Part shown: positions 1-36,260 of the stretch, one piece after another
Layout: each line of letters begins with the position of its first letter
Position numbering within the stretch: the stretch's first letter is position 1
Source: a virus
Reading direction: 5' to 3' (one strand)
IMG/VR virus record: IMGVR_UViG_3300037234_000284
Span: 1-36,260 of that record
DNA length: 36,260 nucleotides
Made by a program: the position numbers and the translations under genes
Notes under the pieces: model-generated
Database searches by the model: none
What the model was told of the DNA's origin: nothing
Seen by the model: the letters and a program-made list of their open reading frames with translations, nothing else

Positions 1-1
1 T

Positions 2-70
2 ATAGATACATCTACAATGATAAATGGTGGCGTTGGGGCTATATGTATGCAATGCTTAGAAGATTTATAA
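2..70 (+). CDS. 3' end of an unidentified gene (partial)
   Basis: The frame beginning at base 2 is open from the window edge and stops with TAA at 68-70, directly before the GGAGG ribosome site of the next gene. The visible 22 residues include a CMQC pair, which could be half of a zinc ribbon. Too little is present to name it. Its position suggests it is the gene immediately upstream in the same rightward operon. Confidence 0.45.
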   Translation: MDTSTMINGGVGAICMQCLEDL

Positions 71-80
71 GGAGGAAACT

Positions 81-461
81 ATGTTAAGCGAAAGACAAGA
101 TAACAGCTTAAAAATTATGGTAGAGAATTGTTATGGTAAATCACAGATTAAGAATAAGATAGTATTAAATTATTTATTCAATGTTGATGATGAAAATGGT
201 ACTGCTTACTTAGTGCCAAGCGAATTCAATTCTTCAATGGAAGCAAGACAAATGAGCGATGATTTCCTAGCTATAACTATGGATCAAAACAATCCGTATA
301 TAGTAGTATCATCAAAAGCGGGAATTTATATCACCGATTGCATCGAAGAAAAGAACGCTTATATATTACGTTTAAGAGATGAAGCGAACGCTAAGCATAA
401 ATTGGCTAGTGATATTGCTAGATTGCCATTAAACGGTCAAATAAGAGTGATGGCGATATGA
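81..461 (+). CDS. Putative winged-helix DNA-binding protein, copy 1
   Basis: A 126-residue protein behind a GGAGG site. The pattern of helical segments followed by PYIVVSSKAGIYI (about residues 73-85) and a charged helix ending IARLPLNGQIRVMAI resembles small phage winged-helix proteins, where the wing carries a 'GYY/GIYI' hairpin. This is a resemblance by eye, not a firm family match. A near-identical copy lies at 35711-36091: hand alignment finds about 10 differences in 126 residues, and many base changes are silent. The stop overlaps the start of the next gene (ATGA at 458-461), and both copies precede a YopX-like gene, so the pair behaves as a cassette. A regulatory role in early transcription is inference. 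Confidence 0.6.
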   Translation: MLSERQDNSLKIMVENCYGKSQIKNKIVLNYLFNVDDENGTAYLVPSEFNSSMEARQMSDDFLAITMDQNNPYIVVSSKAGIYITDCIEEKNAYILRLRDEANAKHKLASDIARLPLNGQIRVMAI

Positions 462-811
462 TGTATAGAATATGGGATAAACACTATGAGGAATTTACTA
501 AGTTACCAATATATGCTAGTTATGATAGAACAGTAAAAAGTTATGTATGGGTTAATGGCGGATATTTAGAATTAGACCAAGACCAATTCATAGTCCAACA
601 ATGCACAGGATTAAAAGATTTAGAAGGTAGATATTTATATGAGGGTGACAAGGTTGACTACTATGGTGATTTAAGAGTAGTAAAATACGATGATGATATG
701 TCTATTTCTTTCTTTAATAAAGAGGGACAACATAGAACAGATTTATCGGATATAGTGCTTAACAAAGTTATTAATTGCACTATCACGGGTAACATAATGG
801 AGGTAAAATGA
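458..811 (+). CDS. YopX-family phage protein, copy 1
   Basis: 117 residues with the YopX signature: an N-terminal MYRIWDK strand, a central QCTGLKDLEGRYLYEGDKV block (about residues 48-66) and a C-terminal ITGNIME strand. YopX proteins are small beta-rich proteins common in Bacillota phages and their molecular function is not known. The start overlaps the stop of the winged-helix gene and the stop overlaps the start of the next small gene (ATGA at 808-811), so translation is probably coupled. Two more family members occur here, at 4296-4634 and 36105-36260 (cut by the window end). Confidence 0.85.
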   Translation: MMYRIWDKHYEEFTKLPIYASYDRTVKSYVWVNGGYLELDQDQFIVQQCTGLKDLEGRYLYEGDKVDYYGDLRVVKYDDDMSISFFNKEGQHRTDLSDIVLNKVINCTITGNIMEVK

Positions 812-951
812 AACAAGCGAAAGAGTTATTAATCAGAGCGTATAATACTTGTATTGAAACTATACAAAAGTTACAAACTGGTACTAAGGAAGAAAAGCAA
901 GTACAGATTAACAAGTATCTAAAATATATTAAAGACTTGGAGGAAAGTTAA
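808..951 (+). CDS. Small helical hypothetical protein (47 aa)
   Basis: Begins MKQAKELLIR and ends YIKDLEES. It starts on the ATGA that ends the YopX gene (AGG-type ribosome site at 799-803) and its TAA overlaps the ATG of the Rad52-like gene at 951. The composition (Lys, Gln, Leu, Ile; no Pro, one Gly) predicts two helices and perhaps a short coiled coil. It is not recognised as any family. The tight coupling on both sides is the main reason to believe it is expressed. Confidence 0.65.
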   Translation: MKQAKELLIRAYNTCIETIQKLQTGTKEEKQVQINKYLKYIKDLEES

Positions 952-1655
952 TGAGTGAAAAAGTTAAAGGATTGTGGTTTAGAACTTTGAAAGCGAATGA
1001 AATTGAACTTCGAGCTGCGACTGTAAAAGCAAATGGATATAGTCTATTACTTTATAAAGATGCTAGATGTGATATGAATATCTTAGATGAAACAGTAGGT
1101 GCATTAGGTTGGAAACGTAGCCATTCAAGAGAAAACGCAAATTGTACTGTTGAGATATGGGATAACGATAAAGAACAATGGATAGGTAAAGAAGATACAG
1201 GTAAGGCAAGTTATACAGAAAAGGAAAAAGGTTTAGCAAGTGATTCATTTAAACGTAGTTGCTTTAATTGGGGTATTGGTAGAGAGTTATATTCTTCTCC
1301 ATTCATATGGATTCCTGCTAAAGATGATGTTACTAAAAAAGGAGAAAAGTATTCTATAAAATTTTCAGTAGGTGTGAAAGTAGATGTCATAGAGTATGAT
1401 GAAAATAGAGAAATATCAAAATTACGTATTATAGGTAAAGATGGTAAAGCAAGATTTATGTTTGGATATAGTAAGAATGAAGAAACTGATAATATACCTA
1501 TTGGAGAAACGATGTTAGATTCTATAATTAAAATGTTAGATGGAGATATTGATTTAACTACTAAATTATGTGATAAGTATAAAGTTAATGGATTGATTGA
1601 ATGTAATGTAATTCAAGGTAATGAAATTTATAAATACTTAAAGATTAGCAAATGA
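951..1655 (+). CDS. Rad52/Sak-like single-strand DNA annealing protein
   Basis: 234 residues. The block running from DARCDMNILDETVGALGWKR (about residues 38-57) through CTVEIWDNDKEQWIGKED to KEKGLASDSFKRSCFNWGIGR (about 93-113) matches the conserved core of Rad52-type phage annealing proteins: one strand-rich part followed by the 'KG..SD.FKR....WGIGR.LY' helix. Such proteins anneal complementary single strands during phage recombination and replication. The C-terminal third is less familiar and ends in a short Lys-rich stretch. It is the first gene of a recombination set with a NinB-like protein, an HNH protein and an SSB-like protein, which supports the call. The ATG overlaps the preceding stop and the stop overlaps the next start (ATGA at 1652-1655). 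Confidence 0.8.
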   Translation: MSEKVKGLWFRTLKANEIELRAATVKANGYSLLLYKDARCDMNILDETVGALGWKRSHSRENANCTVEIWDNDKEQWIGKEDTGKASYTEKEKGLASDSFKRSCFNWGIGRELYSSPFIWIPAKDDVTKKGEKYSIKFSVGVKVDVIEYDENREISKLRIIGKDGKARFMFGYSKNEETDNIPIGETMLDSIIKMLDGDIDLTTKLCDKYKVNGLIECNVIQGNEIYKYLKISK

Positions 1656-2161
1656 AAATAATCGCAAAGTTCAATGATATGTATTACACCGAAGATAACG
1701 AGGTTATAGTATCGTTTAAGACTAATAACTTCCAATCTAAGGCAAGGTTTAAAGAAATGGATAAGAATGTTGCATACTCGATAGAGTTCAAGCCTGTAAA
1801 ATCTAAACGCACCATTCAACAAAACAAAATGATGTGGGAGTTATGCAAAGAGTTAGCAATGAAGATTAATGGTGACAACGATATTAACGCAATCTATTGT
1901 AATGCTATTGAACGATTTAGTCCGTTGTTTATTCCTGTCCTAACAAGTCTTGATAATAAAGACAAATTACTATCAGGATTTAGGGCGGTAAAGTTATTAA
2001 GTGTAAACGAGGTAAACGGTAATCAAGTAGGTAACTTTCAATGTTTCGTAGGCTCTAGTAATTTCAATAAAAAAGAAATGGCAATGCTCCTAGATGGTTT
2101 ATTGTTCATGGCACAAGAAGCTGGACTTGATTGGAAGTATTGGAAAGAAGCTTTTGAATGA
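1652..2161 (+). CDS. NinB-like recombination protein
   Basis: 169 residues. The segment KSKRTIQQNKMMWELCKELA (about 50-69) has the 'R....QN..W.L...IA' pattern of NinB/Orf-type phage recombination proteins, and the C-terminal part FQCFVGSSNFNKKEMAMLLD (about 130-149) matches the 'GSS.....EM...ID' block of Gram-positive members. Lambda NinB (Orf) binds single-stranded DNA and helps annealing or Rec mediator steps. Here the gene lies between the Rad52-like gene and an HNH gene, with 4-base overlaps at both ends. In many Bacillota phages a related N-terminal region is joined to an HNH domain in one protein; here the two sit in separate overlapping genes. Subfamily assignment is moderate. Confidence 0.65.
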   Translation: MKIIAKFNDMYYTEDNEVIVSFKTNNFQSKARFKEMDKNVAYSIEFKPVKSKRTIQQNKMMWELCKELAMKINGDNDINAIYCNAIERFSPLFIPVLTSLDNKDKLLSGFRAVKLLSVNEVNGNQVGNFQCFVGSSNFNKKEMAMLLDGLLFMAQEAGLDWKYWKEAFE

Positions 2162-2457
2162 TAGCGAAACCAAATTTCAAAGCACAAAGAAAGAAAGAAC
2201 AAAACCGTATTAAGCGTGAAGAAAAGTTATTATACGAGGAGTGTATTCGTGATATGCCTAATTGCATGTGGCAAGATTCAGACCACAATGGAAAGATTGA
2301 AATTCATCACATAATTTACACTCCTATCAAGATAACTGAAAAAGGAAAGTTGATTCCACTATGTTTGAAACACCATAAATTGGTGCATACGGATCAAAAG
2401 AAGTATCGCCCTATCTTATTGGAGATAGTGAAAAAATTTTATAAGGAGGAATTATAA
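2158..2457 (+). CDS. Small HNH-type protein (possibly degenerate nuclease)
   Basis: 99 residues. A basic N-terminal helix (1-25) is followed by C37, the IEIHHI motif (His50-His51), and LIPLCLKHHKLVH with C69, His72-His73 and His77. This is the beta-beta-alpha-metal layout of HNH endonucleases. The second CxxC knuckle of zinc-bound HNH domains is incomplete: only single cysteines are seen at the expected places, so metal binding and activity are uncertain. It overlaps the NinB-like gene by 4 bases. A role in cutting recombination or replication intermediates is inferred from position. Confidence 0.7.
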   Translation: MIAKPNFKAQRKKEQNRIKREEKLLYEECIRDMPNCMWQDSDHNGKIEIHHIIYTPIKITEKGKLIPLCLKHHKLVHTDQKKYRPILLEIVKKFYKEEL

Positions 2458-2558
2458 TGAACAGAACATCATTAAAGATTAACAGAAGAAAAAAAGGAAC
2501 TGAAAAAGTTTATAAAATGATTAGAAAACAAAATCTAGCAAAGTTGAGAAATAACTAA
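2457..2558 (+). CDS. Tiny basic protein (33 aa)
   Basis: MNRTSLKINR... with 11 Lys/Arg in 33 residues and no acidic residue except one Glu. The ATG shares its A with the TAA of the HNH gene, and the TAA ends at 2558, directly before the ATG of the SSB-like gene at 2559. A GGAGG site lies at 2445-2449. Such basic peptides may bind nucleic acid; no family is recognised. Being flanked without a single spare base argues for a real gene. Confidence 0.6.
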   Translation: MNRTSLKINRRKKGTEKVYKMIRKQNLAKLRNN

Positions 2559-2960
2559 ATGAACGTTAACGGAAAATATGCAATGATATTCAAAAATGAG
2601 AAAAACGGTAAAACGTGGATTAACCTATCAGACAGTAGCAAGAATGTAGATGGCACTTACACTAATCAAAGTTATACGGTGAGATTTAAGAAAGACACCG
2701 AACCACCTAAAGACCGTAGCAAGATTAACTTCAAGGGGTTTACAAGTTACTATAAACCAGAGGAAACGGTCTACACCACTATTCAAGTTATGGATTGGGA
2801 ATATTCAGAGCAAGAAAACGCACAATATCAAAGTAATAGTTTAGATGATGAAACGTTGGAATTAGTTAAGAAATTCAAGGAAAAGAATAAGGCTGAAAAA
2901 GTTGATCCATTCTTTGCTAGTAGTAATATAGAGGTGGACGATGATGATTTACCATTCTAA
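2559..2960 (+). CDS. Single-stranded DNA-binding protein with SSB-type tail
   Basis: 133 residues. The N-terminal 90 residues are strand-rich (KYAMIFKNEKNGKTWINLSD, then TVYTTIQVMDW), consistent with one OB fold. A charged linker follows, and the protein ends DDDDLPF (127-133). This acidic tip is the hallmark of bacterial SSB proteins and is what recruits partners such as RecO, PriA and other replication or repair enzymes. The OB part is not a recognisable copy of canonical Ssb, so this is probably a phage-specific SSB that has kept or gained the docking tail. Its place in the annealing-protein operon fits: SSB and Rad52/Sak proteins work on the same single strands. Confidence 0.75.
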   Translation: MNVNGKYAMIFKNEKNGKTWINLSDSSKNVDGTYTNQSYTVRFKKDTEPPKDRSKINFKGFTSYYKPEETVYTTIQVMDWEYSEQENAQYQSNSLDDETLELVKKFKEKNKAEKVDPFFASSNIEVDDDDLPF

Positions 2961-2969
2961 GGAGGAAAG

Positions 2970-3212
2970 ATGAAAGATTATCAAGAGAGTTTAGATAGAT
3001 TAGTTAAAGGATTATATATCACCAAAGAAGAAAAACAAAAAAGAGGAAAAGCGTTACAGGAGTTAGTAAACAAAGCAATACCTATGAAACCGTTTACTCC
3101 AAATTATCTTGATATATATGTTTGTTCACATTGCAAAGTTGTAAATGTAAAGTACGGTACTGGTTATTGCAGTGGTTGTGGTGGTAAGCAAGATTGGAGC
3201 GACAATGACTAA
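2970..3212 (+). CDS. Small zinc-ribbon protein (80 aa)
   Basis: After a helical N-terminus (YQESLDRLVKGLYITKEEK), the C-terminal half carries two cysteine pairs, CSHC (about 52-55) and CSGCG (about 67-71), spaced as a zinc ribbon. A GGAGG site lies 6-7 bases upstream. The final codons overlap the next gene by 8 bases. Function unknown; zinc ribbons of this size in phages often bind DNA or host RNA polymerase, but nothing here decides that. Confidence 0.7.
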   Translation: MKDYQESLDRLVKGLYITKEEKQKRGKALQELVNKAIPMKPFTPNYLDIYVCSHCKVVNVKYGTGYCSGCGGKQDWSDND

Positions 3213-3426
3213 TCTATCCCCAAAGTTGCTAGCCAGCCTTAGAAACGATATTATCAAGTTTAAATCGCAATATACCGAGCAACAAGCAAAGGAAGTTATC
3301 AAACATCATATTCATCATTGTATCAAGTTTGCATTACCTGATATTAAATTTCTTGAATTGCGAGAACTAACACAAAAGACATATGATGATTTAATGAATA
3401 CTGAACAAATGAGTTTAGATATATAA
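3205..3426 (+). CDS. Hypothetical helical protein (73 aa)
   Basis: Start chosen at ATG 3205 (MTNLSPKLLA), which has GGAG 7-10 bases upstream and overlaps the preceding gene by only 8 bases; an in-frame ATG at 3172 would give a longer overlap and lacks a good site. The protein has a His-rich patch, IKHHIHHCIKF (about 32-42), that could bind a metal, and ends LNTEQMSLDI-like. No family recognised. Confidence 0.65.
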   Translation: MTNLSPKLLASLRNDIIKFKSQYTEQQAKEVIKHHIHHCIKFALPDIKFLELRELTQKTYDDLMNTEQMSLDI

Positions 3427-3438
3427 GGAGGAGATATT

Positions 3439-3783
3439 ATGTTCCGAGAATTATTAGAAAGTAATGGGATTGAAGTTAAATGGTGTTTAGAAACTCACTT
3501 TAATTCCCACAATATTTATAGTGCAGAAATAGAGTGTGATACTTATTACGGTATGTTACATGCTCGAAAGTACACTATGAATCATAGAGCAATAGAACAA
3601 GCGTGTATGCAATACTGTATAGAAAATGGTGTTAAGTTGGAGTGGTTGAGTATTGGCATTAAAGTAATTTATAATAAAACAAAAAATTTACGTCAAATAC
3701 TATCATCAACATTGTTAAGCGATAAAGACTTCAAACTAATCGCAACAATCTTCGCACACGATATTAAAATCATTGCAACATAG
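3439..3783 (+). CDS. Hypothetical protein (114 aa)
   Basis: Behind an AGGAGG site (3426-3431). Mixed alpha/beta composition with several cysteines (C16, C31, C53, C57) that are not paired as CxxC. Its last codons contain the -35 element of the promoter at 3773-3801, so the next transcription unit starts inside this gene. It is the last gene of the first rightward block. No family recognised. Confidence 0.65.
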   Translation: MFRELLESNGIEVKWCLETHFNSHNIYSAEIECDTYYGMLHARKYTMNHRAIEQACMQYCIENGVKLEWLSIGIKVIYNKTKNLRQILSSTLLSDKDFKLIATIFAHDIKIIAT

Positions 3784-3801
3784 ATAGATATATGGTACAA
3801 T
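3773..3801 (+). promoter_or_regulatory. Sigma-A-type promoter upstream of leader RNA A
   Basis: TTGCAA (3773-3778), a 17-base spacer, and TACAAT (3796-3801) preceded by TATGG, an extended -10 context. Transcription should begin near 3808. It drives a leader of about 170 bases before the gene at 3979. Confidence 0.7.
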
Positions 3802-3804
3802 TAA

Positions 3805-3960
3805 TAGAGGGATATTCTCTCTAGGTACTCACACTACCTTACAGTTGATAATTAATATTAGTTAGAATGCGTTGTTATTCTTAACTAGAGGAGTGTGCTT
3901 GTTTTCATCAACGAAACTTGTATGCGTGTGAACCTCTAATTAAGCGTAACAGCGTTTTTA
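3805..3960 (+). ncRNA. Structured leader RNA A with pseudoknot and U-tract
   Basis: No ORF fits this 195-base gap, but it folds strongly. A first hairpin pairs 3805-3812 with 3816-3823 (8 bp). GGTA/TACC closes a small hairpin at 3824-3838. Then one long interrupted stem: 3869-3877 with 3947-3955; 3880-3891 with 3933-3944 (11 of 12 pairs); 3893-3898 with 3920-3925; 3901-3905 with 3913-3917. The apical loop CATCAAC (3906-3912) is complementary to GTTGAT at 3844-3849, giving a pseudoknot. A second long-range match joins TCACAC (3829-3834) to GTGTGA (3926-3931). The stem ends in GCGTTTTTA, as in a Rho-independent terminator, just before the AGGAGG site of the next gene. Leader B at 33066-33228 shares loop, pseudoknot partner and U-tract. 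It could be an attenuator, an antitermination element or a small RNA. No known RNA family recognised. Confidence 0.7.
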
Positions 3961-3978
3961 TATTATAGGAGGAATAAA

Positions 3979-4257
3979 ATGTATTTAGATAGTGTATTTT
4001 CGATATTAGAAAATGAATTGAAAGAAAAGAAAAAGTTATTAGAAAGATTTGTTGATGATAAAATATTGGTTATCAATAAAGAAACAAATGAAATTGCTAT
4101 ATACAAACACACTTGTGACTGCGAACAGTGTAAAGACAGAGGCGAGTTTGAAGTATTTTTAAATGATATAAACGATGAATATTTTGATTGCATAAAGTAT
4201 TCAGAATTCAAAAGAGATTGGGACTTTGTAATTAAGATGCAAATGTTAGGTTATTAA
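3979..4257 (+). CDS. Hypothetical protein (92 aa) with coiled-coil and CxCxxC motif
   Basis: First gene behind leader RNA A, with an AGGAGG site at 3967-3972. Residues 8-25 are a Lys/Glu/Leu helix of coiled-coil type. A CDCEQC motif (about 49-54) could hold a metal. The protein ends in an aromatic-rich acidic region. No family recognised. Being first behind a structured leader makes it the most direct target of whatever regulation that leader provides. Confidence 0.65.
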   Translation: MYLDSVFSILENELKEKKKLLERFVDDKILVINKETNEIAIYKHTCDCEQCKDRGEFEVFLNDINDEYFDCIKYSEFKRDWDFVIKMQMLGY

Positions 4258-4295
4258 TTATGGTAATGAAACTATTTTAGATAAGGAGAGATAAG

Positions 4296-4634
4296 ATGAA
4301 ATATAGAATATGGGATAAAGAAGATAATCGTTATAGATATGATAGTTTTATAAATCAAAAAGGTTATGTTTGCAAATTAGGAGTATACGATTATGAAACC
4401 CCTTGTGTAAAAAGACACAATCCACAAGATAGATTTACAGTAGAACTATCAACAGGACTACTAGATAAAAATGGTGTTGAGATTTATTCAAATGATGTGA
4501 TTGAATTTGGTAACACAAATAAAGTGAACGTGTCAAACGATATTGAATCACTATACAATTTACACCAAACGTTAAAATATTATGGTGGAGAAATCACAGG
4601 CAACATCCACGATACACCTAGAGAGGGGGAGTAG
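4296..4634 (+). CDS. YopX-family phage protein, second member
   Basis: 112 residues with the family pattern: MKYRIWDKEDNR at the N-terminus, FTVELSTGLLDKNGVEIYSNDVIEF in the middle (about 48-72) and ITGNIHDTPR at the C-terminus. It is clearly diverged from the copies at 458 and 36105 except in these blocks, so it is an older paralogue and not a recent duplicate. AAGGAGAG ribosome site 5-12 bases upstream. Molecular role unknown. Confidence 0.85.
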   Translation: MKYRIWDKEDNRYRYDSFINQKGYVCKLGVYDYETPCVKRHNPQDRFTVELSTGLLDKNGVEIYSNDVIEFGNTNKVNVSNDIESLYNLHQTLKYYGGEITGNIHDTPREGE

Positions 4635-4636
4635 AG

Positions 4637-4936
4637 ATGAAGTTTGAATGTTATAGAAACATAGAAAATCATAGCGAGTATTTAATTAGTGATAATAGTT
4701 TATTTGGATTAGGGAAACTATATATCGGTAATTTTTATAAAGTATTGGAGTTGCAATCAAAGAACTTACTATTTGAAAATAATGTGAATATTAATAACAA
4801 TTACGATACAGGCAAGATAAAAGTTATAATAAATAAAGAGTGGTGTGATTCAGGATATAAAGGTGTTCTATACAAAGAAACATATATACCATATACTCAA
4901 TTTGAATTAGTAACTTATACAATCAAGAAAGATTAA
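4637..4936 (+). CDS. Hypothetical protein (99 aa)
   Basis: Starts two bases after the YopX-like stop, behind GAGGGGGAG-type sequence inside that gene's end, so the two are co-translated. Strand-rich with Asn and Tyr, including LYIGNFYKVLELQSKNLLFE (about 28-47) and a C-terminal ETYIPYTQFELVTYTI, suggesting a small beta-barrel. No family recognised. Confidence 0.6.
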   Translation: MKFECYRNIENHSEYLISDNSLFGLGKLYIGNFYKVLELQSKNLLFENNVNINNNYDTGKIKVIINKEWCDSGYKGVLYKETYIPYTQFELVTYTIKKD

Positions 4937-4968
4937 CTAAGGCAATATAAACTATTTTTTTGATATAG

Positions 4969-4998
4969 TTGTTATTATTATATTTATTATGTTATACT
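4969..4998 (+). promoter_or_regulatory. Promoter of the XRE/GIY-YIG/replication block
   Basis: TTGTTA (4969-4974), 18-base spacer, TATACT (4993-4998) in a TGT-TATACT extended -10 context. The expected start (about 5002-5005) lies at the edge of the GAGGAGGT ribosome site, so the leader would be very short, in strong contrast to leaders A, B and C. Confidence 0.55.
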
Positions 4999-5015
4999 AT
5001 AAGAGGAGGTGGATT

Positions 5016-5177
5016 ATGAATCTACGAAAATTAAGAAAAGAGTTAGGATTAACTCAAACAGAATGTGCTATTAAGTGTAAGGTTAGCCTTATGACTTGGC
5101 AAAATTGGGAAAGGGGAGTTACTACTCCTAGTCCTGATAACATGGTTAAGATCAAAAATTTATTTAAGGAAGTGTAG
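5016..5177 (+). CDS. XRE/Cro-type helix-turn-helix regulator (53 aa)
   Basis: A minimal HTH_3 domain: LRKLRKELGLTQTECAIKC (3-21), V-S-L-M-TWQNWERG (23-34) as turn and recognition helix, and PSPDNMVKIKNLF. Start chosen at 5016 because GAGGAGGT lies 6 bases upstream; an ATG at 4989 sits inside the -10 region of its own promoter and cannot be used from that transcript. At 53 residues it is a bare DNA-binding domain, Cro-like in size. It is followed after one base by the GIY-YIG gene. Autoregulation of the adjacent promoter is likely but inferred. Confidence 0.8.
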   Translation: MNLRKLRKELGLTQTECAIKCKVSLMTWQNWERGVTTPSPDNMVKIKNLFKEV

Positions 5178-5178
5178 T

Positions 5179-5619
5179 ATGAAAAAATTACAAGGTGTAT
5201 ATATTATAACAATAAATAATAAAATATATGTCGGTAGTAGTTCTGACTTATTATCTAGGAAGTATAATCATTTATGTGCTTTGAAAAACAAATCACACCC
5301 TAATAAAAAAATGCAACAAGAATACAATGGTCACGAAGAATATGACTTTAAGATTTTATTAGAAGTTTGTTCAAAGGAAGATTTAAGAATAAAAGAGCAA
5401 CAATTCATTATTGAACTAAATAGTTTAAATAATGGATTCAATAATAACTATGCAGTTCGCAAAACTTATAAAGACAGAATGAATGGGTTTAAAATTTTCC
5501 CAATATACTTTACGGAAGAAAAGTTAGACAAGATTAGAGCGGTAGCAAAAGCAAATTTCATGAGTACCAAAGATTTTATATTAACTGCTATTGAAGAAAA
5601 GATGATTAAGGAGAAGTAA
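5179..5619 (+). CDS. GIY-YIG endonuclease with C-terminal ribbon-helix-helix-like region
   Basis: 146 residues. The N-terminal domain has GVYIITI (6-12) and KIYVGS (15-20), the GIY and YIG motifs, an Arg at 27 on the following helix and Glu73 in the 'LRIKEQQFI' helix, matching the metal-binding Glu of the family. A linker (about 95-105) leads to IYFTEEKLDKIRAVAKANFM (109-128) and STKDFILTAIEEKM, the strand-helix-helix layout of ribbon-helix-helix DNA-binding domains. GIY-YIG enzymes of this size include homing and recombination-associated nucleases, in which a separate module gives sequence specificity. It is placed between an XRE regulator and the replisome organizer. It may be a free-standing homing nuclease or a phage enzyme that cuts competitor DNA. 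Confidence 0.8.
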   Translation: MKKLQGVYIITINNKIYVGSSSDLLSRKYNHLCALKNKSHPNKKMQQEYNGHEEYDFKILLEVCSKEDLRIKEQQFIIELNSLNNGFNNNYAVRKTYKDRMNGFKIFPIYFTEEKLDKIRAVAKANFMSTKDFILTAIEEKMIKEK

Positions 5620-5620
5620 T

Positions 5621-6337
5621 ATGGCGAAGAAAAGAATGGTTAGTAATCAAATAGTAGATAGTGATGATTTCCTAGATATGCCATTGTCTGCTCAATGTTT
5701 ATACTTTCATTTATTAGTTAGAGCTGATGATGAGGGATTTATTAATGGTGTTAAAAAAGTAATGAGAATGATTGGTGCTAGGGATGATGATTATAAAGTA
5801 TTAGTTATTAAATCATTTGTAATGCCATTCGAGAGTGGTGTATGTGTTATTAAGCATTGGTTATTCCATAATACGATTAGAAAAGATAGGATAATTGAAA
5901 CGGTACATATTGATGAAAAAGCGAAAATTAGTGTTAAAGAAAACAACGCATATACTTTTAGTGCCGTACAACTGACTGACACGTGTCACCCTAGTATAGA
6001 AGAGATTAGATTAGAAGAGATTAGTTTAGTTAAGAGTATAGTCGATTATCTCAATAAAAAAGCAAGTGTTAATTATCGAAGTACAGGTAAAAAAACTAAT
6101 TCTTTAATTGATGCAAGAATTAATGATGGATTCACTTATAATGATTTTGTAATTGTTATTGATAAAAAATGTAAAGATTGGTTAAATACTGATATGCAAC
6201 ATTATCTAAGACCTGAAACATTATTCGGTACTAAGTTTGAAAGTTACTTAAATCAACTAGAAGTTATTAAGTCAACACAATCTAACAATAAACTTGATGG
6301 ATTTCAAGAAGTTAGAGAAATGTTAAAAGGAGAATAG
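5621..6337 (+). CDS. Phage replisome organizer (replication initiation protein)
   Basis: 238 residues. The N-terminal part (VDSDDFLDMPLSAQCLYFHL, residues 12-31, then a winged-helix-like region to about 95) matches phage replisome organizers. The C-terminal region (about 138-212), with VDYLNKKASVNYRSTGKKT, ARINDGFTYNDFVIVIDKKC and WLNTDMQHYLRPETLFGTKF, is the conserved phage C-terminal domain found after such organizers (TIGR02220 type). These proteins bind repeats in the phage origin and, with the helicase loader, bring in the host DnaB/DnaC helicase. The loader follows at 6340. The linker-coding DNA holds a palindrome and direct repeats that may be the origin. No phage helicase or polymerase is present, so elongation should use host enzymes. 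Confidence 0.85.
   Translation: MAKKRMVSNQIVDSDDFLDMPLSAQCLYFHLLVRADDEGFINGVKKVMRMIGARDDDYKVLVIKSFVMPFESGVCVIKHWLFHNTIRKDRIIETVHIDEKAKISVKENNAYTFSAVQLTDTCHPSIEEIRLEEISLVKSIVDYLNKKASVNYRSTGKKTNSLIDARINDGFTYNDFVIVIDKKCKDWLNTDMQHYLRPETLFGTKFESYLNQLEVIKSTQSNNKLDGFQEVREMLKGE
5977..6024 (+). other. Candidate phage replication origin inside the initiator gene
   Basis: A perfect 12-base palindrome TGACACGTGTCA (5977-5988) is followed by two identical 13-base direct repeats TAGAAGAGATTAG (5997-6009 and 6012-6024; period 15), then further TTTAG/TTAAGAG partial copies. They fall in the low-conservation linker between the two domains of the replisome organizer. In several Bacillota phages the organizer binds iterons within its own gene. 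The period and location fit; function is inferred. Confidence 0.5.
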
Positions 6338-6339
6338 AC

Positions 6340-6897
6340 ATGACAAAATTAACGCAACAAAATATATATGGTATTCTTTATGATATGAAATTATTGTTTC
6401 CTAATACATACAAAAATTATACTAAAGAAGATGTTGTATTATTAACGAAGAAATGGTTTGATGAATTTCATATAGTTCCATATGAAGTAATGAAAGATGC
6501 TTTTAGTAAATGTTTAAAATCTTCTGTATATCCACCATCAATGAAAGATATAACATCTATATTAATTAGAATGAATTTTGATCCGTTATATAGTGGAGAG
6601 AAAAGTTTAGATAAATTAACAAATCTTATAGATGAATACGGAATGAAAGAATCAACTTACAATATGATGAAAGAATCATTTAATCCAGTTGAGCATAAAT
6701 TCCTAACTTCAAAGACATTTAGGGTATATGGAGCAAGATATAAAGATGTTGATGTGGCATTTTACAGTAATCTTAAAAAAGAATATATCACAGAATATAA
6801 TCAAGCTAAAGAAGAAGTTGAATATGAAAGAATTGAAAGCATAACTAAAAATGATATGTTGTATTTGGAAATTGACGAAAAAAAATTATTAGAATAG
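6340..6897 (+). CDS. Replicative helicase loader (G39P/DnaI-type, phage)
   Basis: 185 residues directly after the replisome organizer (2-base gap). The N-terminal region has the pattern of SPP1 G39P-like loaders: a helix (LLFPNTYKNYTKEDVVLLTK, about 18-37), W-F-DEFHIVPYEVMKDAFSKC, then SSVYPPSMKDITSIL. The C-terminal half is acidic and likely flexible, with no P-loop, so it would be a loader without ATPase activity like G39P, not a DnaC-like AAA protein. It should hold the host hexameric helicase and deliver it to the organizer-bound origin. Assigned partly from gene order. Confidence 0.7.
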   Translation: MTKLTQQNIYGILYDMKLLFPNTYKNYTKEDVVLLTKKWFDEFHIVPYEVMKDAFSKCLKSSVYPPSMKDITSILIRMNFDPLYSGEKSLDKLTNLIDEYGMKESTYNMMKESFNPVEHKFLTSKTFRVYGARYKDVDVAFYSNLKKEYITEYNQAKEEVEYERIESITKNDMLYLEIDEKKLLE

Positions 6898-6906
6898 ATA
6901 AAATTT

Positions 6907-7020
6907 ATGCCACATATAATGACGTTTATACAAGATGATGAAACTATAAGGTTTCCACAAGATTATGATAGACACAATAAAAGAACGCCAAGTAAAAAAG
7001 ATTTTAATTTTGAAAATTAG
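6907..7020 (+). CDS. Tiny hypothetical protein (37 aa)
   Basis: MPHIMTFIQDD... ending KKDFNFEN. It follows the loader gene by 9 bases but has no clear ribosome site; the final codon region supplies the GGAGG of the next gene. It may be translated by reinitiation, or may be a non-gene. An internal ATG at 6919 is also possible. Confidence 0.35.
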   Translation: MPHIMTFIQDDETIRFPQDYDRHNKRTPSKKDFNFEN

Positions 7021-7032
7021 GAGGAAGTTAAT

Positions 7033-7191
7033 GTGAATGAAGCATATCAATTAGCAATATACGACATACGAGATTTCAATATGAAATGTCAACATTGTGG
7101 AGCTATTACAACTTATATTAAAAAAAGAGTTTTTGGAAAGTTCAAATGTACTAAATGTGGTAAAGAAGAAACAATATATTTTAAAAATTAG
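7033..7191 (+). CDS. Small zinc-ribbon protein, GTG start (52 aa)
   Basis: Start set at GTG 7033: GGAGG (7020-7024) lies 8 bases upstream, while the ATG one base earlier runs straight into TGA. The protein has MKCQHCG (about 17-23) and CTKCGK (39-44), a two-CxxC zinc ribbon with a strand-rich linker. One of several minimal zinc-ribbon proteins in this genome (also 2970, 8290 and the C-terminus of 35126). Role unknown. Confidence 0.6.
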   Translation: MNEAYQLAIYDIRDFNMKCQHCGAITTYIKKRVFGKFKCTKCGKEETIYFKN

Positions 7192-7241
7192 ATAGCAAAG
7201 AGTTATTAAAAGGGATTAAGTTGTTAAAATAAGGAGGAGTT

Positions 7242-7526
7242 ATGAAATATTTTAGAGAGCTACGTAAATTAAAAAATTTATCTAATTATCAAGTAATAAT
7301 TTATGATGCAACTATTGAATATGATTTAGAAAGTGAAACAGATCAAGTATATAATAATTTTCTACCAGTTGGACTAGATAAAAAAGGAAACAAAACATAT
7401 ACAGGATTATTAACAAAAGCTGAAAGAAATTATTATGATGGAGTATTTAATTTATATGCAAATAGATTGGTTAGTGATTATGAAAAAGATAACGATAGCA
7501 ACCAAATATTTATACATTTATGTTAA
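7242..7526 (+). CDS. Hypothetical protein (94 aa)
   Basis: Good AGGAGG site at 7231-7236. The sequence YTGLLTKAERNYYDGVFNLYANRLVSDYEK (taken in part, about 54-82) suggests a helical C-terminal half; the first half is mixed. No family recognised. It directly precedes the DNA methyltransferase gene and may share its transcript. Confidence 0.6.
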   Translation: MKYFRELRKLKNLSNYQVIIYDATIEYDLESETDQVYNNFLPVGLDKKGNKTYTGLLTKAERNYYDGVFNLYANRLVSDYEKDNDSNQIFIHLC

Positions 7527-7535
7527 GGAGTAATT

Positions 7536-8306
7536 ATGGTTAAAAGATTATTTAGAATCCTAGATTTATTCGCTGGAACTCAGTCTGTTAAAAAAGCTAG
7601 TGCTATATTTGTTAAAGAATATTTTAAAAAGTACGGAATAGTAATTGAGATAGATTACATTGGTATCGACATATATAGTCCAGAAGAAGAAAACTTAATA
7701 CTTGATTTATCGCAAGATGATATAGTTGCTAAAGTTGTCGCAGCACTTCCTAAAGGTTGGATACCTGACTTTATATGGGCTAGTCCTGTATGTAGTAAAT
7801 TTAGCATTGCAACAGCAGTCAAAGGTGGCACATTATATTTTGAAAAAACAGTTAATGGCATTAAACCTAGAACAAATTTAGAACCACTTAAAAATACAAA
7901 TTATAAAAATTATACACTAGAACACATACAAGATGAAACATCTTTGCATTTAAAGATGGTACATAATATGAACAAAATATTAGCGTATTATAATGTAGAT
8001 TATGTTATTGAAAATCCTAGAAGCAGCTATATGGTTTATTATCTTAATCCTATGTTAGTAACTAATAAAGTTGATTATTGTATGTATGGATTCGATTACA
8101 AAAAATCTACTGTAATATATTCGAAATTCAATTTAGGTTTAAAAACTTGTAAACACAAAAACAATCATATTAGCATGAAGCGCATAAACAACGGAACTTT
8201 TGATAAAAACAAAAATCGATACGAACAACGTTCAAGTGTACCACCATTACTAATAAAACAAATATTAAATATATTTTTAAAGGAGAGTTATGAAACTCGT
8301 ATGTAA
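7536..8306 (+). CDS. C5-cytosine DNA methyltransferase (phage type)
   Basis: 256 residues. Motif I is ILDLFAGTQSV (8-18), which binds S-adenosylmethionine. Motif II-like YIGIDIY lies at 41-47. Motif IV, the catalytic loop, is WASPVCSKFS (81-90) with Cys86 as nucleophile, and motif VI is VIENPRSS (157-164). CMYGFDYKKSTVIYS (182-196) matches the region after motif VI in compact phage enzymes. It should transfer a methyl group to cytosine C5, most likely to protect phage DNA from host restriction. Two differences from the usual enzyme: the residue before the nucleophile is Val, not Pro (usual PPC or SPPC), and motif VI is ENP, not ENV, the latter being common in phage members. No partner restriction gene is visible. 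Confidence 0.75.
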   Translation: MVKRLFRILDLFAGTQSVKKASAIFVKEYFKKYGIVIEIDYIGIDIYSPEEENLILDLSQDDIVAKVVAALPKGWIPDFIWASPVCSKFSIATAVKGGTLYFEKTVNGIKPRTNLEPLKNTNYKNYTLEHIQDETSLHLKMVHNMNKILAYYNVDYVIENPRSSYMVYYLNPMLVTNKVDYCMYGFDYKKSTVIYSKFNLGLKTCKHKNNHISMKRINNGTFDKNKNRYEQRSSVPPLLIKQILNIFLKESYETRM

Positions 8307-8424
8307 ACAATGCAACACAGAAATAGAAATATTAGAAACAAAGATACAAGATAACGAGCTAATCATAAAGGGTTATTGTGAGCAACATGGTAATTTGAGA
8401 TTTTATCTTGTGGTTAGTAAATAA
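8290..8424 (+). CDS. Small zinc-ribbon-like protein (44 aa)
   Basis: MKLVCKQCNTE with C5-x2-C8, then C30-x2-H33 (GYCEQHG). This is a CCCH zinc knuckle of minimal size. It starts inside the end of the methyltransferase gene (16-base overlap) behind AGGAG. Too short for a family call. Confidence 0.6.
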   Translation: MKLVCKQCNTEIEILETKIQDNELIIKGYCEQHGNLRFYLVVSK

Positions 8425-8440
8425 ATTAATAGGAGGATAT

Positions 8441-8713
8441 ATGAAAGGTTATACTAAGATCGAAAAGGAATTGAAAGCAAATGGTTATGAAATCAACTTT
8501 ACTAATTCATATGGATTAATGGATTTGGAAGCGACTAATGGCGATAACGTAGTAAGGGTATGTCAGTTTGTAGGTAACAACGGTAATACACCTATTGGAT
8601 ATTCCGTTGTATATATGAACAAAAAGAAAGGTGTCTATCTGCACGATACATCAAACGGAGTAAGTCAAGTGTGGATTATAACAATGTTAAGAAAATATCA
8701 CGCCATTAGTTAA
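8441..8713 (+). CDS. Hypothetical protein (90 aa)
   Basis: Start chosen at 8441 (MKGYTKIEKE), which has AGGAGG 5 bases upstream; an upstream in-frame ATG at 8408 lies in the preceding gene and lacks a site. The sequence predicts a mixed alpha/beta fold (VVRVCQFVGNN, YSVVYMNKKKGVYLHD). No family recognised. Confidence 0.6.
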   Translation: MKGYTKIEKELKANGYEINFTNSYGLMDLEATNGDNVVRVCQFVGNNGNTPIGYSVVYMNKKKGVYLHDTSNGVSQVWIITMLRKYHAIS

Positions 8714-8731
8714 TGAAAGGAAGTTGTTAGA

Positions 8732-9112
8732 ATGAGCAAATACGGAAATACGAAAGTTGATCTATACGGAATTAAATTTGATAGTAAATTAGAACTTTAT
8801 GTATATCAGATGTTCAAATCTAAAAAATACGATATAAGGCGTTGCGAAGATAGTTTCCTACTAATAGACAAGTTTAAGCACTACAATGTGTTAAAAGGGA
8901 AATTAGAGGGCATACGCGCTGTTAAATACACTCCTGACTTCTTAGTAAGACGAGGTAATGAAACTATCGTGCTAGAAGTTAAGGGATTCCCAAGTAAAGA
9001 TTATCCGTTGCGCAAGAAAATGTTTCTACAGAAATACGGAAACGATTATATGTTTATCGAGATACATAGTCAAAAGGAATGTTTGCAAGTTTTGGATCAG
9101 CTAGATAGTTGA
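8732..9112 (+). CDS. DUF1064 endonuclease-like protein (PD-(D/E)xK fold)
   Basis: 126 residues. It begins KYGNTKVDLYGIKFDSKLELY (3-23), the DUF1064 opening, then YTPDFLVRR (67-74) and IVLEVKGFPSKDY (79-91). Glu21, Asp69, Glu82 and Lys84 fit the catalytic set of the restriction-like PD-(D/E)xK fold. DUF1064 proteins occur in many phages and are thought to be nucleases acting on replication or recombination intermediates, similar in scale to T7 endonuclease I or RecU. The end of the gene contains the -35 element of the promoter for leader RNA C. Confidence 0.8.
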   Translation: MSKYGNTKVDLYGIKFDSKLELYVYQMFKSKKYDIRRCEDSFLLIDKFKHYNVLKGKLEGIRAVKYTPDFLVRRGNETIVLEVKGFPSKDYPLRKKMFLQKYGNDYMFIEIHSQKECLQVLDQLDS

Positions 9113-9137
9113 GATTATATAATTAATGTGTTATGAT
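9109..9137 (+). promoter_or_regulatory. Promoter upstream of leader RNA C
   Basis: TTGAGA (9109-9114), a 17-base spacer and TATGAT (9132-9137) with an extended TGT immediately before it. The -35 overlaps the stop of the DUF1064 gene. Transcription should start near 9144, exactly where the closing helix of leader C begins. Confidence 0.7.
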
Positions 9138-9143
9138 AAATAA

Positions 9144-9258
9144 GCCGAGAGATTACAGAACTAATACACTTGTATTGAAGCAAGTAATGACATTAAATTC
9201 TCTCGGCGAGAAGTTGTTATTTGTTTCAGTATGGGTGTATTTTCTATAGGAGGTATTT
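9144..9258 (+). ncRNA. Structured leader RNA C
   Basis: A 9-bp closing helix pairs GCCGAGAGA (9144-9152) with TCTCTCGGC (9199-9207). Inside is a hairpin AATAC/GTATT with loop ACTT (9163-9176) and a dyad TAATG-A-CATTA (9185-9195). The 3' strand of the closing helix can instead form TTCTC/GAGAA (9198-9202 with 9208-9212), so two folds exclude each other. The tail GTATGGGTGTATTTTCTATAGGAGG-like (taken in parts) resembles the 3' ends of leaders A and B, but the loop pseudoknot of those is absent. It precedes the gene at 9259. Switch-like control of the downstream genes is possible. Confidence 0.6.
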
Positions 9259-9516
9259 ATGAATTTAGATGAAGCAGTTGATAAAGTATTATTGGGTGTT
9301 AATAGGTCTATATCTTGGAGTGTTTTATATAATAAACTTTGTGAATTATTGGGTGATGATTTTGATAGTTTTATGCCCTTCTATGAAAATGTTGATGAAA
9401 TGATGTGGGAAAAAGGATTTAAGCAAGATATGAAAGATATACCAACTTATTATCGAAAAGACTACAAACAGAATAAAATCAAAAGAGTAAATAAAAATCA
9501 AGGAAAGTTATTTTAA
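9259..9516 (+). CDS. Hypothetical protein (85 aa)
   Basis: First gene behind leader RNA C; AGGAGG site at 9248-9253. Acidic first half with helical pattern (MNLDEAVDKVLLGVNRSISW) and a basic tail (YKQNKIKRVNKNQGK), a charge split often seen in small nucleic-acid- or partner-binding proteins. No family recognised. Confidence 0.6.
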   Translation: MNLDEAVDKVLLGVNRSISWSVLYNKLCELLGDDFDSFMPFYENVDEMMWEKGFKQDMKDIPTYYRKDYKQNKIKRVNKNQGKLF

Positions 9517-9525
9517 GGAGGAACT

Positions 9526-9855
9526 ATGAAAGCAATAATAACGAATGAAAGCAAAGAGCAAGATAGTTTGGATAAAGTATCAACAACCCAAACGTATATC
9601 ATAAAAGATCGTCGTGCTAAGGTGTTAGAATTTTTAACCGTTGCTGAATATTTACCAGAAGAAATCAACACAATCAAACAAGCCCTAACCAACTACGCTA
9701 ATATGGTTGAATCGCTAGAGGGATTAAGGGAGAAGTATAGAACTAAACTACGTGCTAGTTATATTGTTAGAGAAGCGGTATATAGAAAAACATTAATTGA
9801 TGTTATCGCAGACATTACAAAGGTATTGGAGGGTAAGAAAAATGAGGATCATTAA
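9526..9855 (+). CDS. Hypothetical helical protein (109 aa)
   Basis: Almost entirely helical by composition: EFLTVAEYLPEEINTIKQAL (about 34-53), MVESLEGLREKYRTKLRAS and a Leu/Val/Ile C-terminal helix. The 3' end overlaps the next gene by 14 bases. GGAGG site 5-9 bases upstream. No family recognised. Confidence 0.65.
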   Translation: MKAIITNESKEQDSLDKVSTTQTYIIKDRRAKVLEFLTVAEYLPEEINTIKQALTNYANMVESLEGLREKYRTKLRASYIVREAVYRKTLIDVIADITKVLEGKKNEDH

Positions 9856-10096
9856 ATTATCAGAATTAATGAAAGAATATGAAATACCAAAAGGGCAAGA
9901 AATAGATATGATGCCTATGACAAATTGGTTTTTATGGAAAGATATATGTTTTGTATCATTTGATACTGCTTACGAACATAAATTAAAAGAAGATTACAGT
10001 TTAGTTTCAAATAAGATTTTATATCAAAAAGAGATTGATGAACTATTTAAGAAATATGAAGTTATAGATGGACACATAATATTAAAAACTGAATAA
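9842..10096 (+). CDS. Hypothetical protein (84 aa)
   Basis: Start set at ATG 9842 (MRIIKLSELM), with GGAGGG 10-15 bases upstream inside the previous gene; an upstream in-frame ATG at 9797 would give a 59-base overlap and no site. Contains aromatic-rich MTNWFLWKDICFVSFDTAY (about 26-44). No family recognised. Confidence 0.6.
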   Translation: MRIIKLSELMKEYEIPKGQEIDMMPMTNWFLWKDICFVSFDTAYEHKLKEDYSLVSNKILYQKEIDELFKKYEVIDGHIILKTE

Positions 10097-10138
10097 ATAA
10101 CCACTTACCTACATAACATATTGTAGGAGGTGTTATAT

Positions 10139-10231
10139 ATGGTTAATGTATCGGTAGCTATTATAGGTGGTTTGATAATAGGTGTGGTAGTTGGGTTCTT
10201 GATATACAAGGGTTTAATAGAGTTTAAATAA
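10139..10231 (+). CDS. Tiny single-pass membrane protein (30 aa)
   Basis: MVNVSVAIIG... with one unbroken hydrophobic, glycine-rich stretch from about residue 4 to 23 and a charged tail (YKGLIEFK). AGGAGG lies at 10125-10130, 8 bases before the ATG. First of five small membrane proteins. It could be a holin-like, membrane-anchoring or superinfection-exclusion peptide; nothing in the sequence decides. Confidence 0.6.
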   Translation: MVNVSVAIIGGLIIGVVVGFLIYKGLIEFK

Positions 10232-10237
10232 AAAATA

Positions 10238-10507
10238 ATGAAAGGAATGTTTAAATTGTTAAAATCATTAAATCAGAATTGGCGACGAGGTACTTATATG
10301 GGTCTTAGTATATGGATGTTATGTGTAGTCTTAAATGGTGCTTATAACTTCACCAAAGTATTTGATGTTGTAGTGTGTGCTAACTTGATTAATCTATGTG
10401 CTATATTGGTATATGCAAGAATTAGAGTGGGAATTAAAAAGACTGATGCGAATACGAGTGTTGGTCGTAGAGTTAGAAGATTAAAAGATTTGTGGGATAT
10501 GGAATGA
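10238..10507 (+). CDS. Two-pass membrane protein (89 aa)
   Basis: Hydrophobic segments at about 20-37 and 43-62, a basic N-terminus (KLLKSLNQNWRRG) and a strongly basic C-terminal tail (KKTDANTSVGRRVRRLKDLW). By the positive-inside rule both ends face the cytoplasm. Its stop overlaps the start of the next gene (ATGA at 10504-10507). Function unknown. Confidence 0.65.
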   Translation: MKGMFKLLKSLNQNWRRGTYMGLSIWMLCVVLNGAYNFTKVFDVVVCANLINLCAILVYARIRVGIKKTDANTSVGRRVRRLKDLWDME

Positions 10508-10656
10508 AGGAACAAACTGTAAATAGATTCGTAGGCTATATATTAGCGTTATTCATAGGCTGTGCGATTACAACGTATGTTCTGCAAGATAAGCAAGATG
10601 ACATAGTAACAACAAGGCATAGTGTTATGAGAGAGGATGAGGTGATAGAGATATGA
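10504..10656 (+). CDS. Small single-pass membrane protein (50 aa)
   Basis: One hydrophobic segment (about 9-26, VGYILALFIGCAITTYVL), then an acidic tail of about 24 residues ending EDEVIEI. It is linked by 4-base overlaps to the genes on both sides. No family recognised. Confidence 0.65.
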   Translation: MKEQTVNRFVGYILALFIGCAITTYVLQDKQDDIVTTRHSVMREDEVIEI

Positions 10657-10811
10657 TGTATAATATATTACTTATTATAGGGGTTTTCATATTAGGATTA
10701 GCAAATTTGGTAATGGATAAAAAGATAACTAAATCAGACTATCTAATCATATGGTTTTTATTAATGGTATATATGATTTGGTATAACTTGCTAAGATATG
10801 GAGTTATATAA
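10653..10811 (+). CDS. Two-pass membrane protein (52 aa)
   Basis: Hydrophobic segments at about 3-20 and 30-48 separated by MDKKITKSD. It begins on the ATGA of the previous gene and its TAA shares a base with the ATG of the next (10811). Holin-like topology, but early-operon position; role unknown. Confidence 0.65.
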   Translation: MMYNILLIIGVFILGLANLVMDKKITKSDYLIIWFLLMVYMIWYNLLRYGVI

Positions 10812-10972
10812 TGACTAACCTAATCATAGCAGGCATTATAACAACGCTAATCATCGGTTACAGGTGTGTTAAGCGGTGGGTTGATACAAAGTGTCAAGAG
10901 AACTTTGATACTGGATTTAAGCTAGGTAAGATGGTGTCAAATGCAATTAATAAATATGAGGAGGATAAATAA
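10811..10972 (+). CDS. Small membrane-anchored protein (53 aa)
   Basis: An N-terminal hydrophobic segment (about 3-18, NLIIAGIITTLIIGYR) followed by a soluble tail that ends NAINKYEEDK. Coupled by one-base overlaps at both ends (10811 and 10972). Likely anchored by the N-terminus with the tail in the cytoplasm. Confidence 0.65.
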   Translation: MTNLIIAGIITTLIIGYRCVKRWVDTKCQENFDTGFKLGKMVSNAINKYEEDK

Positions 10973-11517
10973 TGAGTTTATTAGAACACGCAAAAAGAGA
11001 AATTGAGATAATGAAATTATTAGAAAGTGGTAACAAACAAGATGGAGATGGTATTTTAGAAGAATACGCATTTTTAGTATATGATAGTGCTTATGAATTA
11101 GTAAAGAAATTCAGTGAACAAGGTCATAGTGGTATGAGTGCGAACTTAACACTTAATATATATAAGAAGTTGGCAAATTATGAACCGCTTAGTAAGTTGA
11201 CTGGCGTAGAAAACGAATGGAGAGAGTGGACTACATATGGTAGTGAAACCGATAATCCAAGTACATCAAGACAAAATAAAAGATGTAGTAGGATATTCCA
11301 AGAAAAAGATGGGGACACATATATTATAAGTCATTACATATTTAGAGAACCGAGTGGGTGTTGTTGGACTAATGGCATTAGAAAAAACATAACATTTCCA
11401 TACGCATTAGAAAAAGAAATATATATTGATGTTCCAAATAGTGATGTTGATACAAAAAGATTCGTTGATGAATATGAAGAGGGCATAGAGATATACAATA
11501 AAATTAAAGGAGAGTAG
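10972..11517 (+). CDS. Conserved phage protein of unknown function (181 aa)
   Basis: The sequence pattern LLEHAKREIEIM at the N-terminus, KKFSEQGHSGMSANL (about 45-59), YKKLANYEPLSKLTG (about 64-78), QNKRCSRIFQ (about 101-110) and NITFPYALEKEIYIDVP near the C-terminus is one seen in many phages of unrelated hosts, always without an assigned function. The stop is followed after two bases by the next gene. The conserved GHSG and RCSR motifs make an enzymatic or nucleotide-binding role possible, but that is inference. Confidence 0.7.
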   Translation: MSLLEHAKREIEIMKLLESGNKQDGDGILEEYAFLVYDSAYELVKKFSEQGHSGMSANLTLNIYKKLANYEPLSKLTGVENEWREWTTYGSETDNPSTSRQNKRCSRIFQEKDGDTYIISHYIFREPSGCCWTNGIRKNITFPYALEKEIYIDVPNSDVDTKRFVDEYEEGIEIYNKIKGE

Positions 11518-11519
11518 AT

Positions 11520-11837
11520 ATGGGTAACAGGGTTACTGATAAAAAGTTATGTAATGAAATGGGAGTAACGAAAACTTATTTAAAAATTTACGATAACAGA
11601 TTAACTATAGAAAGAATATATTTTGCGTTTAAAGGAATGGCAAATACCAAGAAAAAGAAATCTTATTTATACGATAGTCGGTTTAACAGTAATTTAACAG
11701 AACGCAACAAAGATTACATATGGCAAAAGTATCAAGCTGTTAGACAAGAAGAAACGTTGTATAGTTTAGGCGAGTTACATATAGAAAATGTAAGAATGTT
11801 ATATAGTCACGTTCAAACAAACGCACATGGAGTATAG
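11520..11837 (+). CDS. Hypothetical protein (105 aa)
   Basis: Basic protein with MGNRVTDKKLCNEMGVTKTY at the N-terminus, which could form a small helix-turn-helix (KLCNEMGVTKTYLKIYDN), and a central RIYFAFKGMANTKKKKSYLY. The arrangement hints at DNA binding but no family is clear. It follows the conserved 181-residue protein by two bases and precedes the large membrane protein. Confidence 0.55.
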   Translation: MGNRVTDKKLCNEMGVTKTYLKIYDNRLTIERIYFAFKGMANTKKKKSYLYDSRFNSNLTERNKDYIWQKYQAVRQEETLYSLGELHIENVRMLYSHVQTNAHGV

Positions 11838-11846
11838 GAGGTATGT

Positions 11847-12770
11847 ATGAAGTGGTTTAAAGATTTCTTAAATGATCCACAAGCAATAAGAGATACGATA
11901 AGTGGTATTATATTAGGTGTACCGTTTATAGTATTGTTGTTCTACTGGGGAGTTCTGGACAGTTTGACAATAGATGATTTAAACTTAGAATTATCTACAA
12001 TAGGATTTATAACATTAGTATTCTTAGTTGCAGGTGACATGGTTAAGGTGGATTGGCGAAGAAGAAGTAAAGAGGATAGCGAAAAGAAAGATGAAATATC
12101 AGATTTAATTAAAGAGAATGATGAAATATTATTTACTGAAAAAGATGATGAACAAGGTTATAAATTAGTTGAAGAATTAAACGAGAATACACAAGCACGT
12201 ATGAATGTAGAACTTACTAAGAAACCAATTAACAAGTTGAGAAATAAACGTGCTAAGTTATTACGCAAGAACGCACCTATAGAGGAGTTAAAGAAATTAC
12301 AAGTTAAGATAGATAAACTTGTAAAGACACCGTTAGAGCCTAGATGGTTTAACTATAGGTACAAGATAACACCGTTTGTATATTTCGATATAATAAGTCC
12401 GTATGATGAAATGGATTCAACTGTTAAAATTAAAGATGGTACTTCTACTAAATCAAACCCTATCAATCGTGGTAGAGTTAGAAGTTGGATCATAGGTCTT
12501 GTACGAAGTTTACTATTAGCAAGTGCTGGATTAGGTATAGCGTTCTCAGTTCCATTATGGACTGCGTTAACGGTATTAATTATGTTAGCTGTAACTCTAG
12601 TAGCAATATCAGTAATGTCATATTATTTCAATAACAAGTATATGTTAGGTAAGCATAAGCAAACATTGAAAGAGAAGATACAACGCAAAAAGAAGTTGCG
12701 TGATGATGTAGACAGTTATAATAAAGAGGAAAGGGAGGCGAAAGAACAAAAGAAGAAAGATGCTGTGTAG
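11847..12770 (+). CDS. Membrane protein with central coiled-coil region (307 aa)
   Basis: Hydrophobic segments at about 18-36 and 50-63, a long charged central region (70-205) rich in Glu, Lys and Leu, then two more segments at about 214-234 and 236-259, and a highly basic/acidic helical tail (260-307). Four passes with both ends and the central domain in the cytoplasm is the simplest topology. It is the last gene of the rightward operon; its stop codon lies within the terminator hairpin. Not recognised as any family; it does not look like a transporter, lysin or tape-measure protein. Confidence 0.65.
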   Translation: MKWFKDFLNDPQAIRDTISGIILGVPFIVLLFYWGVLDSLTIDDLNLELSTIGFITLVFLVAGDMVKVDWRRRSKEDSEKKDEISDLIKENDEILFTEKDDEQGYKLVEELNENTQARMNVELTKKPINKLRNKRAKLLRKNAPIEELKKLQVKIDKLVKTPLEPRWFNYRYKITPFVYFDIISPYDEMDSTVKIKDGTSTKSNPINRGRVRSWIIGLVRSLLLASAGLGIAFSVPLWTALTVLIMLAVTLVAISVMSYYFNNKYMLGKHKQTLKEKIQRKKKLRDDVDSYNKEEREAKEQKKKDAV

Positions 12771-12780
12771 CGTCTTTTTT
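12758..12780 (+). terminator. Rho-independent terminator of the rightward operon
   Basis: AGATGCT (12758-12764), loop GTGT, AGCGTCT (12769-12775), then a run of six T. Seven pairs, one of them G-U. The stop codon of the 307-residue membrane protein (TAG 12768-12770) sits at the start of the 3' arm. Confidence 0.85.
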
Positions 12781-12843
12781 AATGCTTTGGTATTAGTTAT
12801 CCTTTTATAGCTTGAAGTTGCTTAAACCGAACGTTAGGCACGT

Positions 12844-12866
12844 AAAAAGGCTATTGCTAGCCCTTT
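12844..12866 (-). terminator. Rho-independent terminator of the leftward late operon
   Basis: Read on the minus strand: AAAGGGCTA, GCAA tetraloop, TAGCCTTTTT. Nine pairs including one G-U, and a GNRA-type loop. It ends late transcription about 60 bases from the end of the rightward operon, so each system is shielded from the other. The stop codon of the last late gene lies in the hairpin. Confidence 0.85.
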
Positions 12867-13315
12867 AGTTGTTTGTTAGTGCGTTTGTTTTCTTTTATAC
12901 CTATATCAATGATCCTGCATACTTCTCCTAGTAAGAATAAACTAAATAGTATTGCAACTTTAATCGATAGTGCTATTATGTTTGGCTTATAGAAATAGAA
13001 TAACAATGCTCCTATTATCCCTAATAAAGTTACAAGCGTGTATTTTCTAAACATTCTTCTAAGTTGAATCGTCATAGTATAGTTTTGTGATTCGTTTTCG
13101 TCTTGTTCCTTACTGACTTGTCGCTCATAAGCATCTCTGAATACGAATATATATAATAACACTCCTAAGATAGTCGCAAACGGAATTATATATAGTATAG
13201 TAAACTTCAACCATTCGGGAATATTTATAAAACTATCCCTAACATAGATTATCAATTTTACTACATATATAATTGATGGAACTATTTTTAATCCAAATCC
13301 AAATAGTTTAAACAT
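12857..13315 (-). CDS. Four-pass membrane protein, last gene of late operon (152 aa)
   Basis: Hydrophobic segments at about 6-25, 37-58, 92-109 and 113-134, a charged loop (RDAYERQVSKEQDENESQ) between the second and third, and a basic C-terminus (KENKRTNKQLKG). It overlaps the preceding gene by 8 bases. Position at the end of a late operon and multi-pass topology suit a holin or other lysis/membrane protein, but the four passes and size do not match a holin class I recognise. Confidence 0.6.
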   Translation of the reverse strand: MFKLFGFGLKIVPSIIYVVKLIIYVRDSFINIPEWLKFTILYIIPFATILGVLLYIFVFRDAYERQVSKEQDENESQNYTMTIQLRRMFRKYTLVTLLGIIGALLFYFYKPNIIALSIKVAILFSLFLLGEVCRIIDIGIKENKRTNKQLKG

Positions 13316-13703
13316 TTAACAATTCTTTCTGTCTATCTAATTCCGCTTGTATAATTAGTTTTTGTTCTATGGTTGCTACATTTAATTTAAATTCTAAGTC
13401 TATTATATTTTTTCTAATAGTTGCTTTGTCAGCTACACTAAGAGTTTTATTAATCATCTCATCAAACGCATCTCTATCTTTTGCTAAAATAGAAGCTAGT
13501 TGTTCTTTTAATGAAGCGTTTTCATCTTTAAGCAATGCTCTCTCTTTTTTTGAAGACACCCAATTTATAAATGGTTGTAGTATTGTAAAATATAATGTGA
13601 TAGCACCAAGAGCTAATTTAACAAAAAGTGCAATTTGTTCTGCATACTCAGGAGCAAACATAGTGAATACTTGTTGTACTTGTTCTACATTAGTACTATC
13701 CAT
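13308..13703 (-). CDS. Single-pass membrane protein with coiled-coil (131 aa)
   Basis: About 20 polar residues, a hydrophobic segment (24-46, IALFVKLALGAITLYFTILQ in part), then SSKKERALLKDENASLKEQL (about 50-69) and a C-terminal helix of alternating charge. One pass with a long cytoplasmic or external coiled-coil recalls spanin-like or holin-accessory proteins, but the host is Gram-positive-like and no lipobox is present. Its start follows the stop of the upstream gene by one base. Function unknown; a lysis-related or virion membrane role is possible. Confidence 0.6.
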   Translation of the reverse strand: MDSTNVEQVQQVFTMFAPEYAEQIALFVKLALGAITLYFTILQPFINWVSSKKERALLKDENASLKEQLASILAKDRDAFDEMINKTLSVADKATIRKNIIDLEFKLNVATIEQKLIIQAELDRQKELLNV

Positions 13704-14171
13704 CTATAATACCGCCAACATTGCTTTATTATATTTTTCCTCATCTTTTATTAGTTCGCCATTAATAAACTTTAACGCACCTACTTTGCAATACCTTTCT
13801 TCTTCTTCGGTCAACTCACCACGATATATTTTATTAACTAGCATAAATTGTTGTACGTATTCTCCTACTACATGTAAATTAGTTGTAGGTATTCCGTCTA
13901 TGATCAATTCGCTATTCTCTATAATATTATGAGTGTTACCTATAAATGATGGTGAATTTCTAATATCGGTTTTGACAAGTTCATTTTGTGTCATTAAGCC
14001 TAACGCTTTCCTATCACCTAGCAATAATCTAACCTCAGCTTGTAATTGTTTAATCTCTGGTATTTGACTTATACAAAAGAAGCCTGTTTCCTTTTTACCT
14101 TTTTTTGATGTCGAACCGTACACATCAAATTTACACGCATCTTCACATTGTTTAGTATAAGTTTTCTTCAT
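13704..14171 (-). CDS. Hypothetical late protein (155 aa)
   Basis: Begins MKKTYTKQCEDACKFDVYGS and has three cysteines near the N-terminus (C9, C13, C33). A central helical region (IPEIKQLQAEVRLLLGDRKALG) is followed by mixed sequence. It lies between two small membrane proteins in the terminal part of the late operon, where virion accessory or lysis genes are usual. No family recognised. Confidence 0.6.
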   Translation of the reverse strand: MKKTYTKQCEDACKFDVYGSTSKKGKKETGFFCISQIPEIKQLQAEVRLLLGDRKALGLMTQNELVKTDIRNSPSFIGNTHNIIENSELIIDGIPTTNLHVVGEYVQQFMLVNKIYRGELTEEEERYCKVGALKFINGELIKDEEKYNKAMLAVL

Positions 14172-14297
14172 CTATCTCAACTCCTTTATTTTTTTCTTTA
14201 GAAATAGGAGGTATCCTATTATTAGAAATATACAGAATCCCCCCATTGTTATACTAAAATATCTTAACGCTATACTACCTATTGTTACTTGTGTCAT
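14172..14297 (-). CDS. Tiny membrane protein (41 aa)
   Basis: MTQVTIGSIA... with a hydrophobic segment at about 16-34 and a basic tail KKKIKELR. Its ATG shares a base with the TAA of the gene before it, and its TAG ends at 14172, just before the ATG of the next gene (14171), so the three are translationally linked. Size and layout are compatible with a small holin or pinholin; not demonstrable from sequence. Confidence 0.6.
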   Translation of the reverse strand: MTQVTIGSIALRYFSITMGGFCIFLIIGYLLFLKKKIKELR

Positions 14298-14842
14298 TAT
14301 TCTAATTCCAATATAAACCATTCAAACGTTGTATTATATGAGGTAACTAATTGAGTGAATTGTATATTAGTATCACTTGTTATTTTAGCCAGTGCTTCTC
14401 CCCTTGCTATTGAAGATGTTGTACCTGTACCATCAGTTCTAAAACTATAAAACAACATTGATTTATCTCTATTAATTGATGGGATAGTTTCGTTGTCTAA
14501 TCCACTTAATAATAATGGGAACGAACCTGTTTGAATACCTTTTATACCCTCAAATTCGATTACCTCAATATCATAGTCCCATGTTGCACTAGCAATACCT
14601 ATTCTATCTAACTGAACATTGGTAGGAGAGCTTAATTTTGCTGACAGAAATTGATCGCTAACATTACCACTACCAAGATCTAGGATATGGCTTATTCTTA
14701 CTACTGCAATAGTTAAATCTACTGCCGTTGGTATTGTGATGTTTATCGTTGTTGCTACTGTTGGTGCGATTATACCTTGTAGTTTTTGTATGTTCTTAAC
14801 TACGATACCTCCACCTACTGATGTGTTGATTACTTTAGCCAT
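14297..14842 (-). CDS. Virion accessory (fibre-associated) protein (181 aa)
   Basis: Rich in Ser, Thr, Ile and Gly with repeated strand patterns (TVATTINITIPTAVDLTIAV, about 28-47), no Cys, and an acidic C-terminus. This composition is typical of fibre, decoration or receptor-binding proteins. It overlaps the end of the 1560-residue fibre gene by 8 bases, which makes a fibre chaperone or fibre-tip partner likely. No family recognised. Confidence 0.6.
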   Translation of the reverse strand: MAKVINTSVGGGIVVKNIQKLQGIIAPTVATTINITIPTAVDLTIAVVRISHILDLGSGNVSDQFLSAKLSSPTNVQLDRIGIASATWDYDIEVIEFEGIKGIQTGSFPLLLSGLDNETIPSINRDKSMLFYSFRTDGTGTTSSIARGEALAKITSDTNIQFTQLVTSYNTTFEWFILELE

Positions 14843-17800
14843 CTACAACAACCCCTTTTAATATTATTGTTCCTATTATATCTGCGGTCGGTTCACTACG
14901 AGTTAAGAATATTGCTTGACCTGCTACTTCATCTTGTACTCCTTGTGTGAACGGTCTTGCGTTGTTCCATATATCCTCTGTATCGTTGTTAGGTGCAAAT
15001 CCCACTTCATCTCTACCAAGTATTCTATCGTCAGTTATCGTGTAACTCCACTTAGGAGCAAAGTTTACGTTCTCCCACGTCGCTTGAATAAATGTGAATG
15101 AGAAATCTCTATGCAATAAATTAATTCTATCATCCATTTCCTCTAAAGCCTTACCTATTGCATCAACCTTAGCATTGAAATTAGTCGCAACAGCATTTGT
15201 AATCTCGTTATTCAATACACCGTTTTGTTCTAACCACCCATCTTCAAATGAGAATACTTGGTCTAGTTCAGGTAATTCAGTTACTATTGGAGTTTCTAAT
15301 TCGTATCTAAAGTCTACATCTACCGATTGTAAATATGTTTCTACACCTGCACTATCTTGTGTTGCTAAATTACTTGCTAGAGTTGTAATTCTTAATGAGG
15401 ATGATGAACTAGATATAACAACATACAATTCGTCTGCTCCTGTACTACCTGACGTTATTCTTGGAGGATGTGTAACTCCATCTATTACAAGAATTACATT
15501 TGGTAGAGTCGTACTATTGATAGGTGTTGTATAATCTAATAAACCTGATATATCTTTTTCAAAGGAAGTATAAGTTCCTATATTATTAACAAGTGTCCAA
15601 GCAGTTGTATTTTTAACCACATCATTGAAATCTCTATCCGTATTCTTATTATGCACCCAATTATCTAACCATTCTTGACTTGCTTCATCATAGTTGTTTA
15701 GTTCATCTTCTACATTAGGTACGCTTCTTAATGTTATCTCAGGTTTTAATTCGTTAGATTGATATGGTATGTAGTCGGTTGCTACCGTGCCTATCTCTAG
15801 TTGTATATCATAAAATTCTACTGGATTACCTACGTCTATTGAGCCATTTCTTAAATACCTCACGTGTATTCTACTATTACTTGCTGTGTTAAAATTTGTA
15901 GTGAATAACGTGTCATCAGAAGTAACAAATAAAGTTTTCAAAGTAGTTCCATCATCTGTATAAACTTTGACTACTGGTAATGTTGCATCGTCAGCTAAAA
16001 CTCCTTTAACTTGTAATTCATAATTAGTATTAGATTTAACATTCAAAATACTACCATTACCTTTTACGGAAGATGTACCATCAGTTACTCTAATTCTGTT
16101 ATCACTTATTAGAACATTAGTTGCATTTCCTGCTGGTGTCAATATAGAATTATCATTAAAGTTATTTACAATGTCTATTACATTCTTACCATAAGTTATA
16201 AGTGATGGTACGCTGTCTTGTAAGCCGAAGTCTACGTTGTTGATTATTTTAAGTGCTGATTCATCATTTAGTGATGAAAAGTCACCTTGTAATATTACTT
16301 GTCTAAATAGTATAGTTCCACTTCCACCTGTACCAGATGTTTTTTGTTCGTTAAGTGTAATACTTCCAGCAGTTGTAAATACGTGTTTGTCTATTCCTAT
16401 TGTTCCTGCTGTTAATCTACTTATTGGACTTGCACCATTATTTGTTTCAGATGTTAATATATATGTATTATCTAGCGTGTTTTCAACTACATTAGATAAA
16501 ACTGTATATTGTGTACTTGCTATCCAAGTGAATGGGACTGTTTCTATTTGCCCAAAACTACCTCTTATATATTCTACTCCGTTTTGGTCTTCACTTGCTG
16601 CTGATAAAGACCAATTTGCTAAATCATTTGAATTATCCAATAGTTGATTAACCGTATTACCTTTAAAGTTCGCTTTCATTGGTGCGTTTTCTGTTCCTGC
16701 TGGGAATTGGTTTAGTGTTTCTGTGTATGTTGCGTTCGTGCTATATGATGGTGATAGGACTTCTGATTCTAGGATTTCTACTCGTTTGTCTAAACTTACT
16801 ATTGAACATTTTGCTCCATCGAAGTCTACTGTGATTTTAGTTATATCGTTATAGTCTGTACCGATTGCTGGTGTTGTTCCATCTTCTTCAAATGTACTAT
16901 ACGAGTTTGCTTGGTTATCTTTTGATATTGTAATTTGTGAACCATCCATTGTACCTGCGATATTGAATGTATATTTATTACCAGATGTCATATCAAGAAT
17001 ATCATTAGCAACTAAGTCTGCATTTTGTGGATTAGTTGTATCATAAACTACTACGCCATCTGTTGTAATTGCGTTATCAACTTTGCTTGTATCACTTTGA
17101 GCAAATATCGTTGTTCGCATTAAGTCTTGACTTGCTTCACCCTCTGTGAATTCAGTTTCAATTATAAATTCTAGTTTTTCTAAATGGATAAGTGCTCCAC
17201 TTGCTTCTAATAATAATTGCCAATCAGCTTCAACGTCTATAGGGTCAGTTGTTAAGAAATTAATTATTGTAAAGTTGTTGGTACTATCTGATTGTACCGT
17301 TGCTGCACTAATCGTAACTGTTAATGTTCCTACTGGTGCTGCATCTTTTGTGATTATGAAATTAATATCTTCTGCTGTTAAATTAGGATTTGTTGCTGTA
17401 CCACTTATTGTAAATTTATATTTTAATGCTAATTCTAATTCATCTGATTTATTTTTATAAGTTCTAACCGTGTTCGGATCAACGCCATCATTTTGGTCTA
17501 ATAATTCAAATACACTTGTGTTAGTTGATTGTGATGTAGTAGTCCAATTTTCTAAAGTAGGAACAACTGGAATATCAAGAATTTCATCAAATGCTCCTTG
17601 ACCATCATTAATTATTCCCTCACCTTGTCCTCCACCTATTATATCAACTCTTACTTCATTTGGACCACTTTGTATAACTGTTGAATCACCATCGAATATT
17701 ATAGATTTTATGTCTGGGATTCCATTAACTTCTATCCCACTTATTTTATCATCTATGTTTGATTGTAATAAATCTAATGATGATTGTAAATCTTCAACAT

Positions 17801-19517
17801 CACTAATCTGTATATCTAAATAATCTTTTGCTAATTGTGCTGTAGTTGTTTCAAATTGATTTGTAGTTGAGTTCCAAAATGCTAAATCATCTGTAGCGTT
17901 ATCTTGAATAAATGCTACTTGTTGTTCTGTACCTATTAAACCTAATCTCCACTTTTTGTCAGTAGAGTTAAAATATTTTAGATGTGCATTAGTTGTTAGT
18001 TGTTCCCATTCAACCGCTAAGTCTAAACTATCAGATATATTACCTAAACCGAATAACGGTATTAAGTCCTCAAATTCAACTGTAGATACTTCACCTCTAA
18101 TTTTATCTCCTAATACTAACAAGTCACCCTCGATTGTTAAATCTTGTCTTACAATTAAATCATTTACTATATCTACTTGACTGTTGAAAGTCCAAGCAGC
18201 ACTAATCGTTTCTTCTACATCTTCTAGTAATATTTGACTTACACCGATTCCGCAATCTTTCATATTACCATCTGATTGTTGGCATACTAAATTATCTTCA
18301 ACAGGATTAGATATTTTATCTGCTTTTTGTTCTAATGCTTGGCTGGTAGATAACTGCCACGTACTTAATGTATTAGAATCATCTTCTATTTGAGCAGTTG
18401 CCACAGTTCCGATTACTCCATTAACTTGTGTTAAAGTGTATATTTGTTCATCATCAGCAAGATTAATAGTAAATTCAATTACCGAATTTAATTTTGATTG
18501 GTTATTAAATTCTGGTGATGTGAAATGTAGTACCGCTCCTGTATGGAATGGGTCTGCTGATATTCCGTTTATATCACTATAAATATAGTAAAGCGTTCTA
18601 ACATCAAACGGACTACCATCTGTTTTAGCTTTTATACCTTGTGTAAACGTTGTATCATTTCTAGTACCATCTACACTACCAAATCCAACGGGATACGCAC
18701 TTTGAAAAGCGTTCTCCCAAACACCACTTGCTTGTATAGTGTAATCAACCTCAAATGGATTGTCTTTATCAAAATCAGAATCATCGGTATTATCAACTGT
18801 TCGAGTAACTATTGAACTTTCTTCACCACCACCAAATGCAAATTGAGGTGTAATTCCTGAATCTCCATTTGTTGGATAACCTTTAAACGATGTTGTTCCT
18901 CCGATAAGGTCTATTATGTGTTGGTCGTATTGAGCCGTTGATATTTTATGTTCACCTTGCCCTGTTCCACTCGTTTGATCTAATGTGAAATAATTTGTTT
19001 CTTCAAGGTCGGTTCCTGTTAAATCAGAAGTTAGTCTATCTCGCTTCTGTGCAAGTTGTTGTTCTATATCTGATTTATCATCAGGACTTAATGAACGTCT
19101 TTGTTGAACGTTAGAAGCCTTTACAGCGATACTAACTAAGTCCATTGCAGTAACTATGCTATCATCTTCTATCAATGTGAAAAACGTTGTTTCTGTTAAT
19201 CCTGCAGCAGCATCGTTAGCTGCTATACCTGAAATGTTTTCACTTACAACTTCTTCATATAAATATAATGTTTGTGGTTCTCCATCTACGTCTGTTTCAA
19301 TGCTCCCAACATCTCTTAAATCTAATCTTTCTTCACTTCCATCAGGTAATAAGAAACTACCATATGAACTGTATTCAGTTGGTTTGAACGGCGCTTGTAC
19401 TTGAAATGTGTATGTTCCATTTGAAAATCCTACCAAATCTTCGCCATTATCAAAACTAATAGTACCGTTTGCTCTATATTGTACTATCCTTAATGCTGTT
19501 AAACTTGTATCAGCCAT
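14835..19517 (-). CDS. Large tail fibre / receptor-binding protein (1560 aa)
   Basis: The largest gene of the window. The sequence is Asp/Asn/Ser/Thr/Gly-rich and strand-rich, with almost no Cys. Features seen: a central segment like that of trimeric fibres (VDIVNDLIVRQDLTIEGDLL, about residues 450-470), short heptad-like stretches, and a C-terminal module with YDIQLEIGTVATDYIPYQSN, a motif common near carbohydrate-binding domains of Gram-positive phage fibres. The end (residues about 1480-1560) carries AIFLTRSEPT-like strands. It should form the adsorption apparatus. No peptidase, lysozyme or amidase motif was recognised in it. It sits between the 59-residue membrane protein and the 181-residue accessory protein, with short overlaps. 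Confidence 0.7.
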   Translation of the reverse strand: MADTSLTALRIVQYRANGTISFDNGEDLVGFSNGTYTFQVQAPFKPTEYSSYGSFLLPDGSEERLDLRDVGSIETDVDGEPQTLYLYEEVVSENISGIAANDAAAGLTETTFFTLIEDDSIVTAMDLVSIAVKASNVQQRRSLSPDDKSDIEQQLAQKRDRLTSDLTGTDLEETNYFTLDQTSGTGQGEHKISTAQYDQHIIDLIGGTTSFKGYPTNGDSGITPQFAFGGGEESSIVTRTVDNTDDSDFDKDNPFEVDYTIQASGVWENAFQSAYPVGFGSVDGTRNDTTFTQGIKAKTDGSPFDVRTLYYIYSDINGISADPFHTGAVLHFTSPEFNNQSKLNSVIEFTINLADDEQIYTLTQVNGVIGTVATAQIEDDSNTLSTWQLSTSQALEQKADKISNPVEDNLVCQQSDGNMKDCGIGVSQILLEDVEETISAAWTFNSQVDIVNDLIVRQDLTIEGDLLVLGDKIRGEVSTVEFEDLIPLFGLGNISDSLDLAVEWEQLTTNAHLKYFNSTDKKWRLGLIGTEQQVAFIQDNATDDLAFWNSTTNQFETTTAQLAKDYLDIQISDVEDLQSSLDLLQSNIDDKISGIEVNGIPDIKSIIFDGDSTVIQSGPNEVRVDIIGGGQGEGIINDGQGAFDEILDIPVVPTLENWTTTSQSTNTSVFELLDQNDGVDPNTVRTYKNKSDELELALKYKFTISGTATNPNLTAEDINFIITKDAAPVGTLTVTISAATVQSDSTNNFTIINFLTTDPIDVEADWQLLLEASGALIHLEKLEFIIETEFTEGEASQDLMRTTIFAQSDTSKVDNAITTDGVVVYDTTNPQNADLVANDILDMTSGNKYTFNIAGTMDGSQITISKDNQANSYSTFEEDGTTPAIGTDYNDITKITVDFDGAKCSIVSLDKRVEILESEVLSPSYSTNATYTETLNQFPAGTENAPMKANFKGNTVNQLLDNSNDLANWSLSAASEDQNGVEYIRGSFGQIETVPFTWIASTQYTVLSNVVENTLDNTYILTSETNNGASPISRLTAGTIGIDKHVFTTAGSITLNEQKTSGTGGSGTILFRQVILQGDFSSLNDESALKIINNVDFGLQDSVPSLITYGKNVIDIVNNFNDNSILTPAGNATNVLISDNRIRVTDGTSSVKGNGSILNVKSNTNYELQVKGVLADDATLPVVKVYTDDGTTLKTLFVTSDDTLFTTNFNTASNSRIHVRYLRNGSIDVGNPVEFYDIQLEIGTVATDYIPYQSNELKPEITLRSVPNVEDELNNYDEASQEWLDNWVHNKNTDRDFNDVVKNTTAWTLVNNIGTYTSFEKDISGLLDYTTPINSTTLPNVILVIDGVTHPPRITSGSTGADELYVVISSSSSSLRITTLASNLATQDSAGVETYLQSVDVDFRYELETPIVTELPELDQVFSFEDGWLEQNGVLNNEITNAVATNFNAKVDAIGKALEEMDDRINLLHRDFSFTFIQATWENVNFAPKWSYTITDDRILGRDEVGFAPNNDTEDIWNNARPFTQGVQDEVAGQAIFLTRSEPTADIIGTIILKGVVVDG

Positions 19518-19696
19518 TATTTAACAACTCCTTTCGTTGCTTTTATTATTAACAAGAGTATCGCTGTAATTATATAAAGTATACTAATTGTTATTAATTC
19601 ATTTATAAAATATTCTCCAGTTCCCCATATATCTTTGTAATGATATAATCGTGCTGTTATCAAAATAACGTATATTGTATTTAAGTAATTAAACAT
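19517..19696 (-). CDS. Small two-pass membrane protein between tail genes (59 aa)
   Basis: MFNYLNTIYVILITARLYHY, then KDIWGTGEYFINE and a second hydrophobic stretch (about 34-52), ending KATKGVVK. Its ATG shares a base with the TAA of the 821-residue tail gene, and its TAA shares a base with the ATG of the fibre gene, so it is exactly threaded between the two. GGAGG precedes the start. A membrane protein at this place is unusual: it may be a holin-like protein or a virion-associated membrane component. Confidence 0.65.
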   Translation of the reverse strand: MFNYLNTIYVILITARLYHYKDIWGTGEYFINELITISILYIITAILLLIIKATKGVVK

Positions 19697-22161
19697 TAAA
19701 TTTCCTCCGTATCTATTCTTTCTTTGAATCTCGCAAAAACAACTCCTCTATGCGTTCGGAAACTACCATCCAACTTACGTTGATTAACAGCCATATAGAC
19801 GTTATCATTTTCATCTGCTATTATCCAACTTTCCCCTGAAACGTTGTTATCTAATAATAATGTTCCATTAGATACGCTCCAATCACCAGCAGTACCGATA
19901 ACATCTTTAACTTTGTCATCGTACGTATCGTATCTACTACTACATCTACTAGCAAATAGTTCTGGGAATACACCATTTCTGAATTGAACAAAGAAGTTAT
20001 TTTCAAAGAATTTAGGATAGAAAACTATTGTTTCACTATCTACTGGCAAAATATGAACTGCATATGTAAGAGCTTCTATTTCACTAGAGTTCAAATACCA
20101 CACTAAATCAGTTAATTGCACTGTAACATCTGTTATTGGAGTGTTAATCAATGGGTAAGTGTCTTTGTCAACTGTGTAACCATGAGCGAAGTCTATATCT
20201 AAATTTACTAACTCACCATTTTTATCTGTATATCTAAATCCTCTTAATGTTTGTTTGCCATTTATCTCTATTAATTCATCCCCTGCTATAGTGGCATTGT
20301 CAAATTCATAATATAAGTTAAGACAATTTAGTCCTCCCCAACTTTGAATGGGTTTTGCTATTCTTTGAGTACCACTTAACGTGTCAGAAACACCAGTTTC
20401 TGGATCTTCGTTTAGTTCTATCTCACTCGAAAATAATATAGCACCCAATGGAGCAACATCATTTGAAGTTGTTGGATTTTGTTCTAAAGTATTTAATATA
20501 ACATCTAATCCTTTATCGTTTAAAGCTGTAACATCTTCACTAGCGAATGATACTACATCTGCATAAATATACTCTCTAAAATATTCATTTCTCTTTTGCT
20601 GTCTATCACTACTAGCTATACTAAATAATTCCAACTTAGAATCTATTTCTATTCTATCCGAAACTTTATTATCATTCTTCGTCCATGTATAATTTACTGT
20701 GTAATCATATATATTTACTAGTAACTGTATTTCAGTTAAAATATAATTGTCTGCAGTATAGTAATTCAATTCATATAATGTTGATAAGTCGGTAACAGTT
20801 ACTGCAGTAGCTATTTTTACATTAGATTTCTTTTGCAAAGTACTAAACATACTTCTTAACAATCTGTTTGGTGCTACAAAGTTTGCCGATTGATTGTAAG
20901 ATTTAGACCCTGTTTTTGTAACATCGTCACTAGGTAATCTTTCAGTTCTAAATCTTGCGTTAAACTCAGGTGTATATATTAGGTTGAATTCTAATTCATA
21001 AAATTCTTGTTGCACATATTCCGATAAAGCCTTGTCGGCAGCATCGTTAAGTGTATCTCCTTGACTTATGAACAACCGTGTTAAAGCACTTTTGATGATT
21101 CTTTCAATTACTGTATCTTGGTTAAAGATACCTACTTGTCTAAAAAACCCCTCTATACGTCTTGATTTGAAGTCATATATTAATGCATTACTTTTATAAA
21201 ATCCTAGTTGATTATCTGGGAATATTGCATCTTCTATATATGTTTTAAATACACCAGTTTCTACATAATAGTCTGTTGTAAATAATACAATAGTTCCCAA
21301 CGTTTCTGTTGGCACTCTTTGTTGTATTATTACTTTTCTATATTTTGGCAATTCTGATTCTAAAAACGCATTAGCAGAAGTGAAAAATCCCTCGTCACTT
21401 CTCAAACCTTTAAATTCATCTAATGCTGGATCAAATATTGCACCCCCAAGGGTAGAGGTAGTATTAACCATATTAGAAGCATCGGCATCGTAGTTAGTTG
21501 CGTACTCGTTAATATTTGCGTCTTGTGATTTGAAAACTGTATCATCGTCTAAATCCACTTTGTTAAGTTTTTGGTTATAGAAACTAATATCTAGTTCATC
21601 TGTACCATTATTAGCTCTTAATACAGGGAACGCACCAGCTTCATCAAACACCATTATTAAACACTCTCTATGGTTAAGGTTATTAAATATTATATCTGGT
21701 GCGATATGTTCATCAAGCACGTTCAGATTAGAACTTAAATTATATAACCTAGTAGTCAATAAATCGGCATCTTGAACAAATGGATTAGTAAGTCTTAACT
21801 CTACAACAATATCCCTTAAAGTTCTAACCCCATTTGCTAAAAACTGTCTACTAATATTTGTACTCTTTTCTAATTTTGAAACTCTTTCAATACAACTTAT
21901 ATCATGGGTAGTTGTCTTTGTTATAAAACTAAATATATCGACTTCATCTGCTTGTAATAAAAACGTATCGCTTATGGTATTATCATCTTCATCAATAATT
22001 TCTATTTCAACATTCGTGTATCTTGTAAAAGGAATTTGTAAGTCGGAATCATTAATGAAAAAAGATAAACTATTATGTTCTAACCCTTTTATGCGATTAT
22101 AATTAACACCCTCAACATCATAAGAAACGTTGTCTATTTTTAAATTTACACTTCCCATCAT
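19696..22161 (-). CDS. Tail / baseplate-type structural protein (821 aa)
   Basis: The N-terminal region (MMGSVNLKIDNVSYDVEGVN, then strands through about residue 150) resembles the beta-domain start of tail-associated or baseplate proteins of Gram-positive phages. The rest is a long mixed region with repeated NYT/DVT strands and the conserved-looking end SWIIADENDNVYMAVNQRKL, FRTHRGVVFARFKER. No tape-measure-like helices are present. By position (after connector and tail-tube-like genes, before the fibre) it should be the tail hub or tail tip. Exact class uncertain. Confidence 0.6.
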   Translation of the reverse strand: MMGSVNLKIDNVSYDVEGVNYNRIKGLEHNSLSFFINDSDLQIPFTRYTNVEIEIIDEDDNTISDTFLLQADEVDIFSFITKTTTHDISCIERVSKLEKSTNISRQFLANGVRTLRDIVVELRLTNPFVQDADLLTTRLYNLSSNLNVLDEHIAPDIIFNNLNHRECLIMVFDEAGAFPVLRANNGTDELDISFYNQKLNKVDLDDDTVFKSQDANINEYATNYDADASNMVNTTSTLGGAIFDPALDEFKGLRSDEGFFTSANAFLESELPKYRKVIIQQRVPTETLGTIVLFTTDYYVETGVFKTYIEDAIFPDNQLGFYKSNALIYDFKSRRIEGFFRQVGIFNQDTVIERIIKSALTRLFISQGDTLNDAADKALSEYVQQEFYELEFNLIYTPEFNARFRTERLPSDDVTKTGSKSYNQSANFVAPNRLLRSMFSTLQKKSNVKIATAVTVTDLSTLYELNYYTADNYILTEIQLLVNIYDYTVNYTWTKNDNKVSDRIEIDSKLELFSIASSDRQQKRNEYFREYIYADVVSFASEDVTALNDKGLDVILNTLEQNPTTSNDVAPLGAILFSSEIELNEDPETGVSDTLSGTQRIAKPIQSWGGLNCLNLYYEFDNATIAGDELIEINGKQTLRGFRYTDKNGELVNLDIDFAHGYTVDKDTYPLINTPITDVTVQLTDLVWYLNSSEIEALTYAVHILPVDSETIVFYPKFFENNFFVQFRNGVFPELFASRCSSRYDTYDDKVKDVIGTAGDWSVSNGTLLLDNNVSGESWIIADENDNVYMAVNQRKLDGSFRTHRGVVFARFKERIDTEEI

Positions 22162-22541
22162 CTTCCTCCATTGACGTAATCCCCACTCCTAAACAATTGC
22201 CTTTGTGCGTTTATCATAGAATTGTTATTGATTGTGTTAAATTCATATATCGCCTTACCAGTTCCGATAGGATCAATTAATCCTTTAACCGTTGCTATGT
22301 TAGCCTGTATTCTATTTTGTCTATCATAATTACCACTTCTAAGCCCTGATGTACTAATAGCATAATCTACTACTCTTTTTACAAACGTATATACTACAGC
22401 AGCCTTTGCAGCTAACACTATCCCATTCTTTTTCGATACAGCTACATCGTTAGGAATTATACTTTCAGCAACTTCGTTTTGTGATAATTCTTGTGTTTGC
22501 GCTGTAGGGTCTATTACCACTCTTATTCTATACTCAGGCAT
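22158..22541 (-). CDS. Small virion protein (127 aa)
   Basis: MPEYRIRVVIDPTAQTQELS..., then an Ala/Val-rich helix (GIVLAAKAAVVYTFVKRVVD, about 41-60) and QRQLFRSGDYVNGGR at the C-terminus. It overlaps the genes before (8 bases) and after (4 bases). It may occupy the place where long-tailed phages keep the tail assembly chaperones and tape measure, but shows neither a frameshift site nor long coiled-coils. Function unknown. Confidence 0.5.
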   Translation of the reverse strand: MPEYRIRVVIDPTAQTQELSQNEVAESIIPNDVAVSKKNGIVLAAKAAVVYTFVKRVVDYAISTSGLRSGNYDRQNRIQANIATVKGLIDPIGTGKAIYEFNTINNNSMINAQRQLFRSGDYVNGGR

Positions 22542-23433
22542 TATACATCGTCCCTTTCAACTTGATAGATTCTGATTCGTTCGCTTGATTTGTTATTTGT
22601 AAATAGACTTGATAAGTAAGTTTATCTCCTGTTGGTGCATAAGGTTTAGTAATCCTTAAATCATAAACAGTTGTTATTGGTTGTGGTGTATTGTCAGAAA
22701 CTTTACCCTTTCCTCTATCATATAAATCTTGGTGCATCAATAATTCTTCTTGGAAAACTATCTCGAACTCTCCTAGATATGTAGCTGTTTCTGGTATGTT
22801 GTTAGCATGCGATTCATCGTAGGTGTGTTTAGGTTTAAATGTAGGTGTCTCATTGAATTGTTTTGTTATAACATTAAGTACAGTATATTCGTAAGCGTTT
22901 AGTGCGTTTAAATTTTGCAATTCCCATACCTCGTCATCGCCAAACCTTATTCCTATACCACTCACTATAGTAATTCCCATGCTCATTAATATTCTTTTAT
23001 AACCTGCTAACGGTCTTATTTCTCCACTCCTAGATATTGATGTGGCTCTTGCCTTGCAATGATAAAATTCATTATTTGCAACAACCGTAAATTTTGAAGT
23101 ATCTAGTTCTAACCTTAATTCTTCTACTGCAGCTTTTTGACTTAAAAAATCCTCATCATCATCATCAAGTCCTGTAAAACCAAATTCCAGCTCTATGTTC
23201 CATGTAGTTTTATCTATATCTTTTATTCCTGCAGGTGTCCCCTCGAAATTTAAAGCACAAGGAGTATATTCTATAATATCTCTAGTGTTAGGATTTATTA
23301 TATTCTCTTGAAAATACTGCAGTCTTTCGGCATCCGTTTTTATATCTATAGCAACATTGAAAACTTGATTTTCACTATTACCATCTAATATGCCAATTAT
23401 ATATTTACCTATAGCATCTTTTACAGTCGCCAT
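22534..23433 (-). CDS. Tail tube / major tail-type protein (299 aa)
   Basis: Begins MATVKDAIGKYIIGILDGNS, has an acidic DDDDEDF loop (about 95-101), a hydrophobic strand ILMSMGITIVSGIGIRF (about 146-162), and a C-terminal strand-rich half (TYLGEFEIVFQEELLM, LTYQVYLQITNQ). Strand content, absence of Cys clusters and position right after the neck proteins suggest the tube or a large tail component. The C-terminal ~80 residues could be an Ig-like domain. Assigned from position more than from motif. Confidence 0.5.
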   Translation of the reverse strand: MATVKDAIGKYIIGILDGNSENQVFNVAIDIKTDAERLQYFQENIINPNTRDIIEYTPCALNFEGTPAGIKDIDKTTWNIELEFGFTGLDDDDEDFLSQKAAVEELRLELDTSKFTVVANNEFYHCKARATSISRSGEIRPLAGYKRILMSMGITIVSGIGIRFGDDEVWELQNLNALNAYEYTVLNVITKQFNETPTFKPKHTYDESHANNIPETATYLGEFEIVFQEELLMHQDLYDRGKGKVSDNTPQPITTVYDLRITKPYAPTGDKLTYQVYLQITNQANESESIKLKGTMYNA

Positions 23434-23437
23434 ATAA

Positions 23438-23791
23438 TCACCTCGCTATACTTTGCAAGAATCTTTGTTGTCTTGCAGGTGTAATTTTTGATTTTTGTGC
23501 TAACATACTTATATTCAATGTTTCACTACCTCTATTACTATTAAAGGCGTCTTGTATCTCTCTAGTAAACGCATAAACCGTATTTTGACTTATGTAACCT
23601 ACGTGTTTACCACTCTTACGTGTACCCTCTTCTAAGTACTCGATATAAGGTGCTTCTACTAAATTATAATCTATAATTATTTCATTCAACGATGAAGAAC
23701 TTTTAATAGCACCCATAGCCACCCCTGTCGCAAATGGTGATATTTGCTTTGCTAAGAACTTTAATCTTAATTCTAAGTATCGTAAACTCAT
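23438..23791 (-). CDS. Head-tail connector / tail completion protein (HK97 gp10-like)
   Basis: 117 residues. The central VEAPYIEYLEEGTRKSGKHV (about 46-65) has the 'YA..VEYGT...' character of gp10-type neck proteins, in which a strand-turn with Glu-Gly-Thr follows the hydrophobic strand. N-terminal helix and C-terminal basic helix (KSKITPARQQRFLQSIAR) complete the pattern. It starts one base inside the end of the previous connector gene. The family seals the neck after DNA packaging. Confidence 0.65.
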   Translation of the reverse strand: MSLRYLELRLKFLAKQISPFATGVAMGAIKSSSSLNEIIIDYNLVEAPYIEYLEEGTRKSGKHVGYISQNTVYAFTREIQDAFNSNRGSETLNISMLAQKSKITPARQQRFLQSIAR

Positions 23792-24225
23792 TAGCCTGTA
23801 GCCACTAATACTTGTTTTATTTCGTTACCTGTTTTAAACATCAAGTTACTAATATCTACTTCTGTATCTATTTCTTCACGCACACTACCAACTCTACTCC
23901 AATTAGCATAACGTAATCCGAATCTATTAGTTTGACCGTAGGGTAACAATGTTAAATCTGATAGTATTAAATCTTCTGTAGTAAACACCAATTTAGAACG
24001 TGTTTCTATAGATATTGAACCATCAACACCTAATCTACCACTCATTAAACTAAACTCTTCTTTCTTAGCTCCCACTTCTTGATAACGTTTATATCTAAAC
24101 ATCTTTAAATCTTCCGAAAATGTAGGCAATGATTTCACACCCTCTTCATCCGCTGAACTCGGTATATATTTAATCAAGTATGCTGTCAGCCAATAAGTAT
24201 CTAATTCTTTTGGATTAGTAAACAT
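23791..24225 (-). CDS. Head-tail joining (neck) protein (144 aa)
   Basis: Strand-rich protein with DGSISIETRSKLVFTTEDLI (about 69-88) followed by LPYGQTNRFGLRYANWSRVG, a layout seen in stopper-type neck proteins that measure about 110-150 residues. It overlaps neighbours by one base on each side and lies between the connector and gp10-like genes, which is where the stopper is normally found. No strong motif. Confidence 0.55.
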   Translation of the reverse strand: MFTNPKELDTYWLTAYLIKYIPSSADEEGVKSLPTFSEDLKMFRYKRYQEVGAKKEEFSLMSGRLGVDGSISIETRSKLVFTTEDLILSDLTLLPYGQTNRFGLRYANWSRVGSVREEIDTEVDISNLMFKTGNEIKQVLVATG

Positions 24226-24731
24226 TAGTAATCGTTCCTATATCCGTTATCTGCTGTGGTATCAGGATTAACTAGTAATACTTTTCCTCTACTCCATAGA
24301 TAACCATACTTTTGACTTTTCATTAATGTCATTGCTCGTTTAGATATTGGCTCATTATATTCTTTCAAGTTTTCACCTGTTCTATATGAGTATCTTAGTT
24401 GAGCAGACATAATTTGATATATACCATCTTGACCTATTTCAGTTCGTGATATCTTAAATTCAGGGTTACGCTGACCATCTCTATTTGGGTTATTTCCTAA
24501 TTCTTCATATATTTGATCGCTTATCTCTTCTATAACTATTTCAGCGGTTAATGGCGGTGTAACTAGACTAGATAAATCTATGCCTAATTTAGTTTTAATT
24601 CCACCTAACGTTAAATAGTATTGGTGTGATTCATCATCCCATCTTAACAAGTCAGTTGTTCTAGGTATAAACCTTTCAACGCTATCGTCAAAATCTCCGT
24701 CACCTGTTAAAAACCCGTTACATCTATACAT
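24225..24731 (-). CDS. Head-tail connector (adaptor-like) protein (168 aa)
   Basis: First gene after the capsid genes. After an N-terminal MYRCNGFLTGDGDFDDSVER it has helical stretches separated by a loop (TAEIVIEEISDQIYEELGNN, about 63-82), then RYSYRTGENLKEYNEPISKR and a C-terminal SRGKVLLVNPDT. Position fits the adaptor (gp15/gp6-like) that binds under the portal. Similarity by motif is weak. Confidence 0.5.
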   Translation of the reverse strand: MYRCNGFLTGDGDFDDSVERFIPRTTDLLRWDDESHQYYLTLGGIKTKLGIDLSSLVTPPLTAEIVIEEISDQIYEELGNNPNRDGQRNPEFKISRTEIGQDGIYQIMSAQLRYSYRTGENLKEYNEPISKRAMTLMKSQKYGYLWSRGKVLLVNPDTTADNGYRNDY

Positions 24732-24754
24732 ATAATCACCTCTTTATTAAAGAA

Positions 24755-24773
24755 GCCCCACGCTGGGTGAGGC
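24755..24773 (-). terminator. Hairpin after the capsid genes (partial terminator or processing site)
   Basis: On the minus strand GCCTCAC, loop CCAGC, GTGGGGC (7 pairs with one G-U), followed by TTCTTTAATAAAG. The T-run is broken by C, so it is likely a weak terminator or an mRNA-stabilising hairpin. Placed between the capsid block and the connector genes, it would let more capsid than connector mRNA accumulate. Confidence 0.6.
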
Positions 24774-24779
24774 TAAGTT

Positions 24780-24944
24780 TTATTTATTAGTTATCTCTTT
24801 TGGTATATTTGGTTTCTTTATTAATGGTTTGGTTTCTTCAAGCAAAGTAAACTTAGGGTTCTTTTTCAACCTTGCTATTTGCTTTGCATCTGTGTATGTC
24901 ATTATCTGTCCTGTGTTACTATACTTAAATATTGCTTTAGCCAT
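24780..24944 (-). CDS. Small protein downstream of the major capsid gene (54 aa)
   Basis: MAKAIFKYSNTGQIMTYTDA then KQIARLKKNPKFTLLEETKP and a Lys/Pro tail (LIKKPNIPKEITNK). AGGAG site 6-10 bases upstream. Short basic proteins at this place in Gram-positive phages often act as capsid accessory or head fibre proteins. No family is certain. The following hairpin closes the capsid block. Confidence 0.65.
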   Translation of the reverse strand: MAKAIFKYSNTGQIMTYTDAKQIARLKKNPKFTLLEETKPLIKKPNIPKEITNK

Positions 24945-24955
24945 TTATATCACTC

Positions 24956-25915
24956 CTATGTAGTTCTTGCTTTAACAATCGCACCTCTTGAATCTGTTAA
25001 TGCGTTTGCATATACTTCTCTACCTTGTAACGCGGAAGCTCCGATATGTGCTCCATCGAATAAGTTGTTAATTGTTGGTGACACTATCCATTCATCTACT
25101 TTTTGTGCCCAGAAATGTGAGAATACGATATATTCTACTGTAGTTCCATCAAATGCTACATTAGCACCTGCAGCATCTACTAACCCTAAGTTAGATGATC
25201 TTACTACTTCTGCTCCACGAATCATACCAATAACTCCACGCATAACTCTTTCAGACCCAATTTCAGAAGCTGTGTTTGTGAATTTAACATCTTCTAGTAA
25301 GAATGTTTCTGTTTGTGTTGAAATACCTACAACTATATCTTGTGGGTCTACCCCATCATCTAACATAGTTCCGATTGATGCTGAAATCGCATTGTAAGCT
25401 GTTGATGCACTTAATACTGTTACTGATGCTTCATAAGATGGATTCGCTGGATTAGTCTGACCTCCACCAGTATCTTGTACTACTGTACTATCTCTAATTA
25501 CTGCGATTGCATCTAATTCTAATTGACGTTGCATTTTGAAAGCACCTGAATCTAATCTTTGTGCTACTAGACCATCTGGTACTGCTTGTGCTTCGTAACC
25601 ATCGATTAACTCATTGATTGCGTTGTTTTTATCTACTGTGATTGTTAAATACACTGTTGACCCTGTAGTAAGTGATACCCCATCTACTACATCGTAAGCT
25701 GCTAGTGTAACTTCTGTATCTCTAACTCCTACTTTTACTGCACCCGACTTCGGGTCACCCTCATAATCTGAACCAAAGAATTGACGCAAGTTATTTTTAA
25801 GTCTAAATAATTTTTTAATCGTACTTGGATAACGCTCTTGTAATTCGTGTGTCCCATCAGTCGGCAAAATTGGATTTGCGAACATTTTGATATTTAATAA
25901 TAATAGTTTTTTCAT
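24956..25915 (-). CDS. Major capsid protein with L27-like (Prp-site) N-terminus
   Basis: 319 residues. Gene order (portal, MuF, scaffold, this gene, connectors) and a composition of strands and Ala/Gly-rich helices identify the capsid protein. The N-terminus reads LLLLNIKMFANP (4-15), close to the L27 leader LNLQFFA that the host protease Prp cuts after the final Ala. In S. aureus phage 80alpha the same motif on capsid and scaffold is cut by Prp. The scaffold here carries it too. Segments such as AINELIDGYEAQAVPDGLVA (about 99-118) and VEYIVFSHFWAQKVDEWIVS (about 257-276) look like the HK97-fold spine and P-domain. Cleavage here is predicted, not shown. Confidence 0.8.
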   Translation of the reverse strand: MKKLLLLNIKMFANPILPTDGTHELQERYPSTIKKLFRLKNNLRQFFGSDYEGDPKSGAVKVGVRDTEVTLAAYDVVDGVSLTTGSTVYLTITVDKNNAINELIDGYEAQAVPDGLVAQRLDSGAFKMQRQLELDAIAVIRDSTVVQDTGGGQTNPANPSYEASVTVLSASTAYNAISASIGTMLDDGVDPQDIVVGISTQTETFLLEDVKFTNTASEIGSERVMRGVIGMIRGAEVVRSSNLGLVDAAGANVAFDGTTVEYIVFSHFWAQKVDEWIVSPTINNLFDGAHIGASALQGREVYANALTDSRGAIVKARTT

Positions 25916-25933
25916 AAGTTTAATTCTCCTCGT

Positions 25934-26587
25934 TTATGGTTGTCGCAATCTCCCTTTATCTATCAATATTTGTTCTACACTTGAAACTTCTTTACCTTGA
26001 CTAGCCACTACGTGTGGTTTATTAGTCGTAATAGGTGCTTTAACTTCTGGTGCAGTTGTAAAATATTGAGGATTGGCAGTTGCATATGTTTCGTATGCTG
26101 TTGAGAAATCCGTATCTTCGCTTACATCTTTACCAATTCTATCTGTCAAGAAATCTATAAAGTCAGTATTAACACCCTTGCTCATTAGGAATGTTTTGTT
26201 TTCGAATCCAACAATCTTCCCACTAGCATCCGTGTATTTACCTGCCAAATCTTTATTTAGTCCCTCTAACTCAATTACCTTATCAAGTGCAGTCTTTAAG
26301 TCTTGTGCTTGTTCTGTCCCTGTAAGGTTTGATAAATGTGCTTTCAACTGATTCTCATTAGTTACGTTTTCTATACCTAGTTCTTTGATAACTTCTTCTT
26401 TAGCTTTATCTTTAAACGTCTCAACTTTCGGTTGATTTTTACTGTTGTACTTTAGTATTTGGTCGTTCAAGTCCTTTAGTGCTTCTGTATCTTTAAATAC
26501 ATCGTCTACAGTATGTTTCTTGATTAAGTCAGTTAAGTTAGCTTTGAATTCGGCAAACATCTGAATATTTAATAATAGTTTGTTCAT
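25934..26587 (-). CDS. Capsid scaffolding protein with L27-like (Prp-site) N-terminus
   Basis: 217 residues from the ATG at 26587, which has AGGAGG 6 bases upstream; the ATG at 26614 would add nine residues with no site. The protein begins MNKLLLNIQMFAEF, again the L27-type Prp motif, then is almost wholly helical and charged (LTDLIKKHTVDDVFKD, TFKDKAKEEVIKELG, LKTALDKVIELEGLNKDLAG), as scaffold proteins are. The C-terminus is rich in Pro, Thr and Lys, with a helical end (SSVEQILIDKGRLRQ) that may dock to the capsid shell. Scaffold would be removed after assembly; cleavage of its N-terminus by Prp is the inferred trigger or step. Confidence 0.75.
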   Translation of the reverse strand: MNKLLLNIQMFAEFKANLTDLIKKHTVDDVFKDTEALKDLNDQILKYNSKNQPKVETFKDKAKEEVIKELGIENVTNENQLKAHLSNLTGTEQAQDLKTALDKVIELEGLNKDLAGKYTDASGKIVGFENKTFLMSKGVNTDFIDFLTDRIGKDVSEDTDFSTAYETYATANPQYFTTAPEVKAPITTNKPHVVASQGKEVSSVEQILIDKGRLRQP

Positions 26588-26597
26588 AATTCCTCCT

Positions 26598-26658
26598 AGC
26601 CTTTCGGGCTTCATCGCTATCTAGTAGCGTATTTTTCATTGCGTGTTTATGGTACACG
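26598..26658 (-). other. Three consecutive hairpins before the scaffold gene
   Basis: On the minus strand, in order: CGTGT/ACACG (26642-26658), CGCTA/TAGCG (26615-26629) and AGCC/GGCT (26598-26610), the last ending right at the AGGAGG ribosome site of scaffold. None is followed by a T-run, so they are not terminators. They may protect or process the capsid mRNA, which must be abundant. Confidence 0.45.
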
Positions 26659-26669
26659 TTCCATCAAAC

Positions 26670-27590
26670 CTAATTACTAAATGTTAAAAAACATCTGCAG
26701 TTAATTGATTCATCAGGTGGCAATCTTGGATCACTAGGGAAACTTGCCCTATGACCACCTACATTGAAATCATCATTAATCCGTATTTTCTTACGGTCTA
26801 ATACTGCATGTGTTTCACGTACTCTTGAATCTCTTTGAGTATTCCATGTCTTAAATTTGAATCCTAACCCTCTAGCACTAACTTCTTTGACTAACTCATC
26901 TTGTCTATGTACCTCTGTTTGTAAGATACGCTCTAATCTAGCACTATCATCTTTAAATTCACTTCTAAGCCTTGTTGCTATCTCGTTGTTAGTTAGTGGT
27001 CGTTTAACACCTTTAACCTCTATACGTTCGTTTATCAATCTACGTCTAGCTTTGATAATTCGTTTAGATTCGTTAGTAGATATGTTTTTATTTATCTTCT
27101 TTAGTGCTTTTGTATTATCGTTAACTAACGCTTGAATTTGTTTCTTATTATCAGTCATAAATCTATTAAGTAATCCTAGTGCTTTTCGTTCTCTGGGGTT
27201 TAACACTACTTTATTACCTAATGAATGTTGTACTAATTTATCAATCTTAAATGCAAATTGCTTTGGATTCCTAACACTATACAATGCCATTATTTGTTTT
27301 ATAGGTGCAAGTTTTCTTGCTATCAGCTTGTTTCTATCGTGTTGCACTAACAGTGATACACTACCCAATACATAAGCATTACGTGTATTTATATTAACTC
27401 CACTAATGTTAATAGGCTTACCTATAGTCTTGATCGTGGGTGTTAGTCCTTTAGAAACTCGACTAATTGCAGTAGCTTGTATCGCATTCAAACTTTCTTG
27501 ATATTGCTTAGCGTATGTTTTAGCGTTCTCATCTATGAACGTATTGCTTAAATCTTCAATGATTGCTAACTTACGCTTTTGACTAGCCAT
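26670..27590 (-). CDS. MuF-type minor head protein (SPP1 gp7-like)
   Basis: 306 residues. The helical N-terminal two-thirds is basic. The C-terminal part (about 215-306) has RILQTEVHRQDELVKEVSAR, then FKTWNTQRDSRVRETHAVLD and DDFNVGG...FPSDPRLPPDESINCRCFL, the conserved MuF/SPP1 gp7 signature ('W....D.RVR..H...... NCRC'). These proteins bind the portal in the prohead and go into the virion, probably helping DNA exit or infection. It starts at the stop of the portal gene (one-base overlap), the usual order. No toxin or other extra C-terminal domain is present. Confidence 0.85.
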   Translation of the reverse strand: MASQKRKLAIIEDLSNTFIDENAKTYAKQYQESLNAIQATAISRVSKGLTPTIKTIGKPINISGVNINTRNAYVLGSVSLLVQHDRNKLIARKLAPIKQIMALYSVRNPKQFAFKIDKLVQHSLGNKVVLNPRERKALGLLNRFMTDNKKQIQALVNDNTKALKKINKNISTNESKRIIKARRRLINERIEVKGVKRPLTNNEIATRLRSEFKDDSARLERILQTEVHRQDELVKEVSARGLGFKFKTWNTQRDSRVRETHAVLDRKKIRINDDFNVGGHRASFPSDPRLPPDESINCRCFLTFSN

Positions 27591-29218
27591 TAACTACCAC
27601 TCTTTTCAAATGTTTCTTGTGCTATTGCTCTCCTTTGTGCTTCGTCTGGGAACTCTAACATCATTTCTTCATCACTCATAAATCTAGCAATAAAAGTTTC
27701 TTCATCTTCGCCCTCATTAGGTATAGGCATTGGATTGTCTACTTCTTCAAATGTGTTAGCTTCTGCTATATTTGCTTTAGCTTCTTCCTCTGTTAATCCA
27801 AACCATTTAACTTCTACTTTCCACGCTGGTAATGTTCCTCTATCTACCCTATCTAAATCCTTTATGTACAGTGCTTCATCATCAATAATTATCGAATCAT
27901 CTGGTTTAACATCTATTTCAAGTGTTTCTATATCGCCACCTATTACATTAGTTTCTTTTAATAGGAACAAAATAGATTTAACTAAGTTAGTCCACACTTG
28001 CACTAATATGATTTCGTGTTTCTTCTTATTAGCCCATAGATCACTATTCTCACTAACTACTGCTTTCTCGTTTTGATATACTCCTCTAGCATCGAAAGCG
28101 TAATAGTCTGTACCTAGTCCTAGTTTGAATCCGTATGTTTGTAAATCAAACCCTACCCCTATTTTATGTTCTTCAGCTCTTATCTCCGCATTATAGAACT
28201 CTATCGCTTTATCACTATTAGACAAGTTCATACCCAAGAATACACTATCATTAGTATCGAACGGTCTAACTACTTGCATACCTGTTGAAGTTGCTTTGTT
28301 AATCTCTTTAGTAACTTGGTTTGCATCAACCATAATACGGTGTTTAGCTAATTCATACTCGTTTGTAAACGAATCGTTTTTTAAGTCCATCGCTTTCAAT
28401 GTATCAATGTTATTAGCGAATACACTAATCCCCATTGGGTTATCCATATCAAAGTTATTAACTATGTTAGGTTTTACTATTTGGAAATGTGCTGTGTCTG
28501 TTTCATACGATACTATGAACTTAATTTCTCCATCTACGGTAACTGCTAATTGTTGTGCTTCTTGTTCACTGAATACTCGTGTGATTGGTGCTGATTTACC
28601 TAGCTGACTTGCATTAGGACTTACAAACACCTCATGCTCTATCGTGTAGACACTTTTTGATTCACCATCTATAACGACATCTCTTAAATCGTGATACGTT
28701 AGATGTGTGATTATATCTTTACCATCTTGTATTTCATTTACCGTGCATATACCTGTTATGTCATTATTGCGATACGCTGTAACTATTAACATATCTCCTG
28801 CGATGTAATCAATCATTATCTTATCATTATTAATGAACTCGATCATTACACCTGTTCCTACCGCAAACGATTTCTCTAGTAGATTACTAAACTCTACATC
28901 AAAGTTATTATCATCTAATACTTTGTGTACTTCATCATTGATAGCTTCGTCATTGACTGTGATTTGAACTTTCTCATTAAATAATAAAGTAGTCCAATCC
29001 TCACAACCTTTTTTAGCCATGTTCATTGTTAATCGTTCACAAGACCTGTTGACACCATCTACTGTCTTTACATTATACCTATGGAATTTATTAACGTTCC
29101 CTCTATACCAAGAAGTCCATATGGATTGCATATTGTAAATCGTACCCTGTACAGGATTGTTTCCTCGCTTAGAAATTACCGATAGTATATCCCCTCGCTT
29201 GTTTTTGTTTAGCCCCAT
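27590..29218 (-). CDS. Portal protein (SPP1/A118 type)
   Basis: 542 residues, close to the usual 500-ish of the SPP1 gp6 group. The N-terminal QSIWTSWYRGNVNKFHRYNV (about 31-50) matches the 'W..WY+G.v..FH' start of A118-type portals, followed by RSCERLTMNMAKKGCEDWTT. The dodecameric ring forms the packaging and exit vertex. The C-terminus is acidic (EEEAKANIAEANTFEEVDNP, DEEMMLEFPDEAQ). The start used has AGAGAGGTG about 7 bases upstream and overlaps the terminase gene by 50 bases, so translation is probably coupled. Confidence 0.85.
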   Translation of the reverse strand: MGLNKNKRGDILSVISKRGNNPVQGTIYNMQSIWTSWYRGNVNKFHRYNVKTVDGVNRSCERLTMNMAKKGCEDWTTLLFNEKVQITVNDEAINDEVHKVLDDNNFDVEFSNLLEKSFAVGTGVMIEFINNDKIMIDYIAGDMLIVTAYRNNDITGICTVNEIQDGKDIITHLTYHDLRDVVIDGESKSVYTIEHEVFVSPNASQLGKSAPITRVFSEQEAQQLAVTVDGEIKFIVSYETDTAHFQIVKPNIVNNFDMDNPMGISVFANNIDTLKAMDLKNDSFTNEYELAKHRIMVDANQVTKEINKATSTGMQVVRPFDTNDSVFLGMNLSNSDKAIEFYNAEIRAEEHKIGVGFDLQTYGFKLGLGTDYYAFDARGVYQNEKAVVSENSDLWANKKKHEIILVQVWTNLVKSILFLLKETNVIGGDIETLEIDVKPDDSIIIDDEALYIKDLDRVDRGTLPAWKVEVKWFGLTEEEAKANIAEANTFEEVDNPMPIPNEGEDEETFIARFMSDEEMMLEFPDEAQRRAIAQETFEKSGS

Positions 29219-30626
29219 TTATAACACCTCTCTTCATATAGATTTTATCATCGATTATATCCATATCATCTAACCAGCTATATTCTAAACTATCTAATGA
29301 ATCTACATCTACCGTTCCATCATCTAGTCTATCGTTCCATTTATCATATTCGGCTTCTTCGATTGCTTTTATTAACTCAACACAAATCGGATCAATCTTA
29401 ATGAAGTCTACTCCCAACATTCTGTTCATCAAATTAATTCTTCCTTGTATTGCTGATATGTCTTTCTTTCTTATCTCTCCACGTTTAGTTTGTACCTTAT
29501 CTAACCGCTTCAATTTGTTCAAATCACCCATTGCTAAGTACCATACGTTTCTACGTACAATCTCTCGCTCAATAGTATCTTTGAAATCCTTGTTTGCACT
29601 ATCTACCCATATAGTCATACCCATAGGGAATCTATCGTGTAACTTCTCTACCCACTCGAAGAATCTGTCTATGTAATCTTCTTGCAAGTAACTACCTACA
29701 TTTATACCATTCTTGTGATAGAACGTGCTAGGTATCTCTATACCGTTAAATCCTGCCAAAGTTCCCCTTGCTGTAAACACTGTAGCATCTACGACACCAT
29801 AGTCATTCCCTATATCAATCTTCATATATTTTTGTAATCCACATTCACCAACGTGATTAGGATTGTTTTTGTCAAACTTCTTATATATCGTTCCTACTAG
29901 ATTAGCAGGTAGTCCTAGATAGATATTCTTATACTGTTCATAGTCTATCTCTTTAAGCATATTGATCTCTTGTAGCATCAATTCGCCTATCCAATCCCTC
30001 TGTTGCCATTCAGGTAAATCTATATAGTTTGTATGTTGTACGTAAGCATCATCACGCTTCATCATCTTCTTAACCCACGCATAAGTCCAATGTGATGTCT
30101 TAGGATGTGGATTGTATTCGTACAATATCATAAAGTAATCTTTTTGCCCTCTTAGGAACGTTGCTATTACTTGGTTCATATCGTATTCACTTCTAAATTG
30201 TGTAATTTCAAATAGCCATAGTATCTTAATCTCATTACCTAACTTAGTCGGTCTTATACCCTTTATACTCTCTGGATCATTCAATCCTGCAAAGTGTACG
30301 TAATTCTCTTGTGGTGTCCTTATATACAATGAGCCACTTTTACCTGTTGGATAATCTCTCTTAGCTCTTAGTGGATAACCTAATCTTTCAAAGCCTATCT
30401 TTAACCCTGCGAATGTAGTATCTCTATGGTCTACGTGGTTTTGTCTAACTACTGCAACCTCACAAGTTTTATCTTCTATCATCCTTAATGCTATCTTAAC
30501 CTCGTTTTTACTTGATTTAACACTAGAACGCCCACCTTTGTCTACTTGGTGTAATTTTCTACTGTTGAAGTTATCTAGGTGTGGTTCTCCTACTATCTGG
30601 CTTATCCTTATCACTCTATCTGGCAT
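29169..30626 (-). CDS. terL: Terminase large subunit
   Basis: 485 residues. The ATPase domain starts with KGGRSSVKSS (30-39), a Walker A variant of the PBSX/SPP1 group, and ILWLFE (135-140) is in the Walker B place (Glu140 as catalytic Glu). YEYNPHP (169-175) is like the coupling motif of the family. The nuclease domain has KIDIGNDYGVVDATVF (269-284; Asp271, Asp280), IWVDSANKDF (339-348; Asp342) and a late Asp-rich VDVDSLDSLEYSW. It pumps DNA into the prohead and cuts it. The canonical GK of Walker A is replaced by VK, which is tolerated in this subgroup. Overlaps both neighbours (11 and 50 bases). Confidence 0.9.
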   Translation of the reverse strand: MPDRVIRISQIVGEPHLDNFNSRKLHQVDKGGRSSVKSSKNEVKIALRMIEDKTCEVAVVRQNHVDHRDTTFAGLKIGFERLGYPLRAKRDYPTGKSGSLYIRTPQENYVHFAGLNDPESIKGIRPTKLGNEIKILWLFEITQFRSEYDMNQVIATFLRGQKDYFMILYEYNPHPKTSHWTYAWVKKMMKRDDAYVQHTNYIDLPEWQQRDWIGELMLQEINMLKEIDYEQYKNIYLGLPANLVGTIYKKFDKNNPNHVGECGLQKYMKIDIGNDYGVVDATVFTARGTLAGFNGIEIPSTFYHKNGINVGSYLQEDYIDRFFEWVEKLHDRFPMGMTIWVDSANKDFKDTIEREIVRRNVWYLAMGDLNKLKRLDKVQTKRGEIRKKDISAIQGRINLMNRMLGVDFIKIDPICVELIKAIEEAEYDKWNDRLDDGTVDVDSLDSLEYSWLDDMDIIDDKIYMKRGVINGAKQKQARGYTIGNF

Positions 30627-31053
30627 CGTTCACAACCTTAATGCTTATACCATCACCGAGTAAGCCTATACCATCTTCTAATGCCTTATACTTCAATGCT
30701 TTGTCATAGAACATCCCTACAGTGTTTGTAAGGAACTGTAACTTGAATCCTTTTTGTATTGCTCCTTTAACATTGGTTTCATCCCTTAACTCTTTTTTAT
30801 ACATTCTTATTATCTCTTTAGTATCATCGTCTGCGAGTGTATCTAGTATGTCTTGAACGTTATTCTTTTTAATTTGTGCCACCTTGTCCCTAAAGTCACC
30901 GTGCTTCCCATCATCTACTTCGTCTATAATCCTCTTTACTGCACTAGACGATACGTTAAATTTAGTTGCTGTTTGTCGCATAGTATGTTCATTAGTGTAA
31001 TATGCTATTATCTTCTTCCTTACACTGTCAGGTATCTTTTTACCATTTGCCAT
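30616..31053 (-). CDS. terS: Terminase small subunit
   Basis: 145 residues. N-terminal helix-turn-helix: IPDSVRKKIIAYYTNEHTMR, QTATKFNVSSSAVKRIIDEV (residues 7-46), as in phage terS proteins and transposase-type HTHs. A helical middle (about 60-115) would form the oligomer. It recognises the pac or cos site and brings in terL, whose gene starts inside this gene (11-base overlap). RBS AGGTGGTGAT directly before the ATG. Confidence 0.85.
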   Translation of the reverse strand: MANGKKIPDSVRKKIIAYYTNEHTMRQTATKFNVSSSAVKRIIDEVDDGKHGDFRDKVAQIKKNNVQDILDTLADDDTKEIIRMYKKELRDETNVKGAIQKGFKLQFLTNTVGMFYDKALKYKALEDGIGLLGDGISIKVVNDAR

Positions 31054-31099
31054 ACTATCACCACCTATTGCCTTTGCTTATAGTTTTTGTTTAACTTAT

Positions 31100-31237
31100 T
31101 TATTTAGTTATTCCCCAGTAATATAATACATTTCGAACCTTAGTTTTTAATCTACTCCACTTACTGTATTTTTTTCCTATCAACAAATCATACATAGTGG
31201 GCGTCACCATAATATATTCTACTTCTTTTTCTTCCAT
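31100..31237 (-). CDS. Small basic protein upstream of terS (45 aa)
   Basis: MEEKEVEYIMVTPTMYDLLI, then GKKYSKWSRLKTKVRNVLYY and WGITK. Acidic start and strongly basic second half. GGGG-type site 8-12 bases upstream. A small-terminase accessory or DNA-binding role is possible. No family recognised. Confidence 0.55.
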   Translation of the reverse strand: MEEKEVEYIMVTPTMYDLLIGKKYSKWSRLKTKVRNVLYYWGITK

Positions 31238-31241
31238 ATCA

Positions 31242-31484
31242 TTACCCCTCTACTTTTATATCATTAGGATATTGAATCTGTAACTCTAGCATCAATTCCT
31301 TAAATGTCTGCTTTGCTTTGTTGTTACCTATAAATACCTTTGTTATCATCTCTTGATCCATTTCATAATCTAAGTCGTGTTCTCTTATCATATATTGTAA
31401 TATGCTACTTATAGCTGCGCATACTATTGGTAATGTGTGTCCTTGTATTGTTATCTCTTTGTTGCTTATTGTTATTTTAGTCAT
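31242..31484 (-). CDS. Prp-like cysteine protease, short form (80 aa)
   Basis: ITISNKEITIQGHTLPIVCAA (4-24), then ISSILQYMIREHDLDYEMDQ..., and KAKQTFKELMLELQIQYPND near the C-terminus. This is the pattern of Prp, the Bacillota/Fusobacteria protease that trims the N-terminus of ribosomal protein L27: strand, Gly-His, then Ile-Val-Cys-Ala-Ala opening the long helix, and a final helix of the type 'L..ML.SLQ....'. The dyad would be His16 and Cys22. In known Prp a loop of about 10 residues lies between Gly-His and Ile-Val-Cys; here it is only Thr-Leu-Pro. The start used (31484) shares its base with the stop upstream. See the capsid and scaffold N-termini. Enzyme activity not proven; it could be a Prp decoy or regulator. 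Confidence 0.7.
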   Translation of the reverse strand: MTKITISNKEITIQGHTLPIVCAAISSILQYMIREHDLDYEMDQEMITKVFIGNNKAKQTFKELMLELQIQYPNDIKVEG

Positions 31485-31663
31485 TAAGAATACCATTTAT
31501 GTCCGCTATTAAACTTGTCTACTATATCTTTATACCCTAACTCTTTTAACAAGTTTGTTAATATATCATCAGCCTCACAATGCCATACTTCTTCATCTGC
31601 ATTTCTATGGTGTTCTATATCTTCAAACTGCTTCAAGTATTTTTCTTTAAGTTGTTTTTTCAT
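31484..31663 (-). CDS. Conserved small phage protein (59 aa)
   Basis: KQLKEKYLKQFEDIEHHRNA, DEEVWHCEADDILTNLLKEL, then GYKDIVDKFNSGHKWYS. The pattern 'AD..L..LL.ELGY..+V+.F.....KWY' is one I know from small phage proteins of Bacillota and Actinobacteria with no assigned role. The ATG at 31663 has GGGGGAT upstream; the ATG at 31675 (four residues longer) is an alternative and lies just past the previous stop. Confidence 0.65.
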   Translation of the reverse strand: MKKQLKEKYLKQFEDIEHHRNADEEVWHCEADDILTNLLKELGYKDIVDKFNSGHKWYS

Positions 31664-31676
31664 CTTATCCCCCATA

Positions 31677-32108
31677 CTATATTAACTCGCTAAGCATCTT
31701 AATTGCTGTTTTCGCTATATATAATTCTTCGTTTAAGTCCTCGTATTCTTCTAATAGTGCGGTGTATTCTTTTTCATAGTCTAGTCCTACTGTCATTGCT
31801 TTTTCATCACAACATTTTTCTTTCAGTGTTTCTTCTTTAGTGTCTTGTTCTATAACCGTTGCGCTTTCTAATTCCTCTTCAGTAGTTGGTTTTTGTATAT
31901 ATTCGCTTTTGTTATAAGTATCGCATTGTGTATCTTCTGCTATGTAAGGTTGTAAATCAGTATATAACAAGTAAAATTCTGCGCTTAAACCATCTATAGC
32001 GGTTATAAAATCTCCCTCGATTTTTGTTATAGTCATTTCGCATTGTGCGTATCCATTCATTAATGCACTCTCGCTAAATCTTACCTTATCGCCTATATTA
32101 AATTTCAT
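31677..32108 (-). CDS. Hypothetical protein with SH3-like N-terminus and acidic helix (143 aa)
   Basis: MKFNIGDKVRFSESALMNGY has the 'IGDKVRF' start of SH3/KOW-like barrels; strands continue to about residue 58. Residues 65-100 are acidic and probably disordered (TEEELESATVIEQDTKEETL), and 108-143 is a helix (EKEYTALLEEYEDLNEELYI...). A barrel plus acidic helix often marks an adaptor or regulator. Family unknown. Confidence 0.6.
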   Translation of the reverse strand: MKFNIGDKVRFSESALMNGYAQCEMTITKIEGDFITAIDGLSAEFYLLYTDLQPYIAEDTQCDTYNKSEYIQKPTTEEELESATVIEQDTKEETLKEKCCDEKAMTVGLDYEKEYTALLEEYEDLNEELYIAKTAIKMLSELI

Positions 32109-32137
32109 TGAAACCTCCTATAATATTTTTAACTCTA

Positions 32138-32320
32138 CTATTCTTTTCTAAATGTTTGCCCTACTTTTATTAAAAATTCTCTTATATTGTTACCTTGTTT
32201 CGCTCCTAATTCAGTAGCCGTAATACTTTCTACTGCCACGTTAAGGAACGCATCAATTAATACTACACACGTTATAGACAATAATATAATCGCTATTACA
32301 TTAAATAATCTTTTGCCCAT
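32138..32320 (-). CDS. Small single-pass membrane protein of the late operon (60 aa)
   Basis: MGKRLFNVIAIILLSITCVV with the hydrophobic part from about 7 to 28, then a short soluble helix (IREFLIKVGQTFRKE). A Sec-type signal anchor is possible. AAGGGAAATGAT directly precedes the start. Role unknown. Confidence 0.6.
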   Translation of the reverse strand: MGKRLFNVIAIILLSITCVVLIDAFLNVAVESITATELGAKQGNNIREFLIKVGQTFRKE

Positions 32321-32321
32321 A

Positions 32322-32450
32322 TCATTTCCCTTTCATACTCAATTTATTTGGCTTCCGCTTTGCATCGTTATTGAATCTAATCTTTTTACGCAAAAGTAGG
32401 CGATTTCTCCCCCTAGTTTCATCTTCGGTTTTAGTTTTAATTGTCTTTAT
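32322..32450 (-). CDS. Possible small basic protein with ATA start (42 aa)
   Basis: The frame opens with ATA at 32450, 9 bases after a good GGAGG, and runs to a TGA at 32322-32324 two bases before the ATG of the next gene. There is no ATG, GTG or TTG in the proper place, and TAG lies two codons upstream. The product would be (M/I)KTIKTKTEDE..., with about 14 Lys/Arg in 42. Either ATA is a rare start here, or a start codon was mutated, or it is not a gene. The region otherwise has no reading frame of note. Confidence 0.35.
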   Translation of the reverse strand: MKTIKTKTEDETRGRNRLLLRKKIRFNNDAKRKPNKLSMKGK

Positions 32451-32509
32451 GTACTAAATCCTCCATTTATATAATATGTTGTTATGTATCTGTTTGTTAC
32501 TATATATCA

Positions 32510-32536
32510 AGATAGGGCTAACCTTAGTTGAACCCT
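32510..32536. other. Hairpin in the first late intergenic region
   Basis: ATAGGG (32510-32515) pairs with CCCTAT (32531-32536), with AAC/GTT (32518-20/32525-27) nested in the loop. Neither strand is followed by a solid T-run, so it is not a clear terminator. The rest of the stretch 32451-32569 shows no gene. It may stabilise or process the late mRNA after its first gene. Confidence 0.4.
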
Positions 32537-32569
32537 ATACTGATTGTTTGTTTTAGTAGACAGTTTAGT

Positions 32570-32893
32570 CTAGTTAATTCTTTCTATTGTTTGTCCGTTG
32601 TCATTTAGTAAATAACAATCTTGAATCGTTATGATTTTTCTTATTGTCGTTCCTTGTATATATTCTATAACACAATATGTTTCACCTTCTGTAATTCCCG
32701 CTTCTTCATCCGCCCATAATCTATCGCCTATCATTGAATCAGGTAAGTTTTCTACTTCTTTATTCTCCTCATTTGCATATTCTACTGCGAGCTTTAACAC
32801 TTCTTCTAACTCTACTTCTTTTCTCCAACTAACATCTTTAACTCCTGATGTAATGTACCATCCATTAGGCACGTCTCTTACTTTAATAATCAT
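32570..32893 (-). CDS. First gene of the late operon, hypothetical (107 aa)
   Basis: Follows the strong leftward promoter at 32941-32969 by about 45 bases. The protein is acidic with alternating strand and helix (MIIKVRDVPNGWYITSG, EVELEEVLKLAVEYANEENK) and ends TIQDCYLLNDNGQTIERIN. No family recognised. As promoter-proximal gene it might control late expression. Confidence 0.6.
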   Translation of the reverse strand: MIIKVRDVPNGWYITSGVKDVSWRKEVELEEVLKLAVEYANEENKEVENLPDSMIGDRLWADEEAGITEGETYCVIEYIQGTTIRKIITIQDCYLLNDNGQTIERIN

Positions 32894-32940
32894 ATCTTTC
32901 TCACTCTCTCTTTCTTACTATCTAACTGTCTACTGTCTTT

Positions 32941-32969
32941 ATTATAGCAAATAATCGCTTACCTTACAA
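32941..32969 (-). promoter_or_regulatory. Strong promoter of the leftward operon
   Basis: On the minus strand TTGTAA (32969-32964), 17-base spacer, TATAAT (32946-32941) with extended TGC. The only promoter found for the leftward genes, so the whole 20-kb late block may depend on it plus any internal ones I did not recognise. Confidence 0.75.
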
Positions 32970-32980
32970 GAGAACTACTA

Positions 32981-33023
32981 TACTTTCGTTCACGAGTTGC
33001 AAATACTTTACATTAATTGCATA
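32981..33023. promoter_or_regulatory. Direct repeats between divergent promoters (putative operators)
   Basis: Two imperfect units: ATACTTT...TTGCAAA (32980-33003) and ATACTTT...TTGCATA (33003-33023). In addition CTTACCTTACA (32959-32969, in the leftward -35) and TGTAA-AGGTAT-GGTAAG (33041-33057, in the rightward spacer and -10) form an interrupted inverted repeat. Such an arrangement between back-to-back promoters fits a regulator that controls both directions. Which regulator binds is unknown: candidates here are the XRE proteins (5016, 34902) and the Spo0A-like protein. Confidence 0.45.
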
Positions 33024-33029
33024 ATATCC

Positions 33030-33059
33030 TTGACATAGCGTGTAAAGGTATGGTAAGAT
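33030..33059 (+). promoter_or_regulatory. Rightward promoter upstream of leader RNA B
   Basis: Consensus TTGACA (33030-33035), 18-base spacer, TAAGAT (33054-33059) preceded by TATGG as at the leader A promoter. Start near 33066. The complement of the -35 also resembles the core of a Spo0A box (TGTCAA), but any consensus -35 does. Confidence 0.7.
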
Positions 33060-33065
33060 GATGTT

Positions 33066-33228
33066 GTGAAAGGAGTTGATTAGAAAGTTAAGGCTTCGTG
33101 CCTTTATCAAAGGACTTGATATCCCCCTATCGAGTTCTCCGATAAATGCTTGAATGAATTTCTCCTATCAGTTATAAACTGACTTATGCAAGATTGGATT
33201 CATCAACTGATTTTGCATACGTGTTTTT
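33066..33228 (+). ncRNA. Structured leader RNA B with pseudoknot and U-tract
   Basis: The gap from promoter to the gene at 33251 contains no ORF but folds well. Hairpins: AAGGC/GCCTT (33090-33104); GGACTTGAT with ATCGAGTTC (33112-33137, 9 pairs, C-rich loop ATCCCCCT); TCAGTT/AACTGA (33168-33182); and TATGCAAGATTGG with CTGATTTTGCATA (33185-33219, 13 pairs, loop ATTCATCAA). The last loop includes ATCAAC(T) (33202-33208), complementary to AGTTGAT at 33074-33080 near the 5' end. CGTGTTTTTATA follows the last stem, about 20 bases before the AAGGAGG site. Loop, partner and tail are shared with leader A (3805-3960) although the other stems differ, so the element appears conserved. Confidence 0.7.
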
Positions 33229-33250
33229 ATAAAATATAAGGAGGATTATT

Positions 33251-33475
33251 ATGAAGTTTACACCTAGACACAATGTTTCAAGAGATAAAAGAGTTGATAT
33301 TAAACTTGATGAAGTAGAACAAGAATTATTAGGTAACATCTTTGATAGTTATATTGAAAACCAAGAGGTATTTTTCAAATCTATAAAAGACATTTACCCA
33401 AGTGTTACTACCGCAGAAATAATTGGTTATATAGTTGGTGCTAAAATGTTAAAAGAGAAAATATTAAACAGATAA
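33251..33475 (+). CDS. Hypothetical protein behind leader RNA B (74 aa)
   Basis: MKFTPRHNVSRDKRVDIKLD, then EVEQELLGNIFDSYIENQEV and a C-terminal helix (TAEIIGYIVGAKMLKEKI). AAGGAGG site 8-14 bases upstream. Basic start and acidic middle; could be a small regulator. As first gene after a structured leader it would be tightly controlled. No family recognised. Confidence 0.6.
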   Translation: MKFTPRHNVSRDKRVDIKLDEVEQELLGNIFDSYIENQEVFFKSIKDIYPSVTTAEIIGYIVGAKMLKEKILNR

Positions 33476-33503
33476 CCCCACATAGGGAAGAGAGGAAGAT
33501 AAG

Positions 33504-33737
33504 ATGAAAGAAAGTACAATGATTAAAAAGCGAAGTTTAGAAGCATTGGATAGAATTGACAATGGCGAAAATCTCGAAGATTATTTATTCTTATCAAATA
33601 CATTGGATAAGTTTTTACCCAATCCTGAAAGAACGCATCTAAGACTTGATATTCCATCTGGATGGGTAGATACACCTGAGTTCAAAATATTTTATAAGGA
33701 ATTAGAAGAAACAATTAAACTTGCAAACAAAAAATAG
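33504..33737 (+). CDS. Hypothetical protein (77 aa)
   Basis: MKESTMIKKRSLEALDRIDN, then LEDYLFLSNTLDKFLPNPER and a C-terminal helix TPEFKIFYKELEETIKLANK. Mostly helical. A second ATG at residue 6 is a possible start. GAGAGGAAG site upstream. No family recognised. Confidence 0.6.
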   Translation: MKESTMIKKRSLEALDRIDNGENLEDYLFLSNTLDKFLPNPERTHLRLDIPSGWVDTPEFKIFYKELEETIKLANKK

Positions 33738-33813
33738 AAACACCACCCACACATCAACACAAGCAAAAACTCAAATAGGTGCGAGTTGTTGATAGGGAAT
33801 TTAAGGAGGAAAT
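33738..33813 (+). other. Hairpin-forming leader before the 57-aa gene
   Basis: ATCAAC (33753-33758) pairs with GTTGAT (33788-33793), and AACTC (33768-33772) with GAGTT (33783-33787), so the two helices stack with a bulge on the 5' side. CATCAAC and GTTGAT are the same sequences that form the pseudoknot in leaders A and B, here as a simple hairpin. A GGAGG site follows at 33804-33808. Confidence 0.4.
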
Positions 33814-33987
33814 ATGGAAGATAAACATAAATTATTAGAATTGTTAAGAGGTACTATGTATGATAAAGAAGATGCAAAAGAAAGGTTAAAGGATAAAATT
33901 ACTGATTTGCAAGACACGGTTAATCGACTTACTATAGAAATTTTAGAATATGATTTAGTTATTAAAAAAATAAAGGAGAAAATATGA
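33814..33987 (+). CDS. Small coiled-coil protein (57 aa)
   Basis: [40 protein letters not shown] and [17 protein letters not shown]. Continuous heptad-like helix from about residue 18 to the end. AAGGAGG 5-11 bases before the ATG. The stop overlaps the start of the Spo0A-like gene (ATGA at 33984-33987), so the two are co-translated and may act together; a dimerising partner would fit. Confidence 0.65.
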
Positions 33988-34430
33988 ACAGACAAGAAGT
34001 AATAGATTTATTAAAGGAATTTGGAGTTATAAAATCAATAGACATTAAAGAAAATATTGCATTAACATTTGAAGAAGAAAAGCACGAACTATTAAAGCAC
34101 ATAAGCAAGGTGTTACAGGATTTAGGTATGCCAACTCACATTAGAGGTTATCAGTATGTTAGAACGGCAATTTCAATGGTGTGTAATGATATTACGTTGT
34201 TAGGTAATGTTGTTAGAGGTTTGTATGTAGATATTGCAGGTCAGAATCAAACAACAGGATCAAGAGTAGAACGAGCAATCAGACACGCAATCGAGGTAGC
34301 ATGGGAACGAGGTAATCCAACATACATTAACGATTTATTCGGTTACACTGTTTCATACAAAAAGACTAAGCCTACAAGCGGTGAGTTTATAGCAAAGTTA
34401 GCTGATGAACTTAGACTAGGTAATATATAG
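33984..34430 (+). CDS. Spo0A C-terminal (effector) domain protein, no receiver domain
   Basis: 148 residues. From about 36 to 146 it matches the DNA-binding domain of Spo0A, the sporulation master regulator: [20 protein letters not shown] (44-63), [20 protein letters not shown] (65-84), [20 protein letters not shown] (90-109), [20 protein letters not shown] (118-137) and ADELRL (140-145). The B. subtilis recognition helix [15 protein letters not shown] is kept without change. The usual N-terminal receiver (about 120 residues with the phosphorylated Asp) is absent; only about 35 residues precede the domain. The free effector domain of Spo0A is known to be active without phosphorylation, so this could bind 0A boxes constitutively. 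Possible roles: phage switch, block or trigger of host sporulation. The next gene is 12 bases away. Confidence 0.9.
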
Positions 34431-34441
34431 GAGGTGTTGAG

Positions 34442-34759
34442 ATGTATATTAGAACTGAATGTGGATTGATTCAAATATATCATTTCAATAGAGACACTAA
34501 ATTAGATAAAGTTGGTGAATTAGTTGATGGTAAATTCATAGAGTATAAAGTAAAATCACAAGGAGATAACTTAATTGATGTGTTGGAAGATAATGATATA
34601 ATTTATGATACATCAAGTTTGGTTAAAATGTTTTTCAAGGAGTATAGAAGTTATTATTCTAGGAATGATAACAAACTAATGAATGAACATTTATCATATT
34701 GCGACATTAGAATCATCACGCACGAACAATATATGAAGTTAGCACAGGAGGTAAAATGA
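34442..34759 (+). CDS. Hypothetical protein (105 aa)
   Basis: MYIRTECGLIQIYHFNRDTK, a strand-rich acidic region (GDNLIDVLEDNDIIYDTSSL, about 42-61) and a helical end (IRIITHEQYMKLAQEV). AGGAGGTGTTGAG just upstream. The first third looks like a small beta barrel as in phage regulators of unknown function. Its stop overlaps the next start (ATGA at 34756-34759). Confidence 0.6.
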   Translation: MYIRTECGLIQIYHFNRDTKLDKVGELVDGKFIEYKVKSQGDNLIDVLEDNDIIYDTSSLVKMFFKEYRSYYSRNDNKLMNEHLSYCDIRIITHEQYMKLAQEVK

Positions 34760-34905
34760 TACATTTAACAACAGCGGACTTCTTATTCATATTTTCACTC
34801 GTAGCGATATTTTATTTCATTATGGGTATGTGGTATATAAAATTATATAAGGGAAAGGCGGAGATCAAAATATCTAAATCAAATGAAAGAGGTGAAGTAG
34901 CTTGA
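34756..34905 (+). CDS. Small single-pass membrane protein (49 aa)
   Basis: MIHLTTADFLFIFSLVAIFY with a hydrophobic segment of about residues 8-28, then a basic tail (KLYKGKAEIKISKSNERG). The start overlaps the previous gene; AGGAGG 5-10 bases upstream. The TTG start of the next gene lies inside its stop. A membrane anchor or sensor is possible. Family unknown. Confidence 0.6.
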   Translation: MIHLTTADFLFIFSLVAIFYFIMGMWYIKLYKGKAEIKISKSNERGEVA

Positions 34906-35126
34906 ACATTAAGAAATATATTCACAAGAAACAAATAAAAATAGCAGATGGTATCACACGCAACAAATGGAATTTTACCACTCTAGCAAAGGCTATGGGT
35001 GTAAGTAGACAAACGTTGCATAGTTGGGACACCGACAAATACAGGTGCGATATGAAACAAGCAATGAAGTTAGCTAAGTTATTAGGAATTAGTTTTGGTC
35101 AACTTATTAAAATGGAGGAAAAGTAA
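34902..35126 (+). CDS. HTH regulator (XRE-like) with TTG start (74 aa)
   Basis: MNIKKYIHKKQIKIADGITR, NKWNFTTLAKAMGVSRQTLH, SWDTDKYRCDMKQAMKLAKL, LGISFGQLIKMEEK. The middle is a helix-turn-helix (about 26-42), followed by two helices as in XRE/Cro proteins. Start taken at TTG 34902 because AGAGGTG lies 7 bases upstream and the frame opens there; no earlier ATG exists in the intergenic part. It ends one base into the next gene (35126). A repressor or activator of the early genes is likely. Confidence 0.7.
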   Translation: MNIKKYIHKKQIKIADGITRNKWNFTTLAKAMGVSRQTLHSWDTDKYRCDMKQAMKLAKLLGISFGQLIKMEEK

Positions 35127-35470
35127 TGACATTCGAGGAAAGACAAATAGCAGCTATAAGAGGTGCTACAAGCGATATGCAAGAACTTAACACAAAGTTA
35201 GATGAATTACTATCACCTGAACTAGCAAACATAGTCTTAGCGTTAATATTAAAACATTACGATATGGAAGATTTAGATAGTATATACAAATACATATGTA
35301 CTAATTATAATGTTGAGTCTATGGATATTAAACAAGTTGACGATTTGATACTAAGTATTGAAAGATGTCAAAACGAAGATTGCAAAGAATGGAATCTATC
35401 AAAGCATTTAGTACATAGCATTTATTACGATAATAAACGAGTATGTCCTGAATGTATAAGAAGTATATAG
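35126..35470 (+). CDS. Hypothetical protein with C-terminal zinc-binding motif (114 aa)
   Basis: MTFEERQIAAIRGATSDMQE, then helices up to about residue 80; the end has CQNEDC (about 83-88) and CPECIRSI (107-114), two cysteine pairs for one zinc ion. AGGAAAAG-type site upstream. Possibly a nucleic-acid or partner-binding adaptor. No family recognised. Confidence 0.6.
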   Translation: MTFEERQIAAIRGATSDMQELNTKLDELLSPELANIVLALILKHYDMEDLDSIYKYICTNYNVESMDIKQVDDLILSIERCQNEDCKEWNLSKHLVHSIYYDNKRVCPECIRSI

Positions 35471-35479
35471 GAGGGTGTT

Positions 35480-35701
35480 ATGAAATTAGATAAGACAATA
35501 ATTATCATTGGTAGTTTAGTGAAAGTAGACGAATACGATCATTTGATAGAAGTAGATGGCTTCTTGTGTGAATACGGCAAGTTATATAATACTACGGCAG
35601 TTTGCTTAGTTGACAATCACTCTTATAGTTTTGATGAAGTTGAAGAAGTGTGGAATAAAGTTGACGATGAAACTTACAAAAGACAGTATACGAAAGAATA
35701 G
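35480..35701 (+). CDS. Hypothetical protein (73 aa)
   Basis: MKLDKTIIIIGSLVKVDEYD, then a strand-rich middle (GFLCEYGKLYNTTAVCLVDN) and an acidic-to-basic tail (YSFDEVEEVWNKVDDETYKR). Good GGAGG 7 bases upstream. Beta-rich small protein; no family recognised. It precedes the second copy of the winged-helix gene. Confidence 0.55.
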   Translation: MKLDKTIIIIGSLVKVDEYDHLIEVDGFLCEYGKLYNTTAVCLVDNHSYSFDEVEEVWNKVDDETYKRQYTKE

Positions 35702-35710
35702 GAGGACAAT

Positions 35711-36091
35711 ATGTTAAACGAAAGACAGGAACACAGTTTAAAAATTATGATAGAGAATTGTTACGGTAAATCACAGATTAAGAATAAGATAGTATTAAAT
35801 TATTTATTCAATGTTGACGATGAAAACGGTACTGCTTATTTAGTACCTAGTGAATTTAATTCATCATGCGAGGCTCGACAAATGAGCGATGATTTCTTAG
35901 CGATAACAATGTGTCAAGATAATCCGTATGTAGTAGTATCATCAAGATCAGGAATTTATATAACTGATTGCATCGAAGAAAAGAATGCTTATATATTACG
36001 TTTAAGAGATGAAGCGAACGCTAAACATAAATTAGCCAGTGATATTGCTAGATTGCCATTAAACGGTCAAATAAGGGTGATGGCGATATGA
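35711..36091 (+). CDS. Putative winged-helix DNA-binding protein, copy 2
   Basis: Near-duplicate of 81-461 (about 116 of 126 residues identical by hand count). Changes include M53C and D68C, which put two cysteines into this copy, plus conservative swaps. Many third codon positions differ as well, so the two copies have been kept under selection and are not an assembly overlap. GGAGG precedes the start. It is followed by a YopX-like gene, as copy 1 is. Same tentative function. Confidence 0.6.
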   Translation: MLNERQEHSLKIMIENCYGKSQIKNKIVLNYLFNVDDENGTAYLVPSEFNSSCEARQMSDDFLAITMCQDNPYVVVSSRSGIYITDCIEEKNAYILRLRDEANAKHKLASDIARLPLNGQIRVMAI

Positions 36092-36104
36092 TGGAGGTAG
36101 AGTA

Positions 36105-36260
36105 ATGTATAGAATATGGGATAAATTTACTAACAAGGTACTCCCACAAAATACAAGATACTATGAATCACAAGAAGGGATTGTTGTTATTGAAGATAGA
36201 GGTGGATATGCAATAACTATCAGTCAAAACCATTACATAGTCCAACAATGCACAGGATTA
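36105..36260 (+). CDS. YopX-family phage protein, copy 3 (partial, cut by window end)
   Basis: 52 codons visible: MYRIWDKFTNKVLPQNTRYY through HYIVQQCTGL. The N-terminal MYRIWDK and the IVQQCTGL block match the copy at 458, but the sequence between is unrelated, so this is a diverged paralogue joined to a nearly unchanged winged-helix gene. The last 25 bases equal 589-613. Confidence 0.75.
   Translation, partial: MYRIWDKFTNKVLPQNTRYYESQEGIVVIEDRGGYAITISQNHYIVQQCTGL
36236..36260 (+). repeat. 25-base exact repeat of 589-613 at the window end
   Basis: CATAGTCCAACAATGCACAG and the next five bases occur at 589-613 and again as the last 25 bases of the window. Both lie in the same block of YopX-like genes (encoding IVQQCTGL). 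The start of the window does not equal its end, so this is not terminal redundancy in the simple sense. Confidence 0.7.

Follow-up and report, generated by a model that had tools for sequence, protein, structure and literature searches.

The structural genes of this phage (terminase, portal and capsid) run leftward and its early genes rightward from a long leader RNA, leader B, and the question raised by this locus is whether that leader belongs to an RNA element that governs more than one transcription unit and, if so, how such an element would act. The DNA analysed, referred to below as the window, is a stretch of 36,260 nt from a viral contig. An earlier note on it had named two leaders, A and B, and had read them as copies of one conserved pseudoknot element. 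Both leaders are present; however, the window also holds a third, leader C, which the note did not name.

Leader B (all leader features described here are on the + strand) follows a promoter with an extended -10 region (TG) at 33030-33059, assigned by consensus only, in which TTGACA (33030-33035) and TAAGAT (33054-33059) are separated by 18 nt. From the same consensus, the RNA is predicted to start at 33066, and it extends to 33250. The 5' segment AGTTGAT, at +9 to +15 (33074-33080), is complementary to ATCAACT (33202-33208), which lies at the tip of a 13-bp hairpin with arms at 33185-33197 and 33207-33219. The hairpin is followed by the U-rich tail CGTGTTTTTATA (33220-33231, exact match), the Shine-Dalgarno sequence AGGAGG (33239-33244) and the first early gene (33251-33475), which encodes 74 aa of no known family. 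The promoter, AGTTGAT, the 13-bp stem, the tail and the ribosome site all lie where the earlier note had placed them. Its assignment of ATCAAC(T) to the loop was only partly accurate: the loop is 9 nt long (ATTCATCAA) and contains ATCAA, while the 3' arm begins with the C and the T, so that AGTTGAT can form all seven pairs only if both loop-closing pairs open. In the predicted fold, TTCTCC (33161-33166) pairs with the Shine-Dalgarno sequence. A reading frame upstream of the first gene, at the beginning of leader B (GTG AAA GGA GTT GAT TAG), seen by eye, was set aside, as the other leaders give no support for it. On the opposite strand, the divergent late promoter (TTGTAA-17-TATAAT, extended -10; 32893-32969) gives a purine-rich leader, AAAGACAGTAGACAG...AGAGAGAGTGAG, in contrast to B.

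Leader A has a comparable organization. Behind an extended -10 promoter at 3773-3801 (TTGCAA-17-TACAAT; predicted start ~3807), the 5' segment GTTGAT (3844-3849) is complementary to ATCAAC (3907-3912) within the CATCAAC of the apical loop of a long hairpin (3869-3954, -28.5 kcal/mol), followed by TTTTTATA and by a first gene of 92 aa (3979-4257). The early genes behind leader A run rightward up to a DnaD-like replication gene at 5621. This stretch also contains a small Cro/CI-type HTH gene (5016-5177, +), which additionally matches Aca2_YdiL and has its own extended -10 promoter at 4969 with a very short leader, and a gene for a GIY-YIG-type homing endonuclease (5179-5619, +) directly before the DnaD-like gene. 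Leaders A and B have in common the 6-bp GTTGAT/ATCAAC pair, the 9-mer TTCATCAAC and GTTTTTATA; the last lies 25-28 nt upstream of the start codon in both leaders and occurs three times in the whole window, every copy on the + strand. Leader A shows the weakest pairing with itself (6 bp, -6.3 kcal/mol), and its 5' end matches the loop of leader B (8 nt, -11.3 kcal/mol) better than its own.

Leader C (9143-9258) came from a promoter search of the window and was not chosen by its pairing. Its promoter, TTGAGA-17-TATGAT with an extended -10, is located at 9109-9137, and the predicted transcript opens with (A)GCCGAGAGA. This 5' segment (9144-9152) is complementary to TCTCTCGGC (9199-9207) at the apex of a very long hairpin (9163-9241; arms 9163-9187 and 9217-9241), and a U-rich tail, TATTTTC (9238-9244), precedes AGGAGG (9248-9253) and a first gene of 85 aa (9259-9516). 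The 9-bp duplex of the first transcribed bases with the apex has a predicted energy of -18.1 kcal/mol, which was matched by 3 of 1000 shuffled 5' segments and by none of 1000 shuffled targets. The stretch behind leader C encodes a Tad3-like Thoeris inhibitor (10972-11517, +; E 1.4e-29). Leader B is followed, within its unit, by a gene for a Spo0A C-terminal (DNA-binding) domain (33984-34430, +; E 1.7e-37), so the host is likely a Bacillota spore-former. The presence of this gene also suggests that the phage interferes with sporulation of its host.

Copies that are 87-88% similar over ~560 bases and include a 126-aa gene occupy the two ends of the window (35700-36260 versus 70-613); they represent either an overlap from a circular genome that has diverged or a gene duplication. 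As the ends are alike, the genome is probably circular or permuted. Leaders B, A and C would then appear to open three successive early units. The earlier note put B some 30 kb from A, which holds on the linear map (29 kb), but on a circular or permuted genome B would lie only ~6.4 kb upstream of A.

Whether these leaders differ from ordinary sequence of the same composition was examined by shuffling. A 7-bp self-complementarity occurs on average 1.4 times per shuffled leader B; thus the pairing of leader B, taken alone, is no evidence, since such a match is expected by chance. The folds are more stable than those of shuffled sequences, with z scores of -3.93 for B (equalled by 1 of 200 shuffles), -2.6 for A (3 of 200) and -6.55 for C (0 of 200). 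For the elements common to A and B, a 6-mer together with its complement was shared by 1.5% of shuffle pairs (p 0.015), and a 9-mer by 15% (p 0.15). The full layout, defined as a segment at the 5' end that can pair with the apex of a stable hairpin located just upstream of the Shine-Dalgarno sequence, was reached in 4 (A), 12 (B) and 4 (C) of 300 shuffles. When an extended -10 promoter, a hairpin immediately upstream of the Shine-Dalgarno sequence and a 5' segment (K) matching the hairpin apex over at least 6 nt were all demanded, a detector picked exactly A, B and C among the 65 + strand Shine-Dalgarno-to-start matches of the window. It is therefore the arrangement, not the pairing alone, that exceeds chance, and it extends past leaders A and B.

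In sequence, by contrast with its layout, the element is not conserved, as judged from the contigs compared, and the nearest relatives lack it at the corresponding position. The sole relative holding leader B is a near-identical contig (L002, 99.9%). No long leader was found at the matching divergent promoter either in L004, the closest late-gene relative with sequence there (84% terminase identity), or in L006, an early-gene relative; the divergent region in the first 820 bases of L004 contains two apparent tRNA genes, seen by eye, and this phage has none there. Beyond L002, no sequence homologue of leader B was detected in viral contigs, phages or plasmids, and DNA searches with A, B and C in phages and plasmids gave only short chance matches. 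A scan of the viral contigs with the pattern TTCATCAAC..TTTTTATA..GGAGG returned L002 and five chance matches. Protein homologues of the gene behind B were limited to the near-identical contig and two unrelated 30% matches, whose upstream DNA contains no such leader, and none were found for the gene behind A. No Rfam family matched the window at the gathering score, and the P4 CI, IsrK and c4 RNA families gave no match on the leaders at E up to 1-5. Under loose settings, freshwater-2 (A, E 0.4; G, E 0.08), RAGATH-7-assoc (A, E 0.25) and microRNA models (the long hairpin of C) appeared far under their curated scores and were discarded. Thus the word "conserved" in the earlier note is not supported in its usual sense, and its pseudoknot reading is half right in that what recurs is the pairing rule and not the sequence. 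Two rightward early units with differing stems and a like long-range pairing are indeed present, and the layout recurs in leader C and in other contigs.

Those other contigs supplied leaders D, E and G, from loci found via a single-strand-annealing (Erf/Rad52-type) gene. Leader D (L026) has K ACTAGGAA, ~38 pairs and TTTTTT, and lies ~2.9 kb downstream of the single-strand-annealing recombinase gene; leader A lies ~2.2 kb downstream of the same gene type. Leader E is carried by a Roseburia-labelled contig (L115), the top-scoring relative among the genome contigs; its promoter matches the consensus at 12 of 12 positions, its 11-nt K (AAGTTGCAGTT) is additionally locked within a 5' hairpin, and its textbook-type terminator ends in TTTTTT with a DnaD-type gene behind. 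Leader G (L099) combines a 10-nt K (ACAATTCGAT) with a textbook-type terminator ending in ATTTTTT and a phage replisome organiser behind. The sequences of these three leaders are unrelated, while their layout is alike. Among 89 leaders with promoter, hairpin and U-run, a K of at least 8 nt was found in six, whereas each of two reversed-apex controls gave 0. Of these six, C, D and E were known beforehand, and those of L048 and L184 are doubtful. L184 and L048 (K of 8-9 nt) were left out of the count of further leaders because their hairpins are unconvincing, as was L069 (8787-8919), which has a 7-nt K and no U-run. In L184, the weaker leader at 357-506 has a 9-nt K that matches the hairpin apex. 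A second set of 123 loci, screened by the same criteria, yielded no new leader with a K of at least 8 nt, only E again, and the layout is thus rare rather than general. Homologues of leader E, sought in 397 genomes (the family of G007), were promoter-only or tail-only matches, with no second leader.

The pairing is also specific to each leader. The 5' segments match their own apices over a mean of 8.5 nt (-12.4 kcal/mol) versus 4.1 nt (-5.5 kcal/mol) for the apices of other leaders, and only 2 of 720 re-assignments of the 5' segments score equally well, which fits own pairing plus an A/B swap. When the K pairing was counted beyond the loop, into the 3' arm, leaders A and D reached only p ~0.06, which is not significant. 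As D, E and G were selected by K, independent weight falls on C and less on A and B; among A-E and G, the pairing of C alone is unbiased evidence.

The tails and the folding of the leaders bear on how the arrangement might work. Runs of at least four T precede the Shine-Dalgarno sequence in all four of leaders A-D versus 5 of 36 ordinary starts, and runs of at least five in 3 of 4 versus 0 of 36, the longest being 5 (A), 5 (B), 4 (C) and 6 (D). A U-run directly behind a stable hairpin is clear in A, D, E and G. As terminator tails, the U-runs of A, D and E are good, those of C and G moderate, and that of B poor unless a 4-nt spacer is allowed, since its U-run is 4 nt away from an AU-rich stem. 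A terminator scan that allows no bulges detects none of the hairpins of A-E and G. In simulated nascent transcripts of C, D and G, the K:apex pair probability is 0.95-0.99 and drops to 0 when the 3' arm has been synthesized; the maximum for B is 0.35, and in A and E this pairing is not predicted in the nested minimum fold. In C, D and G, the helix between the 5' end and the loop and the full hairpin thus appear to form one after the other and to compete, and a transcription attenuator is favoured over a static pseudoknot because the K:apex pairing comes first and the hairpin wins once the 3' arm is transcribed. The static pseudoknot of the earlier note fits these three leaders less well than competing folds do. 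B is the weakest case, with its AU-rich stem, its distant U-run and a Shine-Dalgarno sequence that is possibly paired.

Taken together, the layout (promoter; K within the first 45 nt; hairpin with a K-complementary apex; U-run; Shine-Dalgarno sequence; first gene) resembles that of an attenuator, and we put the chances at about even that leader B belongs, with A and C, to a set of three attenuator-like leaders that lie close to their promoters in this window. Promoters (by consensus), hairpins, K:apex complementarity, U-runs, their recurrence and the nascent dominance of K:apex pairing in C, D and G are computed features; from them we infer that the hairpin terminates transcription, that K antagonises it, and what would set the choice. 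When the apex emerges from RNA polymerase, K would pair with it and delay or block the hairpin, so that transcription would proceed into the genes; K would be antagonistic because the apex is the obligatory nucleation point of the hairpin. If K were occupied, by a 5' structure as in leader E, by a factor or by another leader RNA, the hairpin would zip from the loop and serve as an intrinsic terminator, leaving a short leader RNA as the sole product. Such a kinetic attenuator, in which K blocks terminator nucleation, fits the modelled folding, best in C, D and G. The terminated leader RNA could itself be a signal, its exposed loop pairing in trans with K of new leaders and promoting termination, a gene-dose feedback that would need no antisense gene; A and B, with one common code, would then be wired together, and C would have a private code. 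We regard this extension as quite unlikely.

Several other readings were weighed against the attenuator. A static 5' pseudoknot or structured leader might shield early mRNA from decay that depends on the 5' end, or the hairpin might serve RNase III, with the U-runs incidental. 5' structures stabilise mRNA in Bacillota, and K lies at the extreme 5' terminus of leader C and at +9 of leader B. In A and B, the RNA separating K from the stem may be long enough for both helices to exist together, and the nearly continuous helix of leader C would be a suitable RNase III substrate. However, the spacer of ~10 nt in C and D appears too short to span the full hairpin, and therefore both helices could probably not form completely; moreover, U-runs are enriched before the Shine-Dalgarno sequence, and the hairpins of E and G resemble plain terminators, so that we hold this reading to be rather unlikely. 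It is somewhat less probable still that the GTTGAT/ATCAAC code is common to A and B by chance, in what would be ordinary leaders of an AT-rich phage. The 7-bp self-match and the common 9-mer are each frequent in shuffles, and leader B is found nowhere beyond the near-identical contig, but the joint layout is rare in shuffles, is met again in C and is specific to its own apex. Leader C thus already weakens the chance reading, under which unrelated leaders should show the layout at a similar frequency; the second contig set gave no new K of at least 8 nt.

For leader B in particular, ribosome-site blocking may be a real alternative output, instead of or in addition to attenuation, as far as the modelled fold goes. 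As the sole explanation, a translational switch in which TTCTCC holds the Shine-Dalgarno sequence, and the hairpin and K shift the balance, seems improbable to us: the unpaired probability of this site is 0.05, among the lowest of the early genes, but 10 of 100 shuffles equal it, so that the occlusion is not significant, and the sites of A (0.36) and C (0.44) show no occlusion beyond chance. A cis-acting antitermination RNA that modifies RNA polymerase for downstream terminators, like the put RNAs of HK022, is very improbable. More than one copy is found, in early leaders right behind early promoters, as would suit put; however, put RNAs, which act on RNA polymerase, keep their sequence from copy to copy, and the leaders here have little beyond layout in common.

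The likeness to put is thus that a single phage carries a structured RNA in at least two of its early leaders, and the difference is that the sequence is not conserved among these leaders. The leader of T4 gene 32 likewise places a pseudoknot at its 5' end and, behind it, an A/U-rich region that contains the ribosome site, but it is a translational repressor site of one gene, without a terminator. The nearest phage parallels are the P4 CI RNA and IsrK of Gifsy-1. In P4, internal complementary segments of a phage leader RNA control termination before the replication genes, and in IsrK, read-through of a leader terminator gives a short RNA and an mRNA (PMC4825925); unlike the leaders here, P4 (seqA-seqC) relies on CI, a separate RNA that is processed and base-pairs with two flanking targets. 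In mechanism, the nearest systems are the attenuators of pT181 and pIP501, in which a pre-emptor in the leader keeps the terminator before the replication gene from forming and antisense RNA lifts this block (PMC5703833, PMC4878617). As in the repC and repR leaders, a terminator in the leader directly precedes the beginning of a replication gene, and leader E similarly holds K within a 5' hairpin. In contrast, the anti-terminator of those systems pairs with the 5' arm of the terminator, whereas K pairs with the apex or loop, and their control is by antisense RNA from the opposite strand. No minus-strand sigma-70-like site was found within leaders A, B, C, D and G; leader E has minus-strand promoter matches at its edges, and the lone minus-strand site near B (32969) is outside the leader and serves the late genes. 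As K targets the loop and no antisense promoter lies inside A-D and G, these leaders are not members of the pT181 family and at most work alike. A description of this layout was not found in the open-access full-text literature, which does not prove that it is undescribed.

If the attenuator reading is true, some phages of Clostridia-type hosts would control their early and replication operons by an attenuator that is flexible in sequence. The rule that the 5' end matches the loop would be kept while the bases change, and such elements would therefore be invisible to alignment-based RNA searches. This would be a compact and easily re-coded switch, and it would explain the timing of several early units without an obvious antiterminator protein.
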